Of a stretch of 48,679 bases of DNA, positions 1-48,679 are shown piece by piece. Within the stretch, counting starts at the first letter, position 1. Each line of letters begins with the position of its first letter. Under the pieces are notes generated by a model. That model worked only from the letters and a program-made list of their open reading frames with translations. It did not search any database and was not told where the DNA came from. Origin of the DNA: a bacterium BMS3Abin11 (GTDB lineage Bacteria > Pseudomonadota > Gammaproteobacteria > BMS3Bbin11); the NCBI GenBank assembly GCA_002897635.1, contig BDTD01000035.1:1-48679 (forward strand), written 5' to 3'. Position numbers and translations under genes: made by a program.

Positions 1-227
1 ATCACTACGTGGTAATGATTGCTCATTACCGCATACGCACAGACATCAATAGCAAAGATTCCAGATAACTCGGCCAGTTTCTCTACCACCCATTGCTTGC
101 GATGAGAGTAGTCCTTTCCGGAATACTGATCCACTCCCCAGAGAAAGGCACGCCGTACACAGCGGCAGATGCAATGGTAATAAGGGGTATCGTCTAAAGA
201 AATCTGGCTTTTGCGTGAACGCGGCAT
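1..227 (-). CDS. REP-associated tyrosine transposase (RAYT), 5' part only
   Basis: The first ~75 codons of a gene whose 3' part lies outside the left edge. The translation opens MPRSRKSQISLDDTPYYHC and reaches AVMSNHYHVV at the window edge, the HxH of the Y1_Tnp (IS200-like) fold; the catalytic tyrosine would be further downstream and is not visible. RAYTs are single-copy domesticated relatives of IS200/IS605 transposases that process REP palindromes on single-stranded DNA. The start at 225-227 is fixed by a strong GGAGGT ribosome site just upstream (about 231-240). A duplicated promoter-like unit precedes it. REP-like palindromes elsewhere in this window are plausible substrates, by inference. 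It could instead be an ordinary IS200-type transposase. Confidence 0.8.
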   Translation of the reverse strand, partial: MPRSRKSQISLDDTPYYHCICRCVRRAFLWGVDQYSGKDYSHRKQWVVEKLAELSGIFAIDVCAYAVMSNHYHVV

Positions 228-284
228 GGCAGGCACCTCCTTGTGTCTGGTCTATCCGATGATCATTTCTGTTCGGGTGTTATC

Positions 285-313
285 AACCTAATGAAAATGT
301 GGGGCGTTGTCAA
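285..313 (-). promoter_or_regulatory. Putative sigma-70 promoter for RAYT, proximal copy
   Basis: On the minus strand TTGACA (308-313) is followed after 17 bases by TAGGTT (285-290). It points at the RAYT start at 227. Consensus -35 and optimal spacing; the -10 keeps only TA...T. Confidence 0.55.
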
Positions 314-345
314 TATTTTGGTGGGTGTCTGTTAGTACTGTTATC

Positions 346-374
346 AACCTAATGAAAATGTGGGGCGTTGTCAA
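346..374 (-). promoter_or_regulatory. Putative sigma-70 promoter for RAYT, distal duplicate
   Basis: The same TTGACA (369-374), 17-base spacer and TAGGTT (346-351) are repeated in the second 61-base unit, giving tandem identical promoters 61 bases apart on the minus strand. Confidence 0.5.
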
Positions 375-407
375 TATTTTGGTGGGTGTCTGTTAGTACT
401 GTTTCAG

Positions 408-491
408 GCATAACGTTGGCTAAGCTGCGCCGCGTAGCGGTGTCAGGTGGAGGCGTTTTTTGCCGGAACGCACTTGAGCGTGTTGTTATGT
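408..491 (-). other. attC recombination site 1 (integron cassette end)
   Basis: On the minus strand the site starts ACATAAC (R'') directly at the end of the DUF2442 gene, contains an imperfect palindrome with the central stem CCGC/GCGG, and ends AACGTTATGC, the classic L'-R' end with GTTATGC as crossover box. Length about 84 bases, within the usual attC range. The stop codon of the upstream gene lies inside the R'' box, as is common in cassettes. No integrase gene or attI is visible. Confidence 0.8.
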
Positions 492-752
492 GATTTTTGC
501 TTTGAGTGGGAATCTTTCAGGGTGTTCTATTGATTCGACCGTAAGATCAACATCTATATCTGGCCAATAAAAATGATTAACACTCTGTGCTTCTACATTG
601 ATTATTTTTTTTATGGGTTGATTCTTAAACCAGGGGAAATCATCATAAGCCAAAAATAGCTCTTTACCTTGCGTAAGTAGCCATACTCCGTGACTAGAAA
701 TGTTAGTTACTTCAACTGCTGAAGTGCTGTTTCCATGCGCTAATGAGCTCAT
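486..752 (-). CDS. DUF2442-like cassette protein
   Basis: An 88-residue protein starting MSSLAHGNSTSAVEVTN, with the DUF2442 pattern of a short N-terminal strand region (GVWLLTQGKELFLAYDDFPWF) and a C-terminal acidic stretch (WPDIDVDLTVESIEHPE). Family function is not established. It is the second gene of a two-gene cassette: its start lies 41 bases inside the end of the DUF4160 gene, so translation is probably coupled. Its stop codon lies within the attC R'' box. DUF2442 and DUF4160 genes are often neighbours, in integron cassettes and elsewhere, and a toxin-antitoxin-like pairing has been suspected; nothing here proves it. The start is chosen because the conserved region begins soon after residue 12. 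Confidence 0.7.
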   Translation of the reverse strand: MSSLAHGNSTSAVEVTNISSHGVWLLTQGKELFLAYDDFPWFKNQPIKKIINVEAQSVNHFYWPDIDVDLTVESIEHPERFPLKAKIT

Positions 753-951
753 TACAATGGACCTCGGCTAATGATTCAATTTCTTTAAGTTGTTTTCTAG
801 TATATTTGTAATTCTTTGATAATTCAATTTCGGGCTCAAGCCAGTACTTTGCTTCGCCATCGCCTGATATTACATGTACATGCATTCGTGATTCTTCTCT
901 TGAAAAGAAGAAAAACCGATAGCCTTTCTCTTTAAATACTGTAGGGCTCAT
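712..951 (-). CDS. DUF4160-like cassette protein
   Basis: A 79-residue protein with the DUF4160 layout: MSPTVFKEKGYRFFFFSREE followed by MHVHVISGDGEAKYWLEPEIEL, where the HVHV segment and the KYWL motif are typical. The C-terminal half is helical and charged. An AGGAA ribosome site lies four bases before the ATG, and only 14 bases separate the start from the attC crossover upstream, the compact spacing expected of a gene cassette. Overlaps the DUF2442 gene by 41 bases. The biochemical role of the family is unknown. Confidence 0.75.
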   Translation of the reverse strand: MSPTVFKEKGYRFFFFSREESRMHVHVISGDGEAKYWLEPEIELSKNYKYTRKQLKEIESLAEVHCNELISAWKQHFSS

Positions 952-965
952 ATTTTTCCTGAATC

Positions 966-1028
966 ACATAACGACCAAGCTCAGACGCAGCCAGCGAAGC
1001 TGGCGTCGGCTGGAGCGCCTGGTTGGAT
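966..1028 (-). other. attC recombination site 2
   Basis: Minus strand: R'' box ATCCAAC (matches RYYYAAC) immediately after the stop of the 253-residue gene, a central hairpin GCCAGC-TTC-GCTGGC, then TTGGTC and GTTATGT as the R' side. About 63 bases. It separates the 253-residue cassette from the DUF4160/DUF2442 cassette, so two cassettes abut in the same orientation. Confidence 0.75.
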
Positions 1029-1029
1029 T

Positions 1030-1791
1030 TCATATTCCTGAGACTAATACAGTGCCGGAACAATGCTTCATATCCATTTTATGCGGCTGCATCATTCCAT
1101 AAGTATCCCGCAAAAAGGAAAGCAGCGCGGAAGAATCTCGGCGGTCGATATTTGTGCGCAAGACAATCGACCCACTATCTTTTTCAATTTCTACTGGGTC
1201 AATAACCGCCTCGTTGAAACTCCTGCATAATGCACTAGATTTCAAGTCCGCGTAACGGGGGGAACAGTCATTTAAACACAGCTGCCCTTGATCTTCGAAA
1301 GTCATAATTACTCCATCCAATACCGATCTATGACGGAAAAACTCGCTTTCACAAAAATAAAGACATTCCCCGGAGAATCCTTTTTCCTTTCCCCAGCCAA
1401 CTATTGTAGCAATGCCATATAAGGTTGATTTGATGTTGTCTATTTGGAGGTCAGGCAGATGACCTTGGGCATGGAGCCAAACCAAGCGAAAATCTGCTTT
1501 AGGCGCAGCATCAGAGGCTAGTTGAGAAACCGCATCTTCGATAATACTAGACACGGAATTATTGTACCCTCCCTTGTATATTTCGCCCGCTACCTTCCCG
1601 GCCACCAATTCAGCATCGCGTACCGCTAACCGATTGGGGTCTGAGAACTTTTCCTTAAGCTCGATCAGGTAACTCGACTCAGAACATTTCACTAGGAAGT
1701 CTGGAGTCTTCATGCCCTTACGACAGGCAATCTTCTCGCAGCAGAACCCTCTCTCATGAAGGATGCTTGGTAGAGTTTCTTCATTTATCAT
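1030..1791 (-). CDS. Cassette protein with PD-(D/E)XK-like motif
   Basis: A 253-residue protein of no family I recognise as a whole. Residues about 29-47 read KTPDFLVKCSESSYLIELKE: a PD followed 15 residues later by a hydrophobic strand and ELK, the spacing of the PD-(D/E)XK nuclease fold (metal-binding D and E-x-K). The rest is mixed alpha/beta with no membrane segment. The start follows an AAGG-type ribosome site six bases upstream. The stop TGA abuts the attC R'' box, so it is a cassette gene; no attC or attI can be found on its 5' side (1792-2100), so the outer cassette boundary is not defined. A nuclease role, perhaps in defence, is inference from one motif. Confidence 0.6.
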   Translation of the reverse strand: MINEETLPSILHERGFCCEKIACRKGMKTPDFLVKCSESSYLIELKEKFSDPNRLAVRDAELVAGKVAGEIYKGGYNNSVSSIIEDAVSQLASDAAPKADFRLVWLHAQGHLPDLQIDNIKSTLYGIATIVGWGKEKGFSGECLYFCESEFFRHRSVLDGVIMTFEDQGQLCLNDCSPRYADLKSSALCRSFNEAVIDPVEIEKDSGSIVLRTNIDRRDSSALLSFLRDTYGMMQPHKMDMKHCSGTVLVSGI

Positions 1792-2191
1792 GTGCAGCCT
1801 TACTTCCTTATTGAAATCTACAGGTATTGGACGGGAAAAGACCGTGTTTCACTACGCCCTTTTTCCTTCTATGACATATTGGTTTGAATATTTTCTTCAT
1901 GATCTCTTCTTAGCTGTTTGATTAAGACTCTCATAGTTATCAGTCTATTGCTATTTCATCTGTTTTAAATCAGCAATCTCAACATCTCTAAAATCAATGC
2001 GTGAACTATGGTTTTCGTCCTCCTATCCCTCAACCTCTGGATTGTTGGAACTGGCAAAATATTCTTTCAATCATCATAGATTAAAAGAGAACATATTAAG
2101 AACGCAACCATGGACAGATTACCACTGCTCATAAACTTACCATTGTCATTTTAATACAAACTCGCATCAGACAAACAGCTGAAACATTTTC
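1792..2191. other. AT-rich non-coding stretch
   Basis: No credible gene, RNA or attC/attI pattern seen on either strand. This is where an attI or a further attC would be expected upstream of the 253-residue cassette; none is recognisable. Confidence 0.5.
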
Positions 2192-2295
2192 CTCTCGCAG
2201 GGTTCGCAGAGAACGCGGGGAGATCAAAGTCTTTGTTTTTATTTAAAATGGCTGATTTTTTGGGTTCCCTGCGTCCTTTGCGAACCCTGCGAGAG
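2192..2295. repeat. Inverted repeat element (25-bp arms)
   Basis: Arms 2192-2216 and 2271-2295 are inverted copies with two mismatches, starting CTCTCGCAGGGTTCGCA. The spacer is about 54 bases and AT-rich. The arms share the GCAGAG..ACGCAAAG theme with the element at 32404-32556, so they may belong to one dispersed family. A 73-codon open frame over this repeat is not considered a gene. The following 2296-2626 shows no gene. Confidence 0.7.
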
Positions 2296-2626
2296 AGTGC
2301 TTTTTTGTTCTTCAGGCTTGTCCTGCATGACTCACAGGCATCAGGGATCCAAGTGCTTTTTTCATGTCTCAAAGCCTTAAAACTTCCATAAAAGAAGTAC
2401 TGTCAATACCTGCTTACCGGCCGAAATTTCTTTGTGGGACAGCTATGATAGATTACCTTATAAATCACCCTTTCTTAAGCAGGTCAAAAACGTGGTAATT
2501 TTTATCTAGCCTGGATTCGTTTTTATCCGCTTCAGAGAGATTAGTGACTTTCTATTTTGTCTGCTATGTTTGGTCTAAAGACGCAACCCCCAGCCGTGCG
2601 CCAGCACAAAAAAACCAACCCTCACC

Positions 2627-3799
2627 CTACTCATCACCATCATCCCATACCGGCTTAACCGTATTCCACCGCTTACAACCAGGACACTGCCAATGCATGG
2701 CGTTCCCACGAAACCCGCAATGTTCACACAAATAGTTTTTTCGTGATTTCAGGACACGCTCTATTATTGCCTCTAAGGTCTCAAGATCAGACTTCGACTG
2801 ACCATCGGCCTGCGCGGCTGAGAGGTGAATCATACGAGATAGACCATGCATTGAGGGTTGCAGGCGCAGTTCTTCAATAACAAATTCACGGGCCGCCGAC
2901 GAGCCCTCATTTGCTTCGATCTCTTCTGCCAGTTTTAACATGACCGGGATTGCACGATCTTTTTCCAGTGCTTTATTTAAGAGCTGCAGCCAGGCATCCT
3001 GATTTCCGGTTTCTTTAAAGCACTCGGACAGCTGGCCCAGCACTTCAGGTAAATATCTTCGATCCTGGTTTTCTATCTTTTTCCAGTAGCGAATAGCTTT
3101 TTTGCAGTCTCCCGCATCCCGCGCGATCTGGCCACGCAGAATATTCGCCCTTACTGAATCAGGATCCTTTGATAAGGCTTTCTTCAGTAAAGTTTTTGCC
3201 TGGTCGGGGTTGTTCCTGCCGATTTCGTCCTCTGCCTGTTCACAGAGAAAATGGGCAATCATCTCATCGACCGATTCACCGCTAGCCCTGGCAAGGCGTT
3301 TCGCTGTAGCAATCGCCTGATCCCATTCTTTTTCCTGCTGATAAACATAAAGCAACTGGCGCAAGGCAGGCTCAGGATCCTTCTCAATTTCGGCATATTC
3401 AAGTAACAGGTTCTCGGCCCTGTCCAGCAAACCTGCCTTCAGGTAATCCTGAGCCAGTTCAAACAGTGCCTGACTGCGCTGATGACAATCCAGTTTTGGC
3501 CTTGCAATCAGATTCTGGTGAATTCTTGTTGCACGCTCGATCTCACCTCTGCGACGAAACAGGTTGCCTAGCATCAAGTGCGTTTCGACGGTTTCTGTAT
3601 CAACTTCCAGCACCTTGATGAAAACCTCAATGGCCTTATCCGGCTGCTCGTTAAGCAGGAGATTTAGACCCTTGAAGTAATCCGAAGGGATTTCACCTGT
3701 ACCCTTGCGTTTTTTTGATCGCTGATCCTGACGAGCGGCAATCCAGCCAGAAATTACGGCAACAGGCAGCAGTAATAACAGCCATGCGACATCAAACAC
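2627..3799 (-). CDS. lapB: Lipopolysaccharide assembly protein B
   Basis: A 390-residue inner-membrane protein (E. coli LapB/YciM is 389). Residues 2-20 form one N-terminal membrane segment, followed by a positively charged linker and TPR repeats over roughly residues 45-330 (for example the helix pairs around GNLFRRRGEIERA and AQDYLKAGLLDRAENLL). The C-terminus is a rubredoxin-type knuckle, CEHCGF...CPGCKRW, about residues 355-375. Known role: with FtsH it controls LpxC turnover and links LPS synthesis to export. The start is GTG at 3799, one base after the lapA stop, so the pair is coupled. It is the last gene of the minus-strand block. Confidence 0.95.
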   Translation of the reverse strand: MFDVAWLLLLLPVAVISGWIAARQDQRSKKRKGTGEIPSDYFKGLNLLLNEQPDKAIEVFIKVLEVDTETVETHLMLGNLFRRRGEIERATRIHQNLIARPKLDCHQRSQALFELAQDYLKAGLLDRAENLLLEYAEIEKDPEPALRQLLYVYQQEKEWDQAIATAKRLARASGESVDEMIAHFLCEQAEDEIGRNNPDQAKTLLKKALSKDPDSVRANILRGQIARDAGDCKKAIRYWKKIENQDRRYLPEVLGQLSECFKETGNQDAWLQLLNKALEKDRAIPVMLKLAEEIEANEGSSAAREFVIEELRLQPSMHGLSRMIHLSAAQADGQSKSDLETLEAIIERVLKSRKNYLCEHCGFRGNAMHWQCPGCKRWNTVKPVWDDGDE

Positions 3800-3800
3800 T

Positions 3801-4097
3801 TCAGATAGAACCCCTGGTAGACAAGGTACTTTGTTGCTGAAGCTCTTTGCTCAGTTTCCGGATTTCTTTTTTTGCCCGCAGTAATTCCCGATGCCTACGC
3901 AACTGCGACATTAAGGTCATCAGCATGCCGATCAACATTCCTAGCAGTAAAGTCACCAGCAGGACAACAACCAGCGGCGCAGATATGGCTATATCCGGGT
4001 AGTAATTGAGCTCAACCAGCTGTGGATTTTTTAGGGAAAATGTGAGTCCAATAACCACAATAACTATGAACAGCAGTAAATATAAGAATAGCTTCAT
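3801..4097 (-). CDS. lapA: Lipopolysaccharide assembly protein A
   Basis: A 98-residue DUF1049 protein. Two hydrophobic segments (about residues 2-20 and 40-62) are separated by LKNPQLVELNYYPDIAI, the loop typical of LapA, and followed by a basic coiled-coil tail (LRRHRELLRAKKEIRKL). It is an inner-membrane partner of LapB. An AAGGAAG ribosome site precedes the ATG. It lies downstream of the ihfB terminator, so lapAB may have its own promoter or depend on read-through. Confidence 0.93.
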   Translation of the reverse strand: MKLFLYLLLFIVIVVIGLTFSLKNPQLVELNYYPDIAISAPLVVVLLVTLLLGMLIGMLMTLMSQLRRHRELLRAKKEIRKLSKELQQQSTLSTRGSI

Positions 4098-4156
4098 GTC
4101 GTCTTCCTTACAGAATCCATAAGCATTCTACCTGTACGGGGGGAAAATGGCATTAA

Positions 4157-4187
4157 AAAACCCGCCGTACTGCAAGTGGCGGGTTTT
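4157..4187 (-). terminator. Intrinsic terminator after rpsA-ihfB
   Basis: On the minus strand AAAACCCGCC, an 11-base loop and GGCGGGTTTTTT form a 10-bp stem with a U-run, 26 bases beyond the ihfB stop. Confidence 0.9.
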
Positions 4188-4212
4188 GTGTGGTTTGTGT
4201 CAATCAATAAAA

Positions 4213-4503
4213 TCAGGGTATATCAACACGCTGACGTAGCTCTTTGCCAGGCTTAAAGTGCGGCACATGCTTATCCGGCACAGTCACAGAATTACCCGTT
4301 TTAGGGTTGCGCCCTACGCGCGCTCGACGATGATGTAAAGTAAAACTGCCAAAACCTCTCACTTCGATTCTTTCACCGCTGGATAGTGCGCTGGTCAGAC
4401 ATTCAAGAATTACTTTAACTGCCAGTTCAACATCACGATAGCCAAGCTGATTTTGGTCAGCCGAGAGTGAATCAATAAGTTCTGATTTTGTCATCGTCGT
4501 CAT
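4213..4503 (-). CDS. ihfB: Integration host factor subunit beta
   Basis: A 96-residue DNA-bending histone-like protein. It has the IHF beta signature [21 protein letters not shown] and the beta-arm proline region ([15 protein letters not shown]). It pairs with IHF alpha. Two starts are possible: ATG at 4503 (MTTMTKSEL) or 4494 (MTKSEL, as in E. coli, 93 residues). The GGGG before 4503 is very close to it and too far from 4494 to decide. It lies 16 bases after rpsA, the conserved gammaproteobacterial pair, and ends at a strong terminator. Confidence 0.96.
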
Positions 4504-4519
4504 CCGCCCCTAATGTCGT

Positions 4520-6190
4520 TTATTTTTTTGACAACTGTTCCTTCAGCTTATCACCAAGTGAGGTCATACTGCCAGCTGGTTTTGCTGAGTATTCGCGTAC
4601 CGCCTCGCTTTCTGCCTCTGCTTCAAGTGCTTTTATGGAAAGAGAAATCCTGCGGCTCTTGCGATCTATGCTGGTGATTTTAGTTTCGATAGTATCACCT
4701 TCAATGAGTGCACTGCGCGCATCTTCAACCCGATCCTGTGATATCTCGGAAACACGCAGATAACCAGTAACCAGATCAGCCAGTTTAATGACTGCTCCCT
4801 TGGTATCAACGCTTTCTACGATACCCTTAACAGCAGCGCCCTTCCCGTGCTCGGCAACAAAGCTGGTGAAAGGATCGCCTTCAACCTGTTTTAGTCCCAG
4901 TGAAATACGCTCACGTTCTGCATCAATAGCAAGAATGACAGTTTCTACTTCATCACCCTTTTTGAAATCCATCACGACTTCCTCACCAGTGCGCTCCCAT
5001 GACAGGTCGCTGAGATGAATCAGACCGTCGATTGCACCTTCCAGACCAACAAAAATACCAAAATCGGTAATGGACTTGATACAACCTGATACCTTGTCAT
5101 TTTTGTTGTGGGTGGCGGCAAAAGCCTCCCATGGATTGGTTGAACATTGCTTCATGCCGAGAGAAATACGACGGCGCTCTGTATCGATGTCCAGAACCAT
5201 AACTTCAACTTCATCACCTACCTGAACAACCTTGGAAGGATGAATATTCTTATTGGTCCAGTCCATTTCTGAAACGTGGACCAGGCCTTCTACACCATCT
5301 TCAATTTCTACAAATGCACCGTAATCGGTAACGTTTGTGACCTTGCCGATGATACGTGTATCACGAGGATAACGACGCGGGAGATCGCCCCATGGATCTT
5401 CTTCTGTCTGTTTGAGGCCAAGTGAAACACGGTTACGTTCCTTATCAAACTTTAGCACGCGTGCCTCAATTTCATCACCAACGTTGAGCACTTCTGAAGG
5501 ATGTTTGACACGCTTCCAGGAGATGTCTGTGATATGCAGCAGACCATCGATACCGCCAAGATTGACGAATGCACCGTAATCGGTCAGGTTTTTGATAACA
5601 CCCTTGACCAGTTGACCTTCTTCCATGTTTTCCAGTAGTGCATCACGTTCTGCAGTCAGCTCTTTCTCAACCACGGCGCGACGGGAAACAACAACATTAT
5701 TACGCGGACGATCGATCTTGATAATCTTGAATTCCAGATCTTTACCTTCGAGGTAGGTAGCATCCTTAACCGGACGCACGTCAACCAACGAACCTGGCAG
5801 GAAGGCTCGGATAGTCCCGAGGCTAACTGTAAAGCCACCTTTGACCTTACCGGTGATACGGCCGATGACAATGACATCTTTCTCGTGGTCTTTCTCAAGA
5901 TCTTCCCATGCACGCACACGGATAGCCTTTTCACGGGACAGGCGGGTTGAGCCTGTGCCGTCTTCAATTGATTCGATAGCAACTTCTACGTCGTCGCCTA
6001 TTTTTACTGTCAGTACACCATCGGCATCCTTGAATTCACCCGCAGGGATTTCACCCTCGGTCTTCAGGCCGGCATTGACGATTACATAATCATCATTGAC
6101 ATCAACGACCTGTCCGATCGTTACTTCTCCGGAACGCATCTCCGCCTTTGACAGGCTCTGTTCCAGTAATTCAGCAAATGTTTCACTCAT
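4520..6190 (-). CDS. rpsA: 30S ribosomal protein S1
   Basis: A 556-residue protein (E. coli 557) with six S1 RNA-binding repeats; the recurring YGAFV(N/E)L..GIDGLLH(I/V)S pattern is clear at about residues 206, 293, and 380. The first two N-terminal repeats are the ribosome-binding ones in the family. Needed for initiation on structured mRNAs and, in E. coli, autoregulating its own translation through the leader; the 112-base gap between cmk and rpsA (6191-6302) could hold a comparable leader. Followed by ihfB. Confidence 0.97.
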
Positions 6191-6302
6191 GGTTTAAATA
6201 CAACTCGGTTTGATTGTATCGGGCACGGCCCACAGAGTATTAGTAGGCATTGGTTAATGTTATCCGCTGACCAGCAACGCCCAAAGACGAATAGACTAAT
6301 CG

Positions 6303-6983
6303 TTACAGACTCTGGTACCCGACTTGCTGCCTGATTTGCCCGATCACCTGTCCCAGGCTCATATCGGACGTATCCAGCACAATCGCGTCTGCTGCGGGAA
6401 TCAAAGGAGAATTCGTGCGTTCCGCATCACGTGCATCGCGCTCAGAAATCACCGTAAAAAGACGCGGGATGCTATCATTTATTCCTTTATTCTTCAACTG
6501 CTTAAATCGTCGTTCTGCCCTTATTTTAGCGGAAGCAGTGAGAAAAAACTTGTGTGTTGCATCCGGAAAGACCACTGTCCCCATGTCCCGGCCATCGGCA
6601 ACCAGCCCGGGTGGCTGACGAAAATCTCGCTGCCGCTGTAGCAGAGCTGCGCGGATATCACCATCGGCAGCCAGCTTTGAAGCCATCGCGCCACATTCTT
6701 CAGTACGTATCGAAGATGATATATCTGTCCCAGCAAGCAGCACATCCGCGCCGCCGTCAGCGGCAGGCTTAAAAGCAATCTTTAGTTCTTGCGCCAACGA
6801 AACAATTTTTTCCTTATCTTTACTCAATTCCAGACCTGCCAGCTCGGCTGCATAGGCCAAGGCCCGATAAATGGCTCCAGAATCGAGATAATGCCAGCCC
6901 AGACTCGTCGCCAGTTGCTGACTGACCGTACCCTTGCCAGAGCCACTGGGGCCATCGATGGTAATCACCGGAATGTCAGTCAT
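6303..6983 (-). CDS. cmk: Cytidylate kinase
   Basis: A 226-residue NMP kinase that phosphorylates CMP and dCMP. The P-loop GPSGSGKGTVSQQL is at residues 12-25, the CMP-binding DSGAIYRALA follows at 35, and GRDMGTVVFPDA marks the core lid region. Typical length (E. coli 227). The start is three bases after the aroA stop, so translation is coupled. The aroA-cmk-rpsA order is conserved. Confidence 0.96.
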   Translation of the reverse strand: MTDIPVITIDGPSGSGKGTVSQQLATSLGWHYLDSGAIYRALAYAAELAGLELSKDKEKIVSLAQELKIAFKPAADGGADVLLAGTDISSSIRTEECGAMASKLAADGDIRAALLQRQRDFRQPPGLVADGRDMGTVVFPDATHKFFLTASAKIRAERRFKQLKNKGINDSIPRLFTVISERDARDAERTNSPLIPAADAIVLDTSDMSLGQVIGQIRQQVGYQSL

Positions 6984-6986
6984 TAG

Positions 6987-8291
6987 CTATATAACCGTTA
7001 TTTCCAGGCCACAACTTGCAGCTAGAGAATGAAAATCAGGAAATGATGTAGCAACGTTGTCGCAATCATCAATAACAATTTCCGTGTTGCTCATCAGCCC
7101 TGCCATAGCAAAGGCCATGGCTATACGGTGGTCGCCATGGCTGTCTACCGTGCCACCCTGAATCTGACTACCCTGCACGTGCATCCCGTCTGCTGTTTCG
7201 ATGATATCGACGCCTATATTGGTCAGGCCCCTGGCCATCGCTGCAATGCGGTCAGATTCCTTCACCCTGAGTTCTGCTGCCCCGCTAAGAATGGTTTCAC
7301 CACTGGCCACAGCAGCAGCAATAAGAATGGCTGGAAACTCATCGATGGCAAGTGGCACGTGCGCTTCATCAATATGAATCCCATGCAGTGGGGCAGACTG
7401 AACAATCAGATCTGCTACCGGCTCACCGCCTACAGTTCGCTCATTCTTCAGTTCTATATCCGCACCCATCTGCTTTAAAATGAAGAGAATTCCCGTTCGT
7501 GTTGGATTGATACCGACGTTCTTAATCTCGACCCGTGAGCCTGGTGCTATGGATGCACCGACAATAAAAAATGCAGCAGAAGAAATATCTCCCGGCACCA
7601 CCATATCGGTCGCTGTCAGACGAAAACCCGGTTCCAGACACACCCTGGGGCCGTCACTGGTAACGGGATATCCAAAGCCTCGTAACATACGCTCGGTATG
7701 GTCTCTGGTTGGGGCAGGTTCAGTAATACAGGTCTTGCCTTCGGCATATAGACCTGCAAGTAACAGGCAGGATTTTACCTGTGCACTGGCCATTGGCATC
7801 TGATAATGAATGCCTCGCAAGCCGTTAGCAGGATTAATCTGCAAAGGCGGGGTACCGCCTTTAGCGGTACTGATCTGCGCACCCATTTCGGTCAATGGAT
7901 CGACAACTCTGCGCATAGGCCTGCCGGACAGAGATTTATCACCGGTTAGACACGAGGGAAACGGCTGCCCACTTAACAGGCCTGACAACAAACGCATCGC
8001 TGTACCTGAATTCCCCATATTCAGGTCATGCTGCGGCTGGCTCAGTCCATGTAGACCCATCCCGCGGATTACCAGCCGGCCTTCATCCGGTCCCTCAATG
8101 TTGACGCCCATTGCACGAAAGGCAGCAATCGTTGCCAGAACATCCTCACCTTCCAGTAAACCGCTGACATGGGTGATCCCCTCTGCCAGCGCGCCCAATA
8201 TCACCGATCGATGTGAAATGGATTTATCACCTGGAATACGAATGGTGCCTGCTAATTGTCCACCGGGACTAATCTTGAAGCGTTTACTCAC
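6987..8291 (-). CDS. aroA: 3-phosphoshikimate 1-carboxyvinyltransferase (EPSP synthase)
   Basis: A 434-residue two-domain enzyme of the shikimate pathway joining shikimate 3-phosphate and PEP. Visible motifs: PGDKSISHRSVILGALAEG near the N-terminus, GNSGTAMRLLSGLLSG, TGDKSLSGRPMRR, RDHTERML and KESDRIAAMARGL, all substrate-binding signatures. The first glycine loop region reads GNSGTAMRL, with alanine after NSGT as in the usual enzyme. Follows tyrA by 21 bases. Confidence 0.97.
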   Translation of the reverse strand: MSKRFKISPGGQLAGTIRIPGDKSISHRSVILGALAEGITHVSGLLEGEDVLATIAAFRAMGVNIEGPDEGRLVIRGMGLHGLSQPQHDLNMGNSGTAMRLLSGLLSGQPFPSCLTGDKSLSGRPMRRVVDPLTEMGAQISTAKGGTPPLQINPANGLRGIHYQMPMASAQVKSCLLLAGLYAEGKTCITEPAPTRDHTERMLRGFGYPVTSDGPRVCLEPGFRLTATDMVVPGDISSAAFFIVGASIAPGSRVEIKNVGINPTRTGILFILKQMGADIELKNERTVGGEPVADLIVQSAPLHGIHIDEAHVPLAIDEFPAILIAAAVASGETILSGAAELRVKESDRIAAMARGLTNIGVDIIETADGMHVQGSQIQGGTVDSHGDHRIAMAFAMAGLMSNTEIVIDDCDNVATSFPDFHSLAASCGLEITVI

Positions 8292-8312
8292 CCGTTACTC
8301 CACAAACAGGGA

Positions 8313-9206
8313 CTACTCATCATTTCCCACCTTTGTGACATCGGGTAATTTATCACGCGCTTTTTTGGCACGCTGGAATGCCTGCTGCAACTGCTCGCCA
8401 TCAGCATTTTTCAGCAACTCTCTGTAGCCGGCCAGCTGCTGCTCCATCGACTTGAGTAATGGAATCAGTTCATGCCGGTTGGCCAGGCAGATATCGCGCC
8501 ACATAACAGGGCTACTGGCAACTATGCGGGTAAAAGCTTTAAAGCCACCGGCTGTATTGGTGAATATTTCTTCGTGGCGATCCTGTTGGGAGAGGAAATC
8601 CACCAGTGCATAGGCCAGTAAATGGGGTAGATGGCTGGTCGCCCCTAGCATCGCATCATGGTCTTCCAGCGACATCCTGACCACCCTGGCGCCACAGACC
8701 TCCCACATCGTCTGCACCAGCTGAATATCTGTCTCGGCATTTTCGGGCAGCGGCGTAAGAATCACCCGGTGATCAACAAACAAATCGGCATATGAAGCGG
8801 CGACACCGGAATTCTCTGTGCCAGCAATCGGATGCCCGGGCACGAAACAGTCGATCTTATCACCCAGGGCCTCTCGGGCAGCCGTGGCCACACTACCTTT
8901 GACGCTGCCTGCATCGGTGACCACACAATGTGCAGGAATAACATCGGCAATTGCACTTAGTATTGGCCCTATAGTCGATACCGGTGTAGCCAGTACCACC
9001 AGATCAGCATCTTTCATCGCCTGCACCGGATCGCTTTCTGCTTTATCAATCACGCCAAGTTGCAAAGCCAGATCCAATGTCTCCTGGCTACGTGCCACAC
9101 CGGTGATCTGGCTAACCGCATCGTGAGCTTTGAGTACACGCGCCAGAGAACCACCGATCAGACCGACTCCTATGATAACGACGTGTCCAAGGCTGCATTC
9201 AGACAT
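8313..9206 (-). CDS. tyrA: Prephenate dehydrogenase
   Basis: A 297-residue NAD-dependent dehydrogenase of tyrosine synthesis. The Rossmann motif GVGLIGGSLARVL is at about residue 13; TDAGSVKGSV and PGHPIAGTENSGVAAS are the family substrate and catalytic regions. No chorismate mutase or EPSP-synthase fusion, although aroA follows separately (the two are fused in some Pseudomonas). The start overlaps the hisC end by 8 bases. Confidence 0.94.
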   Translation of the reverse strand: MSECSLGHVVIIGVGLIGGSLARVLKAHDAVSQITGVARSQETLDLALQLGVIDKAESDPVQAMKDADLVVLATPVSTIGPILSAIADVIPAHCVVTDAGSVKGSVATAAREALGDKIDCFVPGHPIAGTENSGVAASYADLFVDHRVILTPLPENAETDIQLVQTMWEVCGARVVRMSLEDHDAMLGATSHLPHLLAYALVDFLSQQDRHEEIFTNTAGGFKAFTRIVASSPVMWRDICLANRHELIPLLKSMEQQLAGYRELLKNADGEQLQQAFQRAKKARDKLPDVTKVGNDE

Positions 9207-10329
9207 TCGCTTCTAATACTCCTGTCTCTAATACCCTGTCCAACACTTCGATAAATCGTCGATTATCATCTTCAGAACCGATTGTTACCCTTAGGAAATC
9301 CGGCATACCATAATTTGCAATCGGTCTGACAATCACCCCCTGCTGCATCATCGCCTCAAATAAATCCTGCGCGGGTCGTGAAAAATCAATGGCCAGGAAA
9401 TTACCTGCCGAAGGGATATAACTTAGCCCCCTCGATTTACAGGCATCCGTTAAATACGTTAACCCTGATAGATTCATTTCTCTACTTTGCCTGATATGTG
9501 AATCGTCATCTAACGCCGCTGCCGCAGCCACCTGGGCCAGAGTATTTACATTAAAAGGCTGGCGCACGCGATTAAGGTAATCAGCAATCTCGGGAGATGA
9601 CACACCATAGCCGACACGCAACCCTGCCAGGCCGAATATCTTGGAAAAGGTGCGGGTCACCAGAAGATTTGGGTAATCATTCAGCCACTGTGTACAGTCC
9701 GGGTAATCAGGATAAGCGCTACCGGTGACATATTCTGCATAGGCTTCATCAATCACAACAATCACGTGATCAGGAACTTCGGCAAGAAACGACTTCAACT
9801 CTGCTGCTGCCAGCCAGGTGCCGGTGGGATTGTTGGGGTTGGCAATAAAAATCACTCTACTGCGATCCGTCACAGCCTGCAGCATAGCCTCAAGCTTACA
9901 GCCCCAGTTAAGTACCGGAGTTTCTACCGGCGTGCCCCCTACAGCCAGTGTTGCCAGAGGATAAACTGCAAAGGCATGACGACTGAAGATCACCTCATCG
10001 CCCGGGTTCACAAATGCCCGGCAAACAAATTCAAGGATATCATTGGATCCATTACCCAGCGTGATGCAAGCTACATCAAGATCATGGCGAGTAGCAATCC
10101 TCTCTTTTAATCCAGTACCATTGCCATCAGGGTAGCGCGCCAGATTATGGACTGTCTGCATGGCCTTAATGCCTTGTGGCGAAGGCCCCAGAGGATTCTC
10201 ATTGGATGCCAGCTTGACGGGTTTGGCTATGCCAAACTCAGCGGCCACCTCTTCTACCGGTCTGCCGGGTTGATAGGGGGTAATTTTTCGAACACCCGGG
10301 GTGGCCAGATCAGAGATATCCACGTTCAC
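9199..10329 (-). CDS. hisC: Histidinol-phosphate / aromatic aminotransferase
   Basis: A 376-residue fold-type I PLP aminotransferase. The PLP lysine lies in TRTFSKIFGLAGLRVGYG; SNENPLGPSP and IANPNNPTGTW are HisC signatures. In this operon position (between pheA and tyrA) the enzyme is the HisC2 type that can act on both imidazole acetol phosphate and aromatic keto acids; the sequence does not decide the substrate. The stop/start overlap with pheA is ATGA (4 bases). Confidence 0.93.
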   Translation of the reverse strand: MNVDISDLATPGVRKITPYQPGRPVEEVAAEFGIAKPVKLASNENPLGPSPQGIKAMQTVHNLARYPDGNGTGLKERIATRHDLDVACITLGNGSNDILEFVCRAFVNPGDEVIFSRHAFAVYPLATLAVGGTPVETPVLNWGCKLEAMLQAVTDRSRVIFIANPNNPTGTWLAAAELKSFLAEVPDHVIVVIDEAYAEYVTGSAYPDYPDCTQWLNDYPNLLVTRTFSKIFGLAGLRVGYGVSSPEIADYLNRVRQPFNVNTLAQVAAAAALDDDSHIRQSREMNLSGLTYLTDACKSRGLSYIPSAGNFLAIDFSRPAQDLFEAMMQQGVIVRPIANYGMPDFLRVTIGSEDDNRRFIEVLDRVLETGVLEANV

Positions 10330-11420
10330 AAATCGAGTACAGATTTCGGGTAGGAACCGAGTAGCTTAAGCATCACTGCCTGCTGGCCAATTTCTTCCAG
10401 CACTTCAGCAATCGCTGGCTCAGAAATGTGTCCGTCCAGATCAAGGAAAAAGACATATTCCCATAAGCCGCTATGTGAAGGCCGCGACTCAATTTTACTC
10501 ATACTGACCCTGTGGCGCGCCAACGGTGCCAATAATTTATACAGGGCCCCCGCCTCATTCTGGCTGGAAACCATGATACTGGTTTTGTCTTCACCGGTCG
10601 CACTGGTATCGATCTTACCTATTACCAGAAAACGCGTAGTATTATTCGGGTCATCCTCAATATTGGAAACGAGTGATGCCAGTTCATACAGCTCACCGGC
10701 CTGCTCACCGGCAATCGCTGCAGCTGTGGAATCTTCTGCCGCGCGTCTTGCTGCCTCGGCATTGCTGCTCACATTTACCTGTTCCACATGCGGCAGATTT
10801 GCCGCCAGCCATCTTCTACACTGAGCCAGTGACTGCTGGTGTGAATAGACATGAGTGATAGTCTGTAAGGAAGCTGATTTTGTCAGCAGATGATGGTGAA
10901 TACGCAGAGAAACCTCACCACAAACTTTAAGTATGGAATCAATGAAATTGTCCAGCGTATTGCTGATCACTCCTTCAGTTGAATTTTCTATCGGCACAAC
11001 ACCAAAGTTAGCAGTCTCCGCCTCCACTTCGCGAAACACATCATCTATAGTGGATAAAGGTTTAATATTTATTGCATAACCAAAGTGCTTTAGTGCAGCA
11101 GCATGTGAGTAGGTTCCTTCCGGGCCGAGAAAACCCACAGTCAGTGGGGCCTCAGCAGAAAGACAGGCAGACATCAGGGCACGGAACATATGTGCTACAT
11201 CATTGTCATTTAACGGACCATTATTTTTCTCAACGACATGATGCAATACATCCGCCTCACGTTCAGGCCGGTAGAAACTTCCTGTTTCACCCTGTGTACG
11301 TTTTGCCTCAGCCACATCAATAGCGATCCCTGCCCGCTCATTAAACAGGTTGAGAATCTTCTCATCCAGCGCATCAATGCGCTCGCGCAGTTGTTCCAAA
11401 TCTTTAGCAGATGTACTCAT
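10326..11420 (-). CDS. pheA: Bifunctional chorismate mutase / prephenate dehydratase
   Basis: A 364-residue P-protein. Residues about 8-90 are an AroQ chorismate mutase (LRERIDALDEKILNLFNERA). Residues 95-270 are the dehydratase, with FLGPEGTYSHAAA, VPIENSTEGVI and the catalytic TTRFLVIG. A C-terminal ACT domain carries ESRPSHSGLWEYVFF, the phenylalanine feedback site. Makes phenylpyruvate for phenylalanine. Downstream of serA by 23 bases and overlapped by hisC. Confidence 0.96.
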   Translation of the reverse strand: MSTSAKDLEQLRERIDALDEKILNLFNERAGIAIDVAEAKRTQGETGSFYRPEREADVLHHVVEKNNGPLNDNDVAHMFRALMSACLSAEAPLTVGFLGPEGTYSHAAALKHFGYAINIKPLSTIDDVFREVEAETANFGVVPIENSTEGVISNTLDNFIDSILKVCGEVSLRIHHHLLTKSASLQTITHVYSHQQSLAQCRRWLAANLPHVEQVNVSSNAEAARRAAEDSTAAAIAGEQAGELYELASLVSNIEDDPNNTTRFLVIGKIDTSATGEDKTSIMVSSQNEAGALYKLLAPLARHRVSMSKIESRPSHSGLWEYVFFLDLDGHISEPAIAEVLEEIGQQAVMLKLLGSYPKSVLDL

Positions 11421-11443
11421 ATGCCGAGCATACCAGAGGTTCC

Positions 11444-12610
11444 TTAAACCACACGTACCTTTTTTACACCTTCTATATTTCTAACGGCCTTCATTGCATC
11501 ATCAGGAATGATGCTATCCGTATCGACCAGGGTGTAGGCTATATCTTCATGACTTTGGTTAATCATCTCGCGGATATTGATTTCATTCTCAGCTAGTACG
11601 GTAGAAATCTGCCCCAGCATATTCGGTATATTTGCATGCGTCACGACCAGGCGGTTGACGGCTTCTTTTGCCATCTGCACATCAGGGAAATTGACAGAAT
11701 TTGTAATATTGCCATTTTCAATGAAGTCCCGCAGCTGATTCGCCACCATGATGGCACAGTTGTCCTCTGCTTCAGTGGTTGATGCACCAAGATGAGGCAA
11801 TGCTATGACCTTGTCACAGCCTGCCAGTTCGGGGCTGGGGAAGTCACAGACATAGGATTGAATGCGGCCTGTTTCTATCGCACGACATATTGCCGCGTCA
11901 TCAACAATACCATCGCGAGCAAAATTAAGTATTACCGAACCAGGCCTCATCATAGCCAGCCGTTCATCGTTGATCATGTTTCGAGTAACATCAATCAATG
12001 GAACATGGAATGTGACAACATCAACTTTACTGAGCAATACTTCGAGGCTGTTGGCTCGTTCCACCTCTGAAGACAACTTCCAGGCGCCCTCTACCGTCAG
12101 GCTGGGGTCATAGCCAACAACATTCATTCCCAGAGTCAGGCAGGCGTTGGCCACGGAGCGGCCAATCGCGCCCAGACCAATTACACCAATTGTGCGGCCT
12201 GGTAACTCATAACCGGCAAATCTTTTCTTTCCTTCTTCAACCGCTTTTGACATGGCTGCTGCATCAATGCCATCCAGACCACGAACATAATCCCAGGCAG
12301 GTGTAATATTTCTAAAAGCAAGCAACAGGCCGGCAAGCACCAGTTCTTTAACAGCATTGGCATTGGCCCCCGGCGCATTGAAAACAGGAATTCCCATTTC
12401 AGTCAATTTATCAACCGGTATATTATTCACACCCGCCCCGGCGCGCCCAACTGCCAGCAGTGATTCCGGAATCTCCATATCATGCATCTTGAAAGAACGC
12501 AGAATAATGGCCTCAGGATTCTCAACATCTGGACCAAAGTCATACAGGGTCTTCGGCAGTTTTTCCAGCCCAGCCGGAGAGATGTTATTTAATGTCTGTA
12601 TCTTGTGCAT
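11444..12610 (-). CDS. serA: D-3-phosphoglycerate dehydrogenase
   Basis: A 388-residue enzyme of the first step of serine synthesis. GLGAIGRSVANACL is the NAD-binding loop, NFARDGIVDDAAI the second signature, and LPHLGASTTEAEDNCA carries the catalytic histidine. A C-terminal ACT domain spans about 318-388. It lacks the intervening domain of long SerA forms. It lies between serC and pheA; a palindromic spacer separates it from serC. Confidence 0.95.
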   Translation of the reverse strand: MHKIQTLNNISPAGLEKLPKTLYDFGPDVENPEAIILRSFKMHDMEIPESLLAVGRAGAGVNNIPVDKLTEMGIPVFNAPGANANAVKELVLAGLLLAFRNITPAWDYVRGLDGIDAAAMSKAVEEGKKRFAGYELPGRTIGVIGLGAIGRSVANACLTLGMNVVGYDPSLTVEGAWKLSSEVERANSLEVLLSKVDVVTFHVPLIDVTRNMINDERLAMMRPGSVILNFARDGIVDDAAICRAIETGRIQSYVCDFPSPELAGCDKVIALPHLGASTTEAEDNCAIMVANQLRDFIENGNITNSVNFPDVQMAKEAVNRLVVTHANIPNMLGQISTVLAENEINIREMINQSHEDIAYTLVDTDSIIPDDAMKAVRNIEGVKKVRVV

Positions 12611-12622
12611 AGTAACCCTTAT

Positions 12623-12680
12623 GTATTACGTTTTATGTTTTACGGTTTTTTGTTTCCACGTAAAACGTAAAACGTAATAC
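12623..12680. repeat. Palindromic spacer between serC and serA
   Basis: Arms 12623-12644 and 12659-12680 (22 bases each) are inverted copies with one mismatch, built from an ACGTAAAACGT micro-repeat, around a 14-base loop. It lies between the serC stop and the serA start, with serA ATG only 13 bases beyond. A stem there could affect serC-serA read-through. Confidence 0.85.
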
Positions 12681-12692
12681 GTAAAACTATTT

Positions 12693-13778
12693 TTAACCAT
12701 TTTTTTGCTGAAAATCCTGCATGTAGCTAATCAGTGCCTGCACGCCTTCTTCCGGCATGGCGTTGTAGATGCTGGCGCGCATGCCACCGACGGAGCGGTG
12801 GCCTTTTAACTGAACCAGTCCTGCCTCAGCGGCGCCGGCAAGAAATGCTGCATCCTGGCTGCTATCCGCCATGACAAATGGTACATTCATCCAGGAACGG
12901 TAAATCTTGTCGACCGGGTTAGTATAAAAACCGCCGGAATTGTCGATACAGTCATACAGTGCAGATGCTTTACGCTCGTTGATCTCGGCCATAGCCGACA
13001 GGCCACCGTTCTTCAGTAGCCAGTCGAACACCATACCGGCTATATACCAGGCAAAAGTGGGCGGCGTGTTATACATGGACTCGGCCTTATCGTGTACAGC
13101 GTAATCCATCATGGCGGGTGTATTCGCACTCGCATGGCCGACCAGATCCTCGCGCACAATAACAATCGTGAGGCCTGCCGGGCCGATATTCTTCTGTGCA
13201 CCAGCATAGATGATTCCATATTTATCCACATCTATCGGGCGCGACAGGATGGTTGATGACATATCTGCCACCAGTGGTACGTCACCTGTTTCGGGTTCGG
13301 CGTCAAATTCCAGACCACCTATCGTTTCATTCGGTGTGAAATGCACATAGGCGGCATTCTCATTGAGCTCCCAGAGTACACGATCAGGAATGGTCGAATA
13401 GGATTCATCTTTGCTACTGGCCACAATATTCACATGCCCATAGCGCGCAGCCTCTTTTATTGCCTTGGCAGACCAGGCACCGGTGTCAAAATAATCTGCC
13501 TTGCGTGCCTTGCCCATCAGATTCAGCGGTACCATGGCAAACTGACTGGATGCTCCACCCTGCAGAAATAGCACCTTATAGTGTTCCGGAATATTCATCA
13601 CTTCACGCAGGCTGGCTTCAGCTTTTTCTGCGATGGATATAAACTCCTTGCCTCGATGACTCATTTCCATTACTGACATGCCGGTACCGTGCCAGTCTGT
13701 CATTTCCTGTTGCGCCTGCTCCAGCACAGCCAGTGGTAAAGTTGCCGGTCCGGGACTAAAATTAAAAATTCTGCTCAT
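12693..13778 (-). CDS. serC: Phosphoserine aminotransferase
   Basis: A 361-residue PLP enzyme converting 3-phosphohydroxypyruvate to phosphoserine. FNFSPGPATLP at the N-terminus and GAQKNIGPAGLTIVIVRE with the PLP lysine identify it; HRSVGGMRASIYNAMP is the C-terminal substrate-binding segment. Typical length. It is the second gene after gyrA, with a repeat between them. Confidence 0.97.
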   Translation of the reverse strand: MSRIFNFSPGPATLPLAVLEQAQQEMTDWHGTGMSVMEMSHRGKEFISIAEKAEASLREVMNIPEHYKVLFLQGGASSQFAMVPLNLMGKARKADYFDTGAWSAKAIKEAARYGHVNIVASSKDESYSTIPDRVLWELNENAAYVHFTPNETIGGLEFDAEPETGDVPLVADMSSTILSRPIDVDKYGIIYAGAQKNIGPAGLTIVIVREDLVGHASANTPAMMDYAVHDKAESMYNTPPTFAWYIAGMVFDWLLKNGGLSAMAEINERKASALYDCIDNSGGFYTNPVDKIYRSWMNVPFVMADSSQDAAFLAGAAEAGLVQLKGHRSVGGMRASIYNAMPEEGVQALISYMQDFQQKNG

Positions 13779-13832
13779 GTTGATATTCTCTTAAATTCAA
13801 ATCTAATAAATGGTGAAATCTGTTGTGCTGCC

Positions 13833-13908
13833 ATTGCGAGGAACGAAGTGACGAAACAATCTCTAAGTTTATAATTTAACCAGGAGATTGCCGCGCTGCG
13901 CTCGCAAT
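13833..13908. repeat. Dispersed palindrome between gyrA and serC
   Basis: An imperfect inverted repeat: the left side starts ATTGCGAGGAACGAAG and the right side ends GCGCTGCGCTCGCAAT, with AATCTC/GAGATT pairing inside. This ATTGCGAG..CTCGCAAT element is found scattered in many bacterial genomes (from memory). It ends six bases before the gyrA stop codon, so gyrA transcripts fold it directly after translation ends. Confidence 0.75.
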
Positions 13909-13914
13909 GACAAA

Positions 13915-16536
13915 TCATTCGTCTGATGGACTGTCTACTGAATTGGCCTCTGAATCATCATCTTCTTCATCGCTCTCGTCTGCATTCTCATCTTCTGACT
14001 CACACACTCTGGCAAGGCTGACCAGATCCTCTTTTTTACCCAGGCCAATCAGGCGAACGCCCTGGGTGTTTCGACTCATGACAGATATCTCACTGATACG
14101 GGTACGAATCAATGTACCACCACTGGTAATCAGCATCACTTCGTCATTGTCCTCAACCAGTTCAGCTGCAACCACGTTACCATTTCTATCTGATGTCTGG
14201 ATAGAGATCACACCCTTGGTCGCACGCCCTTTGCGCGGATAGTTTTCCAGCAGCGTGCGTTTACCATAACCCCGGATTGTTGAGGTAAGTATTGATTTAG
14301 CGGAGTCTTTTTCCGGGTCAACAATTATCAGTGAAATAACAGCATCACCCTCTGCCATTTTAATACCGCGCACACCGCGCGCGGTCCGGCCCATAGCGCG
14401 CACAGTCGTTTCATCAAACCTGACGGCCTTACCCGAATTAGAAAACAGCAGGATATCCTTGTTGCCATCAGTAATACCAACGCCGATCAGGCGCCTGTCA
14501 CCTTCCAGGTCTACGGCGCGAATACCACTGTTTCGGGGCCGTGAAAAATCAACGAGTGGTGTCTTTTTGACCAGCCCGTCTGCCATCGCCATGAATACAT
14601 ATTTATTTTCTTCATATTCACGAATCGGCAATACGGCGGTGATCTGCTCACCCTCTTCCAGCGGCAGCAGATTATTTAATGGTCGTCCACGTGCCATACG
14701 CCCGGCCTGCGGCAGCATGAATACCTTTTTCCAGTACACCTTGCCTACAGTAGAGAAACACAGAATTGTGTCGTGTGTATTGGCAACAAACATAGTCTCG
14801 ACAAAATCTTCTTCCTTCACTTTCGTCGCACTCTTGCCACGGCCACCACGTCGCTGAGCACTGTAATCTTCCAGTGGCTGTGCCTTGGCATAGCCACTGT
14901 GGGAAATTGTCACCACCATGTCCTCCTCGGCAATCAGGTCTTCATCGGTAAGGTCTTCATAGCTCTGAACGATTTCGGTACGGCGATCATCGGCGTATTT
15001 ATCACGGATCTCTATCAGCTCTTGGGTAATGATCTCCATCAGGCGTTCAAAATTATTGAGGATTTCCAGTAGCTCTGCAATACGATCCAGCACCTGTTCG
15101 TATTCGGTGATGATCTTTTCCTGTTCCAGTCCGGTCAGACGATGCAGCCGCAGATCAAGAATGGCCTGGGCCTGCTTCTCTGACAATCGATACTTCCCAT
15201 TCAGCATGCCAACATTTTCTGGCAGACCGTCAGGGCGGGACATCTTGGAACTGGCACGTTCAAGCATGCGGGCGACAACGCCTGCCTCCCAGTCTTTCGC
15301 CTGCAGTTGCACTTTCGCCTCAGCCGGGTTTGCGGCTGCCTTGATCAGAGCAATTATCGGGTCGATATTATTGAGTGCTATCGCCAGCCCTTCGAGAAGG
15401 TGGGCACGATCTCTTGCCTTGCGCAGATCGAAAATAGTACGCCGGGTAACCACTTCTCGACGATGACGGATAAATTCTTCCAGCATCTCGCGCAGTGAAA
15501 ACAGGCGTGGCTGGTTATTCACCAGTGCCACCATATTGATACCGATCACCAGCTGCATGCTGGTCATCTGGTAAAGGTTGTTCAGTACCACTTCAGGCAC
15601 TTCGCCACGCTTCAATTCGATCACTGCCCGCATGCCGTCTTTATCAGACTCATCACGCAGATCGGAAATACTGGTGATCTTCTTATCACGCACCAGTACG
15701 GCCATTTTCTCCAGCAGCCTCGCCTTGTTTACTGTATAGGGTAATTCGCTGATGATCAGTGCGTTGCGATCACCATGTTTACCAATTGGCTCAATATCCA
15801 CTTTAGCGCGAACATGTATACGGCCTCTGCCAGTCTTATAGGCCTGCAGTATCCCGGTAGCACCATTAATTATCCCCCCGGTTGGAAAATCCGGACCGGA
15901 GATATGCTCCATTAGCCCTTCGAGGCCAATATCTTCATCTTCTATCATCGCCAGGCAGGCATTGACTACTTCACGTAGATTATGTGGAGGAATAGTAGTT
16001 GCCATGCCAACGGCAATGCCGGCGGAACCGTTGACCAGCAGATTGGGTACCCGGGTCGGCATCACCAGTGGCTGAGTTTCAGTCTCATCGTAGTTGGGGC
16101 CAAAATCTACCGTTTCACGATCAAGGTCAGCCAGCAATTCGTGTGCGATTTTCGACAGTCGAATTTCGGTATAACGCATGGCAGCCGGTGAATCACCATC
16201 TACCGAACCAAAGTTTCCCTGCCCATCCACCAGCATGTGACGCATGGAAAAAGGCTGTGCCATACGAACGATGGTGTCATAGACAGCTGTATCGCCATGT
16301 GGGTGATATTTACCTATCACATCACCGACCACGCGCGCGGATTTCTTGAAGGGCTTGTTCCAGTCGTTATTGAGTTCGTGCATGGCATACAGCACACGGC
16401 GATGTACCGGCTTTAATCCGTCCCGTACATCAGGCAGTGCACGCCCTACAATGACACTCATGGCGTAGTCCAGATAGGACTGGCGCATCTCCTGATCGAG
16501 ATTGCTGGGAAGTGTTTCCTTAGCGAATGATTCCAT
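13915..16536 (-). CDS. gyrA: DNA gyrase subunit A
   Basis: An 873-residue type II topoisomerase subunit. The catalytic tyrosine is Y122 in AAMRYTE. The quinolone region reads [10 protein letters not shown] with T83 and D87, the wild-type-like form seen in Pseudomonas. The C-terminal half carries the beta-pinwheel with the GyrA box QRRGGRGK (in [20 protein letters not shown]), showing it is gyrase and not ParC. The last ~25 residues are acidic. Start ATG at 16536 follows GGAAA. It heads the minus-strand block. Confidence 0.98.
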
Positions 16537-16655
16537 GCATTTTCCGCAGATTTATAGACCGTTTGAGCGGCAGTATCAGGTATTCATGACACCTTAAAAA
16601 CCTCATGGGATACAGCTTCCCAGAGTTCCTGTTTGAATACCCATAAAAAGGAGAG

Positions 16656-16661
16656 ATTCTA
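16656..16661 (-). promoter_or_regulatory. Possible extended -10 for gyrA
   Basis: Minus strand TGGTAGAAT, an extended -10 (TG-N-TAGAAT) about 120 bases upstream of gyrA. No good -35 at 17 bases, so tentative. Confidence 0.3.
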
Positions 16662-16847
16662 CCACGAGAGGCAGGAGATATGCACACCTTCAGGCAACTG
16701 AAATATACTGGGATGGCAGGAATTATTAGTGGTCATTGTGGCTAAAAGATAGCTATCTAATGCCTGGGTTAAAATTCATGCAAGTTTGAGCTATCTACAT
16801 GGGTGATTTTGTGTGATTTCCGCTGGTTTGTGAATCCCAATGAAGCC

Positions 16848-16877
16848 TTGACCTGAGATGAAAAAGAAAAATATGAC
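16848..16877 (+). promoter_or_regulatory. Putative sigma-70 promoter of adk
   Basis: TTGACC (16848-16853), 18-base spacer, TATGAC (16872-16877), in the 416-base divergent gyrA-adk gap, about 75 bases before the adk start. Confidence 0.5.
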
Positions 16878-16890
16878 GCCAGAGATTAAG

Positions 16891-16916
16891 AAAGGTAAAA
16901 TGGCGGGTTTACCTTT
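16891..16916 (+). promoter_or_regulatory. Hairpin in the adk leader
   Basis: AAAGGTAAA and TTTACCTTT form a perfect 9-bp stem around an 8-base loop, 36 bases upstream of the adk start and just downstream of the putative promoter. There is no U-run after it, so it is not an ordinary terminator. Confidence 0.55.
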
Positions 16917-16952
16917 TCGAATACAGATATTTCTGAAAACAGGAGACATTCC

Positions 16953-17600
16953 ATGAGACTTATTCTTTTAGGCGCACCGGGTGCCGGCAAGGGCACTGTT
17001 GCCAAACTTTTAACCCAGCTTGATGGTTCAGTACAGATCTCCACTGGCGACATACTGCGCGGCGCAGTTCGTGACGGCACCGACCTCGGAAAAGAAGCCC
17101 AGGGTTACATGACCCGAGGTGAACTGGTACCTGATTCACTGATCATGGGTATCATGGGTGAACGTCTGCTGGAAGATGACTGCAAAAGTGGTTTCCTGCT
17201 CGATGGCTTCCCCCGCACCATCCCACAGGCCGAGGAACTGAAAACCCTGCTTGAAAAACTGAACATCACACTCGATTTTGCCGTTAACCTGAATGTACCG
17301 AAAGACGTCATTCTTGACCGCCTGACAACCCGCAGAACTTGTTCCAACTCTGAATGTCAGGCCATCTACAACATCAAGAGCATGCCTAGCAAAGTTGAAG
17401 GTATCTGCGACAAATGCGGCAGCCCGACTATTCAGCGCGATGACGAAACAGAAGAAGCCATCACCAAACGCCTGGACACTTTCAACGAACTGACCGCCCC
17501 ACTGGTAGACTTCTATAAAAATGAAGGCATGCTGCTGGACGTCAATGCAACATCCAGTGATGTTGTTGTTAACACAATTAAGGAAAAACTTTCGTCTTAA
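16953..17600 (+). CDS. adk: Adenylate kinase
   Basis: A 215-residue long-form AMP kinase (ATP + AMP = 2 ADP). P-loop GAPGAGKGT at residues 7-15, STGDILR for AMP binding, LLDGFPRT and the lid. The lid carries four cysteines, TCSNSEC (C-x4-C) and CDKC (C-x2-C), likely a structural zinc site with an unusual first pair; the commoner form is C-x2-C twice. The start follows CAGGAGAC. Position between gyrA and mtnA is not the usual one; it runs convergently toward mtnA with a terminator between. Confidence 0.96.
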   Translation: MRLILLGAPGAGKGTVAKLLTQLDGSVQISTGDILRGAVRDGTDLGKEAQGYMTRGELVPDSLIMGIMGERLLEDDCKSGFLLDGFPRTIPQAEELKTLLEKLNITLDFAVNLNVPKDVILDRLTTRRTCSNSECQAIYNIKSMPSKVEGICDKCGSPTIQRDDETEEAITKRLDTFNELTAPLVDFYKNEGMLLDVNATSSDVVVNTIKEKLSS

Positions 17601-17627
17601 CGGCGGGACTAGCTAAAAAGTATTACT

Positions 17628-17655
17628 AAAGGCCTCCAGTTTGAGGGCCTTTTTT
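17628..17655 (+). terminator. Intrinsic terminator after adk
   Basis: AAAGGCCTC, short loop, GAGGGCCTTTTTT: a GC-rich stem with one bulged base and a run of six Ts, 28 bases after the adk stop. Confidence 0.85.
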
Positions 17656-17696
17656 ATGCTTATAAAGCAGGGGAAAGGGTGTTGGTCATTGCTAGA

Positions 17697-18734
17697 TCAA
17701 CCCCACAGAACCCGCATCTTCTCTACGTTCGGCTCTCTGACAACCCCCTTCTCTGTCACTATCACATCAATCAGTGTAGCCGGGGTGATATCAAATACCG
17801 GGTTCCAGGCGCTGGCTTGTGCTGCAGCAATCCTCTGCTCACCCAGAGACAGAATCTCATCTGGATCACGGCTCTCTAGTGGGATATCCTGACCCGATGC
17901 CATGTTTGGATCACAGGTTGAGACCGGCGCTACAACCATGAATTTGACACCATAGTAGTGTGCGATAATAGCGAGATTACATGTGCCAATTTTGTTGGCG
18001 ACATCTCCATTTGCAGCAATTCGATCAGACCCCACTATGATCCACCCAATCCGGCCACTGGCCATCAGAGCCGAAGCTGCCCCTTCAACAACAAGGCTGG
18101 TCGGGATACCATCTTCGATTAATTCCCACGCCGTCAACCGGGCACCCTGCAACCAGGGGCGTGTTTCATCAGCGTAGACAGCATTGATACGCTTCTGCTG
18201 CCAGGCACTTCGAATAACCCCTAACGCGGTGCCATAACCACCCGTTGCTAAACTGCCGGCATTGCAGTGTGTAAGAACACCCTTGCCCGGTGTTATCAAT
18301 TCAGCGCCCAGCTCGCCCATCCGGTGATTGGCGGTAATATCTTCTTCGTGGATTGCTTTGGCTTCGTCAAGTAACAATGGTACCGGGTCACCATCTACTC
18401 GTTCAAATACTCCAAGCATACGGTTTATAGCCCAGACCAAATTGACTGCTGTTGGACGAGCATCCCGCAACAGCTCAAGATCTGACTGAATCGATGTCTG
18501 CCAGTTATCTGGCGATTCTTCATAACGTAATCGTGTCGCCATAGCGAAACCGTAGGCTGCGGTAATACCGATGGCAGGTGCTCCTCGAACCACCATGTCG
18601 CGAATGGCACTTACAGTTTGTTCTGTATTGGTAATATCGAGCCAGACTACTTTATCTGGTAGCCGCCGCTGGTCAAGTAACGATAGGCGGTCATTTTTCC
18701 ATTTTATAGCGGTGACTGAATCGTTGGGTTTCAT
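17697..18734 (-). CDS. mtnA: S-methyl-5-thioribose-1-phosphate isomerase
   Basis: A 345-residue enzyme of the methionine salvage pathway. Visible motifs: VRGAPAIGITAAYGFA, the catalytic cysteine in THCNAGSLATGGYGTALG, and the aspartate in GSDRIAANGDVANKIGT. The frame is open 40 codons further upstream, but AGGA lies 7 bases before ATG 18734 and the conserved sequence (KPNDSVTAIKW) begins there; the longer form would run into a dispersed repeat. It converges with adk. In Pseudomonas it is near mtaD, which lies 9 kb away here. Confidence 0.93.
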   Translation of the reverse strand: MKPNDSVTAIKWKNDRLSLLDQRRLPDKVVWLDITNTEQTVSAIRDMVVRGAPAIGITAAYGFAMATRLRYEESPDNWQTSIQSDLELLRDARPTAVNLVWAINRMLGVFERVDGDPVPLLLDEAKAIHEEDITANHRMGELGAELITPGKGVLTHCNAGSLATGGYGTALGVIRSAWQQKRINAVYADETRPWLQGARLTAWELIEDGIPTSLVVEGAASALMASGRIGWIIVGSDRIAANGDVANKIGTCNLAIIAHYYGVKFMVVAPVSTCDPNMASGQDIPLESRDPDEILSLGEQRIAAAQASAWNPVFDITPATLIDVIVTEKGVVREPNVEKMRVLWG

Positions 18735-18760
18735 TTTCATTTCCTGTTCTTTTCGATGTT

Positions 18761-19012
18761 TTTCTTGAATTAAACTGTGCTTTTCGCCCTTTATGGGCGA
18801 GTTCATTTCTTTTGTACGGACAAAAGAAACAGAACCAAAGAAAATCCGCCCCATGTGTTGGCCTTCGGCTGCTCTGCGCGCTTCAGCCTGAACCGGGCGC
18901 GGTGAACTCGGGCTACGCCCTCAGACATGCACCGCACTTATCCGGCCCAGACTTCCAGTGCTCGACAACCCAAAAGGGGATTGAGGTCAAAGTCAAAAGA
19001 AAGGATCAAACC
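18761..19012. repeat. Dispersed repeat, left inverted copy
   Basis: From TTTCTTGAAT through CGCCCTTTATGGGCGAG and the segments TTCCAGTGCTCGACAACCC and TCAAAGTCAAAAGAAAGGAT to the REP palindrome. The same blocks occur in reverse orientation at 23941-24208. It starts just upstream of mtnA and marks the left edge of the mobile island. Short open frames inside it are not considered genes. Confidence 0.8.
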
Positions 19013-19013
19013 C

Positions 19014-19078
19014 TGTAGGAGCGCCGTCTCGGCGCGATTCTTTACCAAAAACAATCGCGCCGAGACGGCGCTCCTACA
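19014..19078. repeat. REPIN-like perfect palindrome
   Basis: Arms 19014-19039 and 19053-19078 are 26-base perfect inverted copies (outer ends TGTAGGAGCGCC / GGCGCTCCTACA) around a 13-base loop. The GTAGG head is the REP hallmark recognised by RAYT proteins. Confidence 0.85.
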
Positions 19079-19256
19079 ATGTGCTTTTGATTCTGGTGTT
19101 GACCTTGAATCCCGTTCAGGCTTGCCGAGAAGCGCAGGTCGAGTCGGGGATGTCGGGATGTGCTGTCTGAGATAATTGGACTCCCCTCACCCTCACCGAG
19201 ATGAGCGTGAGGTAAGATGATTGCTCTCAAACAAATCAAATACGGAGTCCAATATC

Positions 19257-20294
19257 ATGAACAATACCATTGTCGGCGTTGATCTTTCAAAGAATTGCAT
19301 TCAAGTCTGCGTTGTTAAACAAAACAAGGTGATTTCAAACCGTGAAATGTCATCTGCTCAGTTTACGTCATGGTTAGCCAAAACGAAGCCTGCCACGGTT
19401 GTATTTGAAGCGTGCTCTACATCAAATTACTGGAAACAAACAGCCACCAGGCTCGGGCATGATGCACGACTCGTTTCGGCAAAACTCGTTGCTAAAATAC
19501 GGCAAAATCAGAAGACAGACAGAAATGATGCGCTGGCCGTTGTACAGGCCAGCCAGCTGGTTAACACCCGCTTCATCAATGGCAAGTCATTTTCACAACA
19601 GGAACTGCAATCGCTTATACGTATACGCGAGTTAGCGGTTAAACAAAAGGGGGCGCTGAAAAACCAGATTCAGGCGCTATTGCTTGAATTCAATATTCGG
19701 ACACACGCTCAGCGTGGTGGTTTAAATACGGTTATCCAACAGGTGTTGGAAGATGCAGAGAATGGGTTTTGTTTGCAGTTTCGCCAGGGCTTGCAGAGGG
19801 CATGGGGCTCTTATTTGTCCACTGTTGAGGCGATTGCAGACTATGACAAGTTACTGGGTTCTACTATGGAAGATCATGCTGACTGCGAAAAACTCACTGC
19901 ACTGGAAGGCGTTTCTGTTATTAATGCCGTTAACCTTTGTATCCAGCTAGGCTGTGGTGAGGCGGGGGTCTTCCGAACGAGTCAGGATGCCTCTGCCTGT
20001 ATTGGATTAACACCCATCCAGCATTCTACAGGGGGGAAAACCCGACTGGGATCTATTGGTAAAAAGGTGAAGAATAGCTCATTAAGGAGTTATTTAGTGA
20101 GTGGCGCAATGTCTGTCGTCAATCAAGTTTCTCGACGAGAGCCCAAAACAGCCAAAGAACAATGGCTGAAGCAACTCATTGAACGCCGGGGTAAGCGCTG
20201 CGCGGCGGTGGCTTTAGCCAATAAAACAGTAAGAACGGCTTTTGCCATGCTCACGCATGGCACCGAGTATCAACCTCAGCCGTTAAAGGGCTGA
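19257..20294 (+). CDS. IS1111-type IS110-family transposase
   Basis: A 345-residue DEDD transposase. The N-terminal RuvC-like part has D in IVGVDLSK, E in VVFEACSTSNYW and the pair in KTDRNDALA; the C-terminal Transposase_20 part has ALEGVSVINAVNL and IGLTPIQHSTGGKTRLGSIGK, with the catalytic serine expected in the following helical region. The start at 19257 (MNNTIVGVDLSK) follows CGGAG by nine bases; the frame opens 12 codons earlier. Intact, so possibly active. Family members use a structured non-coding RNA from the element to pick the target. Confidence 0.93.
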   Translation: MNNTIVGVDLSKNCIQVCVVKQNKVISNREMSSAQFTSWLAKTKPATVVFEACSTSNYWKQTATRLGHDARLVSAKLVAKIRQNQKTDRNDALAVVQASQLVNTRFINGKSFSQQELQSLIRIRELAVKQKGALKNQIQALLLEFNIRTHAQRGGLNTVIQQVLEDAENGFCLQFRQGLQRAWGSYLSTVEAIADYDKLLGSTMEDHADCEKLTALEGVSVINAVNLCIQLGCGEAGVFRTSQDASACIGLTPIQHSTGGKTRLGSIGKKVKNSSLRSYLVSGAMSVVNQVSRREPKTAKEQWLKQLIERRGKRCAAVALANKTVRTAFAMLTHGTEYQPQPLKG

Positions 20295-20495
20295 GAGGCC
20301 AATCACCAACAAAATGCTTTAAATACAGATGAAAAATCAACTGTTAGAGTCAGTGCTGCGCTCAGAGCATAAAGCTCGCGTCTGAGATTTGGCCAACAGT
20401 TCGCGTAAATATCAGAGAGCCTGGGTTAGCAACTCAAAGAGAGCTCGTACATAAGCACGCATTTATTCTATATTTTTATCATTTCGTTGTTGACA
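20295..20495 (+). ncRNA. Candidate bridge RNA (seekRNA) region of the IS1111-type element
   Basis: The ~200-base non-coding right end after the transposase stop. In the IS1111 group the bridge RNA is encoded here. Paired segments visible: AACTGTT (20339-20345) with AACAGTT (20395-20401) as an outer stem, enclosing CTCAGAGC...GCTCGCGTCTGAG. The boundaries of the RNA and its guide loops are not determined. Confidence 0.5.
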
Positions 20496-20583
20496 GAGGG
20501 GAGTCCACATAAGTCATTGTGGAATATTAGAAAAACTAAGACAAATTGGGTTAATTATGCGAATGAGCCTTGGTTAAAGTAAG

Positions 20584-20991
20584 TTACCCTTTGACTTGCA
20601 TCAAAAAAGAATCAACCAGTCCATCAACTGCAAATCCATTAACTTTTTGCCATTCCTTTATGGCTTCACGTGTGTTTCTACCCATTAATCCATCTTCTGT
20701 AAGTTTTGCAGAGATATTGGAATAATTGAGCAAAATTTGTGCTTTTTTCACTCGTGGGTCACCTATGCTGGCGGTGGAAGTGGCACTATCAGTGGAAGTA
20801 GACTGAGTGCTAGTTGGCTGAACATCGCTACTTCTGGTGTCACCATCCTGATCTTGACCAATTTTACTATGCTCGCTCTTTAATAGATCAAGAGCCATGA
20901 AAGGAGTGCTTGCTATATCTTTCGCAGTCTCACACCCGCCCAAACCCAAGCTTGCAGCCAAAATGAACACAAATAAAAAGCTCTTCATCAC
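20584..20991 (-). CDS. Small lipoprotein with peptidoglycan-binding-like domain
   Basis: A 135-residue protein. Residues 1-20 are a lipoprotein signal ending LGLGGC (lipobox, Cys 19), followed by a Ser/Thr/Gln-rich linker (TSTQSTSTDSATSTAS, about 60-78), then a C-terminal region IGDPRVKKAQILLNY...LTEDGLMGRNTREAIKEWQ that fits the PG_binding_1 fold. Likely anchored in the outer membrane and touching the cell wall. It sits between two mobile elements on the minus strand, alone in its orientation; it may be a passenger or a resident gene caught in the island. Exact role unknown. Confidence 0.75.
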   Translation of the reverse strand: MMKSFLFVFILAASLGLGGCETAKDIASTPFMALDLLKSEHSKIGQDQDGDTRSSDVQPTSTQSTSTDSATSTASIGDPRVKKAQILLNYSNISAKLTEDGLMGRNTREAIKEWQKVNGFAVDGLVDSFLMQVKG

Positions 20992-21285
20992 ATCCCCCTA
21001 TCCTATCTTTTATTTCTTCTATTGTTTGAAAAGGTCACCACTCGCAGCATCATTGTTAATGATAAATGGTGAAAAACTTAACAATACCATAAATTATTTG
21101 TGTAAATATATAAGCAATTACACGTAAAACAGTTCTCACTAATATAATCGCATTTCAAAAATGACTGCTTTGGGTCGAAGGACTAAACCGCTCTCGCGGT
21201 AATCCTCCATCAAGATAGTCGCAAAACGATAACATACAAGATTTCTGCTCACCCTCGGCAGACGGGTCTGATCTATGCTGAGCAA

Positions 21286-21302
21286 TGAGGCATGTTGCCT
21301 CA
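21286..21302 (+). repeat. Short hairpin before the fused recombinase gene
   Basis: TGAGGCA-TGT-TGCCTCA, a perfect 7-bp stem, 23 bases upstream of the start at 21325. A GCTGAG/CTCAGC pairing overlaps it. Another small hairpin (ACCGC-TCTC-GCGGT) lies near 21187. Either could be part of the left end of the IS91-like element. Confidence 0.45.
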
Positions 21303-21324
21303 GCTCATTCATAGGAGAAGACTC

Positions 21325-23421
21325 ATGACACAGATCAAAGAGCCCATTAGTCCCTTACGTCAACGCATGATTGAAGACATGTCGTTACGCAAACTCGCAC
21401 CCAAGACCCAATCCGGTTATATCCGGGTGGTTAAGAACTTCACCCATTACCTCGGCCGTCCGCCGGATACCGCAAGCGCAGAAGAGCTACGTCATTATCA
21501 GCTACATTTGGTGGAACGCGGTATCTCCAGTATATCGTTGAATGCCAGTATTACCGCACTGCGATTTTTCTTTGGCGTCACCCTGGATCACAGTGAACTG
21601 ACGGCAAAGATGAGCTCAGTACATGAACCGCGTAAGCTACCGGTAGTGCTGAGCCGTGAAGAAGCTGCACGGTTGATAGAATGTACCAGTAACGAGAAGT
21701 ACAAAGCCATGCTGACTGTTGCTTACGGTGCAGGTTTACGGGCCAGCGAAGTGGTGTCACTTAAGATCAATGATATTGACAGCACTCGCATGACCCTGCG
21801 TGTTGAACAGGGAAAAGGCCACAAGGATCGTTATGCGCTGCTTTCCCCCGTATTGCTTGAGCGCCTGCGTGACTGGTGGCGGGTAGCACACAGCAAGGGC
21901 AAGATGCTTGAGGGAGGATGGCTGTTCCCCGGGCAGAATATTGTGAACCCCATCGGTACCCGTCAACTCAATCGTGCTTGCCATGCAGCAGTCATTGCAG
22001 CAGAGATTGATAAGCGTGTATCGATGCATACACTGCGACACAGCTTTGCGACACATCTGCTGGAAGCCAAGGTGGACATTCGTGTGATTCAGGTGTTGCT
22101 CGGACATAAGAAGCTTGAGACCACCGCGCTGTATGCTCAGGTGGCAACGGGTATCTTGCGTGAAGTGATCAGTCCACTGGAGTCGTTGACACCGCCTGAC
22201 CAGGTGGCGAGCATGCCTCGCCCCACTTTAGAGGTAGCGGATATCTTCCGCACCCATGGTCCGGATTGGCGCACGCGACAGGCAGGCCACCTGAGTCTTG
22301 CTCAACTCCAGGTGATGTCGGCCATTGAACACTGCCGCAGTGCGGCGTTGGGTGGTCATGTGCTGCGTTGCAATGCCTGCGAGCAATCTCAGGTTGCTTA
22401 TAACTCCTGTCGTAACCGGCATTGCCCGAAGTGTCAGGCCAGTGCTGCCCATCGCTGGCTGGAAGCCCGTCAGGCAGACCTGCTGCCCGTCGATTATTAT
22501 CATCTGGTCTTTACCTTACCGGCACCGATCAGCGACATCGCCTACCAGAATAAATCGGTAATCTATACCATTCTGTTTAAGACGGCAGCAGAGACCCTGC
22601 TCGCGATTGCCGGGGATCCTAAGCACCTGGGTGCCCGTATTGGTCTCACCCTGGTGTTACACACCTGGGGATCGGCTATGACACATCATCCGCATGTGCA
22701 CGGTATTGTTCCAGGCGGTGGCCTGTCACCAGATGGTGAGCGCTGGGTTGCTTGCCGCCCCGGCTTCTTCCTGCCGGTACGTGTGCTCTCGAGGTTATTC
22801 CGACGACGCTTCCTTGAACAACTGATGGAAGCGCATCGCACGGACAAGCTACGATTCTTCGGTGAACATCGGGATCTGGCAGAGGCAAAAAGTTTTAGCA
22901 ACTGGCTCAAGCCCATGCAATGGGTTGAGTGGGTGGTCTATGCCAAGCGCCCCTTCGCTGGACCCGCTGCCGTGCTCGCCTATTTATCTCGCTATACTCA
23001 CCGGGTCGCTATTGCCAACAGTCGACTCCTCTCGATGGATGAACGGGGTGTTACCTTCAAGTGGAAGGATTATCGGCGCAAGGGGCAGAACCGGCACCAG
23101 TGTATGACGCTAACAAGTCATGAGTTTATGCGACGCTTCCTGCTGCATGTCCTGCCCGGTGGTTTCCACCGCATCCGCCACTATGGACTGGCCTCCAACA
23201 CGGGTCGTAAAAAATATCTGGCTCAAGCGAGAGAACTGCTGAGGTGTGAAGAACTCGATGCTTCTACTGATGCAGGAACAAACAGCGTTGAACCCACGGT
23301 CAGTGGTGATGCACCCACGACCTTTGTCTGTCCGGACTGTGGCGGCCCCATGGTGATTATTGAGGTCTTTGTGCCGGGGCAGTTACCGCGTGCTCCACCA
23401 ATGAGCGTGGGTGAATCATGA
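21325..23421 (+). CDS. Fused tyrosine recombinase and IS91-type HUH transposase
   Basis: A 698-residue single open frame. Residues about 5-300 are a complete tyrosine recombinase: SAM-like core-binding domain, then the catalytic R in GAGLRASEV, HTLRHSFATHLLE and LLGHKKLETTALYAQV with the terminal tyrosine. From about residue 297 (MPRPTLEVADIF) it continues as an IS91 transposase: zinc ribbon CNACEQSQ...CRNRHCPKCQ, the HUH motif HPHVHGIVPGG, and YLSRYTHRVAI with candidate catalytic tyrosines. A C-terminal CPDCGG knuckle follows. Start chosen at 21325, with AGGAG seven bases upstream. In related elements the two parts are usually separate genes; an internal ATG at 22213 in the same frame could still make the transposase alone. 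Confidence 0.88.
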   Translation: MTQIKEPISPLRQRMIEDMSLRKLAPKTQSGYIRVVKNFTHYLGRPPDTASAEELRHYQLHLVERGISSISLNASITALRFFFGVTLDHSELTAKMSSVHEPRKLPVVLSREEAARLIECTSNEKYKAMLTVAYGAGLRASEVVSLKINDIDSTRMTLRVEQGKGHKDRYALLSPVLLERLRDWWRVAHSKGKMLEGGWLFPGQNIVNPIGTRQLNRACHAAVIAAEIDKRVSMHTLRHSFATHLLEAKVDIRVIQVLLGHKKLETTALYAQVATGILREVISPLESLTPPDQVASMPRPTLEVADIFRTHGPDWRTRQAGHLSLAQLQVMSAIEHCRSAALGGHVLRCNACEQSQVAYNSCRNRHCPKCQASAAHRWLEARQADLLPVDYYHLVFTLPAPISDIAYQNKSVIYTILFKTAAETLLAIAGDPKHLGARIGLTLVLHTWGSAMTHHPHVHGIVPGGGLSPDGERWVACRPGFFLPVRVLSRLFRRRFLEQLMEAHRTDKLRFFGEHRDLAEAKSFSNWLKPMQWVEWVVYAKRPFAGPAAVLAYLSRYTHRVAIANSRLLSMDERGVTFKWKDYRRKGQNRHQCMTLTSHEFMRRFLLHVLPGGFHRIRHYGLASNTGRKKYLAQARELLRCEELDASTDAGTNSVEPTVSGDAPTTFVCPDCGGPMVIIEVFVPGQLPRAPPMSVGES

Positions 23422-23711
23422 TGACCCGCACAAGCAGTATGTCGCTAAATTATCGGCCTGGCCTGATAAGAGGAGAGTTATATCGAAGAGGAAAAGATCG
23501 GTGCATTTACTCGGAACCTGAAGGGCAAAAACGGCTTTATCATCAAGATATCATTCAACCGATGTTCATATATCCAACGATAAACGAGCACTTACTCGGC
23601 CGATGCCCGGAAACATCAAACCCAATCCCCATAGCACCGCACTCAACACTAGCAACCTTCTACACCTCCGCGGTTTCCTCCCTCGAGGCTTATAAGACGC
23701 CTGCCCGGTGA
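23418..23711 (+). CDS. Uncertain small ORF after the IS91-like transposase
   Basis: A 97-codon frame whose ATG overlaps the transposase stop (ATGA). The product (MMTRTSSMSLNYRPGLIRGE...) has no domain I recognise, no signal and low-complexity composition near the end. The region runs into the terminal hairpin of the element, so it may be non-coding IS end DNA rather than a gene. Confidence 0.25.
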   Translation: MMTRTSSMSLNYRPGLIRGELYRRGKDRCIYSEPEGQKRLYHQDIIQPMFIYPTINEHLLGRCPETSNPIPIAPHSTLATFYTSAVSSLEAYKTPAR

Positions 23712-23779
23712 GTCCGCGTAAGCTTACAGGTGAATGGCAGGGGCAGGCAACTTACAACCCTTAACGACAGCGGAGGTTC
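23699..23779 (+). repeat. Probable terminal hairpin (ori end) of the IS91-like element
   Basis: GCCTGCCC (23699-23706) and GGGCAGGC (23741-23748) form an 8-bp perfect stem enclosing the small palindrome GTAAGCTTAC. About 27 bases later GTTC occurs (23776-23779), the complement of GAAC, one of the two tetranucleotide targets of IS91. The element would then span roughly 21.17-23.78 kb; the left tip is not resolved. Confidence 0.4.
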
Positions 23780-23940
23780 AAGCTATTCATGGAAATGTCC
23801 GCTTAGAAGAAATTTAAACGGCCCGCCTATTGCACTGTTTTTGTCAGCCATGTCTCGATTGCGGTAGATAGAATTTGCGATAGGCAAAGGTTTCAATATC
23901 AGTTTTGACTCACAATCTCTTATTGGGTTGCCGAACACGG

Positions 23941-24208
23941 GTGAAAAACAATCGCGCCGGGACTGCGCTCCTACAGGGTTTGATCCTTTCTTTTGACTTT
24001 GACCTCACTTCCCCTTTTGGGTTGTCGAGCACTGGAAGCTTAGACCGGATAGCGTAGCGAGTTCACACCCCGCCAGCTCATCCGAGCATCGCAGGGAACC
24101 CGTAGGGCAAGCTTGTGGGTGCTCTTTCTTTTGGTTACTTTTCTTTGAGCAAGCAAGGTAAAAGTAACTCGCCCATAAAGGGCGAAAAACACGAATCAAT
24201 TCAAGAAA
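23941..24208. repeat. Dispersed repeat, right inverted copy, with a REP
   Basis: Reverse-oriented copy of the blocks at 18761-19039: a REP arm at 23950-23975 ending CTCCTACA, then ATCCTTTCTTTTGACTTTGA, GGGTTGTCGAGCACTGGAA, and CTCGCCCATAAAGGGCG. It includes TTTCTTTTGGTTACTTTTC, a sequence scattered in many gammaproteobacteria (from memory). It marks the right edge of the mobile island. A 64-codon open frame here is not considered a gene. Confidence 0.8.
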
Positions 24209-24256
24209 CCGAATAAAAAAATTTGCTCATACGTGCCCCAGCACAAAAATACCCCC

Positions 24257-24871
24257 CTACATCCCATTCCCAAACATATCATTCAATGTCACACCCGACT
24301 CCCTGACAGGCTTCAGTGCACCAGCATAAGCCAGCAGCACATCCAGCGTCCAGCTTATCCGTTCTCGGAAATATCCGTCAGCACCCTCGTTATTATCCGC
24401 AGGATTATCATTCAACACACTCTCAACATTACGAACAATAACGTGTTCCGGGATGTAGCAAATTCGGTTATTTTTATAACTGCTCATACGTAACTCTGCG
24501 ACTGGATATGAACCACCATCGGTTGATGATACGGTAACAATCATCGCGGGTTTATGACCCACATCGAAGCGACTCAGCATCAGGAAAAAGTTCTTTAATC
24601 CAGCAGGGACCTGGCCATGCCACTCTGGAGAAACGATAACCAGTCCATCACAGGACTGAAGTTGCTGGCGAATGGGATTTAAGCGTTCTTCCCAGGCTGG
24701 TTCTTTATCCCAAATACCCTCTTCCCAGAGAGGTAATGGATTATTTGCCAGAATATATATCCAGGTATCGCTACAGTGTTCTTTACCTGACAGTGCCTTC
24801 TCAATGAACCGAGAAACCTTTTCGCTTTGGGAATTGTTGCGGTGGCTACCGCTGATAATCGCAATCTTCAT
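24257..24871 (-). CDS. NADPH-dependent FMN reductase family protein
   Basis: A 204-residue flavodoxin-fold protein. It begins MKIAIISGSHRNNSQSEKV, the FMN phosphate-binding loop, and has VSPEWHGQVPAGLKNFFLML, the segment that contacts the flavin ring in this family. Probably a soluble flavin or quinone reductase; the substrate is not deducible. It lies 18 bases after the unknown 109-residue gene and ends the three-gene minus-strand group with the DUF971-MoaD fusion. Confidence 0.85.
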   Translation of the reverse strand: MKIAIISGSHRNNSQSEKVSRFIEKALSGKEHCSDTWIYILANNPLPLWEEGIWDKEPAWEERLNPIRQQLQSCDGLVIVSPEWHGQVPAGLKNFFLMLSRFDVGHKPAMIVTVSSTDGGSYPVAELRMSSYKNNRICYIPEHVIVRNVESVLNDNPADNNEGADGYFRERISWTLDVLLAYAGALKPVRESGVTLNDMFGNGM

Positions 24872-24889
24872 ATCAAAGGCTCCCTATCC

Positions 24890-25219
24890 TTATATATTGC
24901 CGGTAAAGTGATTAAAATTTATACCTGAATCCTGAACAATATCAATGATCATTGTTTCATCCAGGTCAATTTCACCCGCTACAATGTGCGGATAGAGTTG
25001 TTCCACGACCTGCTGCACCATCAGCATACCCTGTCTCTCACGTTCCTTCATTTCGATATCAATATTTTTGCGTAAATCATCAAGATAATTATCCAGTACG
25101 TTCTTTTGCTTATCTAGATCGAGTAAACGAAAGATATCAGTGAAGCTAAGATGAATAGCGCTGCCCGTGCCATCAGATTTTTCTTCTATAGCAAGATTTA
25201 TTGGACCATTTATCTCCAT
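24890..25219 (-). CDS. Unknown 109-residue protein
   Basis: A soluble acidic protein I do not recognise. It begins MEINGPINLAIEEKSDG, has a central amphipathic charged helix (LDDLRKNIDIEMKERERQG) and ends NFNHFTGNI. No cysteines, no signal, no membrane segment. The start at 25219 is chosen over 25237 because AAGGAG lies five bases before it. It is sandwiched between the DUF971-MoaD fusion (20 bases upstream) and the FMN reductase, so probably co-transcribed with both. Confidence 0.7.
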   Translation of the reverse strand: MEINGPINLAIEEKSDGTGSAIHLSFTDIFRLLDLDKQKNVLDNYLDDLRKNIDIEMKERERQGMLMVQQVVEQLYPHIVAGEIDLDETMIIDIVQDSGINFNHFTGNI

Positions 25220-25239
25220 TTTTACTCCTTGAGACACCC

Positions 25240-25872
25240 TTAACGTATATTCTCTTCAGCGACCAGGACAAAGGCAATTTCGTCACCGTCACGAATCATA
25301 TCCACCATGCCAACAAAACGCCGATTCACTGTGATCTTGAGGGTTCCGGCCAATGCCTTTTTCCATTCGCCCCGGCGTGTCATCAGCCAGGGAATAAGGT
25401 CATTAATAGTCACTACTTCGTCCGGCAAGGCAATCGTCTCACTTTCAAGACCCAGTCGTTTTGCCAATGCGGCAAAATACAGAATTGTAACCGTTCGCTC
25501 GTCTTGATCATCCTGATCCTTTTCAGGTGCTGTGAGTTCTCGATCTTCCCAGTCGCTCTTCAGGTTTATCGCCATATCATAGAGTCGGGCCCAGGAATAA
25601 ATACCTGTTTCGTGGCCATCATCGAATATGATCTGTAAGGCGTAGCTGCCAACTGGATTAATGGCGTTGATATTGACTTCTTCTTTCCCTTTACTGGCAT
25701 TTCCCATTGCCCTGCTGACCTTTTCTTCCGCAGCCGGAGAAAATACCCTGAGATATTCACAAGGGAGATTATAAGCATCACCGTTGGGATAAGTAATTTC
25801 CAGATAACGGGATTTTTTGTGCAGTTTAATACCAGTTGGAATCTGGGTAAGCTGGTTATCTTCTTGAGTCAA
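25240..25872 (-). CDS. DUF971 - MoaD/ThiS-like fusion protein
   Basis: A 210-residue two-domain protein. Residues about 12-108 match DUF971 (the N-terminal domain of gamma-butyrobetaine hydroxylases): LHKKSRYLEITYPNGDAYNLPCEYLRVFSPAAE and VGSYALQIIFDDGHETGIYSWARLYDMA. After a short acidic linker, residues 128-210 have the ubiquitin-like MoaD/ThiS pattern: VTILYFAALAKRLGLESETI, LKITVNRRF, and IRDGDEIAFVLV. It ends AEENIR without the terminal Gly-Gly needed for thiocarboxylation, so it is unlikely to carry sulfur as such. First gene of a three-gene unit. The reaction is unknown. Confidence 0.8.
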   Translation of the reverse strand: MTQEDNQLTQIPTGIKLHKKSRYLEITYPNGDAYNLPCEYLRVFSPAAEEKVSRAMGNASKGKEEVNINAINPVGSYALQIIFDDGHETGIYSWARLYDMAINLKSDWEDRELTAPEKDQDDQDERTVTILYFAALAKRLGLESETIALPDEVVTINDLIPWLMTRRGEWKKALAGTLKITVNRRFVGMVDMIRDGDEIAFVLVAEENIR

Positions 25873-25963
25873 CTTGATTTATCCATATTTATTTTTTGAC
25901 TATACAGGGATTTTTGCATTTACAGTGATTTCTTTACCTGAAGAATCATACCGTAATTCTATA

Positions 25964-26072
25964 GGACGCCTCTATTAATTCTGGATAGACAAGATTACAT
26001 CCCAAGTCGTTCATATCAATGCAAGGATCGTACGTAATAGATAAAATAAGCCAGGAATTTAAGCCTGTTTTG
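25964..26072. repeat. Remnant of the MITE-like element seen at 37654
   Basis: Shares GCCTCTATTAAT, ATATCAA.GCAAGGATCG, ..GTAATAG and GCCTGTTTTG, in the same order, with the complete element at 37654-37808. The right terminal repeat is missing. It reaches the end of the amidotransferase gene. Confidence 0.6.
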
Positions 26073-26754
26073 TCAGGTTCTCCATCATTCTAAACAATAT
26101 GTGGTTTACCTCGCTGAATCTTGTTGGATCAGCGAGGATCTCAGCTTCAGACTGGACATAAGTTGAACCATCCAGCTCATCGCTGCAATTTTGCACCAGC
26201 AAAGCAGTAGAATCCCGTGTTGTTTCAATGTGAAATTGCAATCCAATCACCCTGTTATCAAGGATAAACCCCTGATTTTCGCAGGCCTCACTGGCTGCGA
26301 AGTGTCTGGCACCATCTGGTATCTCAAAGGTATCACCATGCCAGTGAAATACGTTCATATTTTGAGGGAAAATATCTTTTAATACATTTGAAAGGTTTTT
26401 TTCGTCTATTGTGATATTGAACCAGCCAATCTCCCTGTATTGATTCTTTTTCACTCGTGCGCCCAGCGCACGGGCAATCAGCTGGGCCCCTAAACAGATA
26501 CCAAGGATATATTTACCCGCTGCGATGGACTGCTGAATGAATCTTCTTTCTTCTTCTAGCCACGGATATTGCTGAACATCCTCCACACCCATAGGCCCGC
26601 CCATAACAACAAGGAAATCAAAATCATCCAGTGCTGGTAACGAATCAGCCTGAAAAAACTTCGTGGTCGTTAACGTATGATTTCCATTATAAATCCAGTC
26701 CTCTATTGCCGCTGGTCCTTCAAAGGGGACGTGCTGAAGTATGTGAAAATGCAT
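26059..26754 (-). CDS. Class I glutamine amidotransferase-like protein
   Basis: A 231-residue stand-alone GATase1. MGGPMGVED sets the oxyanion loop, GICLGAQLIA has the nucleophilic cysteine, FHWHGDTFE and GLQFHIETT supply the histidine and glutamate of the triad. Similar to the GMP-synthase-like amidotransferases of unknown acceptor (YheO/GuaA-like). Its last codons (LTKQA) overlap a sequence block shared with a MITE, so the C-terminus may have been rewritten by an insertion. No partner gene adjoins it. Confidence 0.87.
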   Translation of the reverse strand: MHFHILQHVPFEGPAAIEDWIYNGNHTLTTTKFFQADSLPALDDFDFLVVMGGPMGVEDVQQYPWLEEERRFIQQSIAAGKYILGICLGAQLIARALGARVKKNQYREIGWFNITIDEKNLSNVLKDIFPQNMNVFHWHGDTFEIPDGARHFAASEACENQGFILDNRVIGLQFHIETTRDSTALLVQNCSDELDGSTYVQSEAEILADPTRFSEVNHILFRMMENLTKQA

Positions 26755-26871
26755 AATGCCTTACCTTGTTTATCTGATTTAGAAAACTGGTAAAGTATAG
26801 TAGCAAACTATATTGAAGGCGATAGTTAGCCAACATTATTGCTGGCCACCCTGTTAGCAGAGATCAGCCCG

Positions 26872-27768
26872 ATGCAGAATCTGGACTTTAGCGACTTTAT
26901 TACACTACACCGATTGCCTGAGAAATATATTCAGGATGCACAGCTCTGGTTCTTACCTGTCGCCAACACTATCGCAGAACAGCAAAAAAAAATGGACAGG
27001 GCAATTATAATTGGTATCAATGGGGCGCAGGGATCGGGTAAAAGCACACTGGCTGATCTACTCGCTTTGGTGCTCAGTGATAAATATCATCTAAACGTCG
27101 TTGTCTTATCGATTGATGATTTTTACCTTACCCGGCAACAAAGGGAAACACTGTCCAAAACTGTACACCCCCTTCTAGCTACCCGCGGCGTTCCCGGCAC
27201 GCATGATGTAGGACTTGCCATAAACACGATACGAAGCCTCTGCGCTAAGGGCACTACTTCCATCCCGCGTTTTGACAAATCCATTGATGATCGTTTTCCA
27301 GAGAAAGAATGGGATCAGGCAATTTCAAAACCTGATGTTATTCTATTTGAAGGCTGGTGTCTGGGTGCCGAGCCTCAGTCGGAGGAAGAATTACTGGAAC
27401 CAGTCAATGAACTTGAGAAGAATGAAGACTCAAATAGAAGCTGGCGACTGTATGTAAATCAACAACTGCGTGATAGTTACCCGGAATTATTCAACATGAT
27501 TGATTCCTGGATTATGCTGAAAGCTCCCTCCTTCAACTGTGTTTACCAATGGCGCCTGGAGCAGGAGAATAAACTCAGAGAGTCATTGTCAGGATCAACA
27601 CCCACCACGGACAAACTAATGTGTGAACAGGAGTTAAAGCGCTTTATACAGCACTATCAGCGCATCACCGAACACCTGCTGGAAACCCTGCCTGACAAAG
27701 TGGATTTCCTGTTTGAACTGGATGAACACAGAAAAATCATTAAAACCAGACGAATGACTAAGGACTAA
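26872..27768 (+). CDS. P-loop kinase, YggC / D-glycerate 3-kinase family
   Basis: A 298-residue kinase. GINGAQGSGKSTLADLLA is the P-loop (about residues 48-65), VLSIDDFYL with the catalytic aspartates, TRGVPGTHD is the family signature, and ILFEGWCLGAEP the Walker B/lid region. Related to E. coli YggC, yeast Tda10 and plant glycerate kinase; which substrate it takes is not clear. Two starts are possible: TTG 26839 or ATG 26872; the ATG is preferred, since conserved sequence starts after it. It precedes mtaD on the same strand by 141 bases. Confidence 0.85.
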   Translation: MQNLDFSDFITLHRLPEKYIQDAQLWFLPVANTIAEQQKKMDRAIIIGINGAQGSGKSTLADLLALVLSDKYHLNVVVLSIDDFYLTRQQRETLSKTVHPLLATRGVPGTHDVGLAINTIRSLCAKGTTSIPRFDKSIDDRFPEKEWDQAISKPDVILFEGWCLGAEPQSEEELLEPVNELEKNEDSNRSWRLYVNQQLRDSYPELFNMIDSWIMLKAPSFNCVYQWRLEQENKLRESLSGSTPTTDKLMCEQELKRFIQHYQRITEHLLETLPDKVDFLFELDEHRKIIKTRRMTKD

Positions 27769-27808
27769 GGATCAAAGAGTAATCATTTCCATCTTTCGTC
27801 CTTCGTCC

Positions 27809-27850
27809 TGAATCTTGAATCTTGAATCTTGAAACTTGAGACATGAGACT
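27809..27850 (+). repeat. Degenerate heptanucleotide tandem repeat
   Basis: Three perfect TGAATCT units followed by TGAAACT, TGAGACA and TGAGACT, in the gap between the kinase and mtaD, 60 bases upstream of the mtaD start. Confidence 0.8.
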
Positions 27851-27909
27851 CCTTGCTTGCCAGCCCCATCACAGGTAATCTCAGCCATCCCTCAATCAGG
27901 CTGTAAAAA

Positions 27910-29226
27910 ATGGATACCGTTGATCTCATTCTCTCTCCAAAATGGCTGATTCCTGTCGTGCCCAAAGAGGTCTGCCTCGAATATCACAGCATAGTCATCA
28001 ACCAGAGTCGCATTATCGACATCCTGCCAACGGATGCTATTAGTAGCCGTTATCAGGCGACAAAGTACATCAAGCTAGATAAACATACCCTGATTCCAGG
28101 CCTGATCAATGCACATACCCATGCAGCAATGAGCTTGATGCGTGGCCTGGCAGACGACAAGGCACTGATGGACTGGCTTAACAATTATATCTGGCCGACT
28201 GAAGAAAAGTGGGTCGATGAAAAATTTATCGAGGATGGAGTCGAACTGGCAATAGCTGAAATGCTATTAAGTGGCACGACCTGTTTTAATGATATGTATT
28301 TCTTTCCGGATATCATGGCTCGCACTGCTGATCGACTTGGTATGCGTGCAGTGACGGGTCTTATCGTACTGGATTTCCCGACACAATGGGCAACGAATGC
28401 CGATGAATACCTGGACAAGGGGTTGGCTCTGTTTGATGAACTACGCCATGTCGAGCTGGTCACCGCCGCACTGGCTCCACACGCCCCGTTTACCGTATCG
28501 GATAAACCATTAGAAAAAGTACGCATGCTGTCGGACGAACTTGATCTGCCGGTGCATATTCATCTGCATGAAACAGCTCATGAAATAGAACATTCACAGA
28601 AGAACTATGGCAAACGGCCAATTGCACGCCTGGATGAGCTCAACCTGCTCGGGCCAAACCTGCTGGGTGTACATCTGACACATTTGTTAGATGAAGAAAT
28701 TGACCTGCTCGCGGAACATGGAATAAACGCCGTACATTGCCCACAATCAAATATGAAGCTCGCCAGTGGCTTTTGTCAGCTGTCAAAACTACTGGAAAAA
28801 GGAATTAATGTCGGCCTGGGTACCGACGGTGCTGCCAGCAATAATGATCTTGATATGATGGAAGAAATGCGCTGTGCCGCATTGCTGGCCAAAGCCGTGT
28901 CTAACAACCCAGAAAGCCTGCCTGCCCATCAGGCACTGGAGCTTGCCACATTGGGTGGAGCCAAAGGATTGGGGCTGGCAGATGTCACCGGTTCACTGGA
29001 GGTCGGCAAATGGGCTGACATGACGGCGATTGATCTCTCCCACCCTGCTTGCCAACCGGTCTATGACCCGATTTCACAGGTTGTCTATACTGCTAGCAGG
29101 CAACAGGTGTCCGACGTCTGGGTAGCAGGAAATCAATTGGTAGAAGACCACGAATTGACACAAATTGACCAGCATGACTGCCTGCGACGCGCCCGGGGAT
29201 GGCAGCAGAAAATCAGCTCACACTAA
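27910..29226 (+). CDS. mtaD: 5-methylthioadenosine / S-adenosylhomocysteine deaminase
   Basis: A 438-residue amidohydrolase of the TRZ/ATZ group. Metal ligands are visible in GLINAHTHAAMSLMRG, HIHLHETAHE, and GLGTDGAASNNDLDMMEE. The close match to the Pseudomonas enzyme next to ubiG supports a deaminase on methylthioadenosine (and perhaps S-adenosylhomocysteine). It would feed methylthioinosine into salvage, in line with mtnA elsewhere in the window. Followed by ubiG in the conserved mtaD-ubiG-mupP order. Weak ribosome site. Confidence 0.9.
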   Translation: MDTVDLILSPKWLIPVVPKEVCLEYHSIVINQSRIIDILPTDAISSRYQATKYIKLDKHTLIPGLINAHTHAAMSLMRGLADDKALMDWLNNYIWPTEEKWVDEKFIEDGVELAIAEMLLSGTTCFNDMYFFPDIMARTADRLGMRAVTGLIVLDFPTQWATNADEYLDKGLALFDELRHVELVTAALAPHAPFTVSDKPLEKVRMLSDELDLPVHIHLHETAHEIEHSQKNYGKRPIARLDELNLLGPNLLGVHLTHLLDEEIDLLAEHGINAVHCPQSNMKLASGFCQLSKLLEKGINVGLGTDGAASNNDLDMMEEMRCAALLAKAVSNNPESLPAHQALELATLGGAKGLGLADVTGSLEVGKWADMTAIDLSHPACQPVYDPISQVVYTASRQQVSDVWVAGNQLVEDHELTQIDQHDCLRRARGWQQKISSH

Positions 29227-29332
29227 CCCGAACCTTGTTTAGGGATAGTAATAGTTCAATAGCTGCATTCCTGTTATTATCACAAGCGAGAACAACCCGT
29301 TCCAACAGGCAGAACCATGACCACAGACACAC

Positions 29333-29601
29333 TTACTAAGCCGAACCATGATTAGGCGACACTCAGAGGATCCAAAATGATTCAGATTAAGACACGACTC
29401 GCAGATAATGGTTGTTCCCTTATCAAGAGTCGTAACGCAGAGCTGGATCATTTTGGATCCTCCCTACGGGCTTCTCTGTGCCATTTCACGGACTTCGTTA
29501 TCGAAACTTACTGTAGAATGGCTACAGTGGCGTTCCGATGCCTTGCCGTGAACAAGGCACAGAGAAGCTGAGTGTCGCCTAATCATGGCTCGGCTTAGTA
29601 A
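29333..29601. mobile_element. Multi-hairpin inverted-repeat element inserted at the ubiG start
   Basis: Terminal inverted repeats of 34 bases (29333-29366 and 29568-29601) with one mismatch. Inside lie two long hairpins: A with 15-base arms (29367-29381 / 29447-29461), inner arms ACGACTC/GAGTCGT and GATAA/TTATC; B with 13-base arms (29470-29482 / 29556-29568), TTCACGG/CCGTGAA and CTGTAG/CTACAG. A single strand would fold as a cloverleaf. No gene inside. It separates an apparent old ubiG start (ATG at 29316, closed after 12 codons by TAG within the left repeat) from the rest of ubiG, and the right repeat supplies ATG 29585. Confidence 0.85.
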
Positions 29602-30286
29602 CGTTGACCCGGCCGAAGTTGGCAAATTTGACCAGCTAGCCAGTCGCTGGTGGGATCCAGAAAGCGAATTCAGGCCCCTGCATGAAATCAATCCACTGCG
29701 TCTGGAATGGATTAATAAACTGGTACCACTGGCAGGGAAAAAGGTCATCGATATTGGCTGTGGTGGTGGTATTTTGTCGGAAAGCATGGCTGCTCTGGGT
29801 GCTGATGTTACGGGGATAGACATGGCTCCTACCCCCTTACAGGTAGCCAAACTGCACCTGAAAGAAACAGGCCTGCAGGTGGATTACCAACAGATCACCG
29901 CAGAACACATGGCAGAAGAACATGCCAGCGAATTTGATGTCGTTACCTGCATGGAAATGCTTGAGCATGTACCGGATCCTGCTTCGGTGGTTAAAGCCTG
30001 CGCGCAACTTGTCAAACCCGGCGGCATGGTTTTTCTTTCCACCATCAACCGCAATCCTAAATCATTCGCCATGGCCATCGTCGGAGCCGAATATATCCTC
30101 AAGCTGCTGCCCAAAGGCACCCACGAGTATGCCAAATTCATTCGTCCTTCTGAGCTGGCAAGCTGGTGTCGTTCCGCAGGCCTTGAGACTGGCGATATGA
30201 CGGGCATACATTACAATCCACTTACCCAGCGATACACCCTGGGTCCTGGCGTGGATGTGAATTACCTGCTTAGCTGTCAGGGGTGA
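29585..30286 (+). CDS. ubiG: Ubiquinone biosynthesis O-methyltransferase
   Basis: A 233-residue class I SAM methyltransferase for both O-methylations of ubiquinone. [19 protein letters not shown] is the UbiG N-terminal signature, [13 protein letters not shown] the SAM-binding loop, and LYLL-type core ([10 protein letters not shown]) follows. Compared with E. coli (240 residues) only the variable N-terminus is changed. The first five codons (MARLS) come from the right arm of an inserted hairpin element, and no clear Shine-Dalgarno precedes this ATG. The older start at 29316 is out of use because a stop follows. Whether expression is lowered is an open question. Confidence 0.92.
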
Positions 30287-30320
30287 ATTTTTTATCTAAC
30301 CATCAACACACTGGAACCTC

Positions 30321-30341
30321 TAGGTTCGAATTTATTCGAAC
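30321..30341. repeat. REP-like palindrome
   Basis: TAG-GTTCGAA-TTTA-TTCGAAC in the ubiG-mupP gap. Confidence 0.65.
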
Positions 30342-30383
30342 ACAGAGTTCAATTTAAATTTCATAGATCTCGCTTAAGCCCGT

Positions 30384-30405
30384 GTGCGAATGAATTCGCA
30401 CCTAC
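30384..30405. repeat. REP-like palindrome
   Basis: GTGCGAATGAATTCGCAC followed by CTAC, i.e. the reverse of a GTAGGTGCGAATTC repeat; the same sequence occurs at 42411-42433. Confidence 0.8.
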
Positions 30406-30438
30406 ATTCCATCTTTCAAGCAGACTATAATTCAGCTC

Positions 30439-31122
30439 ATGGCGACTAGATCTAACTTAAAAACTATACTGTTCGACCTTGATGGCACACTGGTTGATAC
30501 AGCGCCGGATTTATCTGAAACTCTGAATAGACTACTCATCAGACATCAGCTGCCACCACGTAGCTTTGAGAGCATTCGCCCCTATGTCTCACATGGCTCT
30601 AACGGCATGCTGGGATTTGCCTTTGGTGTGACTGAAGGAGATACTGAATACGTAGATTTACGCAAAGAGTTTCTGGATATATATGAAAATCATCTTTGTC
30701 ACCAGTCTCAATTATTTAACGGCATGGATGAGGTGCTGGATTTTATAGAAGCCAGTAAGCTGTCATGGGGGGTAGTAACCAATAAACCGGACTTTCTGAC
30801 CCGACCATTGATGCAGGAACTGTCTCTTGAAAAACGCTGTGCCTGCATAGTCAGTGGTGACACCCTGTCACAACGCAAGCCCGAACCAGCTCCTATGTTG
30901 CATGCAGCAAAACTCGCTGGCAGCCGGGTGGACGAATGTGTTTATGTTGGTGATGCCAAACGTGACATAGAGGCAGGAAATCGTGCTGGTATGCATACAC
31001 TCATCGCGCTTTATGGTTATATTGAAAAAAATGACAGGCCTGATCATTGGCAGGCTGACGGCAGCATCAGTAAACCCGCTGAGCTAATCGACTGGATACA
31101 GGACTTGTCAAGCTATGCCTGA
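30439..31122 (+). CDS. mupP: HAD phosphatase, MupP / phosphoglycolate phosphatase type
   Basis: A 227-residue HAD hydrolase. Motif I is LFDLDGTLVDTAPDL, motif II lies in VVTNKP, motif III/IV in RKPEPAPMLHAA and YVGDAKRDIEAG. In Pseudomonas the gene at this place (mtaD-ubiG-mupP-yciK) is MupP, the N-acetylmuramic acid 6-phosphate phosphatase of the cell-wall recycling route; the neighbourhood is the main reason for that name over gph. It overlaps rmuC by 8 bases. No strong ribosome site. Confidence 0.85.
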   Translation: MATRSNLKTILFDLDGTLVDTAPDLSETLNRLLIRHQLPPRSFESIRPYVSHGSNGMLGFAFGVTEGDTEYVDLRKEFLDIYENHLCHQSQLFNGMDEVLDFIEASKLSWGVVTNKPDFLTRPLMQELSLEKRCACIVSGDTLSQRKPEPAPMLHAAKLAGSRVDECVYVGDAKRDIEAGNRAGMHTLIALYGYIEKNDRPDHWQADGSISKPAELIDWIQDLSSYA

Positions 31123-32398
31123 TCCTGTCATCACAATCGAGCTTTCCGGACAGGTTATCAACTTCTCTAAAGAGGCACTGACACTTGCCGGTATTTCAGC
31201 CCTGCTCGGTGGCCTGCTGGGCTGGCTACTCACTTTGCTCTATCAGCAAAAACATATAACGCAGATACAAACCCGCTTACGTATGGAACATGCTGCCACC
31301 CAGCGTGCACTAGAGGACACGGAGCAGCGCTTCGCCAACCTGTCTACGGATGCCCTGCAAAAAAACCATCAGGCCTTCATTAACCTGGCAATGGAAAACC
31401 TGGGTAAGTTCCAGCGTGGTGCAGAAGCCAGCCTGCAGCAGCGTGAACAGTCTATGAAGAACATGGTTAAACCGATACACGAAGCACTGGAAAAATCAGA
31501 ACGTCAGGTGCAGCTAATGGAAAAAGCCCGTCACGAAGCTTATGGTGCTTTAACCCAGCAAATTGAGTCGCTGGTCGAAACCCAGAAACATCTACAGGGT
31601 GAAACACGTAATCTGGTGCAGGCCTTACGGCGCCCGGAAGTACGCGGACAGTGGGGTGAAATCACCCTTAAAAGACTGGTCGAACTGGCCGGCATGGTTG
31701 AACATTGTGATTTCTTCGAGCAGGAACATACCCCCACAGGTGAAGCTGCAATTCGACCCGACATGATCGTACGCATGCCGGGCAACCGCGAGGTTGTGGT
31801 CGATGTCAAAACACCCCTTGATGCCTACCTCAGCGCAGTAGAAGCTACAAATGAAAAACAAAGGTCTGAATTTCTGCACCGTCACATGCTGAATGTACGG
31901 GAACGCGTCAGAGAACTTTCTGCCAAAGCCTATTGGGGGCAGTTCAGCAATGCACCCGATTTTGTCATTCTGTTCATCCCGGGTGATCAGTTTCTGACCG
32001 CCGCACTGGATCAGGATCCCGGCCTGCTGGAATCTGCCATGAGTAAGAAAGTCATCCTTTCGACCCCAACCAGTTTAATGGCATTGTTGCGCGCAATAGC
32101 TTATGGCTGGCGTCAGGAACTACTGACTGAGAATGCTGAAAAGATAAGAGGATTAGGTGAAGAAATGTATCATCGACTGGCAGTCTTCAGCGAACACCTG
32201 GCTAAAGTTGGCCGCAGCCTCGACAGCAGCGTCACTCACTACAATAAAGCCGTTGGATCATTCCAGAGCAAACTAATCCCCGGTGCGGTAAAATTCACCG
32301 AAATGGGAATCAAACCCCGAAAAGAAATAGAAACCCCCGAACAAACAGAAAAAAGCGCGAGGCAGGTTGAACAGACAACTTCAAAAGATGAAGACTAG
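31115..32398 (+). CDS. rmuC: DNA recombination protein RmuC
   Basis: A 427-residue RmuC-family protein. One N-terminal membrane segment (about residues 23-42), a coiled-coil region to about 150, then a restriction-endonuclease-like core: RRPEVRGQWGE, PDMIVRMPGNREVVVDVKTPLDAYL, and FIPGDQFLTAA. In E. coli it limits inversions at short repeats. Coupled to mupP by an 8-base overlap. The C-terminal 30 residues are charged and variable. Confidence 0.93.
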   Translation: MPDPVITIELSGQVINFSKEALTLAGISALLGGLLGWLLTLLYQQKHITQIQTRLRMEHAATQRALEDTEQRFANLSTDALQKNHQAFINLAMENLGKFQRGAEASLQQREQSMKNMVKPIHEALEKSERQVQLMEKARHEAYGALTQQIESLVETQKHLQGETRNLVQALRRPEVRGQWGEITLKRLVELAGMVEHCDFFEQEHTPTGEAAIRPDMIVRMPGNREVVVDVKTPLDAYLSAVEATNEKQRSEFLHRHMLNVRERVRELSAKAYWGQFSNAPDFVILFIPGDQFLTAALDQDPGLLESAMSKKVILSTPTSLMALLRAIAYGWRQELLTENAEKIRGLGEEMYHRLAVFSEHLAKVGRSLDSSVTHYNKAVGSFQSKLIPGAVKFTEMGIKPRKEIETPEQTEKSARQVEQTTSKDED

Positions 32399-32403
32399 CT
32401 ACT

Positions 32404-32556
32404 TTTAACCGCAGGATGCAGAGGTACGCAAAGAAACATATATTTTCCCTTAGGATGTGTGCACTTTCCGTACTGATACTTATAGCTCATATTAATATAC
32501 AGGCGATACAGAACATTTTTTAACCTTTGCGTTCCTCTTCGTCCTCTGCGGTTAAA
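32404..32556. repeat. MITE-like inverted repeat element
   Basis: Imperfect inverted ends: TTTTAACCGCAGGATGCAGAGG on the left (shown shortened: TTTAACCGCAGGATGC) against CGTCCTCTGCGGTTAAA on the right. No gene within. It fills the rmuC-yciK gap and is related in its core (GCAGAGG..ACGCAAAG) to the repeat at 2192-2295. Confidence 0.7.
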
Positions 32557-32564
32557 TAGATTTT

Positions 32565-32592
32565 AACTGAAAACTGAAAACTGAAAACTGAA
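32565..32592 (+). repeat. Heptanucleotide tandem repeat at the yciK ribosome site
   Basis: Four perfect copies of AACTGAA ending three bases before the yciK ATG, at the position where a Shine-Dalgarno sequence would lie; none is visible. Confidence 0.95.
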
Positions 32593-32595
32593 AAC

Positions 32596-33357
32596 ATGAA
32601 CATCACTGACTACAACGTAAACGACTCTTCAATCAACTCCGACAAACTGAAAGGCCATGTCTATCTAATCACCGGCGCTGCGGGCGCTGTCGGGGAAGCT
32701 GTGGCTCTCGCTCTGGGTACCGTAGATGCAACGACAATCCTTGTCGATCGCGACAGTAAAGGACTGGATACAACTTATGATCAAATAACCGATGCCGGTG
32801 GTGCAGAACCCATAAAACTTGAACTGGATCTTGCATCTGCCGGCATGCCACAATATGAAGAAATGGCCGAGCTGATTAAAACAGAATTTGGTCGGCTGGA
32901 CGGTATCATTCACTGCGCTGTGGAACCCGGTACGTTGACACCTTTGTTACTCTATCCGATGGAGCTGCTAAGCAAATCATTGCTAGTAAATCTCAGCGCC
33001 CCTTACATGCTGACACGATGCTGCATGGATTTACTGCGTGAGGCTGATGATGCTGCTGTCATCTTCACCAGTTCAGATGTTGCCCGACAGGGTAAAGCCT
33101 ATTGGGGCGGCTATAGTATTGCAGGGTACGCACTGGAAGGACTTGTACAAATATGGGCTGATGAGCTGGAAACCAACACTTCTGTTCGTATGAATACTCT
33201 AGATACCGGGCCTGTCAGGTCTATGCTACGTGCACGCATTTTTCCTGGCGAGGATCCATCTACGGTTCCGGCAGCTGAAAGTATAGTACCGGCGTATCTT
33301 TATCTGCTTAGCAGTGATGTGCGTGGGATTGCGCTACGAGTTACGAGAGATCATTAG
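32596..33357 (+). CDS. yciK: YciK-type short-chain dehydrogenase
   Basis: A 253-residue SDR oxidoreductase. TGAAGAVGEAVALALG is the nucleotide-binding loop, and YSIAGYALE gives the catalytic tyrosine but with AGYAL where many SDRs have SKAAL. The usual lysine of YxxxK is missing in this segment (YSIAG), so activity is doubtful. Context (mupP, then yciK) matches Pseudomonas. Function in E. coli is unknown. Preceded by a 7-base tandem repeat in place of a ribosome site. Confidence 0.85.
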   Translation: MNITDYNVNDSSINSDKLKGHVYLITGAAGAVGEAVALALGTVDATTILVDRDSKGLDTTYDQITDAGGAEPIKLELDLASAGMPQYEEMAELIKTEFGRLDGIIHCAVEPGTLTPLLLYPMELLSKSLLVNLSAPYMLTRCCMDLLREADDAAVIFTSSDVARQGKAYWGGYSIAGYALEGLVQIWADELETNTSVRMNTLDTGPVRSMLRARIFPGEDPSTVPAAESIVPAYLYLLSSDVRGIALRVTRDH

Positions 33358-33448
33358 CTTAATTTTCGCCCTTCATGTGCGAAACTACCAGGCTTGTGCC
33401 AGCACAAAATGAAAAAGGCAACAACAGGAAAGAAAAAATGCAGCTTTT

Positions 33449-35077
33449 TTAATTTAAGAGTTTGTAATCAATCACATCAAAATCAGAACCAGACATAATA
33501 AGATTTCTGGCAACAATACGGTGGCTCTCTCCACCGATTAGTTCCATTATCCTTCCAGGACGATATATACCGCATGGTACCAACAGTATTTTCTTACCAC
33601 TGGGAAAATTAGAGGTTCCAGAAACTGACATCACATCGATAGTTTGATCAGATGACAGTTCCATCTGCAGTCTATACCTCTCTGCCTGCCAACCCATGAT
33701 AAATGTGCCCGCTCTTATGTATTTTCTGGTCGTATATCTAGCCCAGCGAACAATGGCGAGTGACCATTGATCGAGATGTTTTTCATCCCGAATAGCTATC
33801 ATGTCGCCTATATTGAAACGGGTGTCACTATCAGTGTGCATTTCTACCTGATACCCCATTTCGCTGGCATCAATTATCGTACTGCAAAGCTGATCATTCA
33901 ATGGATCTTTTTTAATCGCCGTCACCAACATACCACCCATTTTTTTCATAATCTGGCTATAACCCGCTACGGCCTCACATCTACCCTCCCTGTCATGCCG
34001 GGCATCCTGCCTCACAGGGTGCTTGCCCCAGTTCATAATCAAGCGGCGGTACATCTCCAGTCTATGCATATCTTTCTCGGACACATCCTTAGTCGGGCCT
34101 TCGAAGGCCTCATGGGCCATTGAATCAACTTCATGTTTCAATGCATTTACAAGCGCTTTGGTGCACAACACGGAAAAACGGTCAGAGGTGGCCAGGTCAC
34201 CGCTATGTGACAGGACGGGTACTGCTGGGTAATCACTCTCGGTATCTACACTGAACATGCACCGCTGCTCTACAGAACGTATATTGCGTTCAAGCTTGCA
34301 GAGGTGCGCCCATTTGTTCAGGGTTCTGTTTAATTCACCAAAAGCTACCACCGGAAAATGATAGGGGTTACAAAGACCGAGCAATAAACTGCGTTTATAA
34401 ATATGTTCAATCAGAAAGAATTCATCGCGTATTTTTTCTTCATTGATACCACTGTTGCAACTAATATCAAGGATAAACCGCGAGTAATTATAAATATGAT
34501 GAATTTCATGCCAGATTCCGTCTGGAGTCGGCTTGTATCCCTCATAGATAGTACGCAGTTGCCCAGCAAGAAAATGGATGGCACCATAGCAGGCCAGGAT
34601 CAGATCTTCATGCAGTACTTTCCGGCTCTTCTGAGAATCTTCTGCATTTTGTAGAACCCTTGATGCCAGGCTCATTATAGTACCTTTATACAGGTCAGCC
34701 ATGATGGCATAGACCCGGCCAAGGCCATCAATATGTGTCAGTACATGATCAGGTAGAGGTAACTTTCCATCCGCAATGGTGGCACGTACAGCATAGGCTG
34801 TGTTGCTTAGTAATGGCCGTATCCAGTCCAGCAGTTCAAGCCGCTGGTGGTCGCTGCATTCGACATAATGGAACTGTTTTACCTTGGCTTCAAGTTCTGG
34901 AACTTGAAGAGTAGCCGTGGATGTTAACCAATCGGTCAACTCGGGAATAGAAGCCGGATCACTAGCTTTATTTTTATCATATGAATGTACTTTTAGTTCG
35001 GGTTCCATGTCATGGTCTACAATGTTCTGTCTGCGAAAACTCCCAGAAGAGCCAATGTTTGCACCCTGCCCTCTCAT
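33449..35077 (-). CDS. Unknown 542-residue protein, C-terminus possibly PilZ-like
   Basis: A soluble protein with no domain I can name firmly. The first ~380 residues are mainly helical (for example LTSTATLQVPELEAKVKQF and VLHEDLILACYGAIHFLAG). The last ~130 residues look beta-rich with FNIGDMIAIRD, WSLAIVRWARYTTRKYIRAG and MGWQAE, a pattern shared with c-di-GMP-associated PilZ-like proteins; the usual RxxxR and D/NxSxxG motifs are not clear. The start at 35077 has GGTGA seven bases upstream; an internal ATG at 35008 is possible. Stands alone between yciK (convergent) and the DUF3501 gene. Confidence 0.6.
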   Translation of the reverse strand: MRGQGANIGSSGSFRRQNIVDHDMEPELKVHSYDKNKASDPASIPELTDWLTSTATLQVPELEAKVKQFHYVECSDHQRLELLDWIRPLLSNTAYAVRATIADGKLPLPDHVLTHIDGLGRVYAIMADLYKGTIMSLASRVLQNAEDSQKSRKVLHEDLILACYGAIHFLAGQLRTIYEGYKPTPDGIWHEIHHIYNYSRFILDISCNSGINEEKIRDEFFLIEHIYKRSLLLGLCNPYHFPVVAFGELNRTLNKWAHLCKLERNIRSVEQRCMFSVDTESDYPAVPVLSHSGDLATSDRFSVLCTKALVNALKHEVDSMAHEAFEGPTKDVSEKDMHRLEMYRRLIMNWGKHPVRQDARHDREGRCEAVAGYSQIMKKMGGMLVTAIKKDPLNDQLCSTIIDASEMGYQVEMHTDSDTRFNIGDMIAIRDEKHLDQWSLAIVRWARYTTRKYIRAGTFIMGWQAERYRLQMELSSDQTIDVMSVSGTSNFPSGKKILLVPCGIYRPGRIMELIGGESHRIVARNLIMSGSDFDVIDYKLLN

Positions 35078-35177
35078 TTAGTTTCACCCGAAATAATTTT
35101 TTTCCAGAAATAGATTCCGTATTTCGGTCCATTATATGCGTAAAAGAAAAAACTGCAATTGCTAAGGCTTTTAACGG

Positions 35178-35759
35178 TTAATCAAAATCGTTAACCAGAC
35201 TATCTCTAACTACGTCATTGAGGGAAACCTCCTGTTGGTATTCTGTATGATCAACACCTGCATTCATCAATGCCCCTTCCTTCAGTGCCTGTATCATTGC
35301 TTCAGAAAACTCAAAACGCATGAAATGTACAGATGAGGTTTTTTCATCTGTCTCACGGTTAAGGTCTTCATCGGCAATGGGATAAACCCTGTCAAAACCC
35401 TCTACTTTAAGCCAGGTCTTTCTTTCCACCCCAATCAATTTAGCCAGTGCTTCTTTTCGTTTTTCTGGATCACTGAATTCGATCATCATAACCACCTTCA
35501 GGTTCTGTCCATCCGGGATCAGAGGGTTATAGACACACAGTTCCTCATCAATACCTTCAGCATCAAAGATTTTTTCTATCCGCAGAATCTCCTGTATCTG
35601 ATACTGCATAGTTAGTCTGTCTTCAAACAGCAGGCGCAGATTTCCCCCTAACTGGACAAAGCGGTTCTTTTTATGCTGCATCACCTTAGCACGGAAATCA
35701 TCACGGATGACGGCATAGTTTTCCAGAGAATAAAGATCTGATCTCTGCAATAGTTTCAT
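35178..35759 (-). CDS. DUF3501 family protein
   Basis: A 193-residue protein starting MKLLQRSDLYSLENYA, a typical DUF3501 opening, with RLLFEDRLTMQYQIQEILR and VKVVMMIEF-like strands. Family members occur next to rubrerythrin and a GlpC-like Fe-S protein, as here; function not established. Its start overlaps the last base of the upstream Fe-S gene, so translation is coupled. Last gene of the rubrerythrin operon. Confidence 0.88.
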   Translation of the reverse strand: MKLLQRSDLYSLENYAVIRDDFRAKVMQHKKNRFVQLGGNLRLLFEDRLTMQYQIQEILRIEKIFDAEGIDEELCVYNPLIPDGQNLKVVMMIEFSDPEKRKEALAKLIGVERKTWLKVEGFDRVYPIADEDLNRETDEKTSSVHFMRFEFSEAMIQALKEGALMNAGVDHTEYQQEVSLNDVVRDSLVNDFD

Positions 35760-37108
35760 TATTTATCTCCCAATCCGTAGGCGATACGCAGCAGGCTTAT
35801 CGGATGTGTAGGTGTATTGTTATTGCCTAGAATATTCCCCAGATGATGACCGGCAATCGGACAGTCTGAGGTGAAATAATCCGGCTCATTTTTCTTGATT
35901 CGATTCGCTACCGGACGGCCTATCTTGACTGCAAAATCAAAGGTCTCTGCTTTCACGCCATAGGTTCCATCATGGCCGGAGCAACGCTCAATGGTATCGA
36001 TTTCTATATCAGGGATGAGACTCAGTACGTCACGAGTCTTAGGCCCAATATTTTGTACCCGCTGATGACAGGCGACATGATAAGATACCTTGCCGACAAC
36101 TGATTTGAAATCTGTTTTTAACAGTCCTTCTTTTTTCCTTTGTGCCAGATATTCAAATGGATCAAAAAAAGCTTCTGCTACTTTTTTAACCTCGGTATCA
36201 TCAGGGAACAATAATGGCAACTCCTGCCTGAACATCAGTGTGCAGGAAGGTACGGGTGAAATCAGATCCCATCCGGCATCGACCATCGCGGCCAGGGCGG
36301 GAACATTGAAATTTTTTGCCGCTTCCACAGACTCCAGATCCCCCAGTTCAAGTTTGGGCATGCCACAACATTGCTCCTTCTCTACCAGGGTGACGGGAAT
36401 ATCATTGTGTTCCAGAACTGCGACCATGTCACGGCCTACTGCGGGTTCATTGTAGTTACCGTAACAGGTTGCAAACAGTGCCACCTTGCCATTGGTTTTT
36501 TCCCCTGGCTTTGCCATTTCGGCAGAAAGCCCTGAATGGTTTACCTGTTGTTTACGGAAGGTATTTGAATGGTATTCAGGCACATATGCACGGGCGCTAA
36601 TTCCAAGTGTTTTCTCCAGTGCCTTACGAATGCCCGAATTTTTGTTCGAGGCGTTGACAAAGTTAACAACAATAGGGATACCTGCAAGCTTGCCGACGGT
36701 ATCAGTAGAGGTCAGAATTTTATCGCGTTTACGCACCTCACCCTTTTTAAATCTGAACGCCTTGGCACGTAACATCAGGTGTGGAAAATCAATATTCCAT
36801 TCATGTGGCGGCGTGTAGGGACATTTAGTCATGAAACAGAGGTCGCAGAGATAGCACTGATCAACGACTTTCATATAATCTTTTTTATCGACGCCATCCA
36901 CTTCCATGGTTGGAGATTCATCAACCAGGTCGAACAACACAGGGAATGACTGACAAAGACTGATGCAACGGCGGCAACCATGGCAGTGGTCGAAAATACG
37001 TGCCATCTCTTTATACAGGGCATCTTCATTAAAGAAATCCGGATCCTTCCAGTTAACAGGATGTCGGGTTGGTGCCTGAAGATTTCCTTCTTTTGCTGTT
37101 GTTGTCAT
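35759..37108 (-). CDS. GlpC-like Fe-S oxidoreductase subunit
   Basis: A 449-residue protein with two N-terminal 4Fe-4S sites (CHGCRRCISLCQSFP and CYLCDLCFMTKCP) and two CCG domains for a non-cubane cluster (CYGNYNEP...CCGMPKLELGD and CHQRVQNIG...CSGHDGTYG). The layout is that of GlpC and HdrD-type electron carriers. Start at 37108 (MTTTAKEGNLQ) preferred; 22 codons further upstream are open but not family-like. It probably moves electrons for the neighbouring rubrerythrin, by inference from the conserved trio. Confidence 0.85.
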   Translation of the reverse strand: MTTTAKEGNLQAPTRHPVNWKDPDFFNEDALYKEMARIFDHCHGCRRCISLCQSFPVLFDLVDESPTMEVDGVDKKDYMKVVDQCYLCDLCFMTKCPYTPPHEWNIDFPHLMLRAKAFRFKKGEVRKRDKILTSTDTVGKLAGIPIVVNFVNASNKNSGIRKALEKTLGISARAYVPEYHSNTFRKQQVNHSGLSAEMAKPGEKTNGKVALFATCYGNYNEPAVGRDMVAVLEHNDIPVTLVEKEQCCGMPKLELGDLESVEAAKNFNVPALAAMVDAGWDLISPVPSCTLMFRQELPLLFPDDTEVKKVAEAFFDPFEYLAQRKKEGLLKTDFKSVVGKVSYHVACHQRVQNIGPKTRDVLSLIPDIEIDTIERCSGHDGTYGVKAETFDFAVKIGRPVANRIKKNEPDYFTSDCPIAGHHLGNILGNNNTPTHPISLLRIAYGLGDK

Positions 37109-37203
37109 TATTCCAGCCTTGTCTGATTCTTTATAATCTGATTCTATACTCTGGGTAAAAAGGGAGAGCACCACGCCCTCCCTTTTTTCGATAAACCTAT
37201 TTC

Positions 37204-37623
37204 TCAGTCATCAAGCGTATCGAGGGCTTTCTGGAAACGGTTGGCATGCGAGCGTTCCGCCTTACCCAGAGTTTCCATCCAGTCTGCAATTTCATCAAAA
37301 CCTTCATCGCGCGCATCTTTTGCCATACCCGGATACATATCGGTGTATTCATGGGTTTCACCAGCAATAGATGCCTTCAGGTTATCCGAAGTGCCTCCGA
37401 TGGGCAGGCCTGTTGCCGGATCACCGGTTTCTTCCAGATATTCCAGATGACCATGGGCATGACCCGTTTCACCTTCTGCAGTTGAACGAAAGACGGTTGC
37501 AACATCGTTATATCCCTCAACGTCTGCTTTTGCAGCGAAATACAGGTAACGGCGGTTGGCCTGTGATTCACCGGCAAAGGCATCTTTCAGGTTCTGTTCG
37601 GTTTTACTGCCTTTTAGTGACAT
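37204..37623 (-). CDS. Rubrerythrin (diiron, no rubredoxin domain)
   Basis: A 139-residue ferritin-like protein. The diiron ligands are in [31 protein letters not shown] and [11 protein letters not shown]. It lacks the C-terminal rubredoxin knuckle, so electrons must come from a partner, probably the Fe-S protein downstream (95 bases away). Known family role: reducing hydrogen peroxide. A MITE-like element and a palindrome shared with oxyR lie upstream, in the oxyR-rubrerythrin gap. Confidence 0.93.
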
Positions 37624-37653
37624 TGTTAACTCCTTTATAAAAGTATTAGTTAG

Positions 37654-37808
37654 AGGGTGCCTCTATTAATCTTTGAATACATCAGATTGTGATTCAGTTA
37701 TATCAAGGCAAGGATCGCACATAATAGCTTGCTTTTGTGAAGATTCTTAACACAAATTGGCCTGTTTTGGATTCAATATGATTATTCATAAATTAATAGA
37801 GGCACCCT
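37654..37808. mobile_element. MITE-like element between oxyR and rubrerythrin
   Basis: A 155-base AT-rich element with 17-base perfect terminal inverted repeats AGGGTGCCTCTATTAAT / ATTAATAGAGGCACCCT and no gene. A degraded copy lies at 25964-26072. It is placed between the candidate operator at 37895 and the rubrerythrin start, so the promoter is inside it or upstream. Confidence 0.85.
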
Positions 37809-37894
37809 ATCGATTAATCCAACGGTTTTATCCGCTGGAAAGGATAATAGAAAAACTGGGTCATTTGTTCCAATTGAATGTAACAAATATATTG

Positions 37895-37909
37895 ATTGAT
37901 TTTATCAAT
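37895..37909. promoter_or_regulatory. Candidate operator ATTGAT-N3-ATCAAT (rubrerythrin side)
   Basis: A 6-base inverted repeat with a 3-base spacer, identical in arms to the one upstream of oxyR at 38897-38911. It lies 17 bases beyond the oxyR stop. Confidence 0.5.
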
Positions 37910-37925
37910 GGATAACCCTGTAATC

Positions 37926-38867
37926 TTATTGTTCAGGTAAATCTTGCAGCATTTTTACGCTGGAAAGATCAAGTTGCCGAATGGCTATGGTCAGGGTTTC
38001 TATCGCCTGGCGACGCGGAAAGCTTTTGCGCCAGGCCAGAGCAACTCGGCGCAGCGGTTGTTTACCCGACAAACGTTTGACTGCAAGCAGGCGATGCGAA
38101 TATTCATGGGCACCGGCAGCGGTAACTGGAAAAACAGAAACACCAATACCACTCATCACCATATGTCGAATAGTTTCGAGTGAACTGCCTTCCAGGGTCT
38201 GCTGCAGACCGATATCTTTTTGTGAGGCCTGCAAACAATCCGGACAGAATTCAAGAACCTGGTCACGGAAACAGTTACCTGCTCCCAACAGCATGATATT
38301 TTCCTCAGACAATACCTCACGCGAAATAGTTCTTTTACCTGCCCAGGGGTGTGCAGAGGGAACTACGACAACAAACGGCTCATCATATAGTGGCAACGTT
38401 TCAATACCCGGCTCTTCATAAGGGTAAGAGATGATGATGACATCCAGCTGACCCTGCTTAAGTAGTATTGTCAGGTTTGCGGTATAGTTTTCCTGTACCA
38501 ATAACGGCATTTCCGGTGCCTGCTCATGCAGTACCGGTATCAATCCGGGGAACAGATAAGGACCAATCGTATGAATGGCGCCTATACGCAGAGCACCCAC
38601 CAACGGCCCTTTTCCTGACTCTGCCATCTGCTTAATAACATCAACTTCCTCAAGTACACGCTGAGCCTGTTCGACAATCTGTTCACCTTTTGCTGTCAGT
38701 GTTACTTCATTTCGTGAGCGCTCAAACAAAGGCATACCCAGTTCATCTTCCAGCTTGCGAACACCGATACTCAATGTAGACTGGCTGACAAAACAGGTGG
38801 CAGCCGCATGCCCGAAATGGCGTTCTCGGGCGACTGCAACGATATAGCGGAGTTCTGTCAGTGTCAT
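37926..38867 (-). CDS. oxyR: OxyR, LysR-family peroxide sensor
   Basis: A 313-residue LysR regulator. N-terminal HTH residues 1-60 (MTLTELRYIVAVARERHFG). The redox pair is C199 and C208 in GNCFRDQVLEFC, the positions used by E. coli OxyR for disulfide sensing. SLETIRHMVMSGIGVSVFP matches the family ligand domain. It is upstream of the rubrerythrin group on the same strand and divergent from the secreted-protein gene at 39014. A palindrome in its upstream gap may be its own operator. Confidence 0.92.
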   Translation of the reverse strand: MTLTELRYIVAVARERHFGHAAATCFVSQSTLSIGVRKLEDELGMPLFERSRNEVTLTAKGEQIVEQAQRVLEEVDVIKQMAESGKGPLVGALRIGAIHTIGPYLFPGLIPVLHEQAPEMPLLVQENYTANLTILLKQGQLDVIIISYPYEEPGIETLPLYDEPFVVVVPSAHPWAGKRTISREVLSEENIMLLGAGNCFRDQVLEFCPDCLQASQKDIGLQQTLEGSSLETIRHMVMSGIGVSVFPVTAAGAHEYSHRLLAVKRLSGKQPLRRVALAWRKSFPRRQAIETLTIAIRQLDLSSVKMLQDLPEQ

Positions 38868-38896
38868 ACATTACTTATATTGATCATTAACCTTTA

Positions 38897-38911
38897 ATTG
38901 ATATTATCAAT
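38897..38911. promoter_or_regulatory. Candidate operator ATTGAT-N3-ATCAAT (oxyR side)
   Basis: ATTGATATTATCAAT in the 146-base gap upstream of oxyR and of the divergent gene at 39014. The arms are the same as at 37895-37909. LysR-type regulators often bind such sites and control themselves. Confidence 0.5.
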
Positions 38912-38955
38912 AATGCACTAGCATGTATTCTTCTTTTTGGTTTATTATCCCAATA

Positions 38956-38973
38956 TTAAGGAACCTCTGATCA
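38956..38973. repeat. 18-base repeat, copy 1
   Basis: TTAAGGAACCTCTGATCA, just upstream of the gene at 39014; identical to 40887-40904. Possibly an end of a mobile element. Confidence 0.7.
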
Positions 38974-39013
38974 ATTTTCTAAATAAAATCCATTACAACA
39001 TACGGAGTTATCC

Positions 39014-39643
39014 ATGCCCTTACTTCTAACAGGAAAACTAAACACCCGCCTGCCTTCTATCCTGGCGCCCATCTCACTTGCACTGCTACTCGGCTTTTCT
39101 CCGGTCCTGCTGGCAGATGATGTCAATGACCAGATTGAAGAGGCAATAAAAGCCTATGAAAAAGAAGACTACAATACGGCTATCACTGCGCTCAATGCAG
39201 CCTCAACCCTGATCAGGCAAAAAAAAGGGGAACTGGTCAGTAGACTTCTGCCTGAACCACTCAGCGGCTGGAAAGCAGGAGCAGCCAAAAGCAGCGCGGC
39301 GGCCGCTGGTATATTTGGTGGTGGAATTAGTGCCGAAAGACGATATACGCGAAAGGACGATGGCAAGGCCCTAGCACTGACAATCTCAATCACAACAGAT
39401 TCACCACTTATTCAAACAATGAGCATGATGTTTTCCAACCCTATGTTCATGGGCCAGAACAATAAATTAACCGTCATCAATGGCGAAAAAGCCATTGCCA
39501 ATGAACGAGATAATTCTCTTACGTCAATGGTCTCTAACAAAGTACTGGTAAAAGTAGATGGTGATAAAAAGGTATCACCGGAAACGCTAAAAGAATACTT
39601 CAAGAGTATCAACTTCAAGGCTATCAAAGAATATGCTCAGTAA
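39014..39643 (+). CDS. Unknown exported protein, 209 residues
   Basis: A signal peptide covers about residues 1-34 (LALLLGFSPVLLA with a predicted cut after ADD or LLA). The mature part has a helical start (VNDQIEEAIKAYEKEDYNTAITALNAAS, TPR-like spacing) and a C-terminal alpha/beta region with ITTDSPLIQTMSMMFSNPM and KLTVINGEKA. No family recognised. CGGAG eight bases before the ATG. Divergent from oxyR, sharing a gap that holds the candidate operator, so co-regulation is possible. Confidence 0.7.
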   Translation: MPLLLTGKLNTRLPSILAPISLALLLGFSPVLLADDVNDQIEEAIKAYEKEDYNTAITALNAASTLIRQKKGELVSRLLPEPLSGWKAGAAKSSAAAAGIFGGGISAERRYTRKDDGKALALTISITTDSPLIQTMSMMFSNPMFMGQNNKLTVINGEKAIANERDNSLTSMVSNKVLVKVDGDKKVSPETLKEYFKSINFKAIKEYAQ

Positions 39644-40034
39644 ACAGTCAGCTCTGTAATAATGACAATATTTTTTCATGAGGTTACAGACCGATAGCCG
39701 ATTTGAACACTTTTTTATCACTTCCAGGTTAAATCTGGGTTCAGGTACTTTAATTATGAATAGTTATGAATAGCTTTATTTTGTGTGCCTGTGCACCAGG
39801 TGGGTACTATTAAAAGTGATGGTAAATATCGATAGTGATAAAAAATAATCGATCATTAGAAGTGCTTAGAGAATACCCGTACTACCTTGACTATGGACAA
39901 TTACTGAGCCATGCTAATGATCACCCTGATTCGTCAGATGTGACTATATAAAAATTTTAGAAAAGTGCTCAGTAAATCTAATACTAATAAGAAACTGACA
40001 TTTCAAATAGTTCAAACTATCTCTGGGTGCCTTG
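39644..40034. other. Non-coding gap
   Basis: A 390-base gap with short direct repeats (TTATGAATAG twice near 39760) and AT-rich sequence; no gene, RNA or clear terminator seen. Confidence 0.5.
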
Positions 40035-40859
40035 ATGAAATATATTAAAGTTTTAGTATTAGTTCTTATATTTGCTATTTCAGGCCTGGCAACAGCCCAG
40101 GCCGATGAGTACATTTTCACTTCCCCTGCGCGTGAGAAACCTGCAGAGGGCAAAGCAATGTATGGACCCATTGCTGATTTTCTGACCAGCAAAACAGGTC
40201 ATACCTTTACTTATAAGTACCCGGACAACATGCTGTCTTATATGAAAGGGGTACGTACAGGTGAATATGATCTGGTGTTCGATGGCCCCCATTTTGTCAG
40301 CTGGCGGGTGACCGCTCTGCAACATACACCCCTGGTTCGTCTGCCTGGAAAACTGGTATTCGTAGTAATCTCCAGAAAGGACAATGCTAAAGTAACCAAA
40401 CTAGTCGATCTGGCTGGCAGAACCGTTTGCGGCCATGCCCCACCCAACCTCGCCACATTAACCATGCAGAACCAGTTTAAAAACCCGGCCAGGCAACCAA
40501 GAATAAAGGTCGTTCGTGGTTTTAAAAATGTATATACAGCAATGCTTAATGGTAAATGTGAAGCCGCTGTCATACCGGCAAAGGTCTACAATAAGCTCAA
40601 TAAAAAGGATGAACAGAAACAAACTAAGATACTATTCCGCAGCAAGGGTTTACCTCACCAGGCGATCAGTGCAAGCCCAAAAATACCCGCTGATGTCCAG
40701 CAGAAAATACGAGCAGCCCTGCTTAGTCCGGAAGGCATAGCGGTAACAGAAAAGCTACGAAAACGATTTGCCGGTGGAAAGAAAATGATTGCTACCGACA
40801 GGACTGAATATGAAGGATATGGATACTTACTAAGTGATTTCTGGGGATTTGAACTGTAA
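40035..40859 (+). CDS. PhnD-like periplasmic substrate-binding protein
   Basis: A 274-residue protein with a signal peptide (MKYIKVLVLVLIFAISGLATAQA, shown shortened: LVLVLIFAISGLATAQA). The mature part follows the phosphate/phosphonate-binding (PhnD) fold: YGPIADFLTSKTGHTF, YDLVFDGPHFVSWR, and GKCEAAVIPAKVYNKL. No ABC permease or ATPase gene adjoins it, so it may work with a distant transporter or as a sensor-type binding protein. The ATG at 40035 is preferred over TTG at 40032. Ligand cannot be told. Confidence 0.83.
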   Translation: MKYIKVLVLVLIFAISGLATAQADEYIFTSPAREKPAEGKAMYGPIADFLTSKTGHTFTYKYPDNMLSYMKGVRTGEYDLVFDGPHFVSWRVTALQHTPLVRLPGKLVFVVISRKDNAKVTKLVDLAGRTVCGHAPPNLATLTMQNQFKNPARQPRIKVVRGFKNVYTAMLNGKCEAAVIPAKVYNKLNKKDEQKQTKILFRSKGLPHQAISASPKIPADVQQKIRAALLSPEGIAVTEKLRKRFAGGKKMIATDRTEYEGYGYLLSDFWGFEL

Positions 40860-40886
40860 CAAGAGCCCCTTTTATACTAAGGAACC

Positions 40887-40904
40887 TTAAGGAACCTCTG
40901 ATCA
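40887..40904. repeat. 18-base repeat, copy 2
   Basis: TTAAGGAACCTCTGATCA, identical to 38956-38973, directly before the frameshifted hydrolase remnant. Confidence 0.7.
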
Positions 40905-40905
40905 T

Positions 40906-41242
40906 TTGAAGGCCTGGTTATCCCTGCTCATAATCCTTGTCGGCCTGTTTAATCTACTTGTTGCATACAGTCACCAACAAGCTACAGACCCGCTGGAACT
41001 ACTGTGGAAAAAAACAGCAAAGAACAATGAAATTTTAGTCATTTTCCTGCCCGGTGTGCGTGATGATAAGGAAGATTTTTTAAATAAAGGAATGTTTGGG
41101 CTATTAAGGGAAATGGGGCTCAGAACAGACCTGGTAGCGGCAGATCTGCACCTGGCATAACCTGCAAGCTGGTACTGTGATAGATCGCCTGAATAAAGAT
41201 ATCGTTACTCCTGTGCATGCTTCAGGTCTCGCAGAGATATGA
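40906..41242 (+). pseudogene. Frameshifted, truncated alpha/beta hydrolase
   Basis: The first frame (TTG 40906 to TAA 41160, 84 codons) has a signal-like segment and LPGVRDDKEDFLNKGMFGLL, a start typical of small alpha/beta hydrolases. After a shift to another frame the text continues as WHNLQAGTVIDRLNKDIVTP and stops at TGA 41242, before the GxSxG nucleophile. Expected length is two to three times longer, so the gene is broken. It starts right after an 18-base repeat. Confidence 0.75.
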
Positions 41243-41284
41243 CGTAATCAAAGGCTCCTTATAATAAATCCAGAAAGTAAAAAA

Positions 41285-42370
41285 ATGAAAAAAGACCTGT
41301 TCAAACACAAACCACTTACAGCCTATGATGCCATCTATGAAGCCCAGAAAATTGCCTATGCACCACTGGTTTTCCAGGCAGTGCGGGCAATGCGTGAGCT
41401 TGGGATACTGACACAGCTGGACGAATATAAATCCGGGGTATCGGCAAAGGATATTGCTGAAAAACTCAAGCTCAGCCTTTATGCCGTTGAAACGCTGCTG
41501 GAGAGTGGCTTAAGCAGCGGTGTAGTTGAAATTGATGAATATGAAATGTATCACCTGAGCAAGACCGGCGTTTATCTGCTACATGATGAAATGACCCGTA
41601 TCAACATGGATTACAATCATTACATCTGTTATCAGGGCATGTATCATCTAGACGAGGCCTGTAAGACTGAAAAACCGGCTGGCTTGCGTGTTTTTGGAGA
41701 ACAATGGCAGACACTCTATCAGGCCCTGCCTCACCTGCCCGAAAAGATTAAAAAAAGTTGGTACGCCTTCGACCACTTCTATTCGGATTCAGCCTACCCG
41801 GTAGCTCTTCCCATAATTTTCCAGTCCAGACCAAAAACTATAATGGATATCGGCGCCAATGTTGGTAAATTTTCAATTCTTGCCGCAAAGTACGATTCAG
41901 ATGTCCGTATCACCATGGTAGACCTTCATGACCAATTACAAAATGCGGTCGATAATGTCTCAGAAGCAGGTCTGACTGACCATATAGATTCACTGGCTAT
42001 GGATTTGCTGGACAGGGCACAAAGTTTTCCGAAAGGCATTGACGTCTTCTGGTTGAGCCAGTTTCTGTCCTGCTTCGGTAAACAGGAAATCGTCAGCATA
42101 CTGCAACGTATTGCCGACGCTATGGGAGATAATGATCGCCTCTATATTTTAGAAACCTGCTGGGATCGGCAGCAGCATGAAGCCTCAGCCTACTCGCTGA
42201 TCAATACGTCACTGTATTTTACCGCTATAGCCAGCGGCAACTCAAAGATGTATCACTCGGATGAGCTGATTGACTGCATCAAACAGGCAGGCCTTCAAGT
42301 TTGCCAGATTCATGACAATATCGGGATTTGTCATTCTTTGTTTGAGTGTGGCAACTCTGAATCAGAATGA
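41285..42370 (+). CDS. SAM-dependent methyltransferase (O-methyltransferase type)
   Basis: A 361-residue protein. The N-terminal ~120 residues look like the dimerisation/winged-helix part of plant-type O-methyltransferases (RAMRELGILTQLDEYKSG, AKDIAEKLKLSLYAVETLL). The catalytic part has IMDIGANVGKFSILAAKY for SAM binding and VDLHDQLQNAV. It converges with an aryl-polyene-type operon; methyltransferases are found in such clusters, where aryl head groups are methylated, so it may belong to it. AAGTAAAAAA before ATG. Confidence 0.8.
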   Translation: MKKDLFKHKPLTAYDAIYEAQKIAYAPLVFQAVRAMRELGILTQLDEYKSGVSAKDIAEKLKLSLYAVETLLESGLSSGVVEIDEYEMYHLSKTGVYLLHDEMTRINMDYNHYICYQGMYHLDEACKTEKPAGLRVFGEQWQTLYQALPHLPEKIKKSWYAFDHFYSDSAYPVALPIIFQSRPKTIMDIGANVGKFSILAAKYDSDVRITMVDLHDQLQNAVDNVSEAGLTDHIDSLAMDLLDRAQSFPKGIDVFWLSQFLSCFGKQEIVSILQRIADAMGDNDRLYILETCWDRQQHEASAYSLINTSLYFTAIASGNSKMYHSDELIDCIKQAGLQVCQIHDNIGICHSLFECGNSESE

Positions 42371-42410
42371 GTCCGGACAATAGTGTTCTTACTAATATAA
42401 TTGCACGGAC

Positions 42411-42480
42411 TGTAGGTGCGAATTCATTCGCACAAAAGAGTTTGATCTGGCAGCTGTGTCCGAATGAATTCGGACCTACA
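42411..42480. repeat. REPIN: two REPs in inverted orientation
   Basis: TGTAGGTGCGAATTCATTCG (42411 on) and its near-inverse ending GAATTCGGACCTACA (to 42480) face each other across a 24-base spacer. Both have the GTAGG head. It lies between the convergent methyltransferase and ketoreductase ends, where it could act as a two-way stop. Confidence 0.85.
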
Positions 42481-42564
42481 ATTGTTTTCTTGTCCGTTGC
42501 CGGGGGCGAACGATGGACGGTTTTGACTTACCTTTAACCTTTCCTCCTTTCCCCCTGCTTTTTA

Positions 42565-43284
42565 CTACACAATCCCACCATTAATACCTATCACCTGCCC
42601 TGAAATATACGCTGCACGGTCTGAAGCAAGAAACGCCACCAGGTCTGCGACTTCTTCAGGCTTTCCAGCTCGTTGTGCCGGCACCATTTTTTTTATTGTT
42701 TCTTTATCAAATGTATTGTCAGTCATCTCACCCTGGATAATTCCCGGCGCGACGATATTAGCCGTAATACCGCGGGAGGCCAGTTCCTGTGACAGTGACT
42801 TAATCGCCCCATGCAATCCTGCCTTGGCTGCAGCATAGTTGGCCTGTCCACGATTACCCAGCTGGGCAGCAACAGAGGAAACTGCAATAACACGGCCCCA
42901 GCGAGTGCGCATCATTGGTAGCAGCAAGGGTTGAGTTACATTATAAAAACCGTGCAGGGAGACATCTACGACGCGATGCCATTGCTCATGGCTCATACCT
43001 GCCAGCGGTGCATCATCATGGATGCCAGCATTATTGACAATAACCTGTATCGGGCGATCTGCGAGTTCATTTTCCAGGATCTTCCTGCTTGCTTCTGCAT
43101 CGGTAACATCAAAACAGACACTTTCAGCCGATCCACCGAACTCAAGAATCGATGCAGCGACATGCTCAGCACGTTCTGGTCGATTCATTGCATGAACAAT
43201 GACATGCAGCCCCTGCTGAGCCAGATTTTGACAAATGGCAGCACCAATATCGCCGCTGCCACCAGTTACCAGTGCCTGTTTCAT
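42565..43284 (-). CDS. 3-oxoacyl-ACP reductase of the aryl-polyene-type cluster
   Basis: A 239-residue FabG-like SDR. TGGSGDIGAAICQNLA binds NADPH, NNAGIHDDAPL and SSVAAQ..NYAAAKAGLHG carry the Asn-Ser-Tyr-Lys set (here YAAAK). It is the last gene of the operon, 7 bases after the dehydratase. Homologous position to ApeQ, which reduces the 3-keto group in polyene chain growth. Confidence 0.88.
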   Translation of the reverse strand: MKQALVTGGSGDIGAAICQNLAQQGLHVIVHAMNRPERAEHVAASILEFGGSAESVCFDVTDAEASRKILENELADRPIQVIVNNAGIHDDAPLAGMSHEQWHRVVDVSLHGFYNVTQPLLLPMMRTRWGRVIAVSSVAAQLGNRGQANYAAAKAGLHGAIKSLSQELASRGITANIVAPGIIQGEMTDNTFDKETIKKMVPAQRAGKPEEVADLVAFLASDRAAYISGQVIGINGGIV

Positions 43285-43291
43285 AATTTTT

Positions 43292-43735
43292 TCACCTTTG
43301 ATGTTGCTGTGCTGACATCATTACTGTCACCCTGCCCTGCACCAGCAATCGGGACAAAGCATGGAGACTAAACTGATAGATTATTCCTTTTGCACCACCG
43401 ATTAAACGTTCTGCCCTTATCGTTACTGGATGATCGATGTCATGCAGCCAGCTCACCTTGAATTCTACATCATGCACAGCAGCTAGATAGGAAGCCTGCC
43501 CGGCAATTTCATTATTTTCAGCGAGCATACTTCCATGTATTGCCATTGCCTGTGCACCATATTCGATAGCGACGACTGAGGATAAAGCCCCATCACAACT
43601 TAAAGGATTGCTCTTATCCCTGTGACTGACTGCTTCACATATTATTCTCCTGTTATTCCACTTCAGTACCCGATCCAGCAGACACATACTCCCGCCATGT
43701 GGTATTCGCCTGCAGAGCTCATCCCGCTCAATCAT
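43292..43735 (-). CDS. 3-hydroxyacyl-ACP dehydratase (ApeP-like)
   Basis: A 147-residue hotdog-fold protein of the FabZ/ApeP type. LCRRIPHGGSMCLLDRVLKW contains the catalytic-histidine motif HGG.M.LLD, and LSCDGALSSVVAIEYGAQAMAIHG carries the acidic residue (ALSSVVAIEYGAQAM). Overlaps the upstream ketosynthase-like gene by 8 bases. Follows the apeO-type ketosynthase genes, as in known aryl polyene clusters. Confidence 0.85.
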   Translation of the reverse strand: MIERDELCRRIPHGGSMCLLDRVLKWNNRRIICEAVSHRDKSNPLSCDGALSSVVAIEYGAQAMAIHGSMLAENNEIAGQASYLAAVHDVEFKVSWLHDIDHPVTIRAERLIGGAKGIIYQFSLHALSRLLVQGRVTVMMSAQQHQR

Positions 43736-44531
43736 TTATTTTGAGATCCAGCTCAAGCCCCTGCCCGTGGAGATATGGCAGGGTCATCCTGGTAGATTGC
43801 TCTAGTGCAAGATTCTGTAGCAAAGGCAGACACTGTGCCGCAGGATTTGCCCGTCGTAATTGTTCAAAACCTGGATTTATCATTTCACTGTAGCAGGGAT
43901 CCCCATCTTGTATTTTTACCGATAGACTGTACTTCGTCTGTTCCGGTACCAGTAATATCGCCACCCCAAAAGCAACAGTTATATTTCTGTGATTTCTTAA
44001 TGCAGCAGGCGGCAGCGCATCATAAACAATCAATAGTACAGGGTGATCATCTGCCAGTATCTGTGTCATTGCTTCAAGCAAGCCGGCGCTGAATGTTACC
44101 TCACCGGCTGCAATGCTAGTTGTCGCAGCTTGTGAACCCGTGGCAATGGACCAATAGCCTGCCGGTGCATTGTGTACAGAGTTATGAAAATGTGTTGGAG
44201 AAACTGGCTTACCAGGCAAGGTCAGGGCTGAGAGTATACTGTCGACAATATTCAAATCCCCACTAGAGCAGGCAAACACTGATGTCAGCTCAGGGTCTGA
44301 CACCTCTACCACAGACTGATCAGTCATAGCATCCTGTGCACATTGCAGGGCCAGTTTGATAGTATCAGTAGTGCGGCGCTTTTCGTTAGCAGAAAGAGAA
44401 GAGGGTTTTAGTAGCGGGAATTCTGCCGAGATTTCATAGTGCCCCCCGGATGCCAGTAAATCTCTGCCGCACTCCCAGCTTTCTATACCTGGCGCCACCA
44501 GACCTACCCCGGCTATACCGATAGTTTTCAT
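43728..44531 (-). CDS. Ketosynthase-like protein without active-site cysteine
   Basis: A 267-residue short beta-ketoacyl-synthase-like protein. GIAGVGLVAPGIESWE and CSSGDLNIVDSIL, HFHNSVHNAPAGYWSIATGSQ show the family, but the segment equivalent to the TACSSG elbow reads TTSIAAGEV, so the cysteine nucleophile is missing. It overlaps the full ketosynthase gene by 4 bases (ATGA), the pattern of a chain-length-factor partner. ApeC/ApeO form such a pair in aryl polyene synthesis. Confidence 0.8.
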   Translation of the reverse strand: MKTIGIAGVGLVAPGIESWECGRDLLASGGHYEISAEFPLLKPSSLSANEKRRTTDTIKLALQCAQDAMTDQSVVEVSDPELTSVFACSSGDLNIVDSILSALTLPGKPVSPTHFHNSVHNAPAGYWSIATGSQAATTSIAAGEVTFSAGLLEAMTQILADDHPVLLIVYDALPPAALRNHRNITVAFGVAILLVPEQTKYSLSVKIQDGDPCYSEMINPGFEQLRRANPAAQCLPLLQNLALEQSTRMTLPYLHGQGLELDLKIND

Positions 44532-45724
44532 GCAGGCCGCCCTATGATCAAACTTGAATTACTGCCACCAAATCCGAAGGAGTTGCTCATGACAATATCT
44601 ATCTCTGAATTCGCTTCTGAGCTCGCGTCGAGTACTATATTCGAATGAATCTTGCTATCTATCCGCCGTGTATTCAGACTGACCGGCAACAGATTCTCCT
44701 CAATAGATATGCACGAAAACACAGCACCCACAATGCCAGCAGCACCAAGTGTATGGCCGGTAAATCCTTTGGTAGATGAACAGAGGTTTTTGCCCGAAAA
44801 TACCGTCATCATTGCCTGATCTTCTGCCAGATCATTGGCCGGCGTTGCCGTCCCATGCAGATTGATATAGTCAATCTGGGCAGGCTCGAGATTTGCATAA
44901 GCAAGTGCCTCCTGCATGGCCTGCACCGCACCCTTCCCTTCCAGATGGGGGCTGGACATGTGCCATGCATCAGAACTTTCGCCATAGCCAAGCAAACTTA
45001 ATGCATCCTCCTGATGCCCCGTTTCGAGCAAGACAAAACCAGCTGCTTCGCCAATATTGATGCCATCCCGGTCTACATCTGCCGGACAGCATGGCTTGTT
45101 GGAGACCAGCTGCAAAGCATTAAAACCATACAGCGTCATCTGGCATAAACTATCAACACCACCGACAATGGCCGCATCACATAGACCCGCCTTTATATGC
45201 CTCACGGCAGCTGCAAATACACGGGCACTTGATGAACAGGCGGTTGAGATTACCTGCGCCGGCCCACGCAAGCCCAGTCGTTTGACCAGAAAAGCTGCAG
45301 GTGAAAAAACATCATGTGTCATCTCGTAGTTGAACCAGGCTGGCAGCTCACCCGTTTCAGGGGCACGTGCAGCATAGGCCATTTCTGTCTGCTGAATACC
45401 AGATGTTGATGTGCCGATAAACAAACCAACACGCTCTGCCCCATAGCGTACTTTCAGTTCTTCTATCGCCTCAAAAATACCATCCTGTTGCAAGCTTAAT
45501 TCTGCCAGGCGATTATTCCGGCAATCAAAATCTGCCAGTTCTTCTGGCAGAATGACATCATCAACACCGTCAACCTGACCAATATAGGTATCAAATTCAA
45601 TGCCCACAAAACCATTTTTTTGCAGGCCGGTTCGTGATTGCTTCAGGGCTTCATGATTCGCAGATCGCCCCGCGCCGAGGGCAGTCGTCACGGTAGATGC
45701 TGTAAGTGAGATATTATTATTCAT
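44528..45724 (-). CDS. Beta-ketoacyl-ACP synthase (ApeO-like)
   Basis: A 398-residue FabF-type condensing enzyme. ISTACSSSARVF holds the nucleophilic cysteine; NLHGTATPAND and KGFTGHTLGAAG supply the two histidines. All three are present, so it is an active ketosynthase. It extends the polyene chain in the ACP-bound pathway. Followed by its cysteine-less partner with a 4-base overlap. Confidence 0.9.
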   Translation of the reverse strand: MNNNISLTASTVTTALGAGRSANHEALKQSRTGLQKNGFVGIEFDTYIGQVDGVDDVILPEELADFDCRNNRLAELSLQQDGIFEAIEELKVRYGAERVGLFIGTSTSGIQQTEMAYAARAPETGELPAWFNYEMTHDVFSPAAFLVKRLGLRGPAQVISTACSSSARVFAAAVRHIKAGLCDAAIVGGVDSLCQMTLYGFNALQLVSNKPCCPADVDRDGINIGEAAGFVLLETGHQEDALSLLGYGESSDAWHMSSPHLEGKGAVQAMQEALAYANLEPAQIDYINLHGTATPANDLAEDQAMMTVFSGKNLCSSTKGFTGHTLGAAGIVGAVFSCISIEENLLPVSLNTRRIDSKIHSNIVLDASSEANSEIDIVMSNSFGFGGSNSSLIIGRPA

Positions 45725-45745
45725 TTTTTTTTAAATCCTTCATCT

Positions 45746-48100
45746 TTACACTTTTACCTTTCCCCTGAAGCTACCTGAAAACATCTGGGACAATACAAAA
45801 GCCGCAACTATTCCACTTGCAACGGTAATTCCTATCGCATGTAATACAGGTATGTTCGACAATGCTAGCATAGCAAAAACAACCAGACTTGAGATACTGC
45901 AGATGACTAAGGAATAAGTGACTGTATCGGCATTTTTCTGATCATCACGAATACTATTGAAAAACAACGCATAATCCAGACCAAGGCCCGCAACCAGTAA
46001 CAGCGAAACAAGATGGAATATATTCAAGGACTCACCTAGCCACAACGGTACCAATGCGGCAAACAGTACCGCCAGCAGCACTGGTGTAATTACTCTTATA
46101 CTCTTGAGAATATCCTTAAGACCCATCAACAGCACTAACAGAATCACCACGGTGACCCAGGCTATCCGCTGCAGCATTTCCTGACGGAATCCCTGCATTA
46201 ATTCATTAGTACCAGACTTGATGTTTATAAAAGTCACCTGCGGCAATGTTGCTGCCTTGATTAATTTTTCCAGTGCATCGATGTCCTGCAAACCGGTCAG
46301 GTAAATGACTCCTGACACTCCCTGACCCGTAGTCGATAACAGACCATCCAGTGCTGTACCGATTACAGTCCCCCGCAGGTCTATGGGTTTCAGAAAACCC
46401 AGGGATTTCGAATTTTCCACCGTATCAAGAAAGGGCTTAAAACTCTCTGCTCTGAAGGGTAAGCCCTGTAAAGCATCGTCAATTCGCCTGGCTAAAGCCT
46501 CCCGGTCGGGTAGCAGTGTTTGCCTAAGCTGCTGCGTGTGTATTGATGGCAACAACCCCGCAGCCGAGCGGAACGATGTTATATAATTTCTCTGGATGGC
46601 CTGCTCAAGCACAGGTTTCAACTGTTCCTCTTTTTTCAGGACGTCTTCGACATCAGTCCCTTTAACTCGAATCAGACTGGTTGCTTCCGGCAGTCCTAAG
46701 CTGCTGCGCAGCAGACGATCCTGTTGTATTAGTTCTGCCGGTACCGGACTTAATGCAGTGATATCGCGCGACCAGATATCATACGGCAGAAAGAATTTAT
46801 AGCCGAGCAAACTTACTAATATGAAAACAAGAAGGGCGGTTCCAGCCAGAGACTTCCATCTGCCATTCATTAGAGATAGCACTCGCCTCTGTAGTACAGA
46901 TGTTTGTCCGGGGACGTCCCGCTTCAGCGCCGGTAAAAGTGTCCGGGTAACCAATGCAGCCGTGATCAAACCGACCAGTGAAAATACACCCAGCTGAGAC
47001 AGGCCACTAAAATCAGTCCATATCATGGCTCCATAGCCCAGCGCCGTTGTCAACACACCGAGCTTCAATACCGGCCAGATATTAACCGCTGCCTGTTGCA
47101 GGGAACTCGTTTTCTTTGCATGTATGAAAAGATGCACAGGGTAATCAATCGTAACACCCAGCAATGTAATGCCAAAGGCCAGCGTAATCCCATGAATACT
47201 CCCATACAGCAGTGACACCGCTGCGGTGGCGATTAACAGGCCAGCGCCTATTGGCAACATGCTCAATAACACCAGCGTGCCGTTTCTAAACACTATAAAC
47301 ATAAAGGCCAGCATGAAAATACCTGCAGCTATAGACAGCTGTCGGCTCTCCCTGCGAATGCTTTCCCGCGCAGCAACAGCGAATAATGGTGCGCCACTAA
47401 CTATAAGGGAAGAGTTTATGTCCCCCCGAGTCTTCTTGAATGTGCTTAGAATACGATTGTATGCCTTCTCCTGGGCATCGATGTTGCTGCCTGGTTCTTT
47501 GCTGCTCGCAATCAGCAGTGCGCGATTCTTTTTACTCGAATACCAGACCTTATTCCGGCTCTCAAGGGTTGATTGATTGCCCTGTAAGTGGTCTGAAACG
47601 TGACGCATGACAGCAGTAGGATCAGAGACCAGTAATTGCTTGCTGAAACTGGAAAAGGGAGAGGTCATCTCCTCCAGCCGCCGCTGCAAAGCACGTCTTA
47701 ATTCTGTCACCGAGAATGAATCTTCCTGTATCGATTCGTCGAGTAAGTAGCGATGCCTGAACAGGCGCTGCAAAAGGCTGTCATCAATTGCGGCTGACCC
47801 ATTTACTACAGAAGAGAACAGGCCTGATGCACGCAAACTAGTAGCCAGTTTCTGACTCTGGGAAATGATCTGTTGTGAATCAGAATCACGCGCTTCACCA
47901 GTGATGGCAATCAGCCACAGTCTGGCTGCAGACCCTTGCTTAATTTCTTCCAGTAATTGTCGCTGTTGATCATTTTTACCCGCAGGCATGAAGCTCGCAA
48001 TATCAGTCTGTATCTGCGTATTGCTGAGTACCTGTAACAGGGCAAGTGTCAGGAGAACGAACCAGCTTAATCGTATCAGGAGTATCTTCCTGACCAGCAT
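45746..48100 (-). CDS. MMPL/RND-family exporter (ApeM-like)
   Basis: A 784-residue inner-membrane protein. The topology is that of MMPL transporters: one N-terminal segment, a large periplasmic loop, a five-segment bundle (ITLAFGITLLGVTIDYPVHL), a second loop and a second bundle (LLLVAGLGLDYALFFNSI). The D-Y pairs in TIDYPVH and LDYALFF are family marks. Likely moves a lipid-linked or polyene product to the outer side. The start is two bases after the LolA-like gene. Confidence 0.88.
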   Translation of the reverse strand: MLVRKILLIRLSWFVLLTLALLQVLSNTQIQTDIASFMPAGKNDQQRQLLEEIKQGSAARLWLIAITGEARDSDSQQIISQSQKLATSLRASGLFSSVVNGSAAIDDSLLQRLFRHRYLLDESIQEDSFSVTELRRALQRRLEEMTSPFSSFSKQLLVSDPTAVMRHVSDHLQGNQSTLESRNKVWYSSKKNRALLIASSKEPGSNIDAQEKAYNRILSTFKKTRGDINSSLIVSGAPLFAVAARESIRRESRQLSIAAGIFMLAFMFIVFRNGTLVLLSMLPIGAGLLIATAAVSLLYGSIHGITLAFGITLLGVTIDYPVHLFIHAKKTSSLQQAAVNIWPVLKLGVLTTALGYGAMIWTDFSGLSQLGVFSLVGLITAALVTRTLLPALKRDVPGQTSVLQRRVLSLMNGRWKSLAGTALLVFILVSLLGYKFFLPYDIWSRDITALSPVPAELIQQDRLLRSSLGLPEATSLIRVKGTDVEDVLKKEEQLKPVLEQAIQRNYITSFRSAAGLLPSIHTQQLRQTLLPDREALARRIDDALQGLPFRAESFKPFLDTVENSKSLGFLKPIDLRGTVIGTALDGLLSTTGQGVSGVIYLTGLQDIDALEKLIKAATLPQVTFINIKSGTNELMQGFRQEMLQRIAWVTVVILLVLLMGLKDILKSIRVITPVLLAVLFAALVPLWLGESLNIFHLVSLLLVAGLGLDYALFFNSIRDDQKNADTVTYSLVICSISSLVVFAMLALSNIPVLHAIGITVASGIVAAFVLSQMFSGSFRGKVKV

Positions 48101-48102
48101 GA

Positions 48103-48679
48103 CTATTCATTCACCTTAGAATCAAACGGGTAAAACTGCATGCGTGTAAGGTCACCGTTACTATCTTCAACAACATACAACTGGATATCGTCACCCGTTC
48201 CTGATAATTCGAGTTTTTTTACATATACGGCGAGTTTTTTATCTTTCGGCTGCAGAATTAATTTCCATGCTGGCGGATCGCCACTAAACGTTATGGAATA
48301 ATACTTATTCAAAGTATCAAGGTCACCGGCAAGCACGGAACGGAATGATTCGACAAATACCCGAACTAGTGGAAGATTTTCCAGGCTGCGCACTTGCAAC
48401 TTACCGCCTTTATCGATTATCAGTTGCCTGCTATCGATGATGTAACGCATTTCTACAGGCTTCATCACACTACGAATCAGTTTGTCGGGAGCAATATATT
48501 CAAGCCTGCCCTCACTGTGTAATGATTCTTCCAGCATTTCCATTTGCTTCTCTTCTTTGTAGCTGACGACCCGGTGTTTTACCGCCGCCATCGCAGCCAT
48601 CAGCTTTTCAACCTCAGCTGCCCGTGCTGTCGGTACAACGAAACAGGCGAAGATCAACAACAGCACAAAGCTTCTAATC
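48103..48679 (-). CDS. LolA-like outer-membrane lipoprotein carrier (ApeL-like), 5' end beyond edge
   Basis: At least 187 residues. The frame opens GTG at 48666 but stays open to the edge (IRSFVLLLIFACFVV), so the true start is probably outside. A signal peptide runs to ARAAEVEK. The rest is a beta-rich LolA-like protein: VEMRYIIDSRQLIIDKGG, SVLAGDLDTLNKYYSITFSG, and KDKKLAVYVKKLELSG. In aryl polyene clusters such proteins pair with the MMPL exporter. First visible gene of the operon. Confidence 0.8.
   Translation of the reverse strand, partial: IRSFVLLLIFACFVVPTARAAEVEKLMAAMAAVKHRVVSYKEEKQMEMLEESLHSEGRLEYIAPDKLIRSVMKPVEMRYIIDSRQLIIDKGGKLQVRSLENLPLVRVFVESFRSVLAGDLDTLNKYYSITFSGDPPAWKLILQPKDKKLAVYVKKLELSGTGDDIQLYVVEDSNGDLTRMQFYPFDSKVNE

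Follow-up and report, generated by a model that had tools for sequence, protein, structure and literature searches.

Does a tyrosine recombinase joined in frame to a rolling-circle transposase represent an evolved single-chain enzyme, or does it reflect a mutation in one copy of a two-gene element? This question is raised by a locus of the gammaproteobacterium BMS3Abin11 (assembly GCA_002897635.1), which lies in a stretch of 48,679 nucleotides (contig BDTD01000035.1, positions 1 to 48,679) that was analysed as a whole and is called the window here.

Both halves of a known gene pair are intact in one reading frame

Translation shows that positions 21325-23421 of the plus strand are a single open frame of 698 codons with no internal stop, and a start at a further in-frame ATG, at 21292, would lengthen the N-terminus by 11 residues. 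Four Pfam domains were found along the frame (PF13495 at residues 11-88, PF00589 at 109-274, PF14319 at 307-398 and PF04986 at 440-628), with E-values from 3e-13 to 2.5e-65. The first two define the tyrosine recombinase part (residues 1-285, 21325-22179, plus strand), in which the catalytic set R139, K164, H235, R238, H261 and Y270 is intact; all of these residues are near-invariant among relatives. The other two define the IS91-type Y2 HUH transposase part (22213-23421, plus strand), which scores 421.8 bits with the NCBIfam model of the IS91 transposase (NF033538) against a cut-off of 125. Its HUH motif is HVH at residues 457-459 (22693-22701), followed by Y553 (22981) and Y557 (22993), so that the zinc-binding N-terminus and the Y2 HUH transposase of IS91-type elements are both present. 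Alignments of 116 recombinase and 117 transposase halves contain 38 and 52 columns, respectively, with a conservation of at least 95%, and the fused copy retains all 90 of these residues; judged by these residues, neither half of the fused frame is decayed. Each half is homologous over its full length to one member of a known gene pair, in the same order, so the fused frame is not a chance open frame. These results confirm, by translation, Pfam, NCBIfam and alignments, the uninterrupted 698-residue frame with recombinase residues followed by a zinc ribbon and an HUH motif that a sequence-only reading of this DNA had described. In the AlphaFold model, the recombinase and transposase domains are both modelled, confident packing between them is absent (pTM 0.46) and the linker (residues 289-300) has low confidence (pLDDT <50), and therefore no fixed arrangement of the two domains is predicted.

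The recombinase shares the R-K-HxxR-H-Y set with XerC, XerD, XerA and the integron integrase. It matches the NCBIfam models of the Xer proteins and the integron integrase with E-values of approximately 1e-47 to 1e-52, but the scores of 162-178 bits are below the curated cut-offs (220-335 bits), which indicates that it is none of XerA, XerC, XerD and the integron integrase. The pairing of the two genes is known and widespread, with 245 'IS91 - XerD' couples on record (PMC9208149), and the fused form is new, as a variant of this known pair. ISMno24 of Methylobacterium nodulans (plasmid pMNOD01) likewise has a tyrosine recombinase gene and, directly downstream, the gene of an IS91-type Y2 transposase in the same order and orientation, with approximately 59% protein identity to the window pair over both genes. 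ISMno24 and the IS91-XerD couples have two genes with a stop between them, whereas the window has one frame; the window element is thus a one-frame variant that descends from, and works like, the ISMno24-like two-gene group. IS91 itself resembles the window element in its HUH/Y2 transposase, whose two tyrosines are four residues apart, in a hairpin close to the right end and in the lack of visible terminal inverted repeats; it transposes by rolling circle and is described in the cited paper without a tyrosine recombinase partner (PMC5714925).

A sense codon occupies the position of the recombinase stop codon

Codon-level comparison of the junctions placed a CAG codon (22201-22203, plus strand) exactly where the nearest relatives have the stop codon of the recombinase gene, which is TGA in L006 and L011, TAG in L013 and TAA in L030. 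In these four relatives the stop is the seventh codon after a conserved PL(E/D), the CAG of the window is in the same place, and an ATG lies 12 nt downstream of this codon in the window as well as in L006 and L013. Because the stop codons of the nearest relatives align with CAG, one stop-loss step explains the fusion. No near-identical copy was found that would directly show the earlier state of the CAG codon.

The in-frame ATG at 22213 corresponds to the start codon of the separate transposase gene in relatives, and a Shine-Dalgarno-like AGGTGG (22202-22207, plus strand), which may be active as a ribosome-binding site, lies 5 nt upstream of it. Since both have been retained, ATG 22213 probably still gives rise to the transposase as a separate protein. 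The possibility of such a second protein had been raised by the sequence-only reading, and the retained ribosome-binding site makes it plausible. In relatives, the recombinase stop is most often 5-22 nt upstream of the transposase start, and this close spacing suggests termination-reinitiation coupling.

The two halves are split in nearly all relatives

Two samples of relatives were compared. The first comprised the best 80 relatives in the genome collection, ranked by full-length match, and the second was obtained from several hundred genomes of Pseudomonadota with the transposase half alone as the query, which gave 37 distinct junctions. None of the 80 best full-length matches is fused, and all 80 have a stop between the halves. 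As ranking by full length favors uninterrupted frames, fused relatives would have ranked at the top of this sample. With the transposase half as the query, a single fused junction was found among the 37 distinct ones, and the other 36 are split. Six plasmid records that list only one of the genes (H2, H29, H40, H130, H136 and H137) were considered as hidden fusions, but the listed gene spans its own half only, and none of the six carries a fusion in its annotation. The split pairs of the two samples bear out the expectation that the recombinase and transposase are normally adjacent genes, which are joined here.

The second fusion (G252:C6:50785-51852, L162/L212) is a 666-codon frame in a distant relative and is independent of the window fusion. 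Compared to split paralogues in the same genome that are approximately 97-98% identical, it lacks one base from a G5 run. Two unrelated one-step fusions in approximately 120 distinct junctions look like accidents between close neighbors.

Within its clade of split pairs, the window copy stands alone as a single tip. It is also the only complete copy in its own genome, where the other copy is a remnant on contig C11, and the element was not found in seven other genomes of the same genus and family. The remnant (L190, G000:C11:112466-115628) is from a related element and retains both ends at 87% and 76% identity, as well as 66 recombinase codons at 92%. It is split by an insertion of approximately 1.25 kb, and the remaining coding part has been replaced.

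Origin of the fusion

Since nearly all of the approximately 120 junctions are split, a stop-loss mutation, and not a lineage-level design, is the best interpretation of the fusion. The sequence-only reading is partly supported. The joined frame stands, but by the standard which that reading set for itself the fusion counts as a chance mutation or a sequencing error, as the stop or frame change of relatives is missing only in the window copy and in one unrelated, distant copy. We consider it probable that the fusion is a stop-loss accident in one copy of a two-gene IS91-type element that has been tolerated, and not an evolved single-chain enzyme. Such rolling-circle elements carry the tyrosine recombinase gene immediately before that of the Y2 HUH transposase. 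The recombinase stop was most likely lost by a single T-to-C change (TAG to CAG) at 22201-22203, and with its loss the full 698-residue chain is encoded, so that free recombinase cannot be produced from the fused copy. The fusion could also have arisen by a one-base indel in an ancestor whose two genes were out of frame; a TGA at 22197-22199, which precedes the ATG by 16 nt as it does in L110, is consistent with this origin. The fused frame is most likely without consequence.

The fused chain might instead be a functional single-chain recombinase-transposase, in which the recombinase is tethered to a rolling-circle nuclease and which is kept by selection. The uninterrupted frame, the near-invariant residues that are all kept in both halves, the flexible linker predicted by AlphaFold, the presence of the element ends and hairpins, and an independent second fusion in a distant relative (L162/L212) are in its favor. 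However, the window copy is a singleton in its own genome and family, the fusion is absent from all other relatives examined in its clade, and the loss of one base from a G5 run in L162/L212 is what an accident or error would give, which leaves a functional chain improbable. The corresponding mechanism, in which the HUH part would make a circle by rolling-circle replication and the tethered recombinase part would integrate it at a dyad-symmetric site, so that transposition would be combined with site-specific integration, is equally doubtful. A sequencing or assembly error at 22201 is still less likely. The assembly is a draft of 38 contigs and relatives have a stop at 22201-22203, but the error would have to be a substitution rather than a homopolymer indel, and the assembly has a completeness of 99.9% and little contamination. 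The least credible explanation is programmed readthrough of the stop throughout the family, with the window copy merely without the stop. Nearly all of the best 80 full-length matches do have the same frame and a single stop between the halves, but the sample obtained with the transposase half alone shows a mixture of frames (12 same, 20 shifted by +1 and 4 by +2), also among relatives that are 60-70% identical. The excess of same-frame junctions is thus an ascertainment effect of full-length ranking, nothing points to readthrough across the family, and we rejected this explanation.

Ends and surroundings of the element

According to its conserved ends, the element extends from 21180 to 23765 (approximately 2.6 kb). 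The left end GGACTAAACCGCTCTCGCGGTAA (21180-21202, plus strand), which is conserved in relatives, contains a short hairpin, ACCGC-TCTC-GCGGT, and the left boundary of two 100% identical copies (L197 and L245) is at GGACTAAACC. There is a right-end hairpin with the arms GCCTGCCC and GGGCAGGC (23699-23748, plus strand), which is imperfect in the window; in relatives it reaches up to 15 bp and shows compensatory changes (GTTAGACGCCTGCCC/GGGCAGGCATCTAAC, GTAGGACGCCTGCCC/GGGCAGGCGTCCTAC and GTTCAACACCTGCCC/GGGCAGGTGTCGAAC). The right terminus ACAACCCTTAAC (23754-23765, plus strand) is conserved in relatives and agrees with the boundaries of near-identical copies. Terminal inverted repeats are absent, as in IS91-type elements, since the left end GGACTAAACCGC and this terminus are not inverted copies of each other. 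By analogy with the mechanism of IS91 (PMC5714925), a hairpin followed by ACAACCCTTAAC is the structure expected where an IS91-type element is nicked, and the transposase would cut next to the conserved hairpin at the right end and peel a strand off to a circle. At the right end of the L018 match, two element ends form a head-to-tail tandem, CCCTTAAC-GAAC-GGACTAAACC, in which GAAC is all that separates them. IS91-type elements are characterized by one-ended transposition through a single-stranded circle, and of the present observations only this tandem fits a circle or multimer junction.

An IS110-type transposase gene (19221-20294; PF01548 and PF02371) lies approximately 900 bp upstream of the element, and the region of the sister genome G001 that corresponds to the surroundings of this gene is without the IS91-type element. 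As a precise empty site this locus was rejected, since it lacks the element but its flanks are too different. An interspersed repeat of approximately 170-200 bp is found in the window at about 24050-24250 and at 18761-19043; it has no Rfam match, the query of the surroundings has 39 matches in the same genome, and many are found in sister genomes. Rfam gave no match within 18600-24400.

Insertion sites carry a dyad motif

IS91, IS801 and IS1294 insert next to GAAC or CAAG. This rule does not describe the elements studied here, in which the right end is immediately followed by GACA, AACA, AGAA, GATT, TATA and others. The flanks of the gamma/beta clade are instead non-random, with G-19, C-17, G+8 and C+10 as the most conserved positions, and form a dyad motif approximately 35 bp wide, as compared to the four-base target of IS91; we therefore call the element IS91-type by its transposase and not by its target rule. 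The left half of the motif in the window is AATGACTGCT (21160-21169, plus strand; left flank -22 to -13), which fits the consensus AANGNCTGCT conserved in 19-22 sites, and the right half AGCGGAGGTT (23769-23778, plus strand; right flank +4 to +13) mostly fits the consensus AGCNGNCNTT. A GNC at -8 to -6 accompanies the motif in the window (21160-21176), L197, L237, L245, L246 and others. Viewed separately, 13 plasmid loci have G-19 in 12 of 13, C-17 in 13 of 13, and G+8 and C+10 each in 5 of 6; this set is only partly independent, as five of its loci are already among the 19-22 sites that define the motif.

The left and right flanks show 48% complementarity in one register, compared to 13-29% in every other register; a free-register score of flank pairing gave no signal. 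Compensatory pairing of the flanks in a hairpin was rejected, since permuted partners pair nearly as well (46% vs 48%), which argues for a consensus dyad of the protein-binding type and not a hairpin. L197 and L245 are identical over 2541 bp and lie on two plasmids of one strain in different flanks. Both sets of flanks share the left motif and G+8, while C+10 is missing in L197; since identical copies with different flanks share the motif, it belongs to the target and not to the element. The motif was also considered as an abundant host repeat and rejected, as its strict 24-base form is no commoner than a reversed control in ten genomes. A literature search, with most subscription journals outside it, found no paper on this target motif or on the function of the recombinase in IS91 elements.

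Dyad-symmetric sites are what tyrosine recombinases recognize. For this reason, and by analogy, we think that the recombinase takes part in integration or target choice; it would probably help to choose or complete integration at sites of the form AANGNCTGCT ... AGCNGNCNTT. Insertion sites linked to tyrosine recombinase dyads have a precedent in the IS1202-type elements, which are reported to insert beside dif/pdif sites; these belong to a different element family, and the target there is the Xer sites of the host (PMC10132070).

Should the fused chain be active, two unrelated DNA-cutting enzymes would be tethered to each other in nature, and the role of the recombinase partner in these elements could readily be probed with it. 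Even if the fusion is accidental, the dyad target motif makes the role of this partner testable, as it predicts an insertion site that is recognized by the recombinase and not by the transposase. The target motif may matter more than the fusion itself.
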